Shown piece after piece: positions 1 through 64,000 of a stretch of 64,000 nt of DNA (positions are counted from its first letter, which is position 1; every line of letters starts with the position of its first letter). Origin of the DNA: Gammaproteobacteria bacterium. GTDB taxonomy: Bacteria; Pseudomonadota; Gammaproteobacteria; Burkholderiales; Gallionellaceae. Both the position numbers and the translations under genes were made by a program. The stretch is taken from contig JAHJBC010000006.1 of the NCBI GenBank assembly GCA_018813765.1, positions 372,001-436,000 of the forward strand. The letters run 5' to 3'. The notes below the pieces were generated by a model. That model saw only the letters and a list, made by a program, of their open reading frames with translations. It had not been told where the DNA came from and made no database searches.

Positions 1-1
1 G

Positions 2-1222
2 AGCGACAACGCATTGATAAGCGAAGCGAATGCCGCCCTGTCCAAAAAGGACTACAGCACAGCAGTTTCCAAATTCTCAGTCGTGGCACAACACGGGAAT
101 GCTGCGGCCCAATTCAACATGGGCGTCTTCTATATCAACGGCCAAGGCGTTCCGCGAGACGAAAAGCAGGCTTATGAGTGGTTCGGGAAATCGGCGGCGC
201 AAGGACACGCCCGCGCCCTGCAAGTGTTGCAAAAGGCGGCAGCAAAAGGCAACGAGATCGCAAAGAGCGAGCTGAGCAAGTTGCAGCAACCGCCGTCACC
301 ACAGATTCAGGCACCCGCCCAATCGCCGCAGGCATCATCGGCGACCGGCGAGGGTGCATCACTATTGACAGAAGCAAACGCGGCACTGGCGCAGAAAGAT
401 TACGTCACCGCTTTTCCCAAGTTCCTCACTCTTGCGCAGCAGGGCGACGCAATGGCCCAATACAACGTGGGCGCGCTCTACCTGAATGGACTGGGTATTC
501 AGAAAGACGAAAAGCAGGCATACGACTGGTTCGCCAAATCGGCGGCACAGGGCAATGCCCGCGCTATCGACATCATGCAAAGCGCGGCCAAGGCGAAAGA
601 GGAAGCACAGGCAAAAGCCGAAGCTGAAGAACAGGCCAAAGCGAAAGCGCAGGCTGCGGCAGATGCCAGGGCAGCAGCCCAGGCCAAAGCGAAAGAGGAC
701 AAAAAGTCTCCCTCATCCGCGCGGACGGGCAAGTCGGCGCTGTCCGATTTTTCCCTGGGCCTCAGCGGGGGGGTGACCGGCAAAATGGAAGGGATCAATA
801 ACTCGCCTTCATTCGGTTTGCTGGCGGGCTACCGATTCAATTCGAGCTTCAGCATGGAAGCGGCTTACAACTTGCTGTACCGAAATGCCAATGCCGACAG
901 CTTCATTTCTGCGACCTACCCCGGAACTACCGCAACTTTTGACCTGACTGCCATTAGTGTCGCGGGGCAATACAGGTATGGCCTGAGCAACAATTTGTCG
1001 TTGCTGGGCAATCTCGGCTTTCACTCGTCAAGCTTCAAGGTAAAAAGCTCGGGCAGCGGTTCGACAACGGGAAATTCGAGCGGCCTGGTCCTGGGGGCCA
1101 AGGTTCAATACGATCTCAACAGAAACATCGGTATCCGCGGCGGGTTCGATACCTACTCCCAGAGCGGCGGGATGACTGGCCGCATAACCGAGGTAGGGGT
1201 GGCGGTGGTAAGCAGGTTCTGA
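2..1222 (+). CDS. Sel1-repeat protein with C-terminal outer-membrane beta-barrel (5' truncated)
   Basis: The reading frame is open to the left edge, so the true start, and probably a signal peptide, lies outside the window. Two Sel1-like/TPR-like units are visible (about residues 5-85 and 115-195); each has the DEKQAY..WF.KSAAQG pattern of Sel1 repeats. An Ala/Lys/Glu-rich, probably helical linker follows (about 195-235). The last ~160 residues alternate polar and hydrophobic residues in strands and end in Phe, as outer-membrane OmpA-like barrels do. The protein probably sits in the outer membrane with the repeat part in the periplasm as a protein-binding or peptidoglycan-proximal region. This barrel-Sel1 order is inferred from composition; no exact family is recognised. 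A strong terminator follows 40 bases after the stop. Confidence 0.75.
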   Translation, partial: SDNALISEANAALSKKDYSTAVSKFSVVAQHGNAAAQFNMGVFYINGQGVPRDEKQAYEWFGKSAAQGHARALQVLQKAAAKGNEIAKSELSKLQQPPSPQIQAPAQSPQASSATGEGASLLTEANAALAQKDYVTAFPKFLTLAQQGDAMAQYNVGALYLNGLGIQKDEKQAYDWFAKSAAQGNARAIDIMQSAAKAKEEAQAKAEAEEQAKAKAQAAADARAAAQAKAKEDKKSPSSARTGKSALSDFSLGLSGGVTGKMEGINNSPSFGLLAGYRFNSSFSMEAAYNLLYRNANADSFISATYPGTTATFDLTAISVAGQYRYGLSNNLSLLGNLGFHSSSFKVKSSGSGSTTGNSSGLVLGAKVQYDLNRNIGIRGGFDTYSQSGGMTGRITEVGVAVVSRF

Positions 1223-1260
1223 TCCCAGCCGCTTTTTGCTTATTGCCAAAAGCACAAAAG

Positions 1261-1290
1261 AGAAAGCCCGGCGATACCGGGCTTTCTCTT
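1261..1290 (+). terminator. Rho-independent terminator, probably bidirectional
   Basis: Perfect 11-bp inverted repeat AGAAAGCCCGG / CCGGGCTTTCT with a 5-base loop. It lies between the convergent Sel1/barrel gene and the hybrid kinase. Confidence 0.85.
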
Positions 1291-1327
1291 TGAGAACATA
1301 TGCCGCGAACTGTTCGCATCCGGGTGC

Positions 1328-4300
1328 TTATAGCGCCATTGCAGTTAACAGCATGCTCAAATCAACAGGTTTGATTAATACCTTCCAGCGGGAAGATTGC
1401 ATTAGTGCGATTTGCTCCGGCGATGTATTCCCCGTCAGTACCACGCCCTTGATCTGTCCTGTCGAGTGCCTCTGAATGGCATCGAGAAGCCGCAGGCCAT
1501 CCATGCCGGGAAGACGATAGTCGGAAATGTAATAGTCCGCTCCCATGGTCTCCGCGCTCCCGAGTGCGTCTTCGGCTGTACCGAAAAGGATGACCTGAGC
1601 GCCCTCCATTTCAAGCGAAAACTCGATAGCCTTCGCCACGATTGCATCATCTTCGATGACCACGATCCGCTTGCCCATAAGATCGCATTCCGGGCTTGCA
1701 GAGGTTGCCGGCGGCGTGGCATGCATTTCCGGTTCATTGGCCAGCGGCACGTTAAGTTCAAATACGGAGCCTTTGCCTTCGCGGGAGCGAACGCGCACCC
1801 CGATGTCGAGCAACTTGCTCAGCCGCTTGACGATGGACAAACCCAGGCCAACGCCCTTGACTCGGGCCCGTTCCGGATTGCCGATCTGAAAGTATTCCTC
1901 GAAAATCGAGTCCGTCTGCTCGGGGGAAATGCCGATGCCCGTGTCCCATACCTGGATCAGTGCGCGATCACCCCGCTGCCGGATGCTCACCAGAACACCA
2001 CCGCGTGCGGTGTATTTCACGGCATTGCTGACGAGGTTGCGCAACAGGGTCAGCAGCAAATTGTAGTCGCTGAACAATTTCAGGCCTTGCTGCGGACAAA
2101 AGAGATTGAGGCTCAGGCTCTTCTCCCGGGAAACGGCATCGAATTCGGCTCCAATCACCCCGAGCAAGTCCCCGGCCTGAATCACCACGGGCTGCGGCTC
2201 GATCATCCCGGCATCGAGTCGTGACAGATCGAGCAATTGGTTCAAAAGTTCGCCGAGGGAGTTCACCGACTTCGAGAGATTGCTGCTGATTTTATTCTGC
2301 ACCTCGCCGAGTCCCGTCATGGACAAAGCATCGTTGAACAGTCGGATGGCCTGAAGCGGTTGCCGCAGGTCGTGGCTGGCCGCAGCGAGGAATTGCGACT
2401 TGGCGCGCGTGGCGGCTTCAGCGGTCTCCTTGGCGATAGAGAGCGCTTGCGTGCGGTCTTCGACCAGCTTTTCCAGATGATGGCGGTGCCGTTCAAGTTC
2501 GGCTTCGTTGCGCTTGCGCTCGTCGACATCGAGCATGATGCCGTGCCAGAGGATACTGCCGTCGGCTTGACGTAGCGGGATGGAGTGGATTTCTATCCAG
2601 CGTACGGGCAAGCCCGGACGGCAGACGCGGATTTCCAACTCGTGTGGCGTCATCGTCCGTACCGATTCGGTCATCTTGGTAATGATATGGGGCACGTCGT
2701 CGGGATGCACTAGGGCAAGTGCTGGTGCCCAGTCGTTCTTCACGTCCGCAGGCTTCAGCCCGGCAAGATTCTCGACGCCGGGGCTGGCGAAGGGAAAGCT
2801 GCAATGCCCTTCGGGCGACAACCGGAACGTAAAGGCGAAGCCGGGCAAATTGGCGACGAAGTCCGTCATCCGCCGCTCGGCATCGCGGATGGCGGTAGTG
2901 TCGTGCGCCAGGCCGAGCACGGTCTCCACCTTGCCTTGATCACCCGGTTCGGGCACCAGCAGTACCTGATATTCCCGCGGCCTGCCGTCGCGGTCGACAG
3001 AAGCGACGTCGACAGAACCGGGCTCGCCGCTGTCGAACACCCGGCGGATGCCTGCCTCCAGTCTGGCCGCATCGTCGGCACCAAGCAGATGACCGTCGCC
3101 AGGCGTCGCGCCGACCAGGGATTCGACCGGGTGTCCGCTCATTATGCTGCTCGCCGGATTGGCGTAGAGTCGTCGGCAATCGTGGTCGTAGCGGAAAATG
3201 GGGTCGGGGCTGTTCTCGGCCAGGCTGCGGAATTTCCGCTCACGGCGGCGGATTTCGTTTTCCATGCGCTTGCGCTCGCTGATGTCGCGGCTGACGGCAA
3301 TCGCGCCTGAAATCCGCCCGTCCGCCGCCCGCTCGGCGACGATGAAACACAGGCCGGTACGCATGTTGCCGTCCGGCAGCGGTATCTGCACTTCGAACTC
3401 GCTGCGCTCGCCGGTGGCAAGCGTGTGCTCCAGAGCGCGCTGGTAGGTTTCCGGCATGGCCATGCCGGTGGGATTTACCTCGCGCAGCGTCTTGCCTATC
3501 AGTTGTTCGGTCGGAACCGAAAACGCTCGCTCCATCGCGGGGCTGACATAGGTGCGGCGACCGTCGCGGTCATAGCGAATCAGGAGCTCCGGCAGGTTCT
3601 CCGCCAGGGTGCGGAATTCCTGCTCGCTTGCGCGCAGCGCCTCCTCCGCCCGCTTGCGTTCAATGGCGATGCTGACCAAATGCACCGCTTTTTCGATAAG
3701 GGAAATTTCGAACGCCGCAGGCGAGTGCACCTCGCGCTGATAGATCGCAAAGGTGCCCAGCACCTGACCAAAGGAAGACCGGATCGGCTCCGACCAGCAG
3801 GCGGCCAACCCGGCCTTGGCCGCGAGCTCTTTATAGGGTGTCCAATAGGGATGCGTCATGATGTCGTCGACAATGACCCGTTCCCCGGTCGCGGCAGCCG
3901 TCCCGCAACAGCCGACGCCAACGCCGATTTCTATTCCGTCGATCGCTGCGTTGTAAAAATCCGGCAGGCTTGGAGCGATACCCTCGCCGAGACGTTTGCC
4001 CTGGCTATCCAGCAACAGGATGCTGCAAATCATCTCCGGATTGATTTGCTCCACGCCGCGCACGATACCTTCGAGTATATCTGGAAGCGACGCGCTTCCA
4101 GCCAGCAGCTCCAGCGTATGACTGCGAAATTCCTCATACTTTTCGATTCGCTTGCGCTCGGTGATGTCACGACCAATACCCAGCGCCCCGATAATTTCGC
4201 CGTTGCCATCGCGCTCGGCAACGTAACGCACATGGTGGACGCACATTTCGCCGAGGGGGTTCGATATCTGGAATTCCAATTCGGCGGGCGTTCCCGTCGC

Positions 4301-5461
4301 GATGACCCGCTCGATTATGTGCTGGTGGGCTGCCGCTGAATCGTTGCCAGGATAGGCTTCAATGGGCGATTGGCCCAACATCGGCAGAACTTCCGGTGCG
4401 AGGCTTGTCGTCATCGCCGGATTCATAAATCGCGCACGGACTTGCCGGTCGTAGCGAACCACATTGTCCGGAATGTTTTCTGCCAAGCTGCGGAATTTCT
4501 GTTCGCTCTGCCGCAAAATGCGGTCGTTGCGTTCGTGCTCCAGTTCGACAGCAACACGAGGTGCCACGATTTGCATAATCCTCGTAACTTCCGCGTCTTC
4601 TCGAAGCGGACGGCTGCTCATGACTGAAATCAGGCCTATCGGCTGGCCGGCGGAGTCCCACAGCGCGAGGCCGGCATAACTCTCGGTGCCCATTTCCGCC
4701 AGCAAAGGATCCTCGGGGAACAGTTGCCGTACTCCTTGCGGGTAAATACAGAATTTCTGCTCCAGAACGTTCTTGTACGGCGTGCCCTTGAGTGGGAAAC
4801 TCCTGTTCGGAATGATCGCCCCCTTGGCATATAGCGCAATCGTTTCCACATGCCCCGAGTCTTCGTCCAGACGCTTGATAACGGCGTAATCCACCCCCAG
4901 AGTCTTGCCAAGATATTGCGCCAGCGCAGTGAAGAAGTTATTTGCGTTATCCTTCCAGCCGCGTTGCGCGACAAAATACAAGGCATCTTCGGTGCGCTTG
5001 CGCTCGGTGACGTCGCGAAATGTTGCTACAACCGCATACGGCCCGGCTTCGCCCTCCGTGATCAGCGGCTGCGTGTTGACGGATAGCCAGACCAGAGTCC
5101 CGTCAGGCCGATGCGCCCCCACCAGCACATTGCTTTGTGTTTTCCCCGTTTGAAGGGCGAGCAGGGCAGAGTGGAATTTCGGGGCGACGGGAGTTTCATC
5201 TTCAGCAATGAAATTGAGCGCTTGAGCACATTCCGCCGCAGAGCGGCCGATCAGTTCAGTGGCGGCAAACCCAAGGATTTTCTCGGCGGCGGGATTAACG
5301 GCGACGACCTCACCGCTTTGATTCAGGAATACCGTGCCTTCATCCATAGCCATGAAGATCGCCTCGAACAGGTGATCGCTGGCGCGACGTTTGCATTCAA
5401 CATTCCTGCGCTCGATTGCCATTCCATTGTTCCTGCGGATGATTGTTGCTCCGACTATCAT
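1328..5461 (-). CDS. Multi-PAS/GAF hybrid sensor histidine kinase with C-terminal receiver
   Basis: Cytoplasmic hybrid two-component kinase of 1377 residues with no obvious membrane segments. Domains in order: PAS (about 30-155), GAF (165-310), PAS (325-440), GAF (445-605), three further PAS modules (615-990), a short coiled coil, HisKA with the phospho-acceptor His in HDLRQPLQ (about 1030), HATPase with DTGIGI and GVGLGLS boxes (about 1140-1245), and a receiver (1263-1377) with EDD, phospho-Asp in SDYRLPG (about 1314) and the conserved Lys in IKP. Most PAS modules end in the DITERKR linker. All catalytic residues look present. No DNA-binding or enzymatic output is fused, so a separate phosphotransfer partner or regulator is expected; none lies next to it. 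A second ATG 13 codons in is an alternative start. Confidence 0.93.
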   Translation of the reverse strand: MIVGATIIRRNNGMAIERRNVECKRRASDHLFEAIFMAMDEGTVFLNQSGEVVAVNPAAEKILGFAATELIGRSAAECAQALNFIAEDETPVAPKFHSALLALQTGKTQSNVLVGAHRPDGTLVWLSVNTQPLITEGEAGPYAVVATFRDVTERKRTEDALYFVAQRGWKDNANNFFTALAQYLGKTLGVDYAVIKRLDEDSGHVETIALYAKGAIIPNRSFPLKGTPYKNVLEQKFCIYPQGVRQLFPEDPLLAEMGTESYAGLALWDSAGQPIGLISVMSSRPLREDAEVTRIMQIVAPRVAVELEHERNDRILRQSEQKFRSLAENIPDNVVRYDRQVRARFMNPAMTTSLAPEVLPMLGQSPIEAYPGNDSAAAHQHIIERVIATGTPAELEFQISNPLGEMCVHHVRYVAERDGNGEIIGALGIGRDITERKRIEKYEEFRSHTLELLAGSASLPDILEGIVRGVEQINPEMICSILLLDSQGKRLGEGIAPSLPDFYNAAIDGIEIGVGVGCCGTAAATGERVIVDDIMTHPYWTPYKELAAKAGLAACWSEPIRSSFGQVLGTFAIYQREVHSPAAFEISLIEKAVHLVSIAIERKRAEEALRASEQEFRTLAENLPELLIRYDRDGRRTYVSPAMERAFSVPTEQLIGKTLREVNPTGMAMPETYQRALEHTLATGERSEFEVQIPLPDGNMRTGLCFIVAERAADGRISGAIAVSRDISERKRMENEIRRRERKFRSLAENSPDPIFRYDHDCRRLYANPASSIMSGHPVESLVGATPGDGHLLGADDAARLEAGIRRVFDSGEPGSVDVASVDRDGRPREYQVLLVPEPGDQGKVETVLGLAHDTTAIRDAERRMTDFVANLPGFAFTFRLSPEGHCSFPFASPGVENLAGLKPADVKNDWAPALALVHPDDVPHIITKMTESVRTMTPHELEIRVCRPGLPVRWIEIHSIPLRQADGSILWHGIMLDVDERKRNEAELERHRHHLEKLVEDRTQALSIAKETAEAATRAKSQFLAAASHDLRQPLQAIRLFNDALSMTGLGEVQNKISSNLSKSVNSLGELLNQLLDLSRLDAGMIEPQPVVIQAGDLLGVIGAEFDAVSREKSLSLNLFCPQQGLKLFSDYNLLLTLLRNLVSNAVKYTARGGVLVSIRQRGDRALIQVWDTGIGISPEQTDSIFEEYFQIGNPERARVKGVGLGLSIVKRLSKLLDIGVRVRSREGKGSVFELNVPLANEPEMHATPPATSASPECDLMGKRIVVIEDDAIVAKAIEFSLEMEGAQVILFGTAEDALGSAETMGADYYISDYRLPGMDGLRLLDAIQRHSTGQIKGVVLTGNTSPEQIALMQSSRWKVLIKPVDLSMLLTAMAL

Positions 5462-5512
5462 CTCAGGATTTGCGTGATCTGGAAAGGCTCATGCTGGGGC
5501 ACTCTGCCGACG

Positions 5513-5842
5513 TTAAGCCGCAAGGATTTTCAACAGCCAATACATGATCAGCGCACCCGCGAAAACCCCAGCAACGAAGGTTCGGAGTGTTATCGAAACG
5601 CTTGTTTCCGGTTTGGGTTTTTCATCGGGCGGTTGTATGGCTTCCCACTCGCGGATTATCTTCGTGGCTGTGGCGTAATCCTCGTCGGCAACCAGCACGC
5701 GCACGAAACCCATTGCCGCGAGTTCGCCGATGCCGCCCTGCAGATACTCGCCCTCGACACGCCCCGTGATGCCGTGCTGCTCAAGCAGGTTCAGGATCAT
5801 GTGAGCGTCTAACCCGGAGGAGGCCTCATATACGCTTTTCAT
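5513..5842 (-). CDS. DUF2007-type putative signal-transducing protein with C-terminal membrane anchor
   Basis: The N-terminal ~70 residues match the DUF2007 pattern (VYEA..GLDAHMILNLLEQHGI, then G.GELAAMGFVRVLVADEDY), a small domain found in proteins of unknown, possibly signalling, function. A Pro/Lys linker leads to one hydrophobic segment (about 88-107) that would anchor it in the inner membrane. Its ATG overlaps the stop of the upstream Cache-PAS gene as ATGA, so the two are probably translationally coupled and act in one pathway. The coupling is seen in the sequence; the shared pathway is inferred. Confidence 0.8.
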   Translation of the reverse strand: MKSVYEASSGLDAHMILNLLEQHGITGRVEGEYLQGGIGELAAMGFVRVLVADEDYATATKIIREWEAIQPPDEKPKPETSVSITLRTFVAGVFAGALIMYWLLKILAA

Positions 5843-7263
5843 TCCTTGCTTGTCCCGCCGCCCCGTCGCTCGATCGGCGTATTGAACCGGCGGATGTTTT
5901 CCTCGGCTTCCCTGAGCGCGCTGATGTCGTGGACGACGGCCAGGAATTTCTCAACACCATCCTCCAGCGTGATCAATTGCAGGTTGACCTCAACCGGATA
6001 GCTGCTGCCATCCGCGCGTACCTGTACTGTCTGATAAGTGACCGCCTCCTGCTCGCCCCGGCGCAACAGTTCGAGCTTTTCTCCAAAGGATTCGATGCCC
6101 GTTTCCGGTTGCAGTGCAAGCATGTTTTTCTTTTGCAATTGCTCCAGCGAATAGCCGAGCGACTCCAGCGCCTGATCGTTGGCGTAGGTGATCAGCAAGG
6201 TGCCGGTATCGAACATGATGATCTCGTTCGGACTGCGTTCGCGCAGAGCGTGTTCGTAATGGCGCTGCAGTTCCTTGCGGCGTTTTTCCGCCGTCCACGC
6301 GCGGCGCTGTTGCCTCAGGCTGTAAAAGGCGAAAGTGCAGGCCAGTATCAGCGCCATCACGAAATACGGCGCATGCAGCTCTTCCCGCCATGCGGACTTG
6401 ATCTCCGTCACCGGCATCTCGACGAACAACGTGAGCGGATAATGCTGCAGGCGGCGCATCACCAGCAGATCCGTTTTCTTGCCCGCGCTGTTGCGCAACT
6501 CGACCAGCCCCTGGTCGGGGTGGCTGTTGGTGCGCAGATATTCGGCCATCGCTCCTTCGAGCGGTTTGCCATACAACTCATCACGATTTGCGGCATCCGG
6601 CTCCGGGTAGCGGCTCACCAGATAACCGTCGTCGCGCACCAGTCCCAGTGCGGTGATCCTGGGCGTGACCGTATCCATCCAGTAGCGCTGCATCATGTCC
6701 ACCGGCAGATTGGCGCTGATGATGTAGGCCAGCTTGCCCGCAGGATCGGTGACGGCATAGCGCGCGGAAACGATCCAGCTTCTGTCGATGTAGCCCGTGA
6801 CAGGGCGGCCGATGACGAAGGGCGAACCCTGTTGCAGTTCCTCGCGGAGCTGGAGAAAGGCGGGGTCGTTGGCAAGCGTGGGCAGATCCGGCCCGTAGGG
6901 TGTTGTGCCGGTCAGCAGCACCTGGCCGTCGCCGCGGATCAGCATCACATTGTCCAGCTCGGTATGCAGATACTGGAAGCGGCGCACCAGCGCATAGGCG
7001 CGGTCGAGATCGGGCTTGCCGCCCATCGCGGCCAGTTCCGTTCCCAGGCCCTGCATGCCGATGCGCAACTGGGTAAAGTAGATATCGATCGAATTCCCGC
7101 TCAACGCGGCAATCGTCGCCATCTGGACGGCCTGCTCCGATTTGGTGTTCCGCCATGACTGCGCGACAAGGAAGGCGGCGAAAGCCAGCAGCACAAACAC
7201 CAGCAGCGTTGCCGAATTTTTCAGTGTCCTTCCTGGGCGATGCTCACTACCGGTATCCAGCAT
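5839..7263 (-). CDS. Membrane Cache-PAS sensor without an output domain
   Basis: The N-terminus has a membrane segment (about 17-36). A periplasmic region of ~250 residues follows with double-Cache-like character (SGNSIDIYFTQLRIGMQ.., ..NDPAFLQLREELQQG.., ..GYIDRSWIVSARYAV), typical of small-molecule sensors, then a second membrane segment (about 290-310) and a cytoplasmic PAS domain (about 340-460) ending ISALREAEENIRRF. Related proteins normally continue into GGDEF, EAL or HisKA domains; here the chain stops just after the PAS. Either it is a naturally short sensor signalling through protein contacts, perhaps to the coupled DUF2007 protein, or an output domain was lost. Start codon ATG. Confidence 0.85.
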   Translation of the reverse strand: MLDTGSEHRPGRTLKNSATLLVFVLLAFAAFLVAQSWRNTKSEQAVQMATIAALSGNSIDIYFTQLRIGMQGLGTELAAMGGKPDLDRAYALVRRFQYLHTELDNVMLIRGDGQVLLTGTTPYGPDLPTLANDPAFLQLREELQQGSPFVIGRPVTGYIDRSWIVSARYAVTDPAGKLAYIISANLPVDMMQRYWMDTVTPRITALGLVRDDGYLVSRYPEPDAANRDELYGKPLEGAMAEYLRTNSHPDQGLVELRNSAGKKTDLLVMRRLQHYPLTLFVEMPVTEIKSAWREELHAPYFVMALILACTFAFYSLRQQRRAWTAEKRRKELQRHYEHALRERSPNEIIMFDTGTLLITYANDQALESLGYSLEQLQKKNMLALQPETGIESFGEKLELLRRGEQEAVTYQTVQVRADGSSYPVEVNLQLITLEDGVEKFLAVVHDISALREAEENIRRFNTPIERRGGGTSKE

Positions 7264-7457
7264 TATTGGCCTTTATGCAAAGAGAGACGGAAGAGAAAAG
7301 GGATGTCACTTCCGCAATCTATCATCCCCTATGGCAGTCGTTCAACTTTCATTCTTGTTGCCGGGAAAAACTGGCGTAAACGCAGGAAGCATCGTTTGTT
7401 TCCAGTCGCTTGATTAGGATTAAAATCCGCCCCACGTTATCACCAACAATCTGCGCC

Positions 7458-8165
7458 ATGAAATACCTGTTTCCCCCGCCCGCAGTCGCCGCGTTGCCAG
7501 TCCGGGGCCGCGACGAACAATTCCCGATCCGCCGCATCTTCTGCGTCGGCCGCAACTACGAAGCGCATGCAAAGGAACTGGGCAACCAGGTTGATCGCGA
7601 AACGCTGTTCTACTTCACCAAGGCCGCAGCCCACTACGCACCTTCCGGCACCACCGTCCCCTATCCGCCGGGCACCGCCAACTACCATCACGAGATGGAA
7701 CTGGTCGTCGCCATCGGCCGGGCCGGATTCCGCATCTCGCAAGAGCTGGCGCTGGAGCATGTATTCGGCTATGCCTGCGGGCTCGACATGACGCGCCGCG
7801 ACCTGCAAGCCGCGTTGCGCGAGAAGAAACTGTCCTGGGACATCGCCAAGGATTTCGAGGACGCTGCCGTGGTCTCGGCGATCGCGCCCGCGTCGTCCAT
7901 CGGACACCCGCGTAGCGGCAAGATCGAACTCAAGGTCAACGGCGACATCCGCCAGTCCTCCGACATCGGCCTGATGATCCATTCCGTCCCGGCGCTCATC
8001 GCCCACCTCTCCGGCCTCTACCACCTGCAAGCCGGGGATATCATTTTCACCGGCACCCCGGAAGGCGTCGGCCCCGTGGTTGCGGGCGACCGTCTCGAAG
8101 GCATGATCGAAGGTGTGGGGGATATCGCGCTCAACATCGGTGCCGAGGAAGTTGGCGCCAAGTGA
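7458..8165 (+). CDS. Fumarylacetoacetate hydrolase (FAH) family protein
   Basis: About 235 residues covering a single FAH catalytic domain. The signature is visible: FCVGRNYEAHAKELG near residue 30, HHEMELVVAIG carrying the metal-binding Glu residues, and IIFTGTPEGVGPV near the C-terminus. The family cleaves C-C bonds or tautomerises/decarboxylates beta-diketo acids using Mg or Mn (acylpyruvases, 2-hydroxyhepta-dienedioate isomerase). The single-domain length fits acylpyruvase/FAHD1-type enzymes better than true fumarylacetoacetase. I place the start at the ATG of MKYLFPPP, which begins the conserved region; 16 codons of upstream open frame look untranslated. The substrate cannot be assigned. 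Confidence 0.9.
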   Translation: MKYLFPPPAVAALPVRGRDEQFPIRRIFCVGRNYEAHAKELGNQVDRETLFYFTKAAAHYAPSGTTVPYPPGTANYHHEMELVVAIGRAGFRISQELALEHVFGYACGLDMTRRDLQAALREKKLSWDIAKDFEDAAVVSAIAPASSIGHPRSGKIELKVNGDIRQSSDIGLMIHSVPALIAHLSGLYHLQAGDIIFTGTPEGVGPVVAGDRLEGMIEGVGDIALNIGAEEVGAK

Positions 8166-8309
8166 AGTCCGCCCCACAGCGGGCAGGGCATCAGGTATGA
8201 CGGCAGGCAGGATTCGCGGGCGGGAGCCAAACGCCATCCGTACAAGTCCTGCTCACTGTCTCAATCACAATTGCTATCATCCACCCCCCGCAACCCGGAA
8301 GCATCACCC

Positions 8310-8708
8310 ATGCAAACGCGCAAACCCATCAACATCCCCGTCGTCTCCGCCAGCGCAGAGGAAAGCCCCGACACCGACAGCAACTGCTCCGGCAACGAAC
8401 TCGTTGCGCTCATGGTGCTGGGCGACAGCATGCAGCCGGAATTCATCGAAGGCGAGATACTGGTCATCGAGATGGGCGCACCGGCAACCGATGGTGCGTT
8501 CGTCATCGCCGAAGTGGCGAAAGAAGACTTCATCTTTCGCCAGCTCAAACGCGATGCACAAGGCGGCTGGCGGCTCGTTGCACTCAACCCGGCTTATCCC
8601 GACACCGCCATCCCGGGTCTGGAGATCATCAAGGGCGTGGTCACCCACAAGAAGAAGCCCGGCTCGCGCAAGTCGGTCAAATACTACGGGGCGCAATCGC
8701 CCAACTGA
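8310..8708 (+). CDS. S24/LexA-like protein lacking a DNA-binding domain
   Basis: 132 residues, essentially only the C-terminal S24 (LexA/UmuD-type) fold. GDSMQPEFIEGEILVIE carries the expected nucleophilic Ser. The second half (FIFRQLKRD..GWRLVALNPAYP) aligns with the strand that normally supplies the general-base Lys, but that position appears to be Arg. Autoproteolysis may therefore be lost; this assignment is by eye. There is no HTH, unlike LexA. The ATG at 8310 (MQTRKP) is preferred because a partial copy at 12877 starts at the same codon with a similar upstream sequence. Fragments of this gene recur at about 10829 and 12877. Confidence 0.75.
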   Translation: MQTRKPINIPVVSASAEESPDTDSNCSGNELVALMVLGDSMQPEFIEGEILVIEMGAPATDGAFVIAEVAKEDFIFRQLKRDAQGGWRLVALNPAYPDTAIPGLEIIKGVVTHKKKPGSRKSVKYYGAQSPN

Positions 8709-8910
8709 CTGTCCGCAGTTCTTGCATCTATCTACCGCCTAATAACCCTACTGCTCAATACCCCTTCTGGGCTATCAAATTTACGGAAAAATGGTAGTAA
8801 CTTGTCCGCCGTTAGGTTGGGCGAGGGGATGTCGTTTTCTGGCATGTTTGAGCCTGACTTGTTTGCTCGGCAAGTATTCATTTTTAATCTTTTATGAAAG
8901 GGCATTAAGC

Positions 8911-9504
8911 ATGAAAAGAATCAACCTGAGCGTACTGGTGCTATTGGCTGGCCTGCTGAACACAAGCGTTGTGGCTGCCGGAGAAGTCGACCCCGCGAGC
9001 GTGCCTGCACCCAAGCAGACCATCGCCAAGAAATACATGAGCGCCAAAGAAGCCGCAGCGCTCAAGCAGAGCATGGGCCAAGCAGCTTTGCTGGTGGATA
9101 TCCGCACCCAGGCCGAGATCTCGTTTGTTGGAGAAGCCGATGCGGTTGATGCCAACATTCCGTACCTGCTTGCCGATTTCACGGCATGGGATGACAAAAA
9201 GGCGCGCTTTAAACTTTCGCCCAACGCAGACTTTGCCAACAAAGTGGGCGAACTGGTGACGAAGGCCGGCTTGCAGAAAGACGCCACCATCATCCTGATG
9301 TGCCGCTCGGGTGACCGTAGCGCGAAGGCGGCAGATGAACTGACCAAGGCCGGGTACACCAATGCCTACTCGTTGGTTGAAGGCTTCGAAGGCGATGTCG
9401 CCAAAGACGGCCCCAACGCAGGCAAGCGCACCGTGAACGGCTGGAAGAATGCAGGCCTGCCGTGGAGCTACAAGCTGGACAAGAACAAGATGTATCTCAA
9501 CTGA
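8911..9504 (+). CDS. Exported rhodanese-domain protein
   Basis: 197 residues. The signal peptide is clear (MKR..LSVLVLLAGLLNTSVVAA), so the protein is periplasmic. The rhodanese-like domain spans about 45-180, with the catalytic Cys in the loop MCRSGDRS, the usual CxxGxR-type active site of sulfurtransferases. Such proteins move sulfane sulfur to cyanide, thiols or protein acceptors; the export suggests a role in periplasmic sulfur handling. The start is fixed by the signal peptide and a GAAAGGG ribosome site 10 bases upstream. It is monocistronic, followed 26 bases later by a terminator. It stands alone, so its partner is unknown. Confidence 0.88.
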   Translation: MKRINLSVLVLLAGLLNTSVVAAGEVDPASVPAPKQTIAKKYMSAKEAAALKQSMGQAALLVDIRTQAEISFVGEADAVDANIPYLLADFTAWDDKKARFKLSPNADFANKVGELVTKAGLQKDATIILMCRSGDRSAKAADELTKAGYTNAYSLVEGFEGDVAKDGPNAGKRTVNGWKNAGLPWSYKLDKNKMYLN

Positions 9505-9530
9505 TCAACACCGTTTTGGTAGCGGCAAAG

Positions 9531-9562
9531 AAAAGCCCGGGATGAACCCCCGGGCTTTTTTT
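9531..9562 (+). terminator. Rho-independent terminator
   Basis: AAAAGCCCGG and CCGGGCTTTT arms with a short loop, followed by a run of T. It ends the rhodanese transcript. Confidence 0.9.
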
Positions 9563-9593
9563 TACGAATCAGGTTAGGCGATCAGATCGGTAG

Positions 9594-9620
9594 GGCGCAA
9601 TAACCAACGGGCATTGCGCC
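9594..9620. repeat. Short REP-like hairpin
   Basis: Perfect 8-bp inverted repeat GGCGCAAT / ATTGCGCC around an 11-base loop, in the gap between the rhodanese terminator and the ferredoxin gene. It has no T-run, so it is more likely a repetitive extragenic palindrome than a terminator. Confidence 0.5.
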
Positions 9621-9731
9621 GTATGTCCGACTCCAGCATGTAGGTTGGACTTCTGTCCGACAAGGTGATCATGGGCATTCAGTCAGACTGAAATCTGACC
9701 CACCAAGGGTGCGACATTCGATCAACCAGCC

Positions 9732-10053
9732 TCAGTAAGATGGAGATTCCCAGTCGAGCGTGTCCCAACTGCTGCTCATCTCGCGACGCTCGATGACCAG
9801 ATCGGATGTAGGCTTGGCGCAGCAAAATAAGACCATGCCCGCGTCCCTGTCCTCCGCAGGCAAGGCGATCTCCGTCGACTTGCCGTGATCAACCGAGCCT
9901 TGCAGCAAATTGCCTTTGCACATACCACATGCCCCGTCGCCGCAACCACGCGGCAATGTGTGGCCATGCCTGGCAGCGGCTTCGAGGATGGTTTCGCCGG
10001 CTTTGGCGGTAAAGGTGTGATTGTCCGGCAGGAGCGTGATGCTGAATCCCATA
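9732..10053 (-). CDS. [2Fe-2S] ferredoxin
   Basis: About 106 residues with the plant-type ferredoxin fold. The cluster ligands are in CGDGACGMC (Cx4Cx2C), and a distal Cys lies in LFCCAKP. GETILEAAARHG precedes the cluster loop, as in the ferredoxin domains of oxygenase reductases. It is a soluble one-electron carrier. I place the start at MGFSITLLPD, where homology-like sequence begins; the open frame continues 22 codons upstream, but no ribosome site favours either choice. No reductase or oxygenase gene lies beside it. A related ferredoxin module is fused into the protein at 47550-49022. Confidence 0.85.
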
Positions 10054-10320
10054 TCGTTTCTGTTTGCCAAGTAATTAAGGAGGATTGATTCCGATGCCGA
10101 GCCCATTGGCACTTGCACCGGGTTTCACCGGGGTACGGGCGACAGTTTATCGCATCGTGTCTTCAGCGTCGCCGCAGATAAATTGTGCGCGACACCCGAT
10201 GCGCATTCCCATGCTGGTATGGCAGGTACTACGGGTTCTCCCATTACCTAAATGGGGAAATTAAGTCAGAATGCCTCCCAAGCGGACAAACATAGTTCGC
10301 TACACAGGAGGATTTTGGAG

Positions 10321-10767
10321 ATGGACTTTGCACAACGGAACAAATTTCCGGGCGACATCAGATACACGCCGGAGCTGCATTTCACAGGTACGAAACTTCA
10401 AACATTCAACGGCGATAAAGCAATACAGGAACACCTCGATCATGTAGCCAAGTTGAAGGACTACATGTGCGCACGGACAAAAGAAATCCCCGAAGTTCCG
10501 CTGAACTGTCATGGCGCATGCCAGGTGTCGCAGTGGTTGAGCAGCGAGAGCGGCAAAGAATTCGTGAATCGAAAAATGCTGGATTCGGTCTGCAAACGCT
10601 GCGAACGTTTTATGGAGATCGCCGCCCAGTCGGTGTTGCTCACAAAAATGGACCGGCCCGAACCGGTTCGGGACGTCCTGCAGTCCACCCTGGATTTTGA
10701 AAGCGCCTCAAAAAGTTTTCAGTCTGGACTGGCGGAATTGCTTGTCGAATGCGGGTACAACCAATAG
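10321..10767 (+). CDS. CZB-like cysteine-rich protein
   Basis: 148 residues. The central part has the layout of chemoreceptor zinc-binding (CZB) domains: a His-containing helix (EHLDHVAKLKDYM), a Cys-x-x-x-x-Trp element (CQVSQWLSSESGKEF) and a following helix. Where CZB domains usually have His, this protein has Cys residues (LDSVCKRCERF), so metal or redox sensing through thiols is possible. No output domain is attached. The ATG at 10321 is chosen because a near-perfect AGGAGG lies 9 bases upstream; an in-frame ATG 23 codons earlier has no such site. Family assignment is tentative. Confidence 0.6.
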   Translation: MDFAQRNKFPGDIRYTPELHFTGTKLQTFNGDKAIQEHLDHVAKLKDYMCARTKEIPEVPLNCHGACQVSQWLSSESGKEFVNRKMLDSVCKRCERFMEIAAQSVLLTKMDRPEPVRDVLQSTLDFESASKSFQSGLAELLVECGYNQ

Positions 10768-10828
10768 GTGCAAGAGCAAGCAGCGTGAAGCTGTTGTCTG
10801 ATCCTGATTACGCATGCCCGGAAACGAA

Positions 10829-10868
10829 CAAGGGCGCGTAGTCACCCACAAGAAAAAGCCCGGCGATG
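10829..10868 (+). pseudogene. Fragment of the S24-like gene 3' end
   Basis: About 35 bases match the S24-like gene near 8632-8667 (GTCACCCACAAGAA and AAGCCCGGC shared) with few differences, encoding VVTHKKKPG in both. Here the sequence runs directly into a terminator hairpin. It is a relic, not a gene. Confidence 0.6.
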
Positions 10869-10880
10869 CCGGGCTTTTTC
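10853..10880 (+). terminator. Rho-independent terminator
   Basis: AAAAAGCCCGGC / GCCGGGCTTTTT with a 2- to 3-base loop and T-run. The left arm overlaps the S24 relic. Confidence 0.85.
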
Positions 10881-11263
10881 AATGGAAAGTATTTCGATGC
10901 CTATATCGCTATATCGTCATCGTGAGTATTCGATGCCAATTGGCTCCTGATGCTATGACAGCTCAAATCCCTCCCTCAATTTCCTGTAGTCGCAGATTGG
11001 TCCCTCTGTTTGCGTATCTGTACTTTGGTACAGTATCTATTATCTTCAGGAATACATACATTTAAAACAATGTTTATATGATATGAGATAGGAAACAAGC
11101 AGGGTAGTTGTCTATAAATCAGTAAGTTAAAAATTATTTTAAGATAGAGCTAAGGTGAGTGTTGGACAGACTCTTCCACCTTTGTTTTCAGGTGGATTGA
11201 TGAATAGGCGGGCAGTATCAGGAAGTTTATATTGATTCATCCACAATTCAGGAGCGCGACACT
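10881..11263. other. AT-rich intergenic region upstream of the PEP-CTERM gene
   Basis: No gene is visible in these ~380 bases. They are AT-rich near 11040-11140 and must hold the promoter of the PEP-CTERM gene, but I could not pick a convincing -35/-10 or sigma-54 box. A CAGGAG ribosome site lies just before 11264. Confidence 0.5.
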
Positions 11264-11851
11264 ATGAATAAATTTGGAAAGAAATTGGCCGCCACGTTCG
11301 TTGTCTTGGCAGCACTGTTTGCTGGTAGCACAAACGCGGCAGAACTCATTACAAACGGCGGCTTTGAGGACGGCATGAACGGATGGTCCTGCACAGGCGC
11401 AGATCTTTGCACGTCGACCAACCAATGGTATCCAGTCCATTCCGGCAGTTTCAATATGCTGGGTTTCGATAACTTGGGCTACGCAACTCTGTCGCAGTCG
11501 ATCTCGACTACGATTGGCAGCAGCTACGATTTTTCGTTCTTTTCCGCCGCAACTCAGCTCGCAGGGAATGTCCTCGGATACAGTTTCTCTGACTACGCCC
11601 ATGCTGTATTCGTACCGACTACGACTTCCTGGTTGCAAACGACAGATAGCTTCATCGCAAATGCCGGTATCACCAATATCCAGTTCTACTTCGCAACCGA
11701 CCCTGGCACCGGCACTTGGAGGATCGATGATGTTTCCGTGCAAGATGGTGTCATGACTCCCGTTCCGGAACCCGAGACCTATGCCATGCTGCTGGTTGGT
11801 TTGGCGCTGCTGGGTTTCACGACCCGTCGCAGAGGGAATGACTTCGCGTAA
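11264..11851 (+). CDS. PEP-CTERM sorting-domain protein
   Basis: 195 residues. An N-terminal signal peptide (cleavage near TNAAE) is followed by a beta-rich extracellular domain starting LITNGGFEDGMNGW, typical of the carbohydrate-binding-like modules in such proteins. The C-terminus is a textbook PEP-CTERM tag: VPEPETYAMLLVGLALLGF then TRRRG. Exosortase (EpsH/XrtA family) would cleave it and release or attach the protein during exopolysaccharide-associated secretion. No exosortase is encoded in this window, so it must lie elsewhere. The gene is transcribed alone, with a strong ribosome site and its own terminator. Confidence 0.9.
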   Translation: MNKFGKKLAATFVVLAALFAGSTNAAELITNGGFEDGMNGWSCTGADLCTSTNQWYPVHSGSFNMLGFDNLGYATLSQSISTTIGSSYDFSFFSAATQLAGNVLGYSFSDYAHAVFVPTTTSWLQTTDSFIANAGITNIQFYFATDPGTGTWRIDDVSVQDGVMTPVPEPETYAMLLVGLALLGFTTRRRGNDFA

Positions 11852-11866
11852 TCAGGTCTCTGCCCG

Positions 11867-11904
11867 AATGAAAAACGGGGGCTTTTGCCCCCGTTTTTCA
11901 TTTT
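11867..11904 (+). terminator. Rho-independent terminator
   Basis: Long near-perfect hairpin: GAAAAACGGGGGC and GCCCCCGTTTTTC around a short loop, then a T-rich tail. Confidence 0.9.
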
Positions 11905-12127
11905 CTGATGGAAAAGTGTCGGTTTGCCGCAATCTCCACAAGTCGATGTTCTTATTGTTGTCGCGCACATGCCAGCGCCTGATGCTGCTCAATATTCCCA
12001 CGTTGATCACCCCTGATTCCCACGCAAAAAAATGAGCGGGACAGTATCTACGTGGATCAAATTTGGATGCGCATTACAGCCCTAAGTGGGGCAGTTTTGG
12101 GTGCGCCGCAACAGTCATACCGGCGAA

Positions 12128-12181
12128 TAACCAGCGACTTGCCCGCTTGCGGGCTTAGTCGAATGGCTAGTTGTTCCATCA
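12128..12181 (-). repeat. Variable-core palindromic element, copy 1
   Basis: Read on the minus strand, this has the left arm CTAGCCATTCGACTAAG, a core hairpin GCCCGC-aa-GCGGGC and the right arm CAAGTCGCTGGTTA. On its left it interrupts a CGTCATACCGGCGA half-palindrome of the ~125-bp element family. The rest of the 11905-12365 gap shows no gene. Confidence 0.75.
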
Positions 12182-12378
12182 ATGACGTATTTCTTTCAAA
12201 TAGCCCGAAACACCCAATACCCGCAACGCATCCGTCAACTACTGGCTTCAGGAAACAGACATAAAACCATAAATATGGTACGGTCTTTAATCCGGCTGAT
12301 CGTAGATAGTGCAAGTAGCTCGAAAACACAAAAAAACAAGATCGCCGCTTTAGTGAAAAACCCTCAGGAGGGGAGTTC

Positions 12379-12609
12379 ATGCAAAAGTTTTGTTTTTCCA
12401 TAAGGACCCGCGATGGTCTGCCGATCTCGCGCCTGATGATCTTGGGTATTAATCAAGATGAAGCCGAACGTAAACTGAAGCAGATGTACCGCTTCTGCGA
12501 AATAATCAGTTGCGCATCGGACAATCAGGCAATGGCAATAAGCGGGAGACATACCTATATCGATGGCGTCACCTCTTTTCTCGCCAAGCAAGAAGGCACT
12601 TCCGGGTAG
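12379..12609 (+). CDS. Small conserved-looking hypothetical protein
   Basis: 76 residues, no signal peptide or membrane segment. The start is supported by a very strong ribosome site (AGGAGGGGAG, 12366-12375). The sequence (IRTRDGLPISRLMILG.NQDEAERKLKQMYRFCEII) looks like one compact alpha/beta domain in which a pair of strands leads to a helix and a Cys. I do not recognise a named family. It stands alone between a repeat-rich gap and a pseudogene. Confidence 0.6.
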   Translation: MQKFCFSIRTRDGLPISRLMILGINQDEAERKLKQMYRFCEIISCASDNQAMAISGRHTYIDGVTSFLAKQEGTSG

Positions 12610-12876
12610 CAAGCAAAACCTCGACTTGACCAGAAATAATCAGGGCACATCACGGCTCCCGTCATCAAATGCGGTACCCGATGCCTGTCCCTGTCATCCT
12701 CTGGACTAAAAGGCACCGGAGTCGATTTGCATTTCATCATCCCAATAAACTTCAAAAATATTTCGACTCCGTACTTCGGGTTGCGCTGGCAAGGTAATGG
12801 TCATGCAAGCGCCTGCCGTTCATCCACCGAAGATTTGGCGCTATCATCCAGCCCATTCATTTAGGATGCTCACCAC

Positions 12877-13053
12877 ATGCAAACCCGCATCTTCATTGTC
12901 GCTGCCCCAGCACGGCAAGAAGCAGCCGCCGAGCGCAATTGCAGCGGCAACGAACTGGTCGCGCTCATGGTACTGAGCGACAGCATGCCCCTCACACTTC
13001 GGACCGGGCTGCACCAAGTAGGGGAGAAACAGGTGTTTTCAGGGAGAGGTTGA
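12877..13053 (+). pseudogene. Truncated paralogue of the S24-like gene
   Basis: This frame begins MQTR and contains NCSGNELVALMVL.DSM, almost identical to the start of the S24-like protein at 8310. The sequence before the ATG (GCTATCATCCA) is also shared. After DSM the match ends and the frame closes after 58 codons, directly abutting the DUF3592 start. The active-site Ser is retained but the catalytic fold is gone. Its tail supplies the AGGGAGAGG ribosome site of the next gene, so transcription from the copied promoter could now drive DUF3592. Confidence 0.7.
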
Positions 13054-14796
13054 ATGCGATTCGAAATACGTAAACGAAGCTGGCTCTTCGTCATCTTCGG
13101 ATTTCCATTTTTTGCCGTCGGCATCTACTTTCTGTTCACCACCGCGCACGCTCTCTATGACGTGATGCGCATGGCCACCTGGCCCCAGACGCAGGGCGAG
13201 CTGACTTCCGCCAACCTGGGCAGCAGCACTTCCGATAACACCACCACCTATCGCGCCACGGCGCAATATCGTTACCGCGTCGGCGGTATCGAGTATGCCG
13301 GAGACCGCGTGGCGATCCACGGCGGCGGCGACAACATCGGCAAATTCCAGCAGCGCCTGGGCAGCCAACTCGAACTCATGTACCTGAGCCGCCAGCCGGT
13401 GACGGTTTACTACAACGCGGACGATCCCGCCGATGCCGTGCTCAACCGCGACATGCGCTTGGAAATGCTCGGCTTCAAGATGATCTTCGTCATCGTCTTC
13501 GGCGGCGCCGGACTCGGCTTGATCATCTTAGGCTACCGCGGCAAGCGCACCATCGTCTCGCCCGAAACTGCGCAAAAGCCCTGGCTGGCCCGCCCCGAGT
13601 GGGCAGATAACCGCATCCGTTCCACTGCGCGCACCGGGATGTATGCGATCTGGTTTTTTGCCGTCATCTGGAACGCACTGAGCCTGCCCACCACCTTCGT
13701 TATGCAGGATGTCTGGCAAAAGGAAGGCGCGCTGGCACTGATCATCCTGCTCTTTCCGCTGGTCGGGCTGGGCCTGCTCTCCTGGGCAATCAAGCTGACC
13801 CGTGAATGGCGGCGTTTCGGTGTCACCCCTTTGAGCATGGACCCGTTCCCCGGCGCAATCGGCGGCGACGTGGGTGGCGAGATCGAACTTCGGGTGCCAT
13901 ACCAACCCGCGCTGGCCTGCGAGGTGACGCTGAGCTGTCTCTACAGTTACGAGTCGGGCAGCGGCGAAGATCGTTCTCAGCAAGAGCGGGTGGAGTGGCA
14001 GGACAGCGGCTATGCCCAGGTGGAGCCGACGGCGCAGGGCATGCGGCTGCGTTTCCGTTTTGCCGTGCCAGCCGGGCTGCGCCCCAGCGAAGAAGAAACC
14101 GGCGATCACTACTTCTGGCGCCTGAGCATCAAGGCGAAATCGCAGAGCGGCGATCTGGATCGCTCCTTCACCATTCCCGTCTACGCCACGGCAGAGCAGT
14201 CCCGCTTTCTGCAACTGGACACCGGCAAGACCGTGCCGCCAGGCGCGCCCGAGATGAAAGCGGAATCGCTGCTGCCGCTGCGCCGCAACGGCACGGTGCA
14301 GGAACTCTACTATCCGATGTTTCGCCAGCCGAAAATTTTCCCGGTGGTCTTGCTGGTCGGGATCATTTTTGCCATCACCGGCATCTTCCTCTGGGGCAAG
14401 GCAGTGCAACAGGGCGGCGGCCTTTATTTCATGGGCGGCATCTTCACCTTCCTGGGCAGCGTGGCGACATTGATCGGTTTCTATATCGGCTTCAACAGCT
14501 ACTACGTCGCCTGGGATGGCCAGCAAGTGCTGGTCATCCGCCGCCTGCTGGGGATGACCGTTCGCCGCCGCCTTGCCGACTACCGGCAAGTGCGCGCGGT
14601 GGAACTGAAAAAAGGCGCCACCTCCAACCAGCAGAACGACGTGCACCAGATCAACTACCACGTCGTGGCACACACGACCGGCGGCGAGATGGTGCTGGCC
14701 GAGAACATCGACTCGCACAGCAAGGCAAAACTGGTGGAAAGCTATTTCCGCGAACAACTCGGGCTGAATAAAACGCCGGGGTTCATGGTGGAGTGA
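13054..14796 (+). CDS. DUF3592-type membrane protein
   Basis: 580 residues. Membrane segments: about 10-32, 142-162, 190-210 and 222-245, with a further pair at about 425-475. The region after the first segment (WPQTQGELTSANLGSS.. YRATAQYRYRVGGIEYAGDRV, then ..PVTVYYNADDPADAVL) is the DUF3592 pattern found in membrane proteins of unknown function. A soluble beta-rich stretch (about 255-400) and a C-terminal PH-like region follow. Function unknown; probably inner-membrane. It is preceded without gap by an S24 relic and followed by a 250-base intergenic region. Its last ~145 coding bases recur, broken, at 20818-20962. Confidence 0.8.
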   Translation: MRFEIRKRSWLFVIFGFPFFAVGIYFLFTTAHALYDVMRMATWPQTQGELTSANLGSSTSDNTTTYRATAQYRYRVGGIEYAGDRVAIHGGGDNIGKFQQRLGSQLELMYLSRQPVTVYYNADDPADAVLNRDMRLEMLGFKMIFVIVFGGAGLGLIILGYRGKRTIVSPETAQKPWLARPEWADNRIRSTARTGMYAIWFFAVIWNALSLPTTFVMQDVWQKEGALALIILLFPLVGLGLLSWAIKLTREWRRFGVTPLSMDPFPGAIGGDVGGEIELRVPYQPALACEVTLSCLYSYESGSGEDRSQQERVEWQDSGYAQVEPTAQGMRLRFRFAVPAGLRPSEEETGDHYFWRLSIKAKSQSGDLDRSFTIPVYATAEQSRFLQLDTGKTVPPGAPEMKAESLLPLRRNGTVQELYYPMFRQPKIFPVVLLVGIIFAITGIFLWGKAVQQGGGLYFMGGIFTFLGSVATLIGFYIGFNSYYVAWDGQQVLVIRRLLGMTVRRRLADYRQVRAVELKKGATSNQQNDVHQINYHVVAHTTGGEMVLAENIDSHSKAKLVESYFREQLGLNKTPGFMVE

Positions 14797-15046
14797 GGCG
14801 GATCGGTTCGCCCTGTTTACAATCTGAAGGTTGATACTTCAAATTGCTCGGCAAGCCAAATGGTGACTACACATTGCAACCGCGCCACGGCTCCCTTCCG
14901 TCGGAGAGCGGTTGGGGTTGAGCAGCACGGAAAGACGACCTGCCGAGGAACCAAGGGGGCGCGTTTGCGATTCTTTTTGGCTACCAACCCTGATCATGGT
15001 GCCATAATGCCGGGGCTTTTGACGTTGCTCACTTGAGGAGGGAGCG

Positions 15047-18000
15047 GTGGATTCCGGGCTATTGATTCATGCAGGCAGCAAATTCACTCTCGAGTTGGTC
15101 GAGCGGTCGGAGTCCGGTTCGGTGGTCGTTAAGTATCCAACCGCCGCCATTCCCATGCCGTCTGTGCTGGCGCGTCTGGAGCATGAGTACTCGGTCGGCT
15201 CGTTACTGCAAATTGCCAATGTGCGCGAAGTGATCGGGCGCACCACCTGGAAGCAGCGCCCGGCCATCGAACTGCGCTACGTTGCCGGTGAAACCTTTAA
15301 GTCCTATTTTCAAACGCCCGAACACCGTCACCTGGAAACGGTTCTGCGCCTGGCGCTGAGTGCGGCAACGACCCTGGCGGAACTCCATGGCGCGGGCGTT
15401 CTGCATCGGGATATCGCCGCCAGCAATCTGCTGGTCGCGGAAGACGGCAATCGCGCGGTCTTCATCGATCTCGGTTTCGCCACGCGTGGCGGTCGGCACG
15501 ATGCCAGCTATGTTGCCTCCATGGAAGGCCAGTTGCCTTATCTCTCGCCCGAGCAGACGGGGCGGCTCGACCTGCCGATCGATGTGCGCAGCGATCTCTA
15601 TTCCTTCGGCATCGTGCTCTACGAGATGCTCACCGGCACGCTGCCGTTCCAGGCGGAGGATCCGGCCGGCTGGGTTCATGCCCACTTGGCGCGCGTGCCT
15701 GACTCGCCGCGACTGCGGGTACCGGAGTTGCCGCAAGTGGTTGCTGATATCGTCATGCGCCTGTTGGCCAAAGTGCCCGATGATCGTTATCAGACGGCAC
15801 GAGGCTTGTGTGCCGATCTGGCGCTATGCCTTGATGCACTGCGCAGCAGCGGCGAGGTGCCGCCGTTTCAGCTCGGGCGGGCAGATCACTCGGGGCGCTT
15901 GCGCTTGCCGCCTCATCTCTACGGACGGGAACGTGAACGGGAATTATTGCGCGCGGCGCTGACGCGCGCGGTTGGCGGCGAACCGGGTGTCCTGTTCGTG
16001 GGCGGTTTTTCCGGGACCGGCAAGACTGCGCTGGTGAACGAGTTGCGCTTCCCCGCCGTCGCCACCGGCGGCCGCTTCGTCGGCGGCAAGTTTGACCAGA
16101 CCTTGCGCGCGATTCCCTACGCCGGATTTGCCGAGGCGTTTACCCAAGTGTGCCAGCAGATGCTCGGCGGTACGGAAGCCGAACTGGCGGCGTTCCGCGG
16201 TCGCGTGCTGGAAACGCTGGGCGCCAATGCCAGCCTGTTGCTTGAGTTCGTGCCTGGACTCGCTGCCATTATCGGATCCCAGCCCGTGCCGCAATCCTTG
16301 CCGACGCTGGAATCGGCCAACCGTTTTGCCATGACGCTGCTGGGCTTCTTTCATTGCATGGTCGATGCGGAACATCCACTGGTGCTGTTTCTCGACGATC
16401 TGCAATGGGCCGATGCCGCATCCCTGGAACTGCTGCGCATGATCATGAGCCGCTCGGTGCGAAGGCATTTCCTGATCGTCTGTGCTTATCGTGAAGCCGA
16501 ACTCGGCGCCGCCCCCGCGTTGCCCGGCTTGATGGAACATCTACGGAACGGGGGAGTGCACATCGAAAAACTGTCGCTGGACGGACTCTCCCTGTCCCAG
16601 AGCGAAACCATGCTGGCCGACATGCTCGATGTTGCGCCGGAAAAGGCCGCGCCGCTGGCAGCAATGATCCATGCCAAAACCGGCGGCAATCCTTTCTTCA
16701 TGCGTCAGGTGCTGGAGACCCTGGCCGGGGAGGACGCGCTGCACTTCGATGCGGAAGCCGCTGCCTGGCAGTGGGACGATATGCGCGTGAACGCGCTCGG
16801 CATCAGCGACAACGTCATCGAACTGATGCTGCGCAAGATCGCCAGCCTGCCGACCGGTGCGCGTACGGGTTTGCAGGTGGCCGCCTGCATCGGCAATACA
16901 TTCCTGTTCGATCTGGCCGACAACGGCTTGCAGGTCGAACCCGGCGAGGCCAGGACCATGCTCGCACCGGCGGTCGAAGAGGGACTCATCGCCGTGCTCA
17001 ACGGGCATGCCCGTTTCACGCATGATCGCATTCAGCAGGCCGTGTACCAGACGCTTTCGGCAGAGGAGGCGCAGCGCATCCATCTGGCGCTTGGCCGCCA
17101 CCTGCTGGCGCAAGGACAGGGCCGCGACCAGGTGCTTGCCGCCGTGCAACAACTCAACATCGGCGCGCCGCTGATCGAGGCGGAAGACGAATGCCTGCGC
17201 CTGGCAACGCTCAACCTGGAAGCCGGACGCATGGTCAAGTCGGCCATGGCCTACGGCGGCGCCGGCGAATTCTTTGCCCAGGGGGAGCAGATGCTCGCCC
17301 GCTGTTCTCATGCACCGGCCCCGCTCTCGTTCGAGTTGCGTTTGCAGCGTGCCGAGATCGAGTTCCTCGCCGGACACGTGGCTGCGGCGATCGGCAGTTT
17401 GCGCGCACTGCTGGCCGATGCGCCCGATGCGCAGGGGCGCGCGCGCATCTATGAGTTATTGATCCGCATTCATACCGTCGAATTCAATCTGACCGAGGCG
17501 CTGGCCACCGGTGTCGAGGCGCTGAAGGAGTTGGGGGTCGTCATTCCCGTGCTGGATTCGGAAACGGCCTTGCTCAGCGAGGTCGACGCAATCGATAGCC
17601 TGTTGGCGCAGCGCGGTGTCGACCGCATCGACCAATGGCCGGAAATGACCGACAGCAATGCATTGGCGGTCATGGGCCTGCTGACGAACCTGGTACCGGC
17701 AGCTTATATTGCCAATGCCGGGATTTTTCCGGGGCTGGCAATCGAGTTCATGCGCCGGGCCGTCACGGGAGGCTTGTCGGCCTACACATCGTTTGCCATT
17801 TCCACCTATGGCCTGCTGCTGACGTTCAAGCTTCAGCGCTTCGAGCAGGCGGGCGCCCTCAGTCGCTTCGGCGTCAGGCTGGCGGAGCGTCCGGACGCGC
17901 AAGTCTTGCGCGCGCGCGTCCATTTCTTCAGCGCCGTCCTCATCCTGCACTGGACCGAACCGCTTGCGACAACGCTGCCGCAACTCGAAGCCGCGTGGAA

Positions 18001-20758
18001 GGCCGGTATCGAAAACGGCGACCTGCAATTTGCCTCCTATTGCATCAACCACATTCTCGGCAACGGCTTGTTCGCGGGCCAGTCGCTGGCCGAGCTGGAG
18101 CAAAACTTCATTCGTTTCGACGACATCAACAAGGTCATTCGCCAGGAGGACGGCCAGCAGTTGTATTCGATGCTTCGCCATACCGTCGCGGCATTGCGAA
18201 AACCCGGCGAAGAACCGGCGGACATCGCCGCCGAATACGGTGGCCAGCAGATCGTGGATGCTTGGCGCAAATACGGCAATGCCACCTTGCTCAGCATGTA
18301 CCACGTGCTACAGACGCTGCTGTGCCTGCTGCTGGAACGTCCCGCCGCAGCGCTGGCCGCTGCCGATCAGGCCGCACTTTATCTTGGCGGCGTCGGCGGC
18401 ATGACCTGGGTGCCACAGCATCACTTCCTGCGCGCGCTGGCCACGGCCAGTGCCTGCCGCGACCGGCAGGTTGCGCGTGAGCAGGCCATGCCGCAGATCG
18501 CCGAGCATTGCCGCCTGCTGGCCGATTGGGCGACGCACAGCCCGGCGAACTATCGCGCCAAGCAACTGTTGATCGAAGCGGAAATTGCCGATCTCGCCGA
18601 CCATCAACATGGCCCTCTGCTCGATGCCTTCGACGCGGCAATTGCCGCCGCCGCGCAAGCAGGCTGCACCCTGGACGAAGCCATGGCGAATGAACGGGCT
18701 GCGGGCTGCTGGGCGCGTCGCGGCAAGCAGCATCTTGCCGGCATGTATTTGCAGCGGGCCTTGCTGGGCTACGAATACTGGGGCGCCGATGCCAAGGTGG
18801 CGCAGTTGCAGCGCGACCAAATGCCGCTGCTGGGCGCGGTTCGGCTGCACGAGACCGACGATTCCTCCAGCAGCAGCGGACTGCACGCGGTGGATATCCA
18901 GTCCGTGCTCAAGGCCGCACAGACCGTGGCCGGCGAACTGGTGATGGACCGCATGCTTTCGCGTCTGATCAAGATCGTTGTCGAAACCGCAGGCGCCCAA
19001 TGCGGATACCTGCTGCTGGAGCAGGACGGCGAATGGCGCGTCGTGGCGGAACAACGCCCCGACCGCGAAACGGGGGAAGTATTGCAGTGGCGATTGCTGG
19101 AGGATTTTCCCGACATTGCCGCCAGCGTTGTGCAGTATGTGGCGCGCACCATGGAGACAGTGAGCCTCGACGATGCACTCAAGTCGTCGCTGTTCAGTGC
19201 CGATGCGAGCATCGTCCGGCGCGGCTGCAAGTCGCTGCTGTGCCTGCCGATCATCAATCGCGGCAGTCTGGGCGGCATCCTGTATCTGGAAAACAATCTT
19301 GCCACGCATGCTTTCACGCGCACGCACAAGCGGGTACTGCAATTGTTGACAGCACAGGCGATCTCCTCGCTCGAAATTTCGCGTTACTACGCGCGCGTGC
19401 AAACCCTCAACCAGTCGCTCACGGCGGAAATCGAAGAGCGCAAGCGCACCGAACAGAAGCTGGACTTCATCGCCCACCATGATGCGCTGACGCAATTGCC
19501 CAACCGGCGCCTGTTCTACGACCGCGCGCAGCATGCGATCACCCGGGCCCAGCGTTCCGGGGAGCATGTGGCGGTGATGTTTCTCGACCTCGACCAGTTC
19601 AAGGCCATCAACGACAGTCTCAGTCACCAGGTCGGCGACTACTTGTTGCAGGAAGTGGCGAAGCGTCTCGGCACCCTGGTGCGCGACGGCGACACGCTGG
19701 GAAGGCTGGGCGGCGACGAGTTCGTCCTGCTCATGGAGGGATCGTTCGAGCCGCGCAGTTTGCCTCTGGTCGCCAACAAGCTTCTGTCGGCGTTCCACAC
19801 GCCTTTCCACATCAACGATTACGATCTCTATCCGACTTGCAGTCTCGGCATCTCGCTCTATCCGGACGACGCAGCCGATGCCGACCAGTTGCTGCGAAAC
19901 GCCGACGCCGCCATGTACCGGGCCAAACTACAGGGGCGCAACACTTTTCAATTTTTCTCATCCGACCTGGCCGACGCGGCCGCAGAGCGTCTGGCGCTGG
20001 AATATGACTTGCGCCGCGCGATCGAGCGCGAAGAATTCGAGTTGTACTTCCAGCCCCAGTTCGCGCTGGATAGCGGCAAGGTGACAGGCGGCGAAGCCCT
20101 GATCCGCTGGCACCATCCCGAGCGCGGCTTATTGATGCCCGGCAGTTTCATTTCCCTCGCGGAAGAGACGGGCAGCATCATCGCCATCGGCGAATGGGTA
20201 TTGCGCCAGGCCTGCCGGCAACTCGCGGCATGGCGCCGGGACGGCATCTTTCTGCCGAGCGTGGCCGTCAACGTCTCCGGCGCGCAGTTCGGCTGGCAGG
20301 GCGGCTTCGCGGGGGTGGTGCAAAGCATCATGGCCGAATCCGGCATCACGCCGGAATGCCTGGAAATCGAACTGACCGAAAGCGTCGTCATGCAGGACGT
20401 GGAACAGGCGATGCATGCGCTTGCCGAACTGAATGCCCTGGGCATCCGGCTGGCGATAGACGATTTCGGTACAGGCTATTCGTCGCTCTCCTACCTCAAG
20501 CGCCTGCCGGTGCACCGGCTCAAGATCGACCGTTCATTTGTCTGCAACCTGCCGGATGCCCAGGACGACGCCATGATCGTGAGAGCCATCATGGATCTTG
20601 GCCGCAACCTCGGCAAGCAAGTGATCGCCGAGGGCATCGAAACTGAAGCGCAACGCGCGTTCCTGCGCCAGGCGGGATGCACGGAAGGACAAGGTTACCT
20701 GTTTGGCCGCCCGATGAGCGCCCCGGAATTCACCGGGCTTCTGCGCGGGCAACAATAG
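15047..20758 (+). CDS. Ser/Thr kinase-like - AAA ATPase - GAF - GGDEF - EAL giant signalling protein
   Basis: 1903 residues, cytoplasmic. Domains: protein-kinase fold (1-275) with Lys29 in VVVKY, HRD at 120-122 and DLG in place of DFG at 141-143; AAA/STAND-type ATPase (about 300-650) with Walker A GGFSGTGKTALV near 319 and Walker B LFLDDLQWAD; a long helical TPR-like region (650-1270); GAF (about 1286-1440); GGDEF (about 1475-1640) with GGDEF intact and an RxxD inhibitory site 5 residues before it; and EAL (about 1650-1900) with EALIRW, ELTES, DDFGTGYSS and KIDRSF all present. The kinase-ATPase-GAF front is known in HstK-like proteins that end in histidine kinases; here the output is cyclic-di-GMP synthesis and breakdown. 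The start is GTG, supported by AGGAGGGAG. Confidence 0.93.
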   Translation: MDSGLLIHAGSKFTLELVERSESGSVVVKYPTAAIPMPSVLARLEHEYSVGSLLQIANVREVIGRTTWKQRPAIELRYVAGETFKSYFQTPEHRHLETVLRLALSAATTLAELHGAGVLHRDIAASNLLVAEDGNRAVFIDLGFATRGGRHDASYVASMEGQLPYLSPEQTGRLDLPIDVRSDLYSFGIVLYEMLTGTLPFQAEDPAGWVHAHLARVPDSPRLRVPELPQVVADIVMRLLAKVPDDRYQTARGLCADLALCLDALRSSGEVPPFQLGRADHSGRLRLPPHLYGRERERELLRAALTRAVGGEPGVLFVGGFSGTGKTALVNELRFPAVATGGRFVGGKFDQTLRAIPYAGFAEAFTQVCQQMLGGTEAELAAFRGRVLETLGANASLLLEFVPGLAAIIGSQPVPQSLPTLESANRFAMTLLGFFHCMVDAEHPLVLFLDDLQWADAASLELLRMIMSRSVRRHFLIVCAYREAELGAAPALPGLMEHLRNGGVHIEKLSLDGLSLSQSETMLADMLDVAPEKAAPLAAMIHAKTGGNPFFMRQVLETLAGEDALHFDAEAAAWQWDDMRVNALGISDNVIELMLRKIASLPTGARTGLQVAACIGNTFLFDLADNGLQVEPGEARTMLAPAVEEGLIAVLNGHARFTHDRIQQAVYQTLSAEEAQRIHLALGRHLLAQGQGRDQVLAAVQQLNIGAPLIEAEDECLRLATLNLEAGRMVKSAMAYGGAGEFFAQGEQMLARCSHAPAPLSFELRLQRAEIEFLAGHVAAAIGSLRALLADAPDAQGRARIYELLIRIHTVEFNLTEALATGVEALKELGVVIPVLDSETALLSEVDAIDSLLAQRGVDRIDQWPEMTDSNALAVMGLLTNLVPAAYIANAGIFPGLAIEFMRRAVTGGLSAYTSFAISTYGLLLTFKLQRFEQAGALSRFGVRLAERPDAQVLRARVHFFSAVLILHWTEPLATTLPQLEAAWKAGIENGDLQFASYCINHILGNGLFAGQSLAELEQNFIRFDDINKVIRQEDGQQLYSMLRHTVAALRKPGEEPADIAAEYGGQQIVDAWRKYGNATLLSMYHVLQTLLCLLLERPAAALAAADQAALYLGGVGGMTWVPQHHFLRALATASACRDRQVAREQAMPQIAEHCRLLADWATHSPANYRAKQLLIEAEIADLADHQHGPLLDAFDAAIAAAAQAGCTLDEAMANERAAGCWARRGKQHLAGMYLQRALLGYEYWGADAKVAQLQRDQMPLLGAVRLHETDDSSSSSGLHAVDIQSVLKAAQTVAGELVMDRMLSRLIKIVVETAGAQCGYLLLEQDGEWRVVAEQRPDRETGEVLQWRLLEDFPDIAASVVQYVARTMETVSLDDALKSSLFSADASIVRRGCKSLLCLPIINRGSLGGILYLENNLATHAFTRTHKRVLQLLTAQAISSLEISRYYARVQTLNQSLTAEIEERKRTEQKLDFIAHHDALTQLPNRRLFYDRAQHAITRAQRSGEHVAVMFLDLDQFKAINDSLSHQVGDYLLQEVAKRLGTLVRDGDTLGRLGGDEFVLLMEGSFEPRSLPLVANKLLSAFHTPFHINDYDLYPTCSLGISLYPDDAADADQLLRNADAAMYRAKLQGRNTFQFFSSDLADAAAERLALEYDLRRAIEREEFELYFQPQFALDSGKVTGGEALIRWHHPERGLLMPGSFISLAEETGSIIAIGEWVLRQACRQLAAWRRDGIFLPSVAVNVSGAQFGWQGGFAGVVQSIMAESGITPECLEIELTESVVMQDVEQAMHALAELNALGIRLAIDDFGTGYSSLSYLKRLPVHRLKIDRSFVCNLPDAQDDAMIVRAIMDLGRNLGKQVIAEGIETEAQRAFLRQAGCTEGQGYLFGRPMSAPEFTGLLRGQQ

Positions 20759-20817
20759 CATTCGACCCGATGCAATGCCCGCCCGGTGTGTGAAGCCCGG
20801 TATCGGAGTTCAGTCGC

Positions 20818-20962
20818 CTGTTGGGGGAGCCATTCGCCGCAAGCGTGCCGACTACCGGCAAGTGCGCGCGGTGATACTGAAATAAGGCGCCACCTCCAAC
20901 CAGCAGAACGACGTGCACCAGATCAACTACCACGTCGTGGCACACACGTCCGGCGGCGAGAT
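20818..20962 (+). pseudogene. Broken duplicate of the DUF3592 gene 3' region
   Basis: About 145 bases are nearly identical to 14551-14694 of the DUF3592 gene (shared runs include GACTACCGGCAAGTGCGCGC and CACCAGATCAACTACCACGT). Relative to the parent, AAA has become TAA, so it cannot be translated in frame. It lies just after the giant kinase gene, which is therefore bracketed by the intact gene and this piece. Confidence 0.85.
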
Positions 20963-20975
20963 CGGGGAATCGATC

Positions 20976-21027
20976 GGGGACAGACCGCGGTTTCTAGTCG
21001 CCAAATGGGAAAACCGTGGTCTGTCCC
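20976..21027. repeat. GGGGACAGACC-type inverted repeat
   Basis: Arms GGGACAGACCGCGGTTT and AAACCGTGGTCTGTCCC pair with one mismatch around a ~17-base loop. This resembles the GGGACAG repeats common in proteobacterial intergenic DNA. It directly follows the DUF3592 fragment. Confidence 0.7.
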
Positions 21028-21087
21028 TGATTGTTACGGGTTGCGGCCATATCTGTTGCGCTGCCGCCCCCTTTGAATTGTCAATGC

Positions 21088-22632
21088 TCAGGGTACTGAT
21101 GAAACTTTGATATTGCTAAAACTGACGCCAGATAACCCCGGATTTGCGCTCAGCTCACTCGAAATATCGTTTGTGTTATTCACATTCTGAAAATCGTAGG
21201 TAATTGACACGCCGCCTGCGGGCGCGACATACAGAACTTTGTTGACATCCAAATTGGAAATGAAGACGTTGGTTGGCAGGAAAGCACCATTAGGGTCGGT
21301 AAAATCATTCCTGAGTGTTAGGTGCTGACTGGGGAATGACAAATTGGAAATTCTTGAATTCGTTAAGTGACCGGCAATCTGTGCCCGCAATACAGTGCCT
21401 GGAGCAGCGCCGACAATAAGTAACGTGTCCAGCAAAACATTTTGGTAATCAGGCGTGAAAGTTCTATCCAGCAAGAACGGTTGTATATTTGCCGGAACAT
21501 GTGGCGAAACAATCTTGAGACCCTTGAATACAAGATTACTTGTCTCCGTATGCCCCCAAATCTGAAACCCGTCATTGTGCAAGAAATCTGTATCCGCAAA
21601 ATTCCTTACGGTCTCAATATCCTGGCCATACAGATTCAGTACCACTTTCCCAAATTCATTCAGATCACCCCGAAAGCTATTGAAGCGCAAGTCGCGTGCA
21701 AGTTGAACGTATGATGTGGCGTAATTCGACCCGCTTCCATCCCATAAGCAGTCGGTAAAATATACTTTTTGCCCCTCTGTGAGATTGGTCCTGACATCCG
21801 GCAAACTATTAGCCGTTAATGGCGTGTTCTTGTCCCATGTGTATTTGTACTTCCCGCGAAATTCCATCCCGCTCAGCCACACGTGGTGATTGGGTTCCAC
21901 ATAAAACATACCGCCACCACCGTCAGACGCATCAGACCCAAAGGTCACCGTGCTCAGGTGCAGGAAATCAACCATCGGCCGCCCGAGTGGTGCCGGAAAA
22001 TCTCTTACCCAGGATATCGTGTTGCCGCTTGCAGGTTCAATCGTCAGCCAGGTAGTGCGCGCGTTTGTCATGTTGCTGCCGACGCCGTTTATGGCACTCC
22101 CCAAATCCGGTTCGTTGTAGGCAACCTGGATCACATCAATAGACGGATCAGTGATCGCCGCCTTGATGTCATTAACGAGTTGCGCATCATTTGATGCAAT
22201 CAATACTGACAAGACCGACTTATGTCGAATCGAAAAAGGAAGCTCCTTGGTGCCGGAGACCACCTTGATACTGTTCACCCGATCGCTGAGCAACGGAATG
22301 GTGGCCGACCAGATCGTTACGCTGTCTTCCGCGGTGCCGGGCCATTTAAGGACCTTGGGTGCCATGGCATGAGAACCACCACTGCCATCAATCACGCTTG
22401 GCGGGACAAGGGTGCCCGCATCGGGATTGAGTAATTCGGCTATTGCCTGAACTTCAAACGAACTCGCGCTTACGGTTTGATCGGGAACAATAGCCAGTTG
22501 GAAAAATTCAGCCGTAGTGATAGTGCCCGTCTCTGGGGGCTCCGGGTTGACGCTGCTCCCTGAGCCGCATGCAGCGAGCGCCAGAAGCAATGTCATTCCT
22601 AACAGGGCAATCGGAAATCTAGTTACATGCAT
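21088..22632 (-). CDS. Parallel beta-helix-like lipoprotein
   Basis: 514 residues. The N-terminus is a lipoprotein signal (LLLALAAC, lipobox Cys at about 22), followed by a Gly/Ser/Pro linker. The bulk of the chain has short repeating strands with Asn and hydrophobic ladders (..TDFLHNDGFQIWGHTETSNLVFKGLKIV.., ..HLTNSRISNLSFPSQHLTLRNDF.., ..VFISNLDVNKVLYVAP..), characteristic of right-handed parallel beta-helices of the pectate-lyase superfamily. Many such proteins bind or cleave polysaccharides, but no catalytic set can be assigned. It is probably anchored to the outer membrane. Monocistronic; AT content is higher than in the left flank. Confidence 0.7.
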   Translation of the reverse strand: MHVTRFPIALLGMTLLLALAACGSGSSVNPEPPETGTITTAEFFQLAIVPDQTVSASSFEVQAIAELLNPDAGTLVPPSVIDGSGGSHAMAPKVLKWPGTAEDSVTIWSATIPLLSDRVNSIKVVSGTKELPFSIRHKSVLSVLIASNDAQLVNDIKAAITDPSIDVIQVAYNEPDLGSAINGVGSNMTNARTTWLTIEPASGNTISWVRDFPAPLGRPMVDFLHLSTVTFGSDASDGGGGMFYVEPNHHVWLSGMEFRGKYKYTWDKNTPLTANSLPDVRTNLTEGQKVYFTDCLWDGSGSNYATSYVQLARDLRFNSFRGDLNEFGKVVLNLYGQDIETVRNFADTDFLHNDGFQIWGHTETSNLVFKGLKIVSPHVPANIQPFLLDRTFTPDYQNVLLDTLLIVGAAPGTVLRAQIAGHLTNSRISNLSFPSQHLTLRNDFTDPNGAFLPTNVFISNLDVNKVLYVAPAGGVSITYDFQNVNNTNDISSELSANPGLSGVSFSNIKVSSVP

Positions 22633-22715
22633 CAGTGTCTCCCTGGCAAAGCGGGGCAGTTATGGTATTACTCTACAAAACAATTCGACCCCATATCACT
22701 TGCTGCGTGCGCATC

Positions 22716-22771
22716 AAATAAATCTGTCCCCTTTTTTCTTTTGAAATAAATCTGTCCCCTTTTTTCTTTTG
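22716..22771. repeat. Perfect 28-bp tandem duplication
   Basis: Two head-to-tail copies of a unit beginning AAATAAATCTGTCCCC and ending TTTTCTTTTG. This belongs to the CTGTCCCC family of extragenic repeats. Confidence 0.85.
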
Positions 22772-22831
22772 TAATTGCTCCATAAACAGCTTCCTTAATC
22801 TGATCATGCTTCGAAAGATGAAGTTTTGTTG

Positions 22832-23266
22832 TCATCTGGCACCACCTATGCAACCTATCGCAGCAATGAAATCGTTAGTCGAGCTGTACAGCATTTCGAT
22901 GCTGACCCCTTTGATTCTCGTAATTCGAAGCTGACCCCTTTGATTCTGCAATGTTACTTGGTGAAGCATAGCAGGGTAATTGGCAGCAGGATCTGGAGAC
23001 GAATTCGTAAAGGGTGAAAGACTATCTTCAAAGCCCTTGCGTAAGCGTATACGTGCATCGTCAAAAGCCTCGTCCAGATAGTCAATTAATTCTCCTTTGA
23101 TTGCTGCCAATCCGTTGGGGTCTTCACGCCACAACCGAAGTCGGTATTGCGTGGATTGGGAGTTTGGCAGTTGTTGGCCAACGAGCCAACTGTTAAGTAA
23201 TGCCGGAGACAAGCGTTTAAAACGAATCATAAGTAATTTATGTGGTTCATATTTTTCGATGTTCAA
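22832..23266 (-). CDS. Hypothetical protein, possibly a remnant
   Basis: 144 codons. The first ~105 residues look protein-like (FKRLSPALLNSWLVGQQLP, RLRLWREDPNGLAAIKGELI, then an acidic helix EAFDDARIRL), but I recognise no family. The last ~40 residues are the translation of the CTGACCCC repeats, so the original C-terminus has been lost or replaced. It may be a degraded cargo gene of the adjacent accessory region. No strong ribosome site is seen. Confidence 0.35.
   Translation of the reverse strand: MNIEKYEPHKLLMIRFKRLSPALLNSWLVGQQLPNSQSTQYRLRLWREDPNGLAAIKGELIDYLDEAFDDARIRLRKGFEDSLSPFTNSSPDPAANYPAMLHQVTLQNQRGQLRITRIKGVSIEMLYSSTNDFIAAIGCIGGAR
22896..22947. repeat. CTGACCCC repeat pair
   Basis: The motif GCTGACCCCTTTGATTCT occurs twice, 29 bases apart. 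It lies inside the 3' part of the small frame at 22832-23266, which suggests that the frame's tail is not ancestral coding sequence. Confidence 0.8.
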
Positions 23267-23322
23267 TTAGACGAAGTGCAACCATACAGGCCACGGTTTC
23301 TTGTAGCCATCACTTCACCCCC

Positions 23323-23428
23323 GCCCCCAACCCAGCATCCGAAGTCAGTGGCCCCTTCAGCGCAGGCAGTGTCTCTTCCAGCCAAGCCAGCACCAGCTTT
23401 TCCTTCTCGCGCCACAAGTTTTCACCCA
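23323..23428 (-). pseudogene. Methyltransferase 3'-end fragment (left scar)
   Basis: About 106 bases closely match the end of the methyltransferase gene at 27896-28000. On the minus strand it still reads LWREKEKL.LAWLEETLPALK and ends GAGVK-stop. No upstream methyltransferase sequence follows; it joins a 34-bp palindrome and then the defence-like operon. It lies in the same orientation as the intact gene, so the operon is bounded by direct repeats. Confidence 0.85.
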
Positions 23429-23440
23429 GAGCTAAACAGG

Positions 23441-23474
23441 TCAGCATGAAATGACCCGGGTCATTTCATGCTGA
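23441..23474. repeat. Perfect 34-bp palindrome
   Basis: TCAGCATGAAATGACCC is followed immediately by its exact reverse complement with no loop. There is no T-run. It sits between the methyltransferase scar and the stop of the metallophosphoesterase gene. It could be a recombination site, an operator or a transcript end. Confidence 0.9.
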
Positions 23475-23508
23475 TCCCATATCATTCGCCATATCGCCCG
23501 CTGATACC

Positions 23509-24396
23509 TCATATCGGCACTACTGCACTGTTGCAGGATACTCGATGTGTTTTAGCGGACACTTGATAGGTTGGAAATTGCAGGAAAGGGCCTTGGGGGC
23601 CGTGTTGTGGTTCGGTCGACGCGGTAGCACCAATATATCGCACGCCAGTAATACGTCGATCCTCCGACATATGCAGATGCCCGTGTAACAGCAGCCGTAC
23701 CTTGTGCGTGACACATAGCAGATTGAGCATCCGCCTTTGCTCTACCGGCACCTGGTGCCCAATACGATCGAGTTGCGAGAAAGCGCGCTGCCCACGTTTG
23801 ATCGCAGTTTCCTCTTCGGGGATATTCGGGCTATGGTGCATGGCAATAATTTTCACAGGCACCTCCCGATGCTTGTGTAACAAGCTCGCCAAGTCCTTTA
23901 GTTGATAGTAACCAATATCACCCATGGCATTGGTGGCTACGGTGAAATTTCCTAGATTATTCGAGTTAAGTCCAAACACCACGAGGCGAGGATCAGGACT
24001 ATATGCCCAAGGAAACTTGGTCGGCTGGCCACCCATCAGCAGCCCCCTGTGAACCTTTGCCATGTCCTCTGCGTGGTACTGTTTACGTATCATTGGCAGA
24101 CGTACACCCAAGCAGCAAACATCGTGATTGCCAGGCACCACGCGTACCCGATCTGTGATATTGGCCTTCTCCACTGTGTCCCAGAAAAAGTTCCATGTAT
24201 CAATATCACCACGATCTGTGACATCGCCCGTCACCAATACCAGATTAGATTCCTGAATCACCTTTGATGCGACAATCTTTCGGAAGTGGGCATTCATGCC
24301 GGTTAGTGCACCAAAGACCTTGGGTTCTGAGCGCGCAACGTTGTCCTTCGCCGTGAGATGCAAGTCGGAAAGATGGGAAATTCTAAAGTTATTCAC
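23509..24396 (-). CDS. Calcineurin-like metallophosphoesterase
   Basis: 295 residues. All five metallophosphoesterase blocks are visible in order: HLSDLHL (D-x-H), LVTGDVTDRG (GDxxD), VVPGNHD (GNH[D/E]), a His in AMHHSP and HGHLH. They ligate the two catalytic metals in enzymes that cleave phosphodiesters in nucleotides, nucleic acids or signalling molecules. No signal peptide, so cytoplasmic. It is the last gene, 71 bases downstream of the 158-residue gene, in a co-directional AT-rich cluster. With a nuclease-like gene at the other end, it may act on nucleic acid or a nucleotide signal; that is inference. Confidence 0.88.
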   Translation of the reverse strand: MNNFRISHLSDLHLTAKDNVARSEPKVFGALTGMNAHFRKIVASKVIQESNLVLVTGDVTDRGDIDTWNFFWDTVEKANITDRVRVVPGNHDVCCLGVRLPMIRKQYHAEDMAKVHRGLLMGGQPTKFPWAYSPDPRLVVFGLNSNNLGNFTVATNAMGDIGYYQLKDLASLLHKHREVPVKIIAMHHSPNIPEEETAIKRGQRAFSQLDRIGHQVPVEQRRMLNLLCVTHKVRLLLHGHLHMSEDRRITGVRYIGATASTEPQHGPQGPFLQFPTYQVSAKTHRVSCNSAVVPI

Positions 24397-24467
24397 TGCG
24401 CCTCCAAGTATTGCGATGCTAACCCATATCGCCTAGGGATAGACTGCCCCCACGTTTGGATTAAGTG

Positions 24468-24944
24468 CTATACGGCAAAGCCCTTCGGATTATGTTTGTA
24501 CCATTCAACAGCTTTTGTAACCTCACCAACCCAGAATTCAGTAACAACATTTTCTGATTGATTGGGGATCACTCCTAAAGACTCCATCCACTCAAAGAAC
24601 ATGTCACTTGGTCTATTTTCCGCTAGTCCAGCTACTAATGCGCTTGCCATGAAGCCGTGGTCACGAAAAGAAAGGTAAGACAAATACCCAAGGCAGTCGC
24701 CAATTATTCGGCGGTGCAATCCTTGCCAGTTGTGTATATCAATTTCAAACGGCAACCCATCGTTAACATTGGAAAATTGAAATCGCACACCAGCAACCAA
24801 GTTGGAGTATGAGATTAGAGATCTTCCGAGACGACCGGTACGGGCAATACGCTCAGCGAGTTCTCTAATGGCATATGCCTCATCATTCAGGGCATATGCC
24901 CATTCAGTCTTTTCGAGGGCGTCAAGTATTTTTGTTTGATTCAC
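24468..24944 (-). CDS. Unknown protein, defence-like operon gene 4
   Basis: 158 residues, helical, mildly acidic, no signal peptide. No recognisable motif; features include an N-terminal helical stretch (ILDALEKTEWAYALNDEAY), a central Trp-His segment (DIHNWQGLHRRIIGDCLGY) and a C-terminal helix (EVTKAVEWYKHNP). It starts 19 bases after the stop of the 226-residue gene, so it is almost certainly cotranscribed. AT-rich like its neighbours. Confidence 0.7.
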   Translation of the reverse strand: MNQTKILDALEKTEWAYALNDEAYAIRELAERIARTGRLGRSLISYSNLVAGVRFQFSNVNDGLPFEIDIHNWQGLHRRIIGDCLGYLSYLSFRDHGFMASALVAGLAENRPSDMFFEWMESLGVIPNQSENVVTEFWVGEVTKAVEWYKHNPKGFAV

Positions 24945-24963
24945 AACTGTTCTCCATCAGGCG

Positions 24964-25644
24964 CTAATCGAAATATGTTTGAAACATTGGCATCAATTGG
25001 TCTAGTACTTCCATCTCGCCTGAAATTACACCTGTTGAAACTAGCTCGATTTGATTAGTAATATCGTTGTCAGTCAATTCAACTGTTGCGCGCTCCAATG
25101 TCGCTTTCTTTACATCCATGCATTTCTGCAAATCTTGATAGGCATCACCGTTAGATAAGACCTCAATCTTTGCGAGAGAAGAATTGCCTAGTGGTATATT
25201 TGCCATGCGCACTCGCACTATTGCCCAACGCTTAATGTCGCTTGTTCTACGAAGGTGTTGAATCATTGCCAGAATGTCGATGTTCAGTTGTTCTATTGCA
25301 AACCCAAAGCCAAAGGCCTCAGTCAATGCCGCGATAAAGTTCTTTAATGTTCTTGGCGGGTTGTTGATGCGGACCAGAAATTGATGCTTTTTCAAAGGTG
25401 ATATCTGGAACTCAAAGATAGAATATCTCCGAACATTGTTCAGAACTTCCTCTCCGAAAGGATCAATAATGACTTCATTCACAATTATTTCTTCAATGAA
25501 TTTGCCTCGAATTCTGTTCCTTTGAACATCAGTAAGCTCAAATCCAGTTGCATGCCCTCTAAGATACTTTTGCGTATACAGTAAGTCAGATATCTCTGAA
25601 GTCGATTTGGCTAAGGATAAAGTCAGCCATTTAGTTCTAGTCAT
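24964..25644 (-). CDS. Unknown protein, defence-like operon gene 3
   Basis: 226 residues, soluble, with alternating strands and helices (IIVNEVIIDPFGEEVLNNV, YSIFEFQISPLKKHQFLVRI). Family not recognised. Its start overlaps the end of the 369-residue gene by 8 bases, indicating coupled translation and probably a stoichiometric complex. Paired loss or retention of these genes in other genomes would show whether it is essential to the module. Confidence 0.72.
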   Translation of the reverse strand: MTRTKWLTLSLAKSTSEISDLLYTQKYLRGHATGFELTDVQRNRIRGKFIEEIIVNEVIIDPFGEEVLNNVRRYSIFEFQISPLKKHQFLVRINNPPRTLKNFIAALTEAFGFGFAIEQLNIDILAMIQHLRRTSDIKRWAIVRVRMANIPLGNSSLAKIEVLSNGDAYQDLQKCMDVKKATLERATVELTDNDITNQIELVSTGVISGEMEVLDQLMPMFQTYFD

Positions 25645-26746
25645 TGTTAGCTACCCCCGCTGCAATTTCCAGCTTATTAAGGCTAGTGCGCGCCGCCGTT
25701 TCAATAGCCTTGCTTAATTCAACATCCTCGTCGGAAGCCAATTGTGTTCTAGTATTACTGTGTTTTTGATCTTCCTGATATTTGTAGTGACCTCTAACGA
25801 GATATGAAAAGCGTGTGCAGGTCTCGGGTTCGGAAAACTGGGCTTCAAATTCATATATGTCGGAGTCGAATTCGCCGGCCACTTTGGCCTGCCAGACTAT
25901 TTTCGAAATGTAGAAGCCGCGCGAGATGAAGTTGCTCATTTCTTGTGAGGCTAGGACTCCTTCACCTTTTAGCATGCCGCTAGTAATGCGTATGCCAAGG
26001 TTAATGTCATCTTCGCTCTCAGTGCTACCGTCATCCTCATCCTGCTCCTTTGCTTTCTCATCTTTCGGTTTGTAGAAGTAGACATCCGTTACGTCATGTT
26101 TTTTGTAACCATGCACTAGATCAATCATCTGTACGAAAAATGTTGTGCGTTGCATGGGTTCGCGAAAATGTTCCAAATTGATTTCTGTAATGTCTAGCTT
26201 GTCGTCTACCTTCTCCTTAATGGTTGTCAATATTGCGCGACACACTTCGTCTACTTTGTCATTTTGTGGGCCGCGAATTACAGCTGTGCCACCGTCCTTC
26301 TCAATAGTAATAATCGCATCCCGGGTCTCAATTTGTCTGAACTCGCTTTTGTTAAAGTGAAATGTCTTGTATCGAATGGCAATTCTGATCGAGCCATCGT
26401 CGTTCTTGCTCACACTTGCAGCATCAGTATTGCTTTTTAGTTGCGCCACGATTTCAAGCGCGGCTGATTCATAGTCAGCCAACTGGGCCGTGGATGTTAC
26501 GCGAAGAGACGCCAAGCGCTCGCGTCGATGCCCCGCGTCGAATAATTTAGCCAAGGCTTGAAAATCGTCGTAATCATGCACAAGGCGAGAGAAATGCGCA
26601 GCTAACTCCCTTCTATTTGTTGATCGCGAAATGATAATTCCGTGTGTAAGAAATAGTCGGCGTATATCTGCGCTAGTTACGTTGCCTTGGCACAGAGCGT
26701 CAAATAGCGCCTTATCGCTGGCACTATATATGTTCCCGATTTTCAT
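25637..26746 (-). CDS. Unknown protein, defence-like operon gene 2
   Basis: 369 residues. The N-terminal ~90 residues are helical (DIRRLFLTHGIIISRSTNRRELAA..), the middle is alpha/beta, and a strongly acidic low-complexity linker (about 230-250, DEKAKEQDEDDGSTESEDD) precedes a C-terminal beta-rich domain. No catalytic motif was recognised. The ATG overlaps the stop of the nuclease-like gene as ATGA, so the two are translationally coupled, as in a two-component effector/sensor pair. Function unknown. Confidence 0.75.
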   Translation of the reverse strand: MKIGNIYSASDKALFDALCQGNVTSADIRRLFLTHGIIISRSTNRRELAAHFSRLVHDYDDFQALAKLFDAGHRRERLASLRVTSTAQLADYESAALEIVAQLKSNTDAASVSKNDDGSIRIAIRYKTFHFNKSEFRQIETRDAIITIEKDGGTAVIRGPQNDKVDEVCRAILTTIKEKVDDKLDITEINLEHFREPMQRTTFFVQMIDLVHGYKKHDVTDVYFYKPKDEKAKEQDEDDGSTESEDDINLGIRITSGMLKGEGVLASQEMSNFISRGFYISKIVWQAKVAGEFDSDIYEFEAQFSEPETCTRFSYLVRGHYKYQEDQKHSNTRTQLASDEDVELSKAIETAARTSLNKLEIAAGVANND

Positions 26747-27822
26747 TTGCCTTTCCTTTCCCAGCCAATCTCAACCTGGCAAAAAGCGGATTTCTGAATC
26801 TCAATAATCTCAAACTCGATACTTTCCAAGTATCCCCGCTTATAGTCATCGAAGCCCCAGTCATGTACATACATATCGATTGCCCGTATGAAATTACTCC
26901 GAATATTCTTGTTTGGTGAATGGTGCGCAACCCGAATCCTGAGCTTGCTGCTGCCGTTTAGAATTTGGTATGTCGAAAGAACGTCAAAAAGATACATAAA
27001 CTCCAAATGAGAGTCTCCGGGCCTGTTGTAAAAGATAACAAAGCCAGGTTGGTAGGTTACCTTAGGCTCTTTGGCGACTTCGTCGTACTTAGTAATTTCC
27101 GCATGCTCAACTACAAGAAATGGCCCGCAAATCATTTCTATCGTTGCCGGGTGGGAATATTTGTCGCCCCTTGTCCTATGAAGCTTCAGATCAGGGTAGA
27201 AGAAGTAGTAATTTGTTGAGGGGAAAGTTCCTTCTGCATGTAGTCGCTGTGCATCGGCCACAATTGTTGTCATGTAGGCGATGGTGCGAGGCTCAACAAC
27301 ATGTATAAGCAGGCCCGCGTCAAGCGGCAATGTGTTGGCATTAAGAGATTGTTCTCCTTCCTCTGACTCTTCCTTCTTCTTCTTTTTGGGTTGGATTAAC
27401 AAGTTGGCGAAATCTCTATCCCATTCAGCATCGTGGTTATACACAAAAAGGAGCCCGCGTATTTCCGCTGTGCCTGTCGTATCGTATCGTGTCCGCCATT
27501 CTTCGCTTACGCGAGCGCAGTCAATAGTTAGGGCTAGCGACTTTAGCGCACTGCGAATACTCGTGCTGCGTATTGATGTTTTGCTGTAGCTCTTAAGGTC
27601 CGTATTAAGGAGTATGGGATGATCAAGGTATGGGTCGTTATAGCTGAACACTATATCTACTGGATGTGTGTGTTCTTGCTTCTTTGTTGGGGCGTGCTTT
27701 TCCTGCTTCAGGCAATCAAAATTCTGGTCGTATAGTGGAATTAGTTGCCATTTGAACCATTTGAAAACGTCTTTCGAAATGCGCTTTGCCATTTCCGCTA
27801 TTTTTTCAGTTTCACCGCTCAC
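26743..27822 (-). CDS. PD-(D/E)XK nuclease-like protein, defence-like operon gene 1
   Basis: About 359 residues from a GTG at 27822, which has AGGGG upstream; an ATG at 27792 is an alternative. The segment DIVFSYNDPYLD..LLNTDLKSY has the spacing of a PD-(D/E)XK nuclease core: an Asp, about 20 residues, then Asp-x-Lys, followed by a helix. A Lys/Glu-rich linker (about 145-160) separates it from a C-terminal alpha/beta domain. The nuclease call rests on this motif alone. The frame extends upstream through a pentanucleotide tract to a TTG at 27867. It is the first gene of the operon. Confidence 0.6.
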   Translation of the reverse strand: MSGETEKIAEMAKRISKDVFKWFKWQLIPLYDQNFDCLKQEKHAPTKKQEHTHPVDIVFSYNDPYLDHPILLNTDLKSYSKTSIRSTSIRSALKSLALTIDCARVSEEWRTRYDTTGTAEIRGLLFVYNHDAEWDRDFANLLIQPKKKKKEESEEGEQSLNANTLPLDAGLLIHVVEPRTIAYMTTIVADAQRLHAEGTFPSTNYYFFYPDLKLHRTRGDKYSHPATIEMICGPFLVVEHAEITKYDEVAKEPKVTYQPGFVIFYNRPGDSHLEFMYLFDVLSTYQILNGSSKLRIRVAHHSPNKNIRSNFIRAIDMYVHDWGFDDYKRGYLESIEFEIIEIQKSAFCQVEIGWERKGK

Positions 27823-27846
27823 TTGTGCACCCCTACAAAATTGTCT

Positions 27847-27869
27847 AACCAAACCAAACCAAACCAAAC
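27847..27869. repeat. Pentanucleotide tandem tract (AACCA)4.6
   Basis: An uninterrupted 5-bp tandem repeat of 23 bases lies 25 bases upstream of the GTG start of the nuclease-like gene, just beyond the methyltransferase stop. The reading frame runs through it, so gain or loss of a unit would shift any start located upstream and change leader spacing. Confidence 0.85.
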
Positions 27870-27882
27870 GGGCCAGCTTGAA

Positions 27883-28695
27883 TTACTTTTTCCCCACCCC
27901 CAACCAAGCATCCGAAGTCAGCGGCCCCTTCAGCGCAGGCAGTGTCTCTTCCAGCCAGGCCAGCGCAAGCTTTTCCTTCTCGCGCCACAACGCTTCGCCC
28001 AGTCCCTTCTTCATCATTTGTATCGGCGCGCTGCCCTTGACCATGCTTTCCCAGAATTCGGCGGTGGTGCCGACGGGGAAGGCTTTGGTCACTTTGCGTA
28101 TCTCGACGTTGCGGAACCCGGCTTCTTCCATTTCTTGTTTGAAGCGTTCGGGGTTTTCCAGTGTGGTGACGGAGCGTTGCGGTTGCGGCAGGTCGGGCTT
28201 GATGGCGCGCAGTGCGCCGAACATGGTCATCATCGCGGGCGATTGGTCCACGGGCGCCCAACTGGTGATGGCGATACTGCCGCCGGGTTTGAGCGTGCGA
28301 TGGATTTCGGCGAAGCCGCGTTGCCTGTCGGGGAAGAACATGAGGCCGAACAGCGAGAAGGCGGCGTCGAAGGTGGCGTCGGCATAGGGCAGGGTCTGCG
28401 CGTCGCCGCAGTGCAGGGCGATGTTGCGGTGTCCGGCATGTTCGATCTTGTTGCGGAAGATGGCGAGCATGGCTTCGGAGAAGTCGATGCCGTGTATTTT
28501 TTCGGCATGCTGTGCGAGCCGGAGCGCGAGTGTGCCGGGGCCGCAGGCGACATCGAGTACGGTGGAGTTGGGTTTGAGTTTGCTGGCGGCGATGGCTTCG
28601 TCGGCGAATTCTTCGAACACGAGCATGGTGGTCTCGGCGTAGCCATCGGCGACGAGGTTCCAGGGTTCGCTGGCGGAGAGGGGGTTGGTGGTCAT
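27883..28695 (-). CDS. SAM-dependent class I methyltransferase
   Basis: 270 residues, Methyltransf_11/25 type. Motif I is VLDVACGPGTLALRLA (about 46-61), the acidic end of strand 2 is GIDFSEAML, motif II/III is CGDAQTLPYADATFDAAFSLFGLMFF, and LKPGGSIAITSWAP follows. This is a UbiE/SmtA-like fold acting on an unidentified small molecule. The C-terminal end (SDAWLGVGKK) is the source of two truncated copies at 23323-23428 and 31008-31135. GC-rich, like the core chromosome and unlike the operon on its left. Confidence 0.88.
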   Translation of the reverse strand: MTTNPLSASEPWNLVADGYAETTMLVFEEFADEAIAASKLKPNSTVLDVACGPGTLALRLAQHAEKIHGIDFSEAMLAIFRNKIEHAGHRNIALHCGDAQTLPYADATFDAAFSLFGLMFFPDRQRGFAEIHRTLKPGGSIAITSWAPVDQSPAMMTMFGALRAIKPDLPQPQRSVTTLENPERFKQEMEEAGFRNVEIRKVTKAFPVGTTAEFWESMVKGSAPIQMMKKGLGEALWREKEKLALAWLEETLPALKGPLTSDAWLGVGKK

Positions 28696-28697
28696 GG

Positions 28698-28795
28698 AGT
28701 CTACCCCCTGGTAAAACTACTAGCCATTCGACTAAGGCAGCAAGCTGCCAAGTCGCTGGTTAACCCTAGCCCTCCCCCTGCATGGGGGAGGGGAT
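28698..28795. repeat. Methyltransferase 5'-flank repeat, copy 1 (interrupted)
   Basis: ATGGAGTCTACCCC .. CTA.CCCTCCCCCTGCATGGGGGAGGGG is shared with 31226-31275, including a 9-bp GC hairpin CCCTCCCCC / GGGGGAGGG. This copy is split by the variable-core palindrome at 28709-28762. The remaining bases to 29060 show no gene. Confidence 0.75.
28709..28762 (+). repeat. Variable-core palindromic element, copy 2
   Basis: Arms ACTAGCCATTCGACTAAG and CAAGTCGCTGGTTA around the core hairpin GGCAGC-aa-GCTGCC. It is inserted into the methyltransferase 5'-flank repeat; the uninterrupted version of the target is at 31226-31275. Confidence 0.85.
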
Positions 28796-29060
28796 GGCTG
28801 TGTTTGATGGTGCTGGATGCGTGAGACAAGTGCTCCCCCTTTTGCAAACAGTCCTGACGTTGGCTTGTACCCGTCATTGCGGGTTTGTGTCTTGCGCCAG
28901 CCTCACTGTTCTGGGGAAATCTGCCGTGAGCCTCGCGCCATTCTTGTGGCGTGATGTGCATTCGGCAGAGTTGCAAGGAGTTCGAACTGTAGGGGGCAGG
29001 GCGGGCTATGTCAATGCGACGTAAGTTCCGGATTGCCCATTAGCAGGCCATCCTTGCGTA

Positions 29061-29354
29061 TCACTTGGATAGCTTATTCCTTATCCAGCTTGGATTACGG
29101 CGGCAATCAAGAACTGCGAATACGATGACTTCATCGTTGGCGACACGATAATAAACAGCGAATGGGAAACGTTTGGAGAGTAGTCGGTGATAGCCCAGTA
29201 CTACACGGTGGATTCCCGCAAAATAGGCCAGTGAGTCAATGTCGGAGTAGAGCGTATCCAGAAAATAGGTGCCGAGGCCGTCAGCCTGGACTTCGTAGAA
29301 GCGGTAACCTTCTTCAAGATCGCGCTCTGCGGTGCTGAGGATGTTTATCCTCAT
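29061..29354 (-). CDS. RelE/ParE-family toxin
   Basis: 97 residues with the typical RelE/ParE layout: ILSTAERDLEEGYRFYE at the N-terminus, GLGTYFLDTLYSDIDSL helices, then HRVVLGYHRLLSKRFPFAVYYRV and a terminal VFAVLDCRRNPSW. RelE members cleave mRNA on the ribosome and ParE members poison gyrase; the sequence does not decide between them. Its ATG overlaps the antitoxin stop (ATGA), the usual antitoxin-first order. Confidence 0.88.
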   Translation of the reverse strand: MRINILSTAERDLEEGYRFYEVQADGLGTYFLDTLYSDIDSLAYFAGIHRVVLGYHRLLSKRFPFAVYYRVANDEVIVFAVLDCRRNPSWIRNKLSK

Positions 29355-29572
29355 GCGAGGTTTTTCTTGATTCTTTCTTTGGCTTCTTGCCAGCTTGAAA
29401 CGGTTACCTTGCCTGCGTTCAGGGCAGCTTCGCGCTCATCGAGTATCTCGCCATGCCACGCCGGAGATTCGAGTTCTTTCTCGTTGCCCGCCATGTCTGC
29501 CCAAAGCATTTCCATTAAATCCAGTTTTTGGGTGAATGAAAGCTGGGCAATAGGAACGTCGATTCTGTTCAT
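29351..29572 (-). CDS. Addiction-module antitoxin (TIGR02574-like)
   Basis: 73 residues. LSFTQKLDLMEMLWADMAGNE and the closing SSWQEAKERIKKNL match the short addiction-module component family that pairs with RelE/ParE toxins. The second ATG of an ATGATG pair is chosen because AAAGGA then lies 7 bases upstream. It is coupled by ATGA overlap to the toxin. Confidence 0.82.
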   Translation of the reverse strand: MNRIDVPIAQLSFTQKLDLMEMLWADMAGNEKELESPAWHGEILDEREAALNAGKVTVSSWQEAKERIKKNLA

Positions 29573-29604
29573 CATGATTCCTTTCATATGGCTGTCGAAA
29601 TCTA

Positions 29605-29787
29605 TTACGGACAGCCCCTGGTTAAGTATTGCTTGCGATGACCTGATACTTGGACGTGGCGCTTTTCCATCAGGGCTTGTGCCTGTTTTTTGACTGCGTC
29701 GGATTGTACCGGCTTGTAGCCTTCGATCTGCATTGAGGTCTGGACAGCTTGGGCGATTTTCTGGTTCAGGCTGGCGCTGACTTGCAT
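29605..29787 (-). CDS. Short VbhA-like antitoxin-type protein
   Basis: 60 residues: NQKIAQAVQTSMQIEGYKP resembles the S-x-x-IEG inhibitory helix of VbhA/Fic antitoxins. No Fic toxin is adjacent, and the C-terminal half (KKQAQALMEKRHVQVSG) does not clearly continue the family. It may be a solitary antitoxin or a remnant. GGGG sits 8-12 bases before the ATG. Family assignment is weak. Confidence 0.45.
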   Translation of the reverse strand: MQVSASLNQKIAQAVQTSMQIEGYKPVQSDAVKKQAQALMEKRHVQVSGHRKQYLTRGCP

Positions 29788-29894
29788 CGTTTATTCCCCA
29801 AAACAACTCACCACTTTGGCGAGTTTCGTTGATGCGAATTGTATCAGTTCCCTGTACTCAGAAACCCAAAGAACCGGAGTGGCGTAATTTTCAA

Positions 29895-30188
29895 TCAAGC
29901 GGCCATCTTCAATTCAACTTGCTTCCCTGCCCGCGTTGCCAGCGTGATCAACATATCCAGGCTGAATTTCTCGAACTTGCCGCGTATCAAATCGGACACG
30001 CGCGATTGGGAGATGCCGAGTACCTTGGCGGCTTCGGCTTGCGTCCATTCTTCGTCGCGGATTTTGATGCGCAGCTCGCCCATCAGTTGTGAGCGCATGG
30101 CGAGGATGGTGGCTTCTTCCGGCGAGAAGCCGAGGTCAAGGAATACGTTGCCGCAGGATTTGGTAATTTTGAGTTTTTCTTTTTTCAT
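29895..30188 (-). CDS. XRE-family HTH antitoxin-like regulator
   Basis: 97 residues. The helix-turn-helix is WTQAEAAKVLGISQSRVSDLIRGKFEKFSLDML, as in HigA/HTH_37 antitoxins whose toxins are RelE-like. No toxin gene is adjacent, so it is solitary or works with another toxin. It lies 14 bases after the BrnA-like gene and is probably cotranscribed with it; it would autoregulate the cluster if it behaves like HigA. Confidence 0.8.
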   Translation of the reverse strand: MKKEKLKITKSCGNVFLDLGFSPEEATILAMRSQLMGELRIKIRDEEWTQAEAAKVLGISQSRVSDLIRGKFEKFSLDMLITLATRAGKQVELKMAA

Positions 30189-30202
30189 TTTGCACCACCA
30201 AG

Positions 30203-30469
30203 TCAGTGGCTATGCAGCTTCTCTTTCAGCCACACCTTGATGAGCGACTGATACGGTACGTCCCTGGAATTTGCTGCCGCTTTGATGGAGTCCAGCATGT
30301 GCTGGGGCAGGCGCAGCGAGATGGTTTTGGTCGATGGCTTCAGGTTTGGCAGCACGGCTCGTTTTGCCTTCGTCCAATCCGCATAGTCGGCGGAATCGTT
30401 GGCTTCCCAGAACGCGCACTCTTCCGCCTCGCTGGCAAACTTGGGGAGTTGTTTAAGTGGTTTGTTCAT
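30203..30469 (-). CDS. BrnA/CopG-type antitoxin
   Basis: 88 residues. SEAEECAFWEANDSADY followed by TISLRLPQHMLDSIKAAA and VPYQSLIKVWLKEKL is the pattern of BrnA/CopG-like antitoxins with a ribbon-helix-helix C-terminus. The usual BrnT toxin is absent. Twenty-four bases after the DUF2283 gene, same strand. Confidence 0.8.
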   Translation of the reverse strand: MNKPLKQLPKFASEAEECAFWEANDSADYADWTKAKRAVLPNLKPSTKTISLRLPQHMLDSIKAAANSRDVPYQSLIKVWLKEKLHSH

Positions 30470-30493
30470 AACAATCCGAAGCAGTCTGTGCTT

Positions 30494-30691
30494 TCATGCC
30501 GCCCGCGCATGTTGAATATCGAGCGGGTATGCCCCGCTGGCGCGTGCTTCCAGCAGCACGACTTCAACAGTGCTGCCATCTTCTGCGTAGCTGATGTGTG
30601 TGTTCCAGTTTTGCGAGACTTCGCGGACGATGGGCTTGTCGGACAAGTGGATGACCAGGATGTCGTCTTCGTCGAAATAGGTTGTGCGCAT
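30494..30691 (-). CDS. DUF2283 protein
   Basis: 65 residues: MRTTYFDEDDILVIHLSD at the start and AEDGSTVEVVLLEAR near the end fit DUF2283, a small beta-rich family commonly encoded next to DUF4258 genes, as here (gap of 9 bases). The pair is often regarded as toxin-antitoxin-like, but no activity is established here. Confidence 0.78.
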   Translation of the reverse strand: MRTTYFDEDDILVIHLSDKPIVREVSQNWNTHISYAEDGSTVEVVLLEARASGAYPLDIQHARAA

Positions 30692-30700
30692 GGCTGCCTC

Positions 30701-30952
30701 CTACAAAACTGAAAAATGGTGCATGACTGTTTTGACGACCACATGGTCTTCAAGAATAAGTACCGCACAGAGCAGATTATCGTGGCGTTCCGGGAATTCC
30801 TTGAACGCCCACAAGTGGGTCGGGTCCTTGTAGCGCGTATCCCCGGAATCGATCACCTCCAGCAGCATTGCTTCGCTGATCTCGCGTTCGATCATGCGCA
30901 TTTTCGCATGGGTCGAAATAACGATGGGCCGTTGAAAGCGATTGCTAAACAA
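30701..30952 (-). CDS. DUF4258 protein, putative toxin partner
   Basis: 83 residues from a TTG at 30952. HAKMRMIEREISEAMLLEVI and the later Trp/Phe strands match DUF4258, which has a RelE-like small fold. The TTG is preferred because GGAGAG lies 8 bases before it; the longer open frame runs into the duplicated methyltransferase tail and is unlikely to be translated. It heads a four-gene co-directional cluster down to 29895. Confidence 0.75.
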   Translation of the reverse strand: MFSNRFQRPIVISTHAKMRMIEREISEAMLLEVIDSGDTRYKDPTHLWAFKEFPERHDNLLCAVLILEDHVVVKTVMHHFSVL

Positions 30953-31007
30953 TTCGGTCTCTCCATACCTGCTGTGCGTACAGTATATCGCAGCGTTACT
31001 TGATTCC

Positions 31008-31135
31008 AACCCCCAGCCAAGCATCCGAAGTCAGCGGCCCCTTCAGCGCAGGCAGCGTCTCTTCCAACCAGGCCGACGCAAGCTTTTCCTTCTCGCGCCA
31101 CAACGCTTCGCCCAATCCCTTTTTCATTATCTGTA
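31008..31135 (-). pseudogene. Methyltransferase 3'-end fragment (right scar)
   Basis: About 128 bases are nearly identical to 27896-28022. On the minus strand it reads MKKGLGEALWREKEKL, then AWLEETLPALK and SDAWLGVG. About 75 unrelated bases follow, then a copy of the methyltransferase 5' flank (31213-31275). The whole looks like a second methyltransferase locus with its middle deleted. Confidence 0.88.
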
Positions 31136-31212
31136 GGTTGCACCCGCAAGGGGTAGGCCGTGGTTGTACGGCGCTGAAGCACCAACAACACACGCACGGA
31201 TGGGGGTAGAGG

Positions 31213-31275
31213 CGGTGGTGAGCATGGAGTCTACCCCCACCCTAACCCTCCCCCTGCATGGGGGAGGGGATGGGA
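31213..31275. repeat. Methyltransferase 5'-flank repeat, copy 2 (uninterrupted)
   Basis: Matches 28686-28795 without the palindromic insertion; contains ATGGAGTCTACCCCC and the CCCTCCCCC / GGGGGAGGG hairpin. Confidence 0.8.
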
Positions 31276-31294
31276 GAGGAGAGCGGGTTCTGGC

Positions 31295-32239
31295 TCATGG
31301 CTCGAAGAAGTAGCGCGTGAGGTGGAAGAAGATGGGGGCGGCGAAGCTGATGGAGTCCATGCGGTCCATCATGCCGCCGTGGCCTTCGATCATGCTGCCC
31401 CAGTCTTTGGCGCCCAGGCTGCGCTTGACTGCGGAGAGCGAGAGCCCGCCGAGGAAGCCCATCAGCACGATGATGAAGGCCATGCCCGCGGATTGCAGCG
31501 GGGTGAACGGGGTGATCCACCACATGGCCGCGCCGACCAGGGTGGCGCTGAGTGCGCCGCCGACAAAACCTTCGACGGTCTTGGAGGGGCTGATGACCGG
31601 GGCGATCTTGGTTTTGCCGAACAGTTTGCCGAACACGTATTGCAGCACGTCGCTGAGCTGCACCACCAGCACGAGGTAGAACAGCAGCAGAGCGTTCTGG
31701 CCTTCGTATCCGGGGATGTCGATCAGCATCAGCGCCGGGGCGTGGCTGATGCAGTAGATGGTGATCATGATGCCCCACTGGATCTTGGCGGTGCGCTCGA
31801 GGAAGTTTTCGGCGTCTTCGGACAGGGCCGAGAGCGCGGGCAGCAGCAAAAAGGCATACACCGGGATGAAGATGGCGAACAGCGCATACCAATCGATGCC
31901 GATGAGCCAGTATTGCACCGGCACCAGGATGAAGAAGGCGACCGACAGCGCGCGGTGGTCGCCCAGCCGGGTGGGGGTGAGGGTGATGAATTCGCGCAGG
32001 GCGAAGAACGAGATCAGCGCGAACATCACCAGCGTGGCGTTGGCCCCGGCGAGGAAGGCGGCGCTGAAGATGGCGACCATCACCCACCAGGCGCGGATGC
32101 GCGCGTTGAGGTTGTCGATGACGGCGCTGGATTGGCCCTCGCCCACGCGGCGGCGCAGTATCCAGCCGATCAGCGATGCCACGGCCAGCAGGCAGACGAT
32201 GCCGCCGATCAGCCAGTTGAATTTATCCTGGGGATTCAT
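31295..32239 (-). CDS. CDP-diglyceride synthetase (CdsA-family phosphatidate cytidylyltransferase)
   Basis: 314 residues with about eight membrane segments. The family signature near the C-terminus is present: SAVKRSLGAKDWG followed by GHGGMMDRMDS. It activates phosphatidate with CTP to CDP-diacylglycerol in the inner membrane. The start overlaps the stop of the acyltransferase gene by 4 bases, so the three lipid genes form an operon. Grouping with a YnbA-like transferase suggests the YnbB-like accessory branch rather than the housekeeping cdsA. Confidence 0.92.
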   Translation of the reverse strand: MNPQDKFNWLIGGIVCLLAVASLIGWILRRRVGEGQSSAVIDNLNARIRAWWVMVAIFSAAFLAGANATLVMFALISFFALREFITLTPTRLGDHRALSVAFFILVPVQYWLIGIDWYALFAIFIPVYAFLLLPALSALSEDAENFLERTAKIQWGIMITIYCISHAPALMLIDIPGYEGQNALLLFYLVLVVQLSDVLQYVFGKLFGKTKIAPVISPSKTVEGFVGGALSATLVGAAMWWITPFTPLQSAGMAFIIVLMGFLGGLSLSAVKRSLGAKDWGSMIEGHGGMMDRMDSISFAAPIFFHLTRYFFEP

Positions 32240-32838
32240 TGCGCGGCTCCTATGACGGCATCACGTGCCCGGTTGAGAAAGGTTTGTTTGTCTTCGCCCG
32301 CGATGCGCGGCAGCGGCGCGCCGAAGCGCACGCTGCAGAGGATGGGCACCGGCAGCGCGGTGCCCTTGGGCATGCTGCGGTGCAGGTTCTCCAGATAGAC
32401 GGGGATGAGTTCGACCGCCGGGTAACGCTCGGCGAGGTGGAACAACCCGGCCTTGAACGGCCCCGGCAGCGGTTGGCACTGGCGCGTGCCTTCGGGAAAG
32501 ATGATGAGCGAGTCGCCGCGCTCCAGTGCTTCGAACAGCGGGTCGAGCGGGTTGGCGCCGGGGGCGGCGCGGTTGCGGTCGATCAGCACCGCATTCAATC
32601 CTTGCAGCACGACATAGCGCTTGAGCTTGCCGGTGCCCCAGTAGTCGGCGGCGGCGACGGGGCGGGTGTGGCTGCGCAGTTCGGGCGGCAATGCCGACCA
32701 CAGCGCGATGGTGTCGATGTGGCTGGAGTGGTTGGCAAAGTAGATGCGCTGGGTGTCGGCAGGTTCACAGCCGATCCAGCGCGGGGTCGCGCCGACCAGC
32801 AGGCGCACGGTTGCGATGAGCAGGTTGGAGAGCCACAT
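32236..32838 (-). CDS. 1-acyl-sn-glycerol-3-phosphate acyltransferase-like (PlsC family)
   Basis: 200 residues. NHSSHID gives the HX4D catalytic motif (about residue 38) and FPEGTRQ the acceptor-binding motif (about 115). One N-terminal hydrophobic segment. It would acylate lysophosphatidate to phosphatidate, the substrate of the downstream CdsA-like enzyme. Overlaps that gene by 4 bases and starts 3 bases after the CDP-alcohol transferase. Confidence 0.88.
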   Translation of the reverse strand: MWLSNLLIATVRLLVGATPRWIGCEPADTQRIYFANHSSHIDTIALWSALPPELRSHTRPVAAADYWGTGKLKRYVVLQGLNAVLIDRNRAAPGANPLDPLFEALERGDSLIIFPEGTRQCQPLPGPFKAGLFHLAERYPAVELIPVYLENLHRSMPKGTALPVPILCSVRFGAPLPRIAGEDKQTFLNRARDAVIGAAQ

Positions 32839-32841
32839 GCT

Positions 32842-33450
32842 TCAGCTCCCGGCGATCTGGCGCAATCCGTTGCGGATGCGATTCACGATGTTGAGCACGA
32901 TCAGCAGGGAGACGGCGGGCATGATCCAGAACGCCCACTGCGGCAGACCACCCGCGATGCCCAGCCAGAGTCCGAGTGCGCCGAATACGAAGGCGCGGTC
33001 GCTCTTGCCCATGGGGCCGTCGTAGCGGCGCGGCGCACCGACCATGGGGCCGAGCGCACCGGTCATCTCGGAGAGGGAAGATAGGAAGATCACGCCAGCG
33101 ACGCTGCCCCAGCCGAAGGGCGCGATCAGCACGAAGGGCAGGTAGAGCGCGGCATCCGAGACCACGTCGGTGAGTTCGTTGAGATAGGCACCCAGCGGCG
33201 ACTTGTGGCCGAACTCGCGCGCGAGCATGCCGTCCACCGCGTTAAACGCCATGCGCAGGAACATCCACAGCGGCAGCAGCAGGAAGAACTGCGGCGCGGG
33301 CGAGAGATAGAGCAGCAGCCCCAGCGCGCAGGAGATGGCCATGGCGAACAGGGTGACGGCGTTGGCGCTGACGCCCATGCCATCGAGCCGCACCACCAGC
33401 GGACGCAACAATGCCTGGAACCGCGGTTTGAGTTCGTAGATGCTGATCAT
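32842..33450 (-). CDS. CDP-alcohol phosphatidyltransferase (YnbA-like)
   Basis: 202 residues, about six membrane segments. The family motif is FNAVDGMLAREFGHKSPLG followed by AYLNELTDVVSD: the DG..AR..G..D core is kept, but two of the canonical Asp positions are Asn. I recall the same substitution in YnbA-type proteins, so it probably marks the subfamily rather than inactivation. It would condense CDP-diacylglycerol with an unidentified alcohol. First gene of the lipid operon. Confidence 0.87.
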   Translation of the reverse strand: MISIYELKPRFQALLRPLVVRLDGMGVSANAVTLFAMAISCALGLLLYLSPAPQFFLLLPLWMFLRMAFNAVDGMLAREFGHKSPLGAYLNELTDVVSDAALYLPFVLIAPFGWGSVAGVIFLSSLSEMTGALGPMVGAPRRYDGPMGKSDRAFVFGALGLWLGIAGGLPQWAFWIMPAVSLLIVLNIVNRIRNGLRQIAGS

Positions 33451-33808
33451 TCTGTGCTCCGGGATTGCGGAAGGTGATGCGAGATAGGCCGGGGATAGCC
33501 TGGATGGTAGAGGTGCTGGGACGGATATGACAAGTACTTCTCCCTTTCAGTCGTGTATGGCGGCGACGCCCGCTGAGCGGGTTCTGTTCCTGCGCCGCCT
33601 CCTGAACGGGGTTGCTGCTTTCAGCCTCGCGCCGAGCGTGCGGCGCGATGTGTCTGAGGCAGATTCACCCGCAAGGGGTACGCCGGTGGGTGCCCGGCGG
33701 CTGCGCCGCCACCCTACCGCAGTGCAAGTGGGGCAGACTGTATTAGAGCCAGGTGGGGAGTGTCAATGCCGACAGGAGGGAATTGTGGACGAACAACGGG
33801 AGCAGCAA
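33451..33808. other. Non-coding gap with degenerate repeats
   Basis: No convincing gene. The stretch 33530-33720 resembles 28815-28990 in layout (GACAAGT..CTCCC..TTTCA, then CGCGCC..GTG.GGCG.GATGTG), and CACCCGCAAGGGGTA recurs at 31140. It ends in GC hairpins near 33690-33715. Confidence 0.5.
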
Positions 33809-34084
33809 TTATTCTTTCGGCGGCTTGACGAAATTGAGGACGTTGGAGTTAGGTTGCTGGCCGTCGGCGTAATAAGGTTTGGCTTCGTCGAAGCCGAGTT
33901 GTTCGGCCAGTTCCCGTTCGCGGTCGGAAATCAGTGTGAAGCATTCCTTGATCTCCTGGATGGTGCTGTCCTTCAGCGGATTGGGGCGTCCGCCGAGCGG
34001 AGTGACGTCCTTGACGATGTTGCCCAGGGTCTTGCGCATGATGCGCAGGATCTGTTGTTCTTTGCTGAGTTCTTCGGTGTTCAT
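33809..34084 (-). CDS. Small conserved hypothetical protein
   Basis: 91 residues, acidic and helical, no signal. ILRIMRKTLGNIVKDVTP, then RPNPLKDSTIQEIKECFTLISDRERELAE, gives one Pro-rich turn between two helices. I recall similar short proteins in betaproteobacteria, sometimes annotated loosely as ScpA-related, but no function can be claimed. Confidence 0.7.
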   Translation of the reverse strand: MNTEELSKEQQILRIMRKTLGNIVKDVTPLGGRPNPLKDSTIQEIKECFTLISDRERELAEQLGFDEAKPYYADGQQPNSNVLNFVKPPKE

Positions 34085-34156
34085 GGATATGGTCCGGTGT
34101 GAATGTTGGGAACGACTTTACTGGAATTCACTTCAATAATCCATTTGCAGTGATCG

Positions 34157-34285
34157 CGTCATACCGGCGGAGGCCGGTATCCAGCCTGACTAGATACGCT
34201 GCGAAGCAGACAACACCCTGGTATTTGTCCCGCCTTCGCGGGGTATCGTTAATTAACTGGATACCGGCCTCCGCCGGTATGACGG
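34157..34285 (-). repeat. ~125-bp inverted-repeat (MITE-like) element, copy 1
   Basis: Starts CGTCATACCGGCGGAGGCC and ends with the reverse complement, with an inner hairpin (GCTGCGAAGCAG.. and CCCGCCTTCGCGGGG). Opposite orientation to the other copies, judged by the inner sequence. Confidence 0.8.
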
Positions 34286-34332
34286 TCCAATGGTTTTCCA
34301 GGAATTACGCGTTGCCAATGATTACGTGAACC

Positions 34333-35214
34333 TCACAGCCCGCGCATGAACAATGGCCGCAACGGCCTGTTCCCCTCCATCGCCTCGCGCAGTTGTTGCA
34401 GCAACTTGTCTTTGTCCCTGGGCAGGTTCCCGGCCAGTGCCAGTGCATTTGAGGCATGGTTGCTGCGAAAGATGACTGGCTGCGGCGGGTTGAGGCCGCT
34501 GATCAGTCTTTCCTGTTCTTGCAATATCGCATGGTCGTCCGGCATCTCGAACGGTTCGCCGAACTTGCGCAGGAACTCGTCGACGATGCTTTCGTCCAGA
34601 TACAGTTGCAGCGTGGAGAGGTAGGTGACGGGTGCACTGTTGAGCAACTCGATGGTGCCGGCTATATGTTCGTCGCTGTGTGTGATGCCGCCGAGACCGA
34701 GGATGACGGTGGCGGAGACTTTCATGCCGCTGGCGTGTGCCTTGGTCAGCACTTCGGCCATGCGCCGCTGCGTGGTGCCCTTGGTGATCTTTTTGAGGAT
34801 GAGGTCGGAGCCGGATTCGATGCCGAAGTAGAGCAGGCTGAGTTTGTGTTCGCGCAATTGCGCCAGTTCTTCGCTGCTTTTACGTGCGAGGTTGCCGGGT
34901 GTGGCGTAGCAGGAGACGCGGGTGAGGCGCGGGAAGCTCGCGGCCAGTTCGCGCAGGATGGCGAGCAGGTGGTCGGTCGGCAGCGCCAGCGCATCGCCAT
35001 CGGCCAGGAACACGCGTTGCGCATCCGGCCAGTCGGTCGCGGCAGTGCGGATGTCGGCGATCACTTCGGCCAGCGGGCGCGCGACATACTGCTTGCTGCG
35101 GTACATGGCGCAGAAGCTGCACTGGTTGAAGCTGCATCCCAGCGTGGCCTGGATGATCAGGTTGTCGCCTTCGGAGGGCGGGCGGAACAGGGGTTGGTCG
35201 TAGAGCAGGGGCAT
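34333..35214 (-). CDS. Radical SAM protein
   Basis: About 293 residues. LGCSFNQCSFCAMYRSKQY carries a Cx4Cx2C cluster motif with the MY tail of one radical SAM subgroup; GVESGSD-like GIESGSDLILKKITKGTTQ lies in the barrel. The fold uses a [4Fe-4S] cluster to cleave SAM to a radical; the substrate is unknown. The ATG of MPLLYDQPLFRPP is chosen; the frame continues upstream into a repeat element and is not coding there. Confidence 0.87.
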   Translation of the reverse strand: MPLLYDQPLFRPPSEGDNLIIQATLGCSFNQCSFCAMYRSKQYVARPLAEVIADIRTAATDWPDAQRVFLADGDALALPTDHLLAILRELAASFPRLTRVSCYATPGNLARKSSEELAQLREHKLSLLYFGIESGSDLILKKITKGTTQRRMAEVLTKAHASGMKVSATVILGLGGITHSDEHIAGTIELLNSAPVTYLSTLQLYLDESIVDEFLRKFGEPFEMPDDHAILQEQERLISGLNPPQPVIFRSNHASNALALAGNLPRDKDKLLQQLREAMEGNRPLRPLFMRGL

Positions 35215-35253
35215 GTCGCATTGTAACGGGAGGTGGGGCTGGATCGCGGCTTT

Positions 35254-35380
35254 CGTCATTCCGGCGCAGGCCGGAATCCAGTTGATTAACAAATCCACAC
35301 GCTAGTGGGACAACATTTTTGTTTGGTCCGCTTCGCGGAATGTTTATATGGCTGGATTCCGGCCTGCGCCGGAATGACGG
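35254..35380 (+). repeat. ~125-bp inverted-repeat (MITE-like) element, copy 2
   Basis: CGTCATTCCGGCGCAGGCC at the left and its complement at the right, with the inner GTCCGCTTCGCGGA hairpin. Lies between the radical SAM start and the SQR-like gene. Confidence 0.85.
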
Positions 35381-35550
35381 CTTATTGGAATATTTTGGTT
35401 CATGCTGAGTGTAATGGGCCACAGGCCGGTCCCGGCGGGCAAATCAAGGGTTGCATATTAGAACATGCTTATATTATGATGCGCGCGCTTTTCTGGGGCG
35501 ATCCGCCCCGGCACCTGTTCAATTGAACCGGATTCATCGAAGGAGAGAAG

Positions 35551-37008
35551 ATGTCACGTATCGTCATTCTGGGCGCGGGTATATCAGGCCACACCGCAGC
35601 TCGCTATCTGAACAAGTGGGTGGGCAAAGAGCACGAGATCATCGTGGTGGCGCCCAATTCGAAGTGGAACTGGATCCCTTCCAACATCTGGGTCGGCGTC
35701 GGCCAGATGACCGAACAGGATGTGACCTTCGATCTCGCCAAGCTGTATGGCAAGACCAATATGGATTTCCGCCAGGCCAAGGCTTTGGCCATCCATCCCG
35801 ATGGCAGTGCCGATAGCGCCAAACCTTTCGTGACAGTCGAATACACCCGTGCTGACAAAGCCGGTGTGGTCGAGAACATCTCTTACGATTACCTCATCAA
35901 CGCCACCGGGCCGAAGCTGAACTTCGGCGCGACCGAGGGTCTGGGCCCCGACCACGGCCACACTGTTTCCGTCTGCACCTATGGCCACGCCAAGGAAGCC
36001 AACGAGAAGCTGCAGCAAAGCATCGAAAAGATGCGCAAGGGCGAGCGCCAGACCGTCGTCATTGGCACCGGCCACGGCATGTGCACCTGCCAGGGCGCGG
36101 CGTTCGAATACATCTACAACGTGGACCACGTGCTGCGCGAAGCAGGCGTGCGCAACATGGCGCGCATCGTCTGGATCAGTAACGAGTACGAGCTGGGCGA
36201 CTTCGGCATGGGCGGCGTGCACATCAAGCGCGGCGGCTACATCACCAACGGCAAGACCTTCGCTGAATCGCTGATGGTCGAACGCGGCATCGAGTGGATC
36301 ACCCGCGCGCACGTTAAGAAAGTGGAGGCCGGCAAGATTCATTACGAGATGCTGGACGGTACATTCCACGAACTGGAATTCGATTTCTCCATGCTGATCC
36401 CGCCGTTCGCGGGTGTGGGCCTCAAGGCTTTCAGCAAGGCCGAAGAAGACATCACCGCGCAGATGTTCCTGCCCAACGGTTTCATGAAGGTGGATGCCGA
36501 CTACACCGCGCGTCCCTTCATGGAGTGGAGCGCAAAGGATTGGCCGCGCACCTACCAGACGCCGACGCACCGCAACATCTTCGCCGTCGGTATCGCCTTC
36601 GCCGTGCCGCACCTGATCAGCAAGCCGATGCAGAGCGCCAATGGCACGCCGATCAACCCGACCGCGCCGCGCACCGGCATGCCTTCCGCCGCGATGGCCA
36701 AGGCCGTGGCGATGAGCATCCGCGACATGCTGAACGGCGCAGAGAAGCCGACGCACACCGCCTCGATGGCCGAGATGGGCGCAGCCTGCGTGGCTTCCAC
36801 CGGCTCGCACATCCTCAAGGGCACGGCGGCAACCATGACCGTGTTCCCGGTGGTGCCCGACTACGAGAAGTATCCCGAGTTCGGCCGCGACATCGACCTG
36901 ACCTTCGGCGAGATCGGCCTGGCCGGTCACTGGATGAAATACCTGCTGCACCACACCTTCATCTATCAGGCGAAACTGCGTCCGGGCTGGTCTCTGCTGC
37001 CGGACTGA
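35551..37008 (+). CDS. Sulfide:quinone oxidoreductase-like FAD protein
   Basis: 485 residues. FAD-binding Rossmann motif VILGAGISGHTAARYL at the N-terminus, and the SQR/FCSD-like stretch NWIPSNIWVGVGQM. A central VVIGTGHGMCTCQGAAFEY holds two Cys, with further Cys in SVCTYGHA and GAACVAS that could carry the sulfur chain in the SQR mechanism. It probably oxidises sulfide or a related thiol and passes electrons to the quinone pool at the inner-membrane surface; the exact substrate is not proven. AAGGAGAG lies just before the ATG. A 53-residue gene follows after 26 bases. Confidence 0.82.
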   Translation: MSRIVILGAGISGHTAARYLNKWVGKEHEIIVVAPNSKWNWIPSNIWVGVGQMTEQDVTFDLAKLYGKTNMDFRQAKALAIHPDGSADSAKPFVTVEYTRADKAGVVENISYDYLINATGPKLNFGATEGLGPDHGHTVSVCTYGHAKEANEKLQQSIEKMRKGERQTVVIGTGHGMCTCQGAAFEYIYNVDHVLREAGVRNMARIVWISNEYELGDFGMGGVHIKRGGYITNGKTFAESLMVERGIEWITRAHVKKVEAGKIHYEMLDGTFHELEFDFSMLIPPFAGVGLKAFSKAEEDITAQMFLPNGFMKVDADYTARPFMEWSAKDWPRTYQTPTHRNIFAVGIAFAVPHLISKPMQSANGTPINPTAPRTGMPSAAMAKAVAMSIRDMLNGAEKPTHTASMAEMGAACVASTGSHILKGTAATMTVFPVVPDYEKYPEFGRDIDLTFGEIGLAGHWMKYLLHHTFIYQAKLRPGWSLLPD

Positions 37009-37034
37009 TCGACTACAAACACGAGGAACAGAAA

Positions 37035-37196
37035 ATGGGAAACATCACCAATCGCGAGCCGTACCAACAGGCCTACTATCCGCCCGCACCGACCGGCTTC
37101 ACCCGCTTCATGCGCACCTGTGTGCTGTGGCAGCTCTGGCGCTTTGTGAGCATCAACATCAAGATGATCAAGTTGCTGGCGAAGTCGCACCACTGA
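37035..37196 (+). CDS. 53-residue partner of the SQR-like protein
   Basis: 53 residues with GAGGA 8 bases before the ATG. The N-terminal half is Pro/Tyr-rich (REPYQQAYYPPAPTGF); the C-terminal half (TCVLWQLWRFVSINIKMIKL) is an amphipathic or membrane-surface helix rich in Trp, Arg and Lys. Only 26 bases separate it from the flavoprotein and a terminator follows directly, so the two form a closed operon. It may anchor the flavoprotein to the membrane; that is inference. Confidence 0.75.
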   Translation: MGNITNREPYQQAYYPPAPTGFTRFMRTCVLWQLWRFVSINIKMIKLLAKSHH

Positions 37197-37214
37197 GGAC
37201 TGGCTGGAGAGTTG

Positions 37215-37244
37215 AAAAAAAAGCCCGGCGTTGCCGGGCCTTTT
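37215..37244 (+). terminator. Rho-independent terminator
   Basis: AAAAGCCCGGC / GCCGGGCCTTTT hairpin after the 53-residue gene, facing the converging GGDEF-like gene. Confidence 0.9.
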
Positions 37245-37256
37245 GCTTTGTACTGG

Positions 37257-37742
37257 CTATGGTCTGGCTGGAAACGAGAGTTCGCTGTCTGCCAGCAAAA
37301 TATGGTTTTCCTTGAGATAGGCAAGGAATTCAAGGGCTGTGCTGTTCTGGTCCAGTTTGGCCGCATCGTTGGGCAACATGAAAATGGATATGTCGCGTTC
37401 CACGATCTGCAGACCTTCCTCCGCAGCAGTCTCGATGATGTAGGAAATCTTGTCGACCAGTGTTTCTTCGGCCGGGGAAAAGGGCACCAGAATCCAGAAG
37501 TCGGCTCCGTCGCGCGCTACCAGGTCCGTCTTGCGGAAAGCCCTGCGCAAAGCGTGCGAGACCTCGTCGAGCTTATGCGCAGCCTGTTGTGCGCCGAAAG
37601 TTTCGCCCAGGATATTGGCGGATTCATAATTGATATGGGCCAGGCCGAAATGCAATTCGCCGGAGTAGCGCTTGGTGACTGCCAGCAGCCATTCCAGCGT
37701 ATAGAGAAATTTTTCGCGTGCCGCATAGTCCTCTTGTGACAT
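37257..37742 (-). CDS. Degenerate GGDEF-like protein
   Basis: 161 residues. The pattern LDEVSHALRRAFRKTDLVARDGADFWILVPF matches the core of GGDEF domains, but the signature is DGADF, and the upstream metal/nucleotide motif is altered, so cyclase activity is unlikely. It may bind c-di-GMP or GTP or act by contacts. Start: MSQEDYAA, with AGGGAGG upstream; the longer frame has no ribosome site. Confidence 0.7.
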   Translation of the reverse strand: MSQEDYAAREKFLYTLEWLLAVTKRYSGELHFGLAHINYESANILGETFGAQQAAHKLDEVSHALRRAFRKTDLVARDGADFWILVPFSPAEETLVDKISYIIETAAEEGLQIVERDISIFMLPNDAAKLDQNSTALEFLAYLKENHILLADSELSFPARP

Positions 37743-37905
37743 AAGTCCCTCCCTGCTCGAATAATTGGAAAACCGCAAATTACTGCGCCAAATGGCGCTG
37801 CAGCCAGTGCGCTGCCATACTCAGGCTCAACATACCCCAAGGCGGTTGCCGAAAAAATTAGTAGTAATGCTTATAAACAGGGCAAGGGGGCGACAAAATG
37901 CCGGA

Positions 37906-38838
37906 TCAAAGCCGGAAGATCCATTCCCCCTGCAGGTAGGTGTAGCGGTAGTTTGGGCCGCCGAATGAAGCGCTCTGGTTGTGGCCGCCGCGCACGCGGA
38001 TGAATTGTGTGCCACGGGACGGGCTATCCAGCGCCAATTCCAGCAGGCGGGTGTCAGACCCCGGGTCGCTGTTGACATGCTGGGTGCCTGCGCCGGCAGT
38101 TGCCCTGAACACCCAGCCCTGAATGCGTTTGCGCCATCCGGCGGCGAACAGTATTTCATCGTAGTGTGCCGGGTTGAAATAGGTGCCGCTGGCATTTGCG
38201 GTGTCGCTATAGGAAGAGCGATAGCGGAGTTGCAATGTCAAACCCGAATCCAGCATCGGTTGATATACCACCTTTGCCCTGAAGTGCTCGCGCGTGACGC
38301 TGTCCGAGAAATCCTGCTCGCCTGCCATGCCTACCACCGTCCAGTGGTCACCGATGCCCTGATCCAGCGAGGCACCGATGAAAGCGAAGTTGATCCCTTG
38401 CTCCAGTGCGGTCCGCGTCTCCACCCAATCAAGATTCATGAACAGATCCAGTCCGGTCTTTGCTGCCAGCGGCAGGTGGTAGCTGCCATCCAGTGTGAGC
38501 ATGTCGTGGTGCCCCTGCCTGGACAAACCGGCATCGAGTTGCCAGCCGTTGGCGGTGGCTGGATCGATTGCCCGTCCCATGAACGATACCTGGTCAGCCT
38601 CAAGCTTCCATTTCTGTTGTGAAAAGGTGCGGCGCGTGTACTTCACTCCGGTAAGGTTGTCGGCGTTGCGGAGCCGGGGCAGGTATTCCATCGCTACGGC
38701 GTGCGTGTCGAAACCTTCGGTGTCGTGCGAGGCAAAGAGATATCCGCCCACGCCCCAGTTGGCGTCGGCAGCGCAGGCGGGCTGACACAGCACCAGTGAC
38801 AGAAGGGCGACTGCGGTCGATGAAGAGGGTCTGCTCAT
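37906..38838 (-). CDS. Outer-membrane beta-barrel protein coupled to the glycosyltransferase
   Basis: 310 residues. Signal peptide (TAVALLSLVLCQPACAA) followed by about 290 residues of alternating amphipathic strands ending WIFRL, consistent with a 12-16 stranded barrel. Its ATG overlaps the GT2 stop (ATGA). By analogy with PgaA and other polysaccharide exporters it may move or bind the polymer made by the upstream enzyme, but it lacks a visible TPR region. The gene is in a separate frame from the GT2; the long frame joining both is not a fusion. Confidence 0.75.
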   Translation of the reverse strand: MSRPSSSTAVALLSLVLCQPACAADANWGVGGYLFASHDTEGFDTHAVAMEYLPRLRNADNLTGVKYTRRTFSQQKWKLEADQVSFMGRAIDPATANGWQLDAGLSRQGHHDMLTLDGSYHLPLAAKTGLDLFMNLDWVETRTALEQGINFAFIGASLDQGIGDHWTVVGMAGEQDFSDSVTREHFRAKVVYQPMLDSGLTLQLRYRSSYSDTANASGTYFNPAHYDEILFAAGWRKRIQGWVFRATAGAGTQHVNSDPGSDTRLLELALDSPSRGTQFIRVRGGHNQSASFGGPNYRYTYLQGEWIFRL

Positions 38839-40136
38839 TTCGTTCCCCAGCTCTTGCGCAAACTGAACAATTCGGAAAGATAGCCAATCAGGCAGATCGG
38901 CTGCAGCAGCACGCTGTAGCAGAACACGTAGATCATGAAGCCGAACGGGTTCTTGCGCACCTTGAGATCGTGATGGCGGAACATCCGCACTTCCACGTTG
39001 AACATGAGGAAGTTCATCGCCAGTCCCAGCGGGATCAGGGACAACGTCATCGGGCCGACGATCCAGAAATGCCCGAATAGGGCGAGCACCAGCCCCGGCA
39101 AAAAGCCGATGGTGAAGGCCAGGTCCATCAGCGGGAACAGCAGGTTCCAGTAGATGAAGAAGGTTGGCAACTGCGGCTTGAGCAACACGCCGGGATGGTG
39201 CTTGAAAGCTTCCACCATGCCGCGCGCCCAGCGCCGCCGCTGTCCGAAGAACTGCTTGAGTGTGGCGGGCGCGTTGGTGAACAGGCAGGCGTCCTCGCAG
39301 TGGCCCACGCGGTAACCGGCCTTGAGGATGGCCCAGGTGACCACGATGTCCTCGCCCACGCATTCCGGCCAGCCGCCGATGCTTTCCAGTGTGGCACGGT
39401 CGTACAGCGAGAACGCCCCCTGCGCGACCAGCGTGCCCTGGAACAGCGACTGCGTGCGCTTGATCGCGGCGATGCCGTGGAAGTAGTCCCACTCCTGCGC
39501 CTGCGCGATCCAGCTGCTGCGCGAGTTGCGCACCAGTACCGTCCCGGCCACCGCGCGCGTGGTGGCCGGGTCTTCCATGTAGCGCTCGACGATGCTGTGC
39601 AGCGCGTCGCGATAGAGGTAGGAGTCGGCATCCACGGTCAGCACCAGGCCATGCTTCACATCCTGCAAGCCGCGGTTGAGCGCCCTGGCCTTGCCGCCGT
39701 TCTGCGCGATGTCCACCAGCGCGAGCCAGGGGTAGCGTGCCAGGTTGTGGCGCACGATGTCGGCGGTCCTGTCGGTGGAACCGTCGTTGATCACGATGAC
39801 CTGCAGCTCGCCGGGGTAGTTCTGCTCGGCGATGCTCTTGAGCGTTTCCTCTATCGAGGGGGCCTCGTTGTAGGCGGCGATGAGGATGCTGAGCGGCGGG
39901 TAATGCTGCAGCGGCTTGCGCTGCGGACGCCTGTCCAGCAACAGGCTGCACAGCAGGAAGGAATTCATGAATCCGGGGACGATCGCGATGCCGCCGATCA
40001 GGAACACGGCGAAGGCGAATCCGACATGGCTGGAGAGATTGGCGAACCAGTTGTGCGCCAGCCAGAGCGACAGCAGGGTCCACGCCGTGGCGCAGATCAG
40101 GGCTAGCACAAACTTCACGTGTACTGAAAGGTACAT
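38835..40136 (-). CDS. Processive GT2 glycosyltransferase (PgaC/BcsA-like)
   Basis: About 433 residues. Two N-terminal membrane segments, then a GT2 domain with ILIAAYNEAPSIEETL, VINDGSTDRT, LTVDADS (D-x-D), GEDIVVTWAIL (catalytic Asp) and QRRRWARG (QxxRW), then about four C-terminal membrane segments. The QxxRW box marks processive synthases of beta-linked polysaccharides such as poly-N-acetylglucosamine or cellulose. No PilZ domain and no PgaB-like deacetylase nearby. Start uncertain: a GTG at 40169 adds 11 residues. Confidence 0.87.
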   Translation of the reverse strand: MYLSVHVKFVLALICATAWTLLSLWLAHNWFANLSSHVGFAFAVFLIGGIAIVPGFMNSFLLCSLLLDRRPQRKPLQHYPPLSILIAAYNEAPSIEETLKSIAEQNYPGELQVIVINDGSTDRTADIVRHNLARYPWLALVDIAQNGGKARALNRGLQDVKHGLVLTVDADSYLYRDALHSIVERYMEDPATTRAVAGTVLVRNSRSSWIAQAQEWDYFHGIAAIKRTQSLFQGTLVAQGAFSLYDRATLESIGGWPECVGEDIVVTWAILKAGYRVGHCEDACLFTNAPATLKQFFGQRRRWARGMVEAFKHHPGVLLKPQLPTFFIYWNLLFPLMDLAFTIGFLPGLVLALFGHFWIVGPMTLSLIPLGLAMNFLMFNVEVRMFRHHDLKVRKNPFGFMIYVFCYSVLLQPICLIGYLSELFSLRKSWGTK

Positions 40137-40194
40137 ATATCCATCTGTGTTTGGTTGATCGGCAACCACCGCGCATTATGCGGCAGTGGTCGTA

Positions 40195-40377
40195 TCAGCC
40201 GTCGGCAGGTCCGGGCAGATCCTCGAAGTAGAGTGCCAGCGCTTCCTGCAGGTTGGACAGCGCTTCCTGTTCGGTCGCGCCACGGCATTCCAGGTCGAGA
40301 TCGGGGGCGCTTGCGATGAAGACGCCGTTTTCCTCGACGACCACATAATTGGAGTATTGCTTTATTTTTTTGCTCAT
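40195..40377 (-). CDS. Orphan HicB-like antitoxin
   Basis: 60 residues: NGVFIASAPDLDLECRGATEQEALSNLQEAL is the partial RNase H fold of HicB-type antitoxins. No HicA toxin is adjacent. Located between the glycosyltransferase and the YjbQ gene, divergent to the latter. Confidence 0.75.
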   Translation of the reverse strand: MSKKIKQYSNYVVVEENGVFIASAPDLDLECRGATEQEALSNLQEALALYFEDLPGPADG

Positions 40378-40517
40378 GGCGATAAGTTATGTTGCGGCAA
40401 AGTTTGTCGATGCACAACGATTATACTTTACCTCCGGCCGCGCAACCGGCGTCAGTGAAGTCGAGTTGCGCGATAATGACGCACGCGTTTTCACTCCAGA
40501 CAAATACCCCGACCGCC

Positions 40518-40937
40518 ATGTGGCTACAGAAAGAGATAACACTTGAACCCCGACCGCGCGGCTTCCATCTGATCACCGGCGAGCTGCTGCGCGAACTGCC
40601 AGAGTTGCGCGATTTCAAGGTCGGCATGATGAACATCTTTGTCATGCACACCTCGGCATCGCTCACGCTCAACGAGAACGCCGACCCTGCCGTGCGTCAG
40701 GATATGGAGAGTTTCTTCAGTCGCGCCGTGCCCGAGGATCAGCCATATTACCGCCATCAGGACGAGGGCCCGGACGACCTGCCCGCGCACATCAAGTCCA
40801 GCCTGCTGGGAGCGAGCCTGGATATTCCGGTCCGCGACGGACGTCCGGTACTCGGGACGTGGCAGGGGGTTTACCTGTGCGAGCATCGCAATCACGGTGG
40901 CAGTCGGCGTATCATGGTTACGGTGCAAGGTGAATAA
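40518..40937 (+). CDS. YjbQ/UPF0047 family protein
   Basis: 139 residues covering the whole domain: ITLEPRPRGFHLIT, FVMHTSASLTLNENADPAVRQDM and the C-terminal GTWQGVYLCEHRNHGGSRRI. The family has been associated with thiamine-phosphate synthase activity as a secondary function; the physiological role is unsettled. The ATG of MWLQKE is used because the conserved region begins there. Confidence 0.9.
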   Translation: MWLQKEITLEPRPRGFHLITGELLRELPELRDFKVGMMNIFVMHTSASLTLNENADPAVRQDMESFFSRAVPEDQPYYRHQDEGPDDLPAHIKSSLLGASLDIPVRDGRPVLGTWQGVYLCEHRNHGGSRRIMVTVQGE

Positions 40938-40941
40938 CTGC

Positions 40942-41087
40942 CGTCATTGATGTAACTACTAGCCATTCGACTAAGCGCGATGAAACATGCGCCAAGTCGC
41001 TGGTTATCCGGCGAAGGCCGGAATCCAGCAAAACCAAAATGCATTTTTGTTTTAACTCACTGGATTCCGGCCTTCGCCGGAATGACG
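40942..41087 (+). repeat. ~125-bp inverted-repeat element, copy 3, with palindrome inserted
   Basis: The left end CGTCAT (40942-40947) is separated from TCCGGCGAAGGCC (41007 on) by the variable-core palindrome. The right end is CCGGAATGACG. The inner region is shorter than in other copies. Confidence 0.75.
40948..41006 (+). repeat. Variable-core palindromic element, copy 3
   Basis: Arms ACTAGCCATTCGACTAAG and CAAGTCGCTGGTTA with the core GCGC-gatgaaacat-GCGC. Nested in the left arm of the ~125-bp element. Confidence 0.85.
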
Positions 41088-41113
41088 AATTAACGAATTG
41101 TTGAGTGAATACA

Positions 41114-41758
41114 ATGTCTCCCACTCCCCCCGACGCATTGCTTTTCATCACCCCGGTCTGCAAGCACTGTCCGCCCGTGCTGCAGGCATTGGGCGAGTTG
41201 GTGAAGCAGACGAAGATCGGCAAACTGACGGTCGTGAACATCGCCGCGCATCCCGAGCAGGCCGCAGAATATGACGTGCGCGGTGCACCCTGGGTGCGCC
41301 TCGGTTCCTTTACGCTCACCGGCGCGCAGAGCATCGCCGAACTCAAGCAGTGGGCCGAGTGGGCAAGCGGGGACGAGGGCACGGCGCATTACATCGAGCA
41401 TCTGTTGAAAGAGGGCGACTACAAGCATGCCGTGGCGTTCATCGCCGGGGATACGCGGCGACTCAAATCACTGCTCGCCATCGTTGCCGATCCCGACGCC
41501 AACATCTCGGTGCGCCTCGGTGTGAGCGCGCTGCTGGAAGCCTACGCCAACAAGCCGGAGTTGCAGGCGTTGCTGCCGCAACTGGCCGACCTGTCGCGCC
41601 ATTTCGATCATCGCGTGCGTGCCGATGCCTGCCACCTGCTCGGCCAGACCGGCAGTGTCGCCGCGCGCGAATATGTCGCTGCCTGCCTGGAAGATGAAAA
41701 CGATGAGGTGCGCGAGATCGCCGAGGACGCGCTGCAGGAGTTGGGAATGAAACGATGA
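41114..41758 (+). CDS. Thioredoxin-like - HEAT repeat protein
   Basis: 214 residues (a GTG 9 bases earlier is an alternative). The first ~85 residues are a thioredoxin-like fold with TPVCKHCPPV (CxxC) and GAPWVRLG, the cis-Pro region. The rest consists of HEAT-like helical repeats (ISVRLGVSALLEAYANKP, DHRVRADACHLLGQTG, DEVREIAEDALQELG). A cytoplasmic redox or scaffold role is likely, perhaps in cluster or protein assembly. Overlaps the antiporter gene by ATGA. Confidence 0.8.
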   Translation: MSPTPPDALLFITPVCKHCPPVLQALGELVKQTKIGKLTVVNIAAHPEQAAEYDVRGAPWVRLGSFTLTGAQSIAELKQWAEWASGDEGTAHYIEHLLKEGDYKHAVAFIAGDTRRLKSLLAIVADPDANISVRLGVSALLEAYANKPELQALLPQLADLSRHFDHRVRADACHLLGQTGSVAAREYVAACLEDENDEVREIAEDALQELGMKR

Positions 41759-42708
41759 GCGAGGCGGTGCTGGCAATTCTGGTTGGACTGGCATTACTGG
41801 TGTGGAGCGCGGACCGTTTCGTGGATGGTGCCGCTGCCGTAGCGCGGCATTTCGGCATGTCGCCGTTGCTAATCGGCATGGTGATCGTTGGCTTCGGTAC
41901 TTCCGCGCCGGAGATGACGGTCTCGGTGCTGGCCGCAGCCCAGGGCAATCCCGGTATCGCGCTCGGCAACGCCTATGGTTCCAACATCGCCAACATCGCG
42001 CTCATCCTCGGACTGACCGCGCTGGTCAGTCCCATCGTAGTGCATTCGCGCGTGCTCGAAAGGGAACTGCCGCTGCTCATGGCTGCGACCGTGCTGGCCG
42101 CATGGCAGGTATGGGATGGCGAGATCAGTCGTATCGATGCGGCGGTGCTGTTGCTGGTGTTCGCGGCGGTGATGGGCTGGAGCATATGGCAGGGTATGCG
42201 AGGAACGGGTGATGCACTGGAACAGGAATTCGAACAGGCGCTGAGCGTGCAAGCCATGCCGCTGCGCGTGGCGCTGTTCTGGCTGGGGGCGGGCCTGGTG
42301 ATGCTCATTGCCAGCTCGCAGATACTGGTGTGGGGTGCGGTGGAGATCGCGCGGGCGTTCGGCATCAGCGACCTCGTCATCGGACTCACCATCGTCGCGG
42401 TCGGTACCTCGCTGCCCGAGCTGGCCTCGTCGATCATCGCTTCGCGCAAGGGCGAACACGACATCGCGCTGGGTAACGTGCTGGGTTCCAACTTGTTCAA
42501 CACGTTGGCGGTGGTGGGGCTGGCAGGCGTGATCACGCCGTTCTCGGCCGGGCCTGAGGTCTTCTCGCGCGACATGATGGTGGTGGCGGCGCTGACCATC
42601 TCCTTGTGGATTTTCAGCCGCAAATTCCGCATCGGCCGCATCGCAGGCGGGATGCTGTTGCTCAGCTACGTTGCTTACACCTCGTGGCTGCTGCTGACGG
42701 CTTTTTGA
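41755..42708 (+). CDS. Calcium/sodium antiporter (CaCA family, YrbG-like)
   Basis: 317 residues, about ten membrane segments. The two inverted alpha-repeats characteristic of the family are clear: GFGTSAPEMTVS..ALGNAYGSNIANIALILG and AVGTSLPELASS..ALGNVLGSNLFNTLAVVG. It exchanges Ca2+ or Na+ against cations across the inner membrane. Translationally coupled to the thioredoxin-HEAT gene. Confidence 0.93.
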   Translation: MSEAVLAILVGLALLVWSADRFVDGAAAVARHFGMSPLLIGMVIVGFGTSAPEMTVSVLAAAQGNPGIALGNAYGSNIANIALILGLTALVSPIVVHSRVLERELPLLMAATVLAAWQVWDGEISRIDAAVLLLVFAAVMGWSIWQGMRGTGDALEQEFEQALSVQAMPLRVALFWLGAGLVMLIASSQILVWGAVEIARAFGISDLVIGLTIVAVGTSLPELASSIIASRKGEHDIALGNVLGSNLFNTLAVVGLAGVITPFSAGPEVFSRDMMVVAALTISLWIFSRKFRIGRIAGGMLLLSYVAYTSWLLLTAF

Positions 42709-42756
42709 TTTGGGAAATTATTGAGCCAGACTCGCCGCAAGCGAGGATAATCACGC

Positions 42757-44184
42757 ATGACCAAATCCAGCACACCTTCTTCCGCACCCGCCGCCGACAC
42801 CGGCAGTCGCTCCTTCAACGAACTCCCGCTGTCGCCGGCCATGCTGGCGAACCTGCAGCAGCTCGAATACCGCACCATGACGCCCATCCAGGCGGCCAGC
42901 CTGCCGATCACATTGGCCGGGCACGATCTCATCGCGCAGGCCAAGACCGGCAGCGGCAAGACGGCGGCGTTTGCCTTGCCGCTGCTGACCAAACTCAACC
43001 CGCGCCACTTCGGCGTGCAGGCCATGGTGCTGTGCCCCACGCGCGAACTGGCCGATCAGGTGACTACGGAGCTGCGCCGACTGGCGCGCTTTGCCGACAA
43101 CATCAAGATCCTCGCGCTGGTCGGCGGCAGCACCATGCGTCCGCAGGCTGACAGCCTGGAGCATGGCGCGCATATCGTCGTCGGCACGCCGGGGCGCATC
43201 ATGGACCACATCGAGCGCGGCAACCTGAAACTGGATGCGATTAACACGCTGGTGCTGGACGAAGCCGACCGCATGCTGGATATGGGCTTCTACGACGATA
43301 TCGCTTTCGTGGTGAAGCAGATCCCGACTCAGCGCCAGACCATGCTGTTCTCGGCGACCTATCCGGAAGGCATCGCGCGGCTGGCGCAGAAGTTCATGCG
43401 CAAACCGCAGGAAGTGAAACTGCTGGAACAGCACGAAGGCAGCAAGATTCGCCAGCGCTTCTACGAGATCAAGCACGAGGACCGTTTGCAGGCCGTCTCC
43501 GTCCTGCTCAAGCACTATCGCCCGGTCAGCACGCTGGCGTTCTGCAACACCAAGCAGCAGTGCCGCGACCTGGTGGACATCCTGCACGCCAAAGGCATCC
43601 ACGCGCTGACGCTCAACGGCGACATGGAACAGCGCGAGCGCGACCAGGTGCTCATCCAGTTCGCCAACCGCAGTTGTTCGGTGCTGGTGGCGACCGACGT
43701 GGCCGCGCGCGGACTGGACATCTCGCAGCTTGAGGCGGTCATCAACGTTGACGTCACGCCCGACCCGGAGATCCACATCCACCGCATCGGCCGTACCGGT
43801 CGCGTCGACCAGGAAGGTTGGGCATTCAGCCTGTGCAGTCCCGCCGACATGAGCCGTGTATCCAACATCGCGAAGATGACGGGCATAGAACCCGAATGGC
43901 ACAGCATGGATTCATTGATCAACGAAAAGAAAGGACCGCTGGTGCCGCCCATGGTCACCCTGCAGATCCTCGGCGGCCGCAAGGAAAAGATCCGTCCCGG
44001 CGACGTGCTGGGCGCACTCACCGGAGAAGCCGGATTTACGCGCGAACAAGTCGGCAAGATCACCGTCACCGACATGTCCACCTACGTCGCCGTCACGCGG
44101 GATATTGCCAAGGAAGCCGTGAAGCGTTTGTCGGCAGGCAAGGTGAAAGGCAAGACGGTGAAGGTGCGGGCGCTGGAGGATTGA
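42757..44184 (+). CDS. dbpA: ATP-dependent RNA helicase DbpA
   Basis: 475 residues. DEAD-box motifs in order: Q-motif region YRTMTPIQA, AKTGSGKT (I), PTRELADQV (Ia), GTPGR (Ib), DEAD (II), SAT (III), ATDVAARGLD (V) and HRIGRTGR (VI). The C-terminal ~75 residues (VTLQILGGRKEKIRPGDVLG..) form the DbpA-type RNA-binding domain that targets helix 92 of 23S rRNA, so the role is in large-subunit assembly. Confidence 0.95.
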   Translation: MTKSSTPSSAPAADTGSRSFNELPLSPAMLANLQQLEYRTMTPIQAASLPITLAGHDLIAQAKTGSGKTAAFALPLLTKLNPRHFGVQAMVLCPTRELADQVTTELRRLARFADNIKILALVGGSTMRPQADSLEHGAHIVVGTPGRIMDHIERGNLKLDAINTLVLDEADRMLDMGFYDDIAFVVKQIPTQRQTMLFSATYPEGIARLAQKFMRKPQEVKLLEQHEGSKIRQRFYEIKHEDRLQAVSVLLKHYRPVSTLAFCNTKQQCRDLVDILHAKGIHALTLNGDMEQRERDQVLIQFANRSCSVLVATDVAARGLDISQLEAVINVDVTPDPEIHIHRIGRTGRVDQEGWAFSLCSPADMSRVSNIAKMTGIEPEWHSMDSLINEKKGPLVPPMVTLQILGGRKEKIRPGDVLGALTGEAGFTREQVGKITVTDMSTYVAVTRDIAKEAVKRLSAGKVKGKTVKVRALED

Positions 44185-44201
44185 GCAACTTTCCAATAGG
44201 C

Positions 44202-44387
44202 CGTCATACCGGCGAAGGCCGGTATCCAGTTGATTGAATATTTCTCGCGCAAGCGAGCCAACATCATATTGTTTCTGCTTCGCAGACTATTTTAATCGCT
44301 GGATTCCGGCCTGGTGGAACTACTAGCCATTCGACTAAGCTGGCAAACAACGCCAGCCAAGTCGCTGGTTATTCGCCGGAATGACGC
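44202..44387 (+). repeat. ~125-bp inverted-repeat element, copy 4, with palindrome inserted
   Basis: Begins CGTCATACCGGCGAAGGCC; the right arm GGATTCCGGCC is split by the variable-core palindrome before CGCCGGAATGACGC. No gene in the 44185-44480 gap. Confidence 0.82.
44312..44371 (+). repeat. Variable-core palindromic element, copy 4
   Basis: Same arms as the other copies, core CTGGC-aaacaac-GCCAG. Inserted in the loop of the right half of the ~125-bp element. Confidence 0.87.
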
Positions 44388-44435
44388 AGCTTTGGCTGGT
44401 GGGTTTTCTGGGTTAATGGATGGTTCTGGATGAAT

Positions 44436-44457
44436 AAAGCCCGGCAAGCCGGGCTTT
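44436..44457. terminator. Rho-independent terminator
   Basis: Perfect AAAGCCCGGC-aa-GCCGGGCTTT hairpin between the dbpA side and the converging 45-residue gene. Confidence 0.8.
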
Positions 44458-44480
44458 GTTCATCTGCTACTACCAACCGC

Positions 44481-44618
44481 CTAATGCGTCGTCACCGGAG
44501 TGATAAATGGCTGCACATCGTGGTCGTGCTTCTTCGCATGTTTCGCCATGCGCTTTTCTTTCGCCGTCAGCAACGGCTTCTTCTTGGTGTCTTTGTGGGT
44601 GTTGTGTGTCTTGGGCAT
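44481..44618 (-). CDS. 45-residue Lys/His-rich small protein
   Basis: 45 residues starting MPKTHNTHKDTKKKPLLTAK, continuing KEKRMAKHAKKHDHDVQPF. Strongly basic with many His. AAGGAG lies 7 bases before the ATG and a terminator hairpin follows its stop, so it looks like a real independent gene. I recall similar short basic proteins in proteobacteria but no defined function; ribosome or nucleic-acid association is plausible from charge alone. Confidence 0.7.
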   Translation of the reverse strand: MPKTHNTHKDTKKKPLLTAKEKRMAKHAKKHDHDVQPFITPVTTH

Positions 44619-44660
44619 GATCGACTCCTTGTAGTTAAGGGAAGAACTGCGCGAATCATG

Positions 44661-45320
44661 CTACTCCGTTACTTCGGCGTTGTCCGGACTTTGTTCGGGG
44701 TCGTTGGCGCCCATGATCGGCAACGCTGCGCGCGGCAGTTTGAGCGCTTCCAGCACTTTGAGCGCGGCGTACGCATCGTTCGCCGCATACAGGATCTGCG
44801 GTTCGCTCAGTTGATGCTGCGACCAGTCGGTGGTGGTGATCTTCTTCGACTTGGCGAAGCGCTGTCTGAACAGCAGCGCCACCGCATTGCGCACGCCCAT
44901 CTCCTTCTGGTAGCCGTCCTGGCTGAATACGGTATTGAGATCGACCACGCCGCCGAACTCGACGCCGAATTTTGCGCGGATATGTTTGCGGTCCGAACGC
45001 AGTCCGAAGCCGACCTTGAGCACCTCGTTCGATTGCAGCAGCTCGACGAGATCGTGATGCCCTTCCTTGCGGTGGACCTGGAACAGATAGGCTTTGTCGT
45101 GCAGCGCGAACTGCACCACATGCGGTCCGTCGCTCACTTCGCCCACGCTGAAGGTCGGTTTGGATTCGGTGTCGAAGCCGACGATACCCGCCGCCCGGAT
45201 CGCGGCGGCGGCGGCGGCAAACTCCGCTTTGCTCGCGGGCACATGGATGTGTTTCAGCGTGAGGCCGACGAAGGGTTCCATCAGCGCGATGTCGGGTTTG
45301 GAGGGGGCGTGTTTTTTCAT
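44661..45320 (-). CDS. RNase D-like 3'-5' exonuclease
   Basis: 219 residues, DEDDy family. GFDTESKPTF holds the D-x-E pair (Exo I), KVGFGLRSDRKHI is the Exo II region, and YAANDAYAALKVLE is the Exo III YxxxD motif. There is no HRDC domain, so it is shorter than RNase D and probably a processing exonuclease for RNA or single-stranded DNA. Separate from the neighbouring small gene. Confidence 0.88.
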   Translation of the reverse strand: MKKHAPSKPDIALMEPFVGLTLKHIHVPASKAEFAAAAAAIRAAGIVGFDTESKPTFSVGEVSDGPHVVQFALHDKAYLFQVHRKEGHHDLVELLQSNEVLKVGFGLRSDRKHIRAKFGVEFGGVVDLNTVFSQDGYQKEMGVRNAVALLFRQRFAKSKKITTTDWSQHQLSEPQILYAANDAYAALKVLEALKLPRAALPIMGANDPEQSPDNAEVTE

Positions 45321-45371
45321 ATGGCAAGTGAGTTTGTTGTTTGAACGAATAATCGGGGGCGGTACATCGAG

Positions 45372-46343
45372 TCATCCACCCACAGTGCTGCCCTTGAACT
45401 GCCGCCGGTACTGCGCAGGCGAGAGTCCGGTCGATCGCTTGAACAATCTCCTGAAGGAGGATACATCCTCGTAGCCCACCTTTGCGGTGATCGCCTCGAA
45501 ATCGCCGGGGGCGGCTTCCAGCAATTCCTTTGCCCGCTCGATTTTCAGCGCTTGCAGATAGGTGAGCGGTGTCATCCCGGTGATGTCAAGGAAACGTCGG
45601 TTGAGCGTGCGGTAGCTGACGTGCATGGCGCTGGCGAGGTCGTCGATGGAGGCCGGGTGTGCGATGTTGTCGGTCATCCATTCGATGGCGCGCCGGATCA
45701 GCGGGTCGGCATATTCCTTTTGCACTGACATGAATGGGCGTTGCGAAGTGCGGGCGCCGTCCACCAGCATGATGCCGCTCACGCTGCGCGCCAGTGCCGC
45801 GCCCCCCAGGCGGCGCAACACATGCAGCGAGAGATCGGTGTGCGCCGTCATTGCGCCTGCGGTGACGGCGCGACCGCTATCGATGAGCGTTTTGTCGGCG
45901 TCGAGTCTGATGTGCGGATAGCGCTGCTGGAATTCATGGGCCAGCCACCATGTCGTTGTCGCGAGGCGTCCGTCCAACAGGCCCGCTTCGGCGAGCACGA
46001 AGGTGCCGTAGCAACTGGCGGCGACCAGCGTCGTTTCGGGCAGGCGCCGGAGTCTGTCGATGACGGTGCGCCAGGTGGTGTGCAGCCGGGTGACGATGTG
46101 CTCCAGCGACTCGGCAAAGAACCCCGGCAGGATGATCGCATCGAAGTCGCCGAGGTCGGCGGGCAGGCGCTGCGTTTCGACCACGACGGCATCGGTCAGC
46201 CGTACCGGCCCGCCGTGCGTGGAGTACAGGTGCGGCTGCCAGCCTGCTTCGGGTTGGTAGCGCTGGGCGAGCCGCAGCATGTCCAGTGTGGTGGTGACGC
46301 TGGAAGCAGTGGCGCCTTCTTCCAGGAGCATGGCGATCTTCAT
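45372..46343 (-). CDS. GlxA-type AraC-family regulator (DJ-1/PfpI + HTH)
   Basis: 323 residues. The N-terminal DJ-1/PfpI-like domain (about 1-180) contains the elbow AASCYGTFVLAEAGLLDG with a Cys. The C-terminal AraC domain (about 220-320) has the two HTHs (IDDLASAMHVSYRTLNRRF and FEAITAKVGYEDVSSFRRLF, the latter with the family hallmark). Start at MKIAMLLEEG. It is transcribed away from the SnoaL-like and isochorismatase-like genes across a ~100-base gap and probably controls them. Confidence 0.9.
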   Translation of the reverse strand: MKIAMLLEEGATASSVTTTLDMLRLAQRYQPEAGWQPHLYSTHGGPVRLTDAVVVETQRLPADLGDFDAIILPGFFAESLEHIVTRLHTTWRTVIDRLRRLPETTLVAASCYGTFVLAEAGLLDGRLATTTWWLAHEFQQRYPHIRLDADKTLIDSGRAVTAGAMTAHTDLSLHVLRRLGGAALARSVSGIMLVDGARTSQRPFMSVQKEYADPLIRRAIEWMTDNIAHPASIDDLASAMHVSYRTLNRRFLDITGMTPLTYLQALKIERAKELLEAAPGDFEAITAKVGYEDVSSFRRLFKRSTGLSPAQYRRQFKGSTVGG

Positions 46344-46443
46344 GTTGGCAATTTCGGCATTAATTTGGGCAATTATGCCACTGCCGGGGATTCCTGTCGG
46401 GTGACATGATGCGCCCCATTGCAACCAGACAAGGAGACAGAGC

Positions 46444-46839
46444 GTGAACAACACTCGGAAAATCGCCGACACCATCATCGCGCTGGAACGCGCGGCACTG
46501 GATCGCTGGGGCGCGGGCGATCCGTCCGGCTACCTGGAAATTTCCGCGCCGGATGTGAGCTATTTCGATCCCTTTCTGGAGCACCGACTGGATGGTTGCG
46601 AGGCGCTGGCGGCATGGTATGCGCCGTTGCGCGGCACCATCCACATCGACCGTTACGACCTGATCGAACCCCAGGTGCAGGTGTGCGGCGAGACCGCCGT
46701 GCTGACCTTCAATCTGGTTTCGTACAGCGGGGCGACCGAAATGCGCTGGAACTGCAGCGAGGTTTATCGCAAGGATAGAGAGGGCTGGCGTCTTGTCCAT
46801 ACGCACTGGTCGATCACGCAGCATTTACAGAATCAATGA
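46444..46839 (+). CDS. SnoaL/NTF2-like protein
   Basis: 131 residues from GTG, with AAGGAGA before it. One NTF2-like cone fold: ALDRWGAGDPSGYLEISAPDVSYFDPF, a central strand region and RLVHTHWSITQ at the end. Such domains act as small enzymes (isomerases, dehydratases) or binding proteins; substrate unknown. Thirteen bases separate it from the exported hydrolase, so they form an operon. Confidence 0.82.
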   Translation: MNNTRKIADTIIALERAALDRWGAGDPSGYLEISAPDVSYFDPFLEHRLDGCEALAAWYAPLRGTIHIDRYDLIEPQVQVCGETAVLTFNLVSYSGATEMRWNCSEVYRKDREGWRLVHTHWSITQHLQNQ

Positions 46840-46852
46840 AAAGGAGATGGAC

Positions 46853-47509
46853 ATGAAATCAGCTTTGACGATGATGATGGGGATGTTGTGTTGCGCGGCT
46901 TTGGCGCAGGCCGGCGAGTTGCCGATGACTCTGTTCGAGATGGCCGGGGCAAAACAGGAAGCGGTCAAATTATCGAATAGCGTGCTGATCATCATCGACG
47001 CGCAACGCGAATATGTGGATGGCGCATTGCCGCTGGTCGGGGCGGATTCGGCGATTCTGGATATTTCGCGTTTGCTGGCGCGGGCGCGCAAGACAGGTAC
47101 GCCGGTCATCCATATCGTGCACAAGGGTGGGCGCGGACTGTTCAATCCAGAGGGCGAATATTTTCAGATCGTCCCGGCACTGCAACCGCTGGCGAACGAA
47201 CCCGTGATCGAGAAGATGCGCGTCAGTTCGTTTGCCGGAACGGGGCTGGAAGAAGCGATCAAACGTACCGGCAGGAAGCAACTCATCATCGTCGGTTTCA
47301 TGACGCACAATTGCGTCAGTTCCACCGCGCGCACCGCCCGCGACCTGGGCTATGAAGTTTCTGTCGTGGCTGCTGCCACCGCCACCCGCAATTTGCCCGA
47401 TGGCAATGGCGGTGTCATTTCAGCCGCTGTATTGCAAGCCGCCAGTCTGGCGGCGTTGGCAGACCGGAACGCGCGGTTGGTGAAGCAGGGGGATGATGTG
47501 CAGGAGTGA
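46853..47509 (+). CDS. Exported isochorismatase-family cysteine hydrolase
   Basis: 218 residues. Signal peptide (ALTMMMGMLCCAALAQAGE), then the isochorismatase-like domain with IIIDAQREYVDG (catalytic Asp), EKMRVSSFAGTGLE and VGFMTHNCVSSTARTARDLGY (nucleophilic Cys). The ATG at 46853 is preferred to the one at 46847, because AGGAG is then correctly spaced. Periplasmic location is unusual for the family, whose members are mostly cytosolic amide or ester hydrolases. Confidence 0.85.
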   Translation: MKSALTMMMGMLCCAALAQAGELPMTLFEMAGAKQEAVKLSNSVLIIIDAQREYVDGALPLVGADSAILDISRLLARARKTGTPVIHIVHKGGRGLFNPEGEYFQIVPALQPLANEPVIEKMRVSSFAGTGLEEAIKRTGRKQLIIVGFMTHNCVSSTARTARDLGYEVSVVAAATATRNLPDGNGGVISAAVLQAASLAALADRNARLVKQGDDVQE

Positions 47510-47549
47510 TGCCGGATTGGTAGAGCAAGTTGGTGGCGAGCCGCAATAG

Positions 47550-49022
47550 TCACTTCACACTCGCCACCGACACCCGCGTCTTGGGTAAACCCTTGCCGAG
47601 GAAGAACCGTTCGGCGACGTTCACTGCATCTTCCGGTCCGGCGATGTAGATGTCGCCTTCGAGCAGGTATGCATCGGTTGCGGCGATGTCGCTGAGCAGC
47701 TTGAGCAGCTTCTCTTCGCGCGGACCGTTCACCGTGCGCAGGTCGAACCCGGCGACATGTTCGCGGTAGCGGAAATCGTCAAGCGCGTCGTCCCAGGCAT
47801 GGGCGATATTGGGCAGGTAGATGCTTTGTCGGCTGGAGCCGAACCAGTGCAGATTGATGGTCTCGACGTTGAGCGACAGCGCGTGCTCGATCAAGCTTTT
47901 TATGGGGGCGAATCCGGTGTCGAAGGCGAAGAAATACTGCGGGCGCGTGGATTTCTCATGCAGGATGAATTCGCCCAGCGGCCCTTCGATCTCCACCGCG
48001 TCGTTGTGCTTGAGGTGTTCGAAGATGTAATCGGAGAACAGGTTGCCGTCCTGCCGGTGGACGTGGAACAGCAGGTTGCGGTCGTCGCAGGGGCAACTGG
48101 CGATGGGCAGCTCCGCGCTGAACGACTGGCCGACTTGCAGCGTAACGCTCTGTCCGGCGAGGAAGCGCAGGCGCTGCGTGCGCGGGGTCTGCAGGTGCAG
48201 CAGGATCATGTCGTCGTTGATATGCCCCGAGGTCTTCACATGGGCCTTGATCTGCTGGTACGGGATGTCCTGCACGCTGTTCGCCACGGGCGCTTCGATC
48301 ACCAGATCGCTGACGGCAGTGTTGCTGCACAACAGGATATAGCCCTGGCTCTTTTCAGCTTCGGAGATGACGAAGTCGTGCAGGCGCGTCTTCTTGACCT
48401 GGCCGGAGACGACCCTGGCCTTACATTTGCCGCAGTTGCCGCCGCTGCAACCATAGTCGAGCGGGATGCCGGAACGCACGGCGGCTTCGAGCAGGGTGTC
48501 GTGGCCTTCGACGAGGAAGTCATGCTTGCTCGGCAATACGGTCACTTGCGCGGTCATGACGCTGAGGACGGCGTCCTTGATCGCCAGCGGATTGATGGAG
48601 CCGGGTTCAGTCGCCAATTCGACCTCCTGTTTGAGCCAGTCTTTCAATTCAGTCGCCGTGGAGTCGGCTGCGGCGTCGAGCTTGTCCCACAGCCTGGTCA
48701 ACAGCGTGTTGAACTTTTTCATCTGGTTTTCACTGCGCGCCAGCGTGGTGCTGAGTTCAGTGATGCGCGCCGCCAGCACTTCCGGCTCGGGCAGGGCGCG
48801 CTCGTACACGCGCTTGCCGAAGGCGCGTTCCTTGATCTGCGCGATACGCCGGGTCTCGGCGTTGTCCTCCAGTTGCGCATCGGGATAACAGGCCAGCAGA
48901 TTGCCGACCGTGACTGTGCCGTCGTGCGAGATCATCTCACCGCGCTGTATCTTCCTTTGCAGTTCCGCGCGCGTCACGCCGATCAGCCTTGCGGCGCGCG
49001 TCAGGCTCAGCACATCGCTCAT
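47550..49022 (-). CDS. HTH - [2Fe-2S] ferredoxin - FAD/NAD reductase fusion
   Basis: 490 residues. N-terminus: a helix-turn-helix-like segment (LSLTRAARLIGVTRAELQRKIQRGEM, then VGNLLACYPD) resembling MerR/excisionase winged-helix DNA-binding starts. Helical spacer to about 170. Ferredoxin domain (about 170-255) with CSGGNCGKC and a distal Cys in LLCSNTA. Then an FNR-type reductase: FAD-binding region LRFLAGQSVTLQV and an NAD-binding region (..AFDTGFAPIKSLIEHAL.., ending DIYIAGPEDAV). It should move electrons from NAD(P)H to the iron-sulfur cluster. GGAG lies 6 bases before the start at MSDVLS. The HTH fusion suggests a redox-controlled regulator or membrane-independent partner binding. Confidence 0.82.
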   Translation of the reverse strand: MSDVLSLTRAARLIGVTRAELQRKIQRGEMISHDGTVTVGNLLACYPDAQLEDNAETRRIAQIKERAFGKRVYERALPEPEVLAARITELSTTLARSENQMKKFNTLLTRLWDKLDAAADSTATELKDWLKQEVELATEPGSINPLAIKDAVLSVMTAQVTVLPSKHDFLVEGHDTLLEAAVRSGIPLDYGCSGGNCGKCKARVVSGQVKKTRLHDFVISEAEKSQGYILLCSNTAVSDLVIEAPVANSVQDIPYQQIKAHVKTSGHINDDMILLHLQTPRTQRLRFLAGQSVTLQVGQSFSAELPIASCPCDDRNLLFHVHRQDGNLFSDYIFEHLKHNDAVEIEGPLGEFILHEKSTRPQYFFAFDTGFAPIKSLIEHALSLNVETINLHWFGSSRQSIYLPNIAHAWDDALDDFRYREHVAGFDLRTVNGPREEKLLKLLSDIAATDAYLLEGDIYIAGPEDAVNVAERFFLGKGLPKTRVSVASVK

Positions 49023-49212
49023 TCCATTCTCCGTCGCCAGTGCCGGCAATGTACCGCAGGCGTCCGCATTTGACCATCACGTACGGACAACAGGGCCTTT
49101 TCGGGGTATGGGAATGCCCGCTGCCACGACATTCCGTCAAGGTATCCGGTGCTAGAATGCGGCAGAACGGCGGCGCTTCGTGCCGCTCACACAGAATAAT
49201 TCCATCAGGGAT

Positions 49213-50559
49213 ATGCGCAAGTTCTTTCAGTCTGCCAGGGGCATAAGACTCATTCCATTTGCGGGGGCGTTGCTCGTCCTCCTGCTGTTCGTCGGCTTCG
49301 GCGAGATGTTCCTGCGTTATCAGGCCGACGACCTCAAGAACAAGCAGCGCATGGAGACCATCGCCCATGCCTCCCTGCTGCGGGCGCGCACCGAGCGGGA
49401 GCTCAATTCCCTGCTCTACCTCAGCAGCGGGCTGGGCAGTTACCTGGTGGTGCGCAACGACAGTATCAAGGCGAAGGAAGTCAACGACATCCTTGCCGTG
49501 CTGCACCGCAGCAGCAGCCACATCCGCAACTTCGGCGTGGCCATCGGCTATCGCCTGACCTTCGTCTATCCCCTCAAGGGCAACGAGAAGGCCATCGGCC
49601 TGCATTACCCGAGCCAGCCGCAGCAATGGCCGGTCATCAAACAGATCATCGAGTCGGGCCAGCCTGCGCTGGCGGGGCCGGTGCAACTGGTGCAGGGCGG
49701 CAGCGGCCTCATCTATCGCGTGCCGTTGTTCATTTCGGGCAAATACTGGGGATTGCTCTCCACGGTGATCGACACCGAATCGTTCTTCATGCCCATTGAC
49801 GAAGAATTCGGCGAGCACCGCTTCGAGTTTGCCGTACGCGGCAAGGATGGACAGGGACTGGGGGGCGAGATGGTGTGGGGGGATGCGGCGCTGTTCGAGG
49901 ACAGCCGAACCTTCGTGCAGATGGTCGAGGTTCCCGGCGGCAACTGGGCCATCGGCGTTCGCATCAGGGATGGCAACCTCGAATCGTCCTATGCCCCGGC
50001 AATCAGGCTGCTGGCCCTGCTGCTCGGCGGGCTCATCGCCTGGATGATGTACCTGCTCATCCGCAATCGTGCCGAGCTCGCCCATCTGGCGATGTATGAC
50101 CAGTTGACCGGCCTGCCCAACCGCAACCTGTTCGAGGATCGCGTGCGCATGGCCTTCGCGCGGCAGAAACGCACGCCGGGGCAGCAGTGCGCGCTGCTTT
50201 TCCTCGACCTGGATGGCTTCAAGGAGATCAACGACAACTACGGCCATCGGGTCGGCGATCTGGTGCTGAGCATTTCGGCCGAGCGCGCCCGCAATCTCAT
50301 GCGCCAGAACGACACGGTGGCGCGCTGGGGCGGCGATGAGTTTATCGTCCTGATCGAGAACGCGACGCAGGCTGCAGTCGACTCCTACATGCGGCGGCTG
50401 CGCGAACGGATCGAGCAGCCGATCGATTGCGACGGGACGGAGCTCAAGGTCGGGGTCTCCATCGGTAACGTGATGTACGACGAGACCTCCGGCGACCTCG
50501 ACGAGATGCTGAAGATGGCCGACCATCGCATGTACGCGGACAAGGACCGGCGCAAGTGA
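49213..50559 (+). CDS. Membrane diguanylate cyclase with CHASE-like sensor
   Basis: 448 residues. Membrane segment (about 12-34), a periplasmic region (35-265) with the CHASE-like pattern (RTERELNSLLYLSSGL.., FGVAIGYRLTFVYPLKGNEKAIGLHYP..), a second membrane segment (about 268-288) and a C-terminal GGDEF domain with LFLDLDGFKEIND, WGGDEF and an RQND inhibitory site 5 residues before GGDEF. It should synthesise c-di-GMP. The start ATG (MRKFFQ) has CAGGGA upstream. Confidence 0.92.
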   Translation: MRKFFQSARGIRLIPFAGALLVLLLFVGFGEMFLRYQADDLKNKQRMETIAHASLLRARTERELNSLLYLSSGLGSYLVVRNDSIKAKEVNDILAVLHRSSSHIRNFGVAIGYRLTFVYPLKGNEKAIGLHYPSQPQQWPVIKQIIESGQPALAGPVQLVQGGSGLIYRVPLFISGKYWGLLSTVIDTESFFMPIDEEFGEHRFEFAVRGKDGQGLGGEMVWGDAALFEDSRTFVQMVEVPGGNWAIGVRIRDGNLESSYAPAIRLLALLLGGLIAWMMYLLIRNRAELAHLAMYDQLTGLPNRNLFEDRVRMAFARQKRTPGQQCALLFLDLDGFKEINDNYGHRVGDLVLSISAERARNLMRQNDTVARWGGDEFIVLIENATQAAVDSYMRRLRERIEQPIDCDGTELKVGVSIGNVMYDETSGDLDEMLKMADHRMYADKDRRK

Positions 50560-50566
50560 GCGCGGC

Positions 50567-51229
50567 TCAAAGTACTAGCCCCAGACGCTTCAGCTCTTCC
50601 AGCAATTTTTCCGTGAACAGCGCATGTCCGGCGGCATTGGGATGCAACTGGTCGACCTTCAGTTGCGGGTCGGAGAGTACATCGGACATCGCATTCTCGA
50701 TCAGCGCTACCTGCTGCGTATCGGCGATCTCGCGGTAGAAATCGGGATCGGACAGGTTCTGGAACACCGCCCCGGCGACACTGGGTTGCGGCGTGGCCAG
50801 CAGTAGCGGCTGTGCGCCATGTTCTCTGACCAGCGCGATGATCTTTTCCAGGTTGGCGACGGTCTGCTGTTGCGGGATGCGGCGCAGCATGTCATTGCCG
50901 CCCAGCGTGATCAGCACCAGTACCGGATCATGTCGTTCCAGCAGTCCGGGCAGTCGTCGCAGCGCCGCTTCGCTGGTGTCGCCGCTGACGCCGCCGTTGC
51001 TCACATCCCATCCGGTCTTTTCCGCCAGCAGCGCTGGCCAGGCTTGTTCCGGCGCCACGCCATTTCCCTCGGTCAGGCTGTCGCCCAGCGCCAGCACCCG
51101 GCTTCCGGACGGAAGGACATCCATCTTCTCTTTGCTGCCGCAGGCGGAGAGCAGGGCGACGGTGGCGAACAACAGGATGAAATGCCGGAGCAGGCCGAAG
51201 GAACGATGGTATTGGCAAGGGGTAGACAT
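50567..51229 (-). CDS. SGNH/GDSL esterase lipoprotein (TesA-like)
   Basis: 220 residues. Lipobox LLSAC at about residue 30. Blocks I, III and V: LALGDSLTEG (Ser), LITLGGNDMLRR, and DQLHPNAAGH (Asp-x-x-His). An arylesterase/lysophospholipase-like hydrolase attached to a membrane. Its start overlaps the stop of the antiporter gene (TGATG). Confidence 0.9.
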   Translation of the reverse strand: MSTPCQYHRSFGLLRHFILLFATVALLSACGSKEKMDVLPSGSRVLALGDSLTEGNGVAPEQAWPALLAEKTGWDVSNGGVSGDTSEAALRRLPGLLERHDPVLVLITLGGNDMLRRIPQQQTVANLEKIIALVREHGAQPLLLATPQPSVAGAVFQNLSDPDFYREIADTQQVALIENAMSDVLSDPQLKVDQLHPNAAGHALFTEKLLEELKRLGLVL

Positions 51230-53718
51230 CAGGCTCTCCGCGCGCGGTCAGCCTCCTGCACCGCGGCATCGATGGATGGCCAGCGCTGGCGCAGTTCGTC
51301 GAAATCCTTGCGCTGCAGGCGGTAGAGGTAGCAGGGGGTGACGGCGCGGCAGGTCGCGTTGCGCGGTTCGCCGTGCAGCAGCGCCTGTTCGCCGAAGAAA
51401 TCGCCTGCGAGCAGCGTGCCGACGGCGTGCTCCTTGTCCTCATCGTTTTCCCCGTCCGCGCGCAGCACGCGCACGACGCCGCGCGCAATCAGGTAGAGCG
51501 AGTCGCCAGGCTCGCCCTGCTTGACGATATCTTCGCTCTCCGTTGCGCTGTGCTGTTTGAGTAAGGGTTCGATCTCGGCGAAATCAGCCTGTGACAGTTG
51601 GCGGAAGAACGGTACCTTGCGCAGCAGTTCGGCGGGGTCGACGTTTAGTCGCGTGCGGCGCGGTGTGCGCAATTTGTCCAGTTCGCGGAACACTTCGGCC
51701 ATCTGCGCATCGCCGATACCCGGCGGCAGCAGGCCGTGTTCAACCTGCGCTTCGGTGGCATCAATTTCGGCCAGCAGTCCGATGCGCTGGCTCAGCCGCT
51801 CCTGCATGGCGGTGACGAATTCGGGGAACTGCGCGCCGACGCTGTCGAGCTGGGTGCGCGCCTGCTCGTGCCAGCGACGGTAGCGGCCGCGCACTTCCTC
51901 GGCCACCTCGGCGGGAATGCTTTCGCGTTCGGCCAGCTTGTCTATGCTGGCGAGTACCCAGCCGTTGGCCTGATAGTGGGCCAGCACTTCCTCGTAATTG
52001 AGCACGATGCGGCGGGTGCGCATGCCTTCGCCCAGTTTCGCCAGCCAGTTCCAGTCCATCCGGTCGATCATCCGGTACAGCCATTGTTCCGTTTGGCGGA
52101 TCAGGCGGTGGGTATGCACATGCTCGAATTGTCCCTGATAGCGGATGGCGTCGATTTGCAATACCAGCACGGCCACCAGTTCGCGGTAGGCGCCCTCGCT
52201 GATGTGGCCGTTGTGGAACAGGCGCTGGTAGTAGGCGTGTTCCTCCGAGAACGTGCGCAGGTAGAGCAGCATCGTCTCTTCGTGTCGCCCCATTTCGCGG
52301 CTGCGCAGTTCGGTGATGGCCTGGCGGATGCGTTCCGAATTGCGCTGGCATTTGCGCTCCAGCCGTGCGGCGATGGGGTGGGCGAACAGGCCACCGCGCA
52401 ACAGGTCGGGGATGCGCTGTTGCGTCAGTTCCTGCGCGGCGAGGTCGCGCGCCAGCAGCGCGAGCCGGTCGGCCAGCGGCGGCCGGTCGAGGCCAAGTTT
52501 GCGCATCAGTTTTTCGATGCTGAGTCCCTGCGCCAGCAGGGTGAACAGTACCGCGCCAGTGATCAGCGGGATGAACAGTTCGGAATGCGGGAACGCGGGC
52601 AGGCTCAGCGCGATCGCCAGCGCGATGGCGCCGCGCAATCCGCCCCAGAACATCACGGTCTGGTAGGCCAGTCCCACTGGCTGCGAACCGGGCAGCCTGC
52701 CCACCAGCGGCATCAGGCCGTAGATCATGGCGGCGCGCGAGAGCAGCATCGCCAGCACCACCCAGGGCAGGTAGACAAGCGAGCCCCACAGCGCGGCGAG
52801 ATCCACCGACAGCCCCACCAGCAGGAAGATCAGCACATTGGCGACGAAGGCGGTGTATTCCCAGAAATGGTCGAGGTAGCCTTCCACCGGCGGCGAGATT
52901 TTCGAGCGGCCCCAGTCGCCGCCGATCACCACCCCGGCGGCCACCACCGCCATTACGCCGCTCACGTGCAACTCGTGTTCGGCGAGGTAAAAGGACAGGT
53001 AGGCGAGGATGGTGGTGAGCGAGATCTCGACCTCGGGCGCATTGTTCAGCCTGCCGAGCAGCCAGCCAGTGGCGAGCCCCGCGACCCAGCCGACCGCGAC
53101 GCCGCCGACGAACACACGCAGGAACTCGCCCAGTCCGGACCACGCCGACTCCCAACTGAAGTAGCCTGCCAGCACTACGGCGAGCAGAATCTTGGCCGCC
53201 ACCAGCGCGGTGGCATCGTTGAACAGGCTCTCGCCCTCGACCAGGATGGTGAGCCGCTTGGGTGCACCCATCTGCTTGAACAGCGCGATCACGGCCACCG
53301 GGTCGGTGGCGCTGAGGATCGCACCCAGCAGCAGCGCAGCGGGCAATGCCAGCGGTGTACAGGCGTAGACCAGCATGCCGATGATGGCGGTGGAGAGCAT
53401 CAGGCCGGGTATCGCCAGCGTCAGGATGGGGGCGAGGTTGCGCCGCAACAGGCGCGTGTCCATGTTGTAGGCGGACTCGAAGATCAGGGTGGGCAGGAAA
53501 ACGAACAGGATCACTTCGGGCGCGACGCGAATCTCTGCGAGGAAGCCCAGCATGGCGGGGCCGATCTCGCCCAGTTCCCTGAGCACGATGCCCACCAGCA
53601 CCAGCATGACCGTGAACGGCAGGCGGAACCTGTCGGTCACCGATTTGGTGGCGGCAGCCACCAGCAGCAGCGCGACGACAACGGCAACCAGCTCGGGGAT
53701 GTGCGTAGCATCGTTCAT
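51229..53718 (-). CDS. CPA1-type Na+/H+ antiporter with C-terminal cyclic-nucleotide-binding domain
   Basis: 829 residues. About twelve membrane segments (1-400), with the ion-site motifs FLPTLIFESAYN, SATDPVAVIAL and LVEGESLFNDATA. A long cytoplasmic helical region (about 430-680) follows, then a cNMP-binding domain (about 690-800: FFRQLSQADFAEIEPLLKQHSA, GDSLYLIARGVVRVL, FFGEQALLHGEPRNATCRA). Transport of Na+ or K+ against H+ may be gated by cAMP, cGMP or a related ligand. Coupled to the lipoprotein esterase. Confidence 0.93.
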   Translation of the reverse strand: MNDATHIPELVAVVVALLLVAAATKSVTDRFRLPFTVMLVLVGIVLRELGEIGPAMLGFLAEIRVAPEVILFVFLPTLIFESAYNMDTRLLRRNLAPILTLAIPGLMLSTAIIGMLVYACTPLALPAALLLGAILSATDPVAVIALFKQMGAPKRLTILVEGESLFNDATALVAAKILLAVVLAGYFSWESAWSGLGEFLRVFVGGVAVGWVAGLATGWLLGRLNNAPEVEISLTTILAYLSFYLAEHELHVSGVMAVVAAGVVIGGDWGRSKISPPVEGYLDHFWEYTAFVANVLIFLLVGLSVDLAALWGSLVYLPWVVLAMLLSRAAMIYGLMPLVGRLPGSQPVGLAYQTVMFWGGLRGAIALAIALSLPAFPHSELFIPLITGAVLFTLLAQGLSIEKLMRKLGLDRPPLADRLALLARDLAAQELTQQRIPDLLRGGLFAHPIAARLERKCQRNSERIRQAITELRSREMGRHEETMLLYLRTFSEEHAYYQRLFHNGHISEGAYRELVAVLVLQIDAIRYQGQFEHVHTHRLIRQTEQWLYRMIDRMDWNWLAKLGEGMRTRRIVLNYEEVLAHYQANGWVLASIDKLAERESIPAEVAEEVRGRYRRWHEQARTQLDSVGAQFPEFVTAMQERLSQRIGLLAEIDATEAQVEHGLLPPGIGDAQMAEVFRELDKLRTPRRTRLNVDPAELLRKVPFFRQLSQADFAEIEPLLKQHSATESEDIVKQGEPGDSLYLIARGVVRVLRADGENDEDKEHAVGTLLAGDFFGEQALLHGEPRNATCRAVTPCYLYRLQRKDFDELRQRWPSIDAAVQEADRARRA

Positions 53719-53807
53719 GGCGCGGTAGAGGACGGGGTGGTTGCGGTCATTCTACACGCCAGACAGCAGGTTTGGTTTCAACCCGGATAGTGGATTAGCC
53801 GAAACTA

Positions 53808-53934
53808 CGTCATTCCGGCGAAGGCCGGAATCCAGATGATAAAAATTTCCCACGCAAGTGGGGCAACGCCAAGGTTTTGTCCGCTTCGCGTGCTGTTTAT
53901 TTTTGCTGGATACCGGCCTTCGCCGGTATGACGG
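53808..53934 (+). repeat. ~125-bp inverted-repeat (MITE-like) element, copy 5
   Basis: CGTCATTCCGGCGAAGGCC at the left, CGCCGGTATGACGG at the right, with the inner GTCCGCTTCGCG hairpin. Between the antiporter start and the small lipoprotein. Confidence 0.85.
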
Positions 53935-54038
53935 TCTAATGGACTATCCGGGTTCAAAGCAACGGATGCAGGAGCACGACTTTGTCGCGCGATAGTTTTT
54001 GTTCCGCTATCGCGCAGCAGCAGGAAAGGGAAGGGAAG

Positions 54039-54233
54039 TCAGCGCGCCTGCTCTTCCATCGCCTTGCGCTGCTGTTCGGCCTGGTCGAGCACCTTGTCTT
54101 CCACGGCCTTGGCCTTGTCGAGCGCTTCGCGCTGGTCTTCGAACAGCTTGGGCGCGGGGTGATCTTCGTCGCCGGGGCTGCATGCGGACAGCAGCAGGGC
54201 GGAGGCGAGGATGAGTGCGATATGTCTGTTCAT
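54039..54233 (-). CDS. Small lipoprotein
   Basis: 64 residues. Signal and lipobox LILASALLLSACS, then a charged helical tail (DQREALDKAKAVEDKVLDQAEQQRKAMEEQA). The ATG of MNRHIAL is chosen because AAGGAG lies 8 bases before it. Function unknown; probably an envelope coiled-coil peptide. Confidence 0.75.
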   Translation of the reverse strand: MNRHIALILASALLLSACSPGDEDHPAPKLFEDQREALDKAKAVEDKVLDQAEQQRKAMEEQAR

Positions 54234-54250
54234 GATGTACTCCTTCTTGT

Positions 54251-54439
54251 TCAATCCCGATGGCTTCTCAATTCATGCAACTCGCACACCATGAAATTGC
54301 CCGCAGGCATGGTCTTCAGATGCGGGACGCAGACGACTACATCCTGCGGACCTTTGCGGCGTATCGTATGTATGCAGTTCTCGCAGGTCGGCATCTGGGA
54401 TGATCCGCCGTGGCCATGCGATCGATTGTTCTGTTTCAT
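54251..54439 (-). CDS. Small Cys/His zinc-ribbon-like protein
   Basis: 62 residues with CENC near the middle and Cys in VVVCVPHLKT and MVCELHEL, a likely four-Cys metal site. Ribosome site GGAGAGG just before the ATG. It ends 18 bases before the small lipoprotein start, so they are probably cotranscribed. Family not recognised. Confidence 0.7.
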   Translation of the reverse strand: MKQNNRSHGHGGSSQMPTCENCIHTIRRKGPQDVVVCVPHLKTMPAGNFMVCELHELRSHRD

Positions 54440-54772
54440 ACCTCTCCTGTGGGTCTTGCCTGTCTCCCCGCGGCGTGCTGAATGACGACGGCGGAGGACT
54501 TAATATGGAACGGCAAAAGGGAAAGGTAGAACGGACACAGGGTTGAAAACGCCCTGTCGCAGTCCCGCTGCCATAGTCTCCCTTAGGCCGGTGACTTTGC
54601 GCCTATGCCTTTCAGCATATTTGCCAAGTGACGCGCACAGTACCTGCTTCAGTCGTTGCGGTCAATTATCCTGCGCAGCTTCGTACGCAACGGCTGATTG
54701 ATTAGCGCTTGTCCGCCAAGTATGTGAGAATCGCGCAGTCTTGATTTTTCCCCGCCATAGCAAGGAGCGCGC
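54440..54772. other. Intergenic region between divergent genes
   Basis: About 330 bases with no gene that I can support. It must hold the promoters of the zinc-ribbon-like gene and the Rossmann-PAS-GGDEF gene; no clear box was picked. Confidence 0.5.
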
Positions 54773-56056
54773 ATGCCACCACTCAGAGTCCAGGGCCATC
54801 CGGTGCTGATCATCGGCGCCGGGCGCGGCGGCTCTGCGCTGCTCGAAATGTTCATGGAAGACGACATGGTCACGGTGGTGGCCGTGGTGGATACCAATGC
54901 GGACGCACCCGGTATCCAGTTGGCGCGGCGGCTCGACATACCGACTTACAGCGACGCCGCCGAGGCGATTGAAGCCTGCAAGGACTACACCGATTGCATC
55001 GTGTACAACCTGTCGCACGACGACACCATCGCCGACAAGGTGCGCAGCGTATTCGGCGACAACCGCGTGGCCAGCGGGCCCGAGGTGATGCTGTTCTGGC
55101 AGATGGTGACCAAGCTGAAGCAGACCAAGGTCGAGCTGGAAAAAAGCCAGCACCAGTTGCAGGCCATCATCAGCAATGTGATGGACGGCATCATCACCAT
55201 CAGCGAGTTCGGCGACATAGAAGGATTCAACCCCGCAGCCGAGGGCATCTTCGGTTACGCGCAGGACGAGGTGGTGGGGAAGAACGTCAGCATCCTGATG
55301 TCCGAGCCTGACCGCAGCGCGCACGACAGCTACCTCAGGCGCTACCTGCAATCCGGTCACAGCGAAGTGCTGGGTGTGCGCGGACGCGAAGTGAACGCGG
55401 TGCGCAAGAACGGCGAAGTGTTTCCCATGGAGCTCTCCGCCTCGGAGATGATGCTGGGCGGGCAGCGCTATTTCATCGGCATCGTGCGCGACATCACCGA
55501 ACGCAAACTGGCCGAGAAGAAGATCGCCCACCTCGCCCACTTCGACTACCTCACCGACCTGCCCAACCGCGCACTGTTCCTCGACATTCTCGACCGCTCC
55601 ATCTCCCTGGCCAGACGCAACAAGCACAAGGCCGCCGTGATGTTCCTCGACCTCGACGGCTTCAAAAAGATCAACGACACCCTGGGCCACGACGCGGGCG
55701 ATTTGCTGCTCAAGGGCGTGGCGGGCAGGCTCAGGCAGACCATACGCGAGTCGGATACCGTGGCACGGGTGGGCGGCGACGAATTCATCCTGCTGCTGAA
55801 CAACATCGCAACGGAAGCCAACGCGGCGCTGGTGGCGGCAAAGATGCTGGCCGCGCTGTCCGCCCCCTTCGATCTCAAGGGCCAGCCAGGCCATATCGGC
55901 GGCAGTATCGGCATCGCGCTGTTCCCGGACGACGCGACCGACACCCGCGAACTCGTCAAGCAGGCAGATGAGGCGATGTACCTGGCGAAGCAGAGCGGCA
56001 AGAACAATTGCAAATTTTATGCTGAGGTGTTGAAGCTGCGGCGCGGGCAGGTGTAG
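54773..56056 (+). CDS. Rossmann-fold - PAS - GGDEF diguanylate cyclase
   Basis: 427 residues, soluble. Residues 1-115 are a Rossmann-like nucleotide-binding domain (VLIIGAGRGGSALLEMF, VAVVDTNADAPGIQLARRLDIP, then a CoA/NAD-binding-like stretch). A coiled linker leads to PAS (about 125-245) and GGDEF (about 255-420) with MFLDLDGFKKIND, GGDEF intact and RESD 5 residues upstream as inhibitory site. A GGDEF enzyme sensing NAD(P) or a dinucleotide-like ligand is unusual. A bidirectional terminator follows. Confidence 0.88.
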   Translation: MPPLRVQGHPVLIIGAGRGGSALLEMFMEDDMVTVVAVVDTNADAPGIQLARRLDIPTYSDAAEAIEACKDYTDCIVYNLSHDDTIADKVRSVFGDNRVASGPEVMLFWQMVTKLKQTKVELEKSQHQLQAIISNVMDGIITISEFGDIEGFNPAAEGIFGYAQDEVVGKNVSILMSEPDRSAHDSYLRRYLQSGHSEVLGVRGREVNAVRKNGEVFPMELSASEMMLGGQRYFIGIVRDITERKLAEKKIAHLAHFDYLTDLPNRALFLDILDRSISLARRNKHKAAVMFLDLDGFKKINDTLGHDAGDLLLKGVAGRLRQTIRESDTVARVGGDEFILLLNNIATEANAALVAAKMLAALSAPFDLKGQPGHIGGSIGIALFPDDATDTRELVKQADEAMYLAKQSGKNNCKFYAEVLKLRRGQV

Positions 56057-56087
56057 GAACCGCCCTTCGACTTTGTTCAGGACGAAA

Positions 56088-56114
56088 AAAACGGCCACCC
56101 GAAGGTGGCCGTTT
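56088..56114. terminator. Bidirectional Rho-independent terminator
   Basis: AAACGGCCACC / GGTGGCCGTTT hairpin with A-run on the left and T-rich right end, between convergent genes. Confidence 0.9.
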
Positions 56115-56142
56115 CAGTTTCTAAAGTGACGGTTAGGTCAGA

Positions 56143-57141
56143 TTAGAATGTCTTCTTCAGGCCAACAACCACGATAGTCGTGTCAGCAGCAACATTGGCT
56201 GTCTTGGTGTTGATCTTGTGCACGGCGCCGTAAGCGGTTGTGGTCTTGGACAGGCCTTGCAGGTAAGCGACAGTCATGGAGTTGTCGTCGTTGCCGGTGC
56301 CAGACATGCTGTTCTTGGCATAGCTACCCACCACTGCGCCAGGACCGACCGGAGCCACTACGCTGAAGGACATGGCCTTCTGGGTGGTAGCACCAGTAGT
56401 GTCAGTCTTGTTGGTCTGGTAGGTACCCATCAGCTTGGCTGCACCCAGGTCATAGGAAGCGCCAACGGCCATGTCAGTGGTCTTGGCATAACCAGTGTCG
56501 TCATTGGCTGTGCCGGCATACACGCCGCCAACTGCCAGAGGACCAGCCTTATAGGTGGCAGACAGCAGGGTAGCAGTGGTCTTGTTGCCAGAGGTGGTGC
56601 CGGAAGCGACCATGCCGGTGTTGGCGAAGTCGGTGGTGTAGTTCACAGCAACGGTCACGCCGCCCAGATCGGGCGAGATGTAGGCCAGTGCGTTCTGAGC
56701 GCGGGCAGCTGCTGCACCGGAACCGATCAGGAAGCCGCTGTTGACGCGAGTCAGCGGAGACACCTGAGAGCCGGAGGCCGGGTCGAACATGCCTTGCCAG
56801 TCGTAGCCAGTGGTCTGCAGGTAGCCTGCTGCCACGGTGCCGAAGCCGCCAGCCAGGGCCAGCATCTCTTGACGAGCAGCCAGAACGCCGTCAGAGAGTT
56901 GCGAGTCCAGCTTGTATTCGATCTTGGCGATGGCCTTCATGCCATTGTCCAGGTCTTCCGCTGCGACCACGCCGATGCGGGAGCCGGACAGACCGCCGGA
57001 GAGGGAGCGGATGTCGCTCTTCATGCCGGTGGCGGAAATGCTGGCCACGGCTGCGTCAACGATGCCGTACACGGTCGCTTCGGCGAAAGCCGAGGTGGAG
57101 AATGCTGCAGTCACTGCCAGAGCGATGAGTTTCTTTTGCAT
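56143..57141 (-). CDS. Gram-negative (betaproteobacterial) porin
   Basis: 332 residues. Signal peptide (LIALAVTAAFSTSAFAE) then ATVYGIVDAAVAS.., SGSRIGVVAAEDLDNGMKAIAKIEY and the closing VVVGLKKTF with terminal Phe, as in the beta-proteobacterial general porin family. Forms a 16-stranded trimeric pore for small solutes. Codon use is strongly biased, typical of high expression. CAAGGAG precedes the ATG. Confidence 0.92.
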   Translation of the reverse strand: MQKKLIALAVTAAFSTSAFAEATVYGIVDAAVASISATGMKSDIRSLSGGLSGSRIGVVAAEDLDNGMKAIAKIEYKLDSQLSDGVLAARQEMLALAGGFGTVAAGYLQTTGYDWQGMFDPASGSQVSPLTRVNSGFLIGSGAAAARAQNALAYISPDLGGVTVAVNYTTDFANTGMVASGTTSGNKTTATLLSATYKAGPLAVGGVYAGTANDDTGYAKTTDMAVGASYDLGAAKLMGTYQTNKTDTTGATTQKAMSFSVVAPVGPGAVVGSYAKNSMSGTGNDDNSMTVAYLQGLSKTTTAYGAVHKINTKTANVAADTTIVVVGLKKTF

Positions 57142-57914
57142 TGCTAATACTCCTTGAGAGGTTATTAATTAAAGTTGATTAACGTTATACAACTTGCGGC
57201 ACCGGCAATACCTCTTTGCCTCTACCGGAGACGGACTCTATAGAAGGGGGGGGAACTGTGTCAAAACTTTGTGAAATTGCATGTTGCATCCTTGCAACAA
57301 ATAGTTCACAAGCCTGATCGGGTTCTGGATTTGCCAAATGAAACCAGTTGCTTGAGCCTTGTTATGAGATGCATCCAAATCTGCGTGAAAACGAGTTGTG
57401 TCAATTATGCGTTAACAATTTTCAACAACGACAAAAGCACAGTGCGATTTGCAAACTCGCATTGTTTTTTGGGTCGGGTCCTTCGATCAACTCAGGACAG
57501 GCTTTAGCCCGACAAGATGTCAGGTTAATGCCCGCAAGGAGTGACTGCGGCTGTTAGCAAAGGCAGGCTATCCGTTACGCAGCAAGCTGCATGTGGCATT
57601 GACGTGATGGTTCTATGTAACGGTCTAGGACCCGGTCTAGTCCGAATGGCATATTGTTGCGAGTTCCGTACTGACGTAGTGTCACCGCCGGTAGGAATTG
57701 CCTGCCGATTCGGCGGCAGGGTTTTGATGAGTTCGGTGATTCAGTGAGGTTCCCCCGACCGGGTGGGGCTTGCTGACAGGGGCTGCGCTTTCCACGGGCT
57801 CCGGGATTTGGCGATGCGGGATATGGCGGTCATTCAGCGCTTAATGTATGCGCAAGGGGATTTCAATGTCAGCATTTGAGGCCGCCAAGGCGGGTTTTTG
57901 ACGAGATGGTCCGG
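57142..57914. other. Long intergenic region with porin promoter region and putative operon leader
   Basis: About 770 bases. A poly-G run (57246-57253) and TTGCA-rich stretch (57275-57300) lie upstream of the porin. From 57480 to 57780 there are scattered repeats (TCAACTCAGGACAGG type). I found no gene or tRNA. Confidence 0.5.
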
Positions 57915-60305
57915 ATGAATACAGAGCAATTCAAAGTGGTGATTATCGGTGGCGGTCCCGGCGGTTTGTCGGCGGCCGTGCGTGCGACCGAGCTTGGTAT
58001 TTCCCACGTATTGCTGGAGGGTTCGCCCCACTTGGCGAATACGATCCGGCATTTCCAGAAAGGCAAGCTGGTGATGGCTGAGCCATCCCAACTGCCTTTG
58101 CGCAGTGCGCTGCCTTTTGGCGCGGGTGTGCGCGAACATATTCTGCAACAGTGGCGCGACGAGGTTGCCGCCAAGGCAGTGAACTGCCGCACGGACGCGA
58201 CGGTCACGGGCATTTCGGGGCGGCGCGGCGATTTTTGCATCACTCTGGCTGATGGCGAGCCGGTGAAGGCGGAGTGTGTGGTGCTTGCCATCGGCGTGCA
58301 GGGAAATATCCGCAAGCTGGATGTGCCGGGCGAGAATTTGCCCGGCGTTCAATACCATCTGGACGATCCTGATGAATTCGCCAATGAAACCATTGTCGTT
58401 GTGGGCGGCGGCGATGCGGGCGTCGAGAACGCGTTGGCTTTGTGCGACAGGAATCGGGTCATTTTGATCAACAGACAGGATGAATTCAGCAACTGCAGGG
58501 AAGCCAACTTCGATCTGCTGATGGCGGCGGTATCCGAAGGCAGGATGGAGATACGTGTGAACACCTGGACCGAGCAGGTGGTGGAAACCGGGGGGGGATA
58601 TCCGCTGTTGTTTGTCGCGCAGACCCCGCAGGGCAAGGAAAAGATCGCATGCCATCGCGTCATCGCCCGCCTGGGGGCGGTTCCGCCGCGCAAGCTGCTG
58701 GAGAGTTTCGGCATCCGCATCCCCAATTCGGACATGAGTTCGGTGCCGCAGATCAACGAGCGTTACGAATCCAACGTTCCCGGTCTTTACATCGTCGGGG
58801 CGCTGGCCGGTTATTCGCTGATCAAACAGGCGATCAATCAGGGTTGCGAAGCGATCGAATATATCCTCGGGCTCGAGGTCGAGCCTGCGGATGAAGGCAT
58901 GCTGCGGGAAAGATTTGCCCATGTGCGCAGGGTCGGCTCGGTGAACGAGGGTATTGAGCTGGTCAAGGAGAATGCCGCTCACTTCGAGGTGCTGAACTCG
59001 CTCCAGTTGCGCGAACTGGTGCAGCACAGCCAGTTGCGCGATTTTTTGCCGGGGGAAGTGGTTTTCGAACGCAACGATTACAGCAACAGCTTCTTTTCCA
59101 TCCTTTCCGGTTCGGTAAGCATCGAGACGGAAGACGAGGAGGGGAGCGTGGCGAACTTCATCCTGTCAGCCGGGAATTTCTTTGGCGAGATGGGTTTGCT
59201 GTCAGGCCGCCGCCGATCCGGCACTGTCATTGCAGGCGATGATTGCGTCCTGCTGGAAACGCCGCGCCGCTACATGCTCAACCTGCTGAACTCTTCGACG
59301 GCGGTACGCCGGAAGCTGGATGAAGTCGCGCTGAAACGCATCGTACAAACTTACCTTGATGCGGGACTGTCGGAAAGCGAGCTGGATTATCTGGTGCATG
59401 ATGCCAAGCTCAAGTGCTACTGCGTTGGCGAAACGATTTTCAAGGAAGGAGACAAGGCGGACGGCCTGTACATGATACGCCGTGGCTCGGTGACGGTTTC
59501 CCGCCTGATCTCGGGTAAGGAGGTCGTGCTGGCCTATGTTTCTGCGGGAAACTATGTGGGTGAGATGGGTCTGGTATCGAACAGTCCGCGCTCGGCCACC
59601 GTCAGGGCCGCCTCGCCAACCGAGGTGGTGTTGCTGGAGGCAGAGCGGGTGAAATCCGTTCTTGAGCGCAACTCATCCATCCGCTGCAAGGTTGATGGCC
59701 GTTACCTCGAGCATGTGCATTCCGGCGAAACCGGGCCCCTGCTCGAGCACGCCGGCATGGTGAAATTCCTGCTCGATCAGGGCGTGGGCGAAGCGACCGA
59801 TGTGTTGCTGATCGATTATTCGCGCTGCATCCGCTGCAACAACTGTGAAAAAGCCTGCGCCGATGTGAATGGCGGCGCTTCCCGTTTGAACAGCAAAGCC
59901 GGAGCAACGTACGAATATCTTCATCTGCCCGCGTCTTGCCGCCACTGTGAACATCCGCATTGCATGAAGGATTGTCCGCCCGATGCCATCCACCGCTCGG
60001 TCAACGGCGAGGTTTTTATCGGCGACAGTTGCGTCGGTTGCGGCAACTGCCAGCGCAATTGCCCCTACGACGTTATCCAGATGGTGTCCACAACCGAGCA
60101 TCCGCAACCCACCTGGTGGCAGGTATTGTTCGGGCAGGCAGCAACGACCGGGAAAACGGAAAATTCGAACGAGCCGAAAAAAGCGGTGAAGTGCGATATG
60201 TGCAAGGAAATCATCGCGGGGCCTGCCTGCGTCCGCCTCTGTCCGACGGGGGCAGCGATGCGTGTCAGCCCGGAAGCCCTGCTTGGTTTCATGAAAGAAT
60301 CGTGA
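57915..60305 (+). CDS. Flavoprotein - 2x cyclic-nucleotide-binding - 4x[4Fe-4S] fusion
   Basis: About 796 residues, no export signal. Residues 1-320: thioredoxin-reductase-like fold with FAD motif VVIIGGGPGGLSAA and NAD(P) motif VVVVGGGDAGVENAL, but no CxxC redox pair, so more like ferredoxin-NAD(P) reductases. About 370-490 and 500-610: two cNMP-binding domains, each with a phosphate-binding cassette (FFGEMGLLSGRRRSGTV; YVGEMGLVSNSPRSATV). About 640-790: ferredoxin region with CIRCNNCEKAC, CRHCEHPHCMKDC, CVGCGNCQRNC and CDMC..CVRLC, i.e. ligands for four [4Fe-4S] clusters as in HybA/DmsB-type subunits. Start set at MNTEQF, where the flavin fold begins. First gene of a three-gene operon. Confidence 0.9.
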   Translation: MNTEQFKVVIIGGGPGGLSAAVRATELGISHVLLEGSPHLANTIRHFQKGKLVMAEPSQLPLRSALPFGAGVREHILQQWRDEVAAKAVNCRTDATVTGISGRRGDFCITLADGEPVKAECVVLAIGVQGNIRKLDVPGENLPGVQYHLDDPDEFANETIVVVGGGDAGVENALALCDRNRVILINRQDEFSNCREANFDLLMAAVSEGRMEIRVNTWTEQVVETGGGYPLLFVAQTPQGKEKIACHRVIARLGAVPPRKLLESFGIRIPNSDMSSVPQINERYESNVPGLYIVGALAGYSLIKQAINQGCEAIEYILGLEVEPADEGMLRERFAHVRRVGSVNEGIELVKENAAHFEVLNSLQLRELVQHSQLRDFLPGEVVFERNDYSNSFFSILSGSVSIETEDEEGSVANFILSAGNFFGEMGLLSGRRRSGTVIAGDDCVLLETPRRYMLNLLNSSTAVRRKLDEVALKRIVQTYLDAGLSESELDYLVHDAKLKCYCVGETIFKEGDKADGLYMIRRGSVTVSRLISGKEVVLAYVSAGNYVGEMGLVSNSPRSATVRAASPTEVVLLEAERVKSVLERNSSIRCKVDGRYLEHVHSGETGPLLEHAGMVKFLLDQGVGEATDVLLIDYSRCIRCNNCEKACADVNGGASRLNSKAGATYEYLHLPASCRHCEHPHCMKDCPPDAIHRSVNGEVFIGDSCVGCGNCQRNCPYDVIQMVSTTEHPQPTWWQVLFGQAATTGKTENSNEPKKAVKCDMCKEIIAGPACVRLCPTGAAMRVSPEALLGFMKES

Positions 60306-60337
60306 GCGGCATGCAGCATTCTGAATCGAGGTGACAA

Positions 60338-61297
60338 ATGGATCTGGTGCAAAGACCCAACGTATTGAGATACAACAAAGGCCGTTACTTGAAGCTGGGC
60401 GGCTGGCTTGTTCTGCTGGCGGTGGCCGGGTACGTGTTGTTTGATCCGGTAGCAACGGAGTCGCACGGCGGCACGCCGATGGGATATGTGCTGGGCATAC
60501 TCTCACTGCTGATCGTGTTCCTGCTGTTCTGGTACGGTATCCATAAGCGCCACCCGGTTTCCGACCGGAACAGGCGGATCTCGGAAAGAAGGAAACCCGA
60601 AGGATGGGATTCGGACGTTGCTTCAGTTCGCAGGGAACAGCGCAGGAATTCCAATCCGCAACAGAGTTGGCGTTACGGCCAGACCCAGCAAGGATGGCTC
60701 TCGCTGCATATCAATCTCGGCGGGGCGCTTGTTGTTCTGGCCACCCTGCATACCGGTTTTGAATTCGGCTGGAATGTGCACACGTTGAGCTACGGACTGA
60801 TGATGATCGTGATCGCGAGCGGATTCTATGGTTTGTATGCCTACCTCAATTACCCGCGCCTGATTACCGACAACATGGAAGAAGATACGCTGGAGAGCTT
60901 GTTGTTCAAGATCGACGACCTGGATGAGCAGGCGAGGGTCAGGGCGCTCGATCTGCCGGATGACGTGAATGAACTGGTTTTCGATTCGCGGCAGGGGACG
61001 ACGATAGGGGGCGGTCTCATGCAGCAGATATTTGGAAAACAATCGCACTGTCCGACAGCGTTTGCGGTTCGGCAGATTCGCCGGCTCGGACAAAAATACA
61101 TTGCCGACGAGCAGCCAAAATTCATGCGGGAGCTCTACCTGTTGCTGCTGCGCAAGGAGCGTCTGGTTGAAAGGGCGCGCAAGGCCGTCATGTTGCAAGC
61201 CCGGTTGAATGCCTGGTTGTATTTGCATGTTCCGCTGGCTATCGCATTGCTGGCGGCATTGGCGGTGCATGTCCTGTCGGTTTTATTCTTCTGGTGA
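60338..61297 (+). CDS. b-type cytochrome-like membrane protein
   Basis: 319 residues. Membrane segments at about 19-40, 49-68, 120-145, 150-172 and 292-318. Candidate heme ligands lie in them: His in SLHINLGG, TLHTGFE, NVHTLS, YLHVPLA and AVHVLS. A charged cytoplasmic/periplasmic loop (about 175-285) is of unknown fold. The pattern suggests a di-heme quinone- or iron-sulfur-linked cytochrome b, like those joining ferredoxin subunits to periplasmic carriers. Thirty-two bases after the flavoprotein gene, with GAGGTGA as ribosome site. Confidence 0.8.
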   Translation: MDLVQRPNVLRYNKGRYLKLGGWLVLLAVAGYVLFDPVATESHGGTPMGYVLGILSLLIVFLLFWYGIHKRHPVSDRNRRISERRKPEGWDSDVASVRREQRRNSNPQQSWRYGQTQQGWLSLHINLGGALVVLATLHTGFEFGWNVHTLSYGLMMIVIASGFYGLYAYLNYPRLITDNMEEDTLESLLFKIDDLDEQARVRALDLPDDVNELVFDSRQGTTIGGGLMQQIFGKQSHCPTAFAVRQIRRLGQKYIADEQPKFMRELYLLLLRKERLVERARKAVMLQARLNAWLYLHVPLAIALLAALAVHVLSVLFFW

Positions 61298-61302
61298 CGT
61301 TC

Positions 61303-62976
61303 ATGATCTCCTGTTTGCTGGTTCATCTGTCCCGCAACGCGCAGGGTCTGTCGGTTCGCAAGGAAACTGTCGTTTCCGGCGAATCGCTGACTATCGGCAG
61401 GGGCGCCGATTGCAAGATACATTTGCAGGATCATCAGGTGTATCTGCATCATGCAACGATCAAACGCTCCGATGACGGGGTGATTTATCTGGAGAGCGAA
61501 AGGAACGCAGGGATCAGTCTTAACGGGTTGATCGGGCAAAGCGTGGCGCTTTCGGTCGGCGCCCGCATCGAGATCGGCCCGTACCAGATGGAAGTCTTGC
61601 CGCCGCCCGATGGCTATGACATCGGCTTGTCCGTCGAATTGCTGCAATCCCACCAGCTTGAGCGTGCAGCAGCGAAAATGCAGCGCCAGGGGATGACGAT
61701 CGGGGCGCTGGGGATCAGCAAACGCAAACTGGGTGCGGCGCTCGTCGTATTCATTTTGTTTGCGTTCCTGCTGGTGCCGTTGTTGCCCAAAGCCTTTTCC
61801 GGGATTGACCAGTGGCAATCCGCATCCCATATCAGTCTGGCCGCTTCCTGGAGCGCAGGAGATCTGAGCGCCGGTCATGCCGTGTTTGGCGCGAAATGCA
61901 CCGTATGCCATCAGCAAGCCTTCCGTGAAGTCGGCGACGGTGTCTGCACCGGTTGCCACAAGAACATCACCGGCGAAGCGGACAGCCGCCATGAACACAA
62001 TGTCATGCCGGACACAATGCATTGCCACGATTGCCACAAAGACCATAAGGGGAAGAGCGGCCTGGCAATGCCGGGATCTTCCCGTTGCGTGGAGTGTCAT
62101 GCCGGACTCAAGCAAAGTAAGGATGACACGCAATATGCGGATGCGGCGGATTTTGGCAAGAAGCATCCGGTCTTTCGCATCGGGATGGCAAAAGTCGGCG
62201 GCGGCGTTAATCTGGTTGCGCCGGACGATAAGGCATCCCTGATAGACAAGACCGGGCTCAAGCTTTCCCACAAGATTCATATGGCGGAGAAAGGCATTGC
62301 CGGTGCCCGGAGCGATATTGTGATGAAGTGTCGGGATTGTCACCGGCTCGAAGATTCAGGCGAGCACTTTGCCCCCATCGAGATGAAGCGGGACTGCCAG
62401 CAATCGGGTTGCCATCGCCTCTATTACGGCGAGCCGGTAGACGGCAGGGCGTTGCACGGTCCGGTGAGCAGCGTGACGCAATACGTTCGCGATTTTTATT
62501 TCAACGAAATCTCGACGCAGTCCGGGATGCCGCATCCAGAATGCAGGCAGTTAAAAGGAAGAGCTGAGCAAAGAATGCTTGATTGCGTCAACATTCTCGC
62601 CCAGCAGACTCTGGCTAGCTCGGTGTTCAGGAAAGACATGGGCTGCGGCGAGTGCCATGAGATCACCCAATTGGGCGACACGCCGGCGGATTGGCAATTC
62701 GCGCCGGTGAAAATAGCGCGGGACTGGTATCCGACTTCGGTCTTTTCGCATGCAAAGCATAATGCGACGGAATGCATCGCATGCCACGACAAGAAAAATT
62801 CCTCGTCGAGCGCCGATATTTCCATGCCCGACATCGAAAAATGCCGCGAGTGCCATACCGGCGAGAATGCAGTGAAATACAAGGTAGCCAGCGGTTGCGA
62901 TTCCTGCCACCAATTCCATGGCACGGGAAAGCATGTCTGGAAAAAACAGCAGGAACCGGTCGCGGTGCGGAAGTGA
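61303..62976 (+). CDS. FHA - transmembrane - multiheme cytochrome c
   Basis: 557 residues. N-terminal FHA-like fold (about 1-105) with LTIGRGADCKIHLQ and HHATI, but the usual phosphothreonine-binding Ser is not where expected (VYLHH in place of VSR-x-H). One membrane segment (about 140-162), so the C-terminus is periplasmic. It carries nine CxxCH heme sites (CTVCH, CTGCH, CHDCH, CVECH, CRDCH, CGECH, CIACH, CRECH, CDSCH) plus one CQQSGCH (Cx4CH). Start ATG at 61303; a GTG at 61294 overlaps the previous stop. Third gene of the operon; should accept electrons from the cytochrome b. Confidence 0.88.
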   Translation: MISCLLVHLSRNAQGLSVRKETVVSGESLTIGRGADCKIHLQDHQVYLHHATIKRSDDGVIYLESERNAGISLNGLIGQSVALSVGARIEIGPYQMEVLPPPDGYDIGLSVELLQSHQLERAAAKMQRQGMTIGALGISKRKLGAALVVFILFAFLLVPLLPKAFSGIDQWQSASHISLAASWSAGDLSAGHAVFGAKCTVCHQQAFREVGDGVCTGCHKNITGEADSRHEHNVMPDTMHCHDCHKDHKGKSGLAMPGSSRCVECHAGLKQSKDDTQYADAADFGKKHPVFRIGMAKVGGGVNLVAPDDKASLIDKTGLKLSHKIHMAEKGIAGARSDIVMKCRDCHRLEDSGEHFAPIEMKRDCQQSGCHRLYYGEPVDGRALHGPVSSVTQYVRDFYFNEISTQSGMPHPECRQLKGRAEQRMLDCVNILAQQTLASSVFRKDMGCGECHEITQLGDTPADWQFAPVKIARDWYPTSVFSHAKHNATECIACHDKKNSSSSADISMPDIEKCRECHTGENAVKYKVASGCDSCHQFHGTGKHVWKKQQEPVAVRK

Positions 62977-63035
62977 CACAGGGTGCGAAGGCTCGCCGGC
63001 AGGGCGCTTGCATCCTGCTCTGCAGAGTTCCTCTG

Positions 63036-63569
63036 TCAGATGGATTCGGCGTTTCCTTTCGCTTTCAGCAACACCCTTACCGCTCCGCCGCCGCCCGCAT
63101 TCGGCGGTGCTTCGCAGAACGCCAGCACTTGCGCATGCTGCGTCAGCCAGTGGCGCGTATTCACTTTTAATATCCCGTCGCGTCCCTCGCTGCGCCAGCC
63201 CTTGCCGTGAATGACGTTGACGCAGCGCAGCCCGCGTTGCCCGGCCTGATGCAGGAATTCCGCCAGCAATCTTCTGGCTTCGTCGTTGGTGAGACCATGC
63301 AGGTCGAGTTCGTCCTCTATCGGCCATCTGCTGCGGCGCAGGTCGCGCAGGGTCATGCGGCTGATGCCGTTGCGCAGGAATTCGGTGATGGCAGTGTCGC
63401 CCGCGCCATGGTCGGAGAGGGTGTCGGGGATGGGGGAGGTGAGTGCGGCAGAGATGGGCGCTCTGCGCGGTTTCGGTTTGGGGGTGATGCGGTCCGGAGG
63501 CGGGAGCGGGGTGACGCCTTCCAGCGCCTGCCGGAACAAGTCTGTGTCCTGTTCCGGCTTTTCTTTCAC
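63036..63569 (-). CDS. Smr-domain protein
   Basis: 177 residues. Pro-rich N-terminus, then an Smr domain (about 85-175) with ELDLHGLTNDEARRLLAEFL and VNVIHGKGWRSEGRDGILK, the hallmarks of MutS2-type Smr nicking endonuclease domains. Stand-alone Smr proteins are thought to act in mRNA or DNA cleavage. Convergent with the cytochrome operon. Confidence 0.9.
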   Translation of the reverse strand: MKEKPEQDTDLFRQALEGVTPLPPPDRITPKPKPRRAPISAALTSPIPDTLSDHGAGDTAITEFLRNGISRMTLRDLRRSRWPIEDELDLHGLTNDEARRLLAEFLHQAGQRGLRCVNVIHGKGWRSEGRDGILKVNTRHWLTQHAQVLAFCEAPPNAGGGGAVRVLLKAKGNAESI

Positions 63570-63578
63570 GCGCTGCCT

Positions 63579-64000
<422 letters not shown>

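What the first reader, a model, noticed from the sequence alone, without database searches (positions are those of the whole stretch)
57915..62976. Candidate new electron-transfer complex: cNMP-gated flavo-ferredoxin, cytochrome b and FHA-anchored multiheme cytochrome c
Three co-directional, tightly spaced genes cover a full path. NAD(P)H flavoprotein domain without CxxC, four [4Fe-4S] clusters, a His-rich membrane cytochrome, and a periplasmic cytochrome with nine or ten hemes are encoded in that order. Two cyclic-nucleotide-binding domains are built into the first subunit and an FHA-like domain faces the cytoplasm on the third. Such regulatory modules inside an electron-transport complex are unusual. 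They suggest that electron flow to or from the periplasm is switched by a nucleotide signal and possibly by phosphorylation. Motifs are read directly; gating and direction of flow are inference.
Basis: partly seen in the sequence, partly recalled or inferred. Interest (0 to 1): 0.9.

Follow-up and report, generated by a model that had tools for sequence, protein, structure and literature searches.

The report
Cyclic-nucleotide-linked transmembrane electron-transfer complex
Three neighbouring genes in an iron-oxidiser-family bacterium look like one machine that moves electrons from NAD(P)H inside the cell to a ten-heme cytochrome outside the inner membrane, with two built-in sensors for a cyclic-nucleotide signal; the same set recurs in many other bacteria and I found no study of it.

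Summary
At 57915-62976 lie three adjacent co-directional genes. P1: TrxR/FNR-like flavin domain without CxxC, two cNMP-binding (CNB) domains, 16 Cys for four [4Fe-4S] clusters. P2: five-helix cytochrome b with two H-x13-H pairs. P3: FHA fold, one membrane helix, ten hemes. It is a unit: 59 of the 80 best named loci carry P1-P2-P3, P1 and P2 are one protein in two Magnetococcales MAGs, and in 369 genomes of the class the same 17 carry P1 and P2. In 10 of 80 loci the operon continues into a likely envelope part, with a large multiheme cytochrome in 8. The CNB phosphate-binding Glu and Arg are invariant in 17 diverse P1s. A CHASE2-cyclase lies between P1 and P2 in one genome; a CpdA/SpdA-like phosphodiesterase follows P3 on two Sphingobium plasmids. 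FHA phosphothreonine contacts are not conserved, so phosphorylation control is not supported. Best reading: an NAD(P)H:periplasmic-multiheme-cytochrome oxidoreductase switched by a cyclic nucleotide. Composition and synteny are shown; complex formation, gating, ligand and direction are inferred. A 2023 pangenome table lists a ten-heme 'Forkhead-associated protein', probably P3; I found no description of the complex.

The parts
57915..60305 (+). P1: flavin/NAD(P)H domain + two CNB domains + four-cluster [4Fe-4S] ferredoxin domain, 796 aa (an in-frame ATG also lies 9 bases upstream)
57930..58889 (+). TrxR/YpdA/FNR-like FAD and NAD(P)H domain, no CxxC
   Evidence: Pyr_redox_2/3; YpdA among PDB sequences; for the homologue L050, fold matches to YpdA and TrxR-type ferredoxin-NADP reductases; 0 of 60 with CxxC
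59040..59354 (+). CNB1; phosphate-binding cassette Glu425 (59187) and Arg434 (59214)
59370..59714 (+). CNB2; phosphate-binding cassette Glu550 (59562) and Arg559 (59589)
   Evidence: the pair matches tandem CNBs of PKA regulatory subunits
59805..60263 (+). HydN/DmsB-like ferredoxin domain, 16 Cys
   Evidence: 16 Cys in 60 of 60
60338..61297 (+). P2: five-helix membrane cytochrome b; His124/138 (codons 60707, 60749), His297/311 (61226, 61268), extra invariant His148
   Evidence: invariant His in 17 of 17 rows; helices and loop charges; helices in the model of the fused homologue
61303..62976 (+). P3: FHA domain (cytoplasmic side by inference), one membrane helix, periplasmic decaheme cytochrome c, 557 aa from ATG (560 from GTG 61294)
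61360..61596 (+). FHA domain of P3 (contact residues for phosphothreonine not conserved)
61729..61785 (+). membrane helix of P3
61897..62910 (+). ten heme motifs, first bases 61897, 61945, 62023, 62086, 62329, 62395 (CX4CH), 62644, 62773, 62842, 62896
   Evidence: the ten motifs and ten further His are at least 95% conserved in 77 P3s

Best explanation
The three genes encode one inner-membrane complex, an NAD(P)H:periplasmic-multiheme-cytochrome oxidoreductase under cyclic-nucleotide control. NAD(P)H reduces the FAD of P1; single electrons pass through the four [4Fe-4S] clusters of P1 to the cytoplasmic-side heme b of P2, then to its periplasmic-side heme b, then into the ten-heme wire of P3, which hands them to small periplasmic cytochromes or, in lineages that have it, to an envelope part. 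The tandem CNB domains sit between the flavin and the Fe-S domain and bind a cyclic nucleotide (most likely cAMP), which changes their arrangement and so opens or closes electron flow. The FHA domain is a docking module that holds P3 to the cytoplasmic side of the complex, not a phosphate switch. Outward flow is downhill in redox terms and driven by the membrane potential, so an ungated complex would waste NAD(P)H and potential; that would explain a built-in switch. SHOWN: composition, residues, synteny, fusion, co-occurrence. INFERRED: complex formation in this species, path order, ligand, gating, direction, FHA role.
For: P1-P2-P3 in 59 of the 80 best named loci, median gaps 12 and 6 bases. 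P1-P2 fused in L050 and L055, two Magnetococcales MAGs, joining P1's ferredoxin end to P2's N-terminus, which is cytoplasmic by loop charge. The same 17 of 369 genomes carry P1 (E<=1e-60) and P2 (E<1e-40), 14 of them within 350 bases. All 16 Cys 60/60; ten heme motifs and ten further His at least 95% conserved in 77 P3s. CNB Glu/Arg 17/17 at four positions in P1s under 70% identical; 9 of 13 invariant CNB1 residues lie in the 18-residue cassette (p 8e-6), 6 of 12 in the 21 of CNB2 (p 0.008). A CHASE2-cyclase gene between P1 and P2 in both copies of genome G259, starting back to back with P2. A phosphodiesterase-like gene after P3 in the two Sphingobium records opened. Among 150 Methylophilaceae genomes 24 of 27 with P2 have a class III cyclase against 47 of 123 without. 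13 cyclase-domain matches in the window's genome. A parallel system sets a CNB-CNB-ferredoxin protein, a homologous cytochrome b and a homologous multiheme cytochrome beside an FNR-type NAD(P)H reductase (homology measured for L202).
Against: No biochemical data. Cyclase genes beside the module are rare: an HMM that I built from five cyclase domains found three in the loci scanned, two of them its own seeds; its sensitivity was not controlled. P2-P3 occur without P1 in 17 of 80 loci (in L042, L078, L095 and L113 the contig starts too close to P2 to judge; 13 remain), so P1 is not the only possible partner. The module is patchy: P2 in 16 of 149 genomes (the window's own and its relatives), 2 of the 22 same-genus genomes shown. 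The model of the P1-P2 fusion has pLDDT under 50 over most of the ferredoxin part, so no docking is shown. Cofactors were not modelled.
Confidence: 0.6

Rival explanations
1. Same complex, opposite direction: low-potential electrons from periplasmic or extracellular donors enter through P3 and P2 and reduce NAD(P)+ in P1, a regulated electron-uptake route in iron oxidisers.
For: The host family holds Fe(II) oxidisers with genes for reverse electron transport (PMC10734462, passages). The flavin domain's homologue resembles TrxR-type ferredoxin-NADP reductases. In 8 of 80 loci P1-P2-P3 is followed by a large multiheme cytochrome.
Against: Electrons would move inward against the membrane potential and could not be lifted from Fe(II) level to NAD+ by it (general bioenergetics, not computed). 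The module is also in Methylotenera, SAR116 and Sphingobium, not known to me as iron oxidisers (recalled).
Confidence: 0.2
2. The CNB domains are structural relics or serve assembly only, and the complex runs ungated whenever expressed.
For: No ligand or allostery is shown; the residue after the cassette Arg varies (435: S/T/P/A; 560: S/Y), so ligand type is not fixed.
Against: The phosphate-binding Glu and Arg are invariant at all four sites in 17 diverse P1s and invariant residues cluster in the cassettes; relics would drift.
Confidence: 0.15
3. P2-P3 is an older quinol-linked or general cytochrome b/multiheme unit of an envelope conduit; P1 is an add-on that feeds it in some lineages only.
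For: 17 of 80 loci have P2-P3 without P1, 13 of them with enough upstream DNA to tell. In the P2 tree of 83 rows P1 presence needs two changes.
Against: Compatible with the main reading for this window, where P1 is present; in the 369-genome sample P1 and strong P2 matches are in the same genomes.
Confidence: 0.3
4. The FHA domain does recognise phosphorylated partners and gives a second, phosphorylation switch.
For: FHA fold with Gly-Arg in 74 of 74 and the contact His in 60 of 74.
Against: Ser in 12 of 74 and Asn in 30 of 74 at the phosphothreonine contacts; in the window's P3 the Ser position is Tyr, the Asn is kept. Three of 77 aligned P3 homologues have no FHA there.
Confidence: 0.08

Closest known systems
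Hmc, Tmc and Qrc transmembrane redox complexes of sulfate reducers (composition recalled)
   Same: periplasmic multiheme c3-like cytochrome, membrane subunit, cytoplasmic [4Fe-4S] subunit; P3's profile matches the sixteen-heme and nine-heme cytochromes weakly (E 4.8e-5 and 2.5e-4) and P1's ferredoxin domain matches DsrO and similar subunits
   Different: no NrfD-like or CCG subunit among the three genes; flavin and CNB domains are not part of those complexes (recalled)
Cytochrome b561 / Ni-hydrogenase cytochrome b family (PF01292)
   Same: weak kinship of P2: the homologue in L117 passes the Pfam cut-off (30.9 against 30.1 bits, E 2.9e-7)
   Different: the window's P2 does not (15.8 bits) and matches no NCBIfam model; long cytoplasmic loop before the last helix
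NADPH oxidase / ferric reductase (FRD) family
   Same: NAD(P)H to FAD to two stacked hemes b with H-x13-H pairs, electrons expected to leave the cytoplasm (recalled)
   Different: P2 does not match Ferric_reduct (hhalign to one FRD protein not significant); the flavin domain is of TrxR type and four Fe-S clusters lie between
TrxR-type ferredoxin-NADP reductases and YpdA
   Same: FAD and NAD(P)H folds, no CxxC in P1
   Different: those are stand-alone enzymes; here fused to CNB and ferredoxin domains
PKA regulatory subunits and CRP (CNB domains)
   Same: tandem CNB with intact phosphate-binding cassettes
   Different: the output is a redox chain, not a kinase or DNA-binding domain
Cluster 403 'Forkhead-associated protein', 10 heme motifs, 27 of 87 iron-oxidising Gallionellaceae genomes (Table 1 of PMC10734462)
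   Same: probably the P3 family, by name, heme count and host family (not checked by sequence)
   Different: listed under 'Other'; the word occurs once in the main text, in that table (passages only); 'cyclic nucleotide' does not occur there
Geobacter Ext-type cytochromes (ExtM)
   Same: the large multiheme protein of the extended operons matches NCBIfam ExtM at E 1.7e-19
   Different: far below the model's cut-off (69.6 against 800 bits); not found in the window's genome

Membership tests
Hmc/Tmc/Qrc-type transmembrane redox complex | periplasmic multiheme cytochrome, cytoplasmic four-cluster Fe-S protein and NrfD or cytochrome b membrane subunit in one operon | tested here: inconclusive
   cytochrome and Fe-S parts present; no NrfD match and no above-cut-off match of P2 to any model
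Cytochrome b561 / Ni_hydr_CYTB | PF01292 match | tested here: inconclusive
   window P2 15.8 bits, below 30.1; L117 homologue 30.9 bits, above
Ferric reductase / NADPH oxidase | Ferric_reduct (PF01794) membrane domain | tested here: not met
   no match of P2; the family search in G000 rang only elsewhere, below cut-off; hhalign Prob 1.9% to one FRD protein
Ferric reductase / NADPH oxidase | two His pairs spaced x13 on two helices | tested here: met
   H124/H138 and H297/H311 invariant in 17 of 17; also true of other diheme b families (recalled)
Thioredoxin reductase | redox-active CxxC | tested here: not met
   0 of 60 P1s
TrxR-type ferredoxin-NAD(P) reductase | FAD and NAD(P)H folds without CxxC | tested here: met
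   cofactor preference and activity not tested
cNMP-binding CNB domain | phosphate-binding cassette Glu and Arg, nine residues apart (recalled) | tested here: met
   E425/R434 60/60 and 60/60, E550/R559 60/60 and 58/60
cNMP-binding CNB domain | binds a cyclic nucleotide | not testable with these tools
   needs binding assays
Phosphothreonine-binding FHA | Gly-Arg, Ser, His, Asn contacts conserved (recalled) | tested here: not met
   G, R 74/74; Ser 12/74; His 60/74; Asn 30/74
MtrCAB-like porin-cytochrome conduit | outer-membrane barrel with embedded multiheme cytochrome | tested here: inconclusive
   beside the operon only a general-porin-like ORF on the other strand (56143-57141, named by eye); the large multiheme partner of the extended operons is not in G000 while 3 control genomes rang; MtoAB and other conduits were not searched in this genome

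The most novel reading that the evidence does not exclude
A cyclic-nucleotide-gated electron channel: binding of cAMP (or another cyclic nucleotide) to the tandem CNBs directly and reversibly switches trans-membrane, and in lineages with the extended operon trans-envelope, electron export from NAD(P)H. Second messenger and respiratory wire would be joined in one protein, with no transcription in between, and a parallel system with a different NAD(P)H reductase would show that the CNB-ferredoxin unit is a reusable valve.
Probability: 0.42. Interest if true: 0.9.

Novelty: new variant of a known kind. Interest (0 to 1): 0.73.

Why it matters
Control of electron-transport complexes that I know of works by transcription, substrate, inhibitor proteins or membrane potential (recalled). 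A complex whose NAD(P)H-to-cytochrome path carries PKA-type cyclic-nucleotide sensors would be a new and direct way to open and close electron flow, testable on one purified protein. It would also give a function to a ten-heme protein that is probably the one counted in 27 of 87 iron-oxidiser genomes (PMC10734462, table passage), and to a module found here in SAR116, methylotroph and Sphingobium records, and would offer a switchable part for bioelectrochemistry.

Tried and rejected
Ferric reductase/NOX membership of P2: not supported. NrfD-like membrane subunit: no match. Thioredoxin/disulfide reductase function: no CxxC. FHA as phospho-switch: contacts not conserved. The large multiheme partner in the window's own genome: not found (three control genomes rang); other kinds of conduit were not searched. 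The 335-aa FHA protein of L039 that I first took for a cyclase has no Pfam cyclase match at E<=0.01 and only a weak NCBIfam one (E 3.3e-4); not used as evidence. A general rule that a cyclase sits beside the module fails: three matches, two of them seeds of my HMM. A phosphodiesterase relative was found only in the two Sphingobium loci. Docking of P1 on P2 from the fused model: ferredoxin region too uncertain. Ligand type from the residue after the cassette Arg: too variable. Promoter and terminator scans gave nothing useful. Alignments of the fusion with many P1 rows misplaced part of P2 and were replaced. GGDEF/EAL genes upstream of P1 in several loci and in the window suggested c-di-GMP as ligand; not pursued because such genes are common.

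Rows dropped before counts: the P1 counts use 60 rows of at least 780 aa out of 66; the P3 counts 77 rows of at least 500 aa out of 82, of which 74 have letters at the FHA positions; L025-L033 and L035 were left out as duplicates. The alignment behind the P3 model and its consensus (51 rows) leaves out the FHA-less homologues. The P2 tree uses 83 of 87 rows. P2 in the class sample: 48 of 369 genomes rang at E<=0.001, of which I counted the 17 below 1e-40; the other 31 (best 3.4e-12) were treated as other cytochromes b. That searches drew the same 150 genomes rests on their handles agreeing.

Full report
WHAT IS THERE. The window is part of a 3.14 Mb genome. A same-genus relative, G021, has a hit contig of the same length (431,612 bases) as a named Sideroxydans MAG contig, so I take the host for a Gallionellaceae bacterium. 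At 57915-62976 three genes follow each other on the + strand. P1 (796 aa) carries a Pyr_redox flavin domain, two CNB domains and 4Fe-4S domains; P2 (319 aa) matches no family above cut-off; P3 carries FHA and cytochrome c7/c3 domains. P3 has ten heme motifs, nine CxxCH and one CX4CH. Its better start is ATG 61303, five bases after the P2 stop.

IT IS A REAL UNIT. A profile of P2 found relatives in named genomes. Of the best 80 loci, 59 hold P1, P2 and P3; 17 hold P2 and P3 without P1 (in 4 of these the contig starts too close to P2 to judge); 4 are cut by contig ends. Gaps between genes have medians of 12 bases (P1-P2, 58 of 62 at most 50) and 6 bases (P2-P3, 72 of 79 at most 50; negative values include over-long ORF starts). 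Record titles include Sideroxydans, Gallionella, Ferrigenium, Methylotenera, Magnetococcales, Rhodospirillaceae, SAR116 and Oceanibacterium. Twelve Sphingobium plasmid records encode P3 relatives over 99-100% of the length at 26-29% identity; in the two records that I opened the three genes are again in order. In two Magnetococcales MAGs P1 and P2 are one ORF of 1123 and 1118 aa (L050, L055; 2 of 48 genomes of that order). In 369 genomes of the class, P1 at E<=1e-60 and P2 at E<1e-40 occur in the same 17 genomes: within 350 bases in 14, 6 and 13 kb apart in the two copies of G259, on different contigs in G186 and G376. Near relatives carry it patchily: 16 of 149 genomes, 2 of the 22 same-genus genomes shown.

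THE PARTS LOOK FUNCTIONAL. In 60 aligned P1s all 16 ferredoxin cysteines are conserved 60/60 and no flavin domain has CxxC. Among PDB sequences the flavin domain is closest to YpdA; the model of its homologue L050 matches TrxR-like proteins, YpdA and TrxR-type ferredoxin-NADP reductases. The CNB pair matches tandem CNBs of PKA regulatory subunits and PKG. The phosphate-binding Glu and Arg (positions recalled) are conserved 60/60, 60/60, 60/60 and 58/60, and 17/17 at all four sites among P1s under 70% identity. Nine of 13 invariant CNB1 residues fall in the 18-residue cassette (p 8e-6), 6 of 12 in the 21 residues of CNB2 (p 0.008). P2 has five predicted helices with a basic loop between helices 2 and 3 (13 K/R against 6 D/E), which puts its N-terminus and the long loop before helix 5 in the cytoplasm. 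H124/H138 lie on helix 3 and H297/H311 on helix 5, each pair 14 apart and invariant in 17 of 17 rows, as for two stacked hemes b; H148 is also invariant. One P2 homologue (L117) just passes the Pfam cut-off for cytochrome b561, so P2 is probably a distant cousin of that family. In P3 the ten heme motifs and ten further His are at least 95% conserved in 77 rows, as expected for bis-His hemes. The P3 model (mean pLDDT 79.9) gives an FHA fold (GarA, E 1.8e-6).

FHA. The usual phosphothreonine contacts (positions recalled) are not kept: Ser 12 of 74, Asn 30 of 74, His 60 of 74, while Gly-Arg is 74 of 74. Among P3s under 70% identity, with letters in 47 of 49, Ser is 8 and Asn 26. Three of 77 aligned homologues lack the FHA. 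I read it as a docking domain (inference).

THE CYCLIC-NUCLEOTIDE LINK. Beyond the CNBs: in genome G259 both copies of the module have a CHASE2-cyclase gene between P1 and P2, on the other strand and starting back to back with P2 (Guanylate_cyc E 7.7e-22 and 2.9e-22). On the two Sphingobium plasmids opened, P3 is followed in the same direction by a metallophosphoesterase closest to SpdA (E 1.9e-38 and 7e-40) and then CpdA (8e-22 and 9.2e-28), all below the curated cut-offs; a relative was found in no other scanned locus. Among 150 Methylophilaceae genomes, 24 of 27 with P2 have a class III cyclase against 47 of 123 without (Fisher one-sided p 1e-6); size and kinship were not controlled. Three carriers without a cyclase match still have the CNB2 cassette (CNB1 not assessed there). 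The window's genome has 13 cyclase-domain matches, and the four other carrier genomes tried all have some. Against a tight link: over the loci scanned, an HMM from five cyclase domains found three cyclases, two being its own seeds.

ARCHITECTURES. Type A, P1 with none of the outer set in the DNA held (52 of 80), mostly Gallionellaceae and Methylotenera; in 10 of these a malate:quinone oxidoreductase gene (Mqo, Pfam E 1.2e-229 for L069) follows P3, and DUF1924 monoheme genes (15 of 80) or small c-type cytochrome genes (7 of 80) lie near. Type B, P2-P3 followed by an HbpS-like protein, usually with a partner of about 600-960 aa without Pfam match and a cytochrome of about 1250 aa with ten CxxCH and LVIVD repeats, no P1 seen (14 of 80; in L078, L095 and L113 P1 cannot be excluded), often beside ccm-like genes (named by eye). 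Type C, P1-P2-P3 plus that outer set in one direction (10 of 80; the large cytochrome is seen in 8, the contig ends before it in L102 and L114), in records labelled Alphaproteobacteria, Rhodospirillaceae, SAR116 and Gammaproteobacteria among others; Sphingobium has the outer set on the other strand. The large cytochrome resembles ExtM distantly. It was not found in the window's genome while three control genomes rang. In the P2 tree (83 rows) P1 presence needs two changes, type A lying beside type B. Type D (L039, L202, L203): a CNB-CNB-ferredoxin protein without the flavin domain, a cytochrome b and a multiheme protein near an FNR-type NAD(P)H reductase with [2Fe-2S]; for L202 the cytochrome b and multiheme protein are homologous to P2 and P3 (hhalign E 7e-9 and 1.6e-13). 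Two unrelated NAD(P)H reductases on the same CNB-ferredoxin plan support NAD(P)H as the cytoplasmic partner and CNB as a standing part of the design.

MECHANISM. NAD(P)H, FAD, four [4Fe-4S], two hemes b and ten hemes c in that order is the path that best fits topology and the natural fusion. Outward flow is favoured by redox potential and by membrane potential (general bioenergetics), hence a leak unless gated; this is my reason for outward flow with an off-state, and it is inference. Inward flow is a live rival in iron oxidisers.

WHAT IS KNOWN. Ten paper searches gave no description of the complex: searches returned no paper, only PMC10734462, that paper and two unrelated ones (listing only), and (any 3 of 5 terms) 282 papers, of which the 20 listed hold no 'cyclic nucleotide-binding domain'. 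The library holds open-licence papers only and no bioRxiv preprints. PMC10734462 (passages seen) lists a ten-heme 'Forkhead-associated protein' in 27 of 87 genomes; the word occurs once in its main text. That this is P3 is my inference.

VERDICT.

Noticed in passing
L202:5844-13149, L203:8070-13986, L039:2597-11640: A parallel cluster (type D): FNR-type NAD(P)H reductase with [2Fe-2S], CNB-CNB-ferredoxin protein, cytochrome b, ten- or eleven-heme protein, plus other multiheme cytochromes, in two Magnetococcales genomes and one genome of the window's order.
   Followed up: partly
L109:9956-20402 and L117:7486-20513: Extended operons: P2-P3 (L109, without P1; L117, with P1), HbpS-like protein, a 600-650 aa partner without Pfam match, a 1250-1290 aa ten-heme LVIVD cytochrome distantly like ExtM; a candidate envelope-spanning conduit.
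   Followed up: partly
L065, L069, L070, L073, L077, L083, L084, L086, L087, L089: A malate:quinone oxidoreductase gene follows P3 closely in the same direction in these Methylotenera-type loci.
   Followed up: no
window 54773-56056: A PAS-GGDEF-like gene (named by eye) lies upstream on the + strand; GGDEF/EAL-like genes also precede P1 in several Methylotenera and Gallionella loci (for example L070).
   Followed up: no
window 56143-57141: A general-porin-like ORF on the - strand (named by eye) lies about 770 bases upstream of P1.
   Followed up: no
window 63036-63968: Downstream on the - strand: an Smr-domain-like gene and the end of a thioredoxin-reductase-like gene, convergent with the operon (named by eye, not searched).
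   Followed up: no
L049:6944-11568: In a Comamonadaceae MAG P1 is split into two ORFs and P3 into three, probably frameshifts or assembly errors.
   Followed up: no
L037:2-2020: A class III cyclase-like ORF at the locus edge, about 7 kb from a P2-P3 operon without P1.
   Followed up: no
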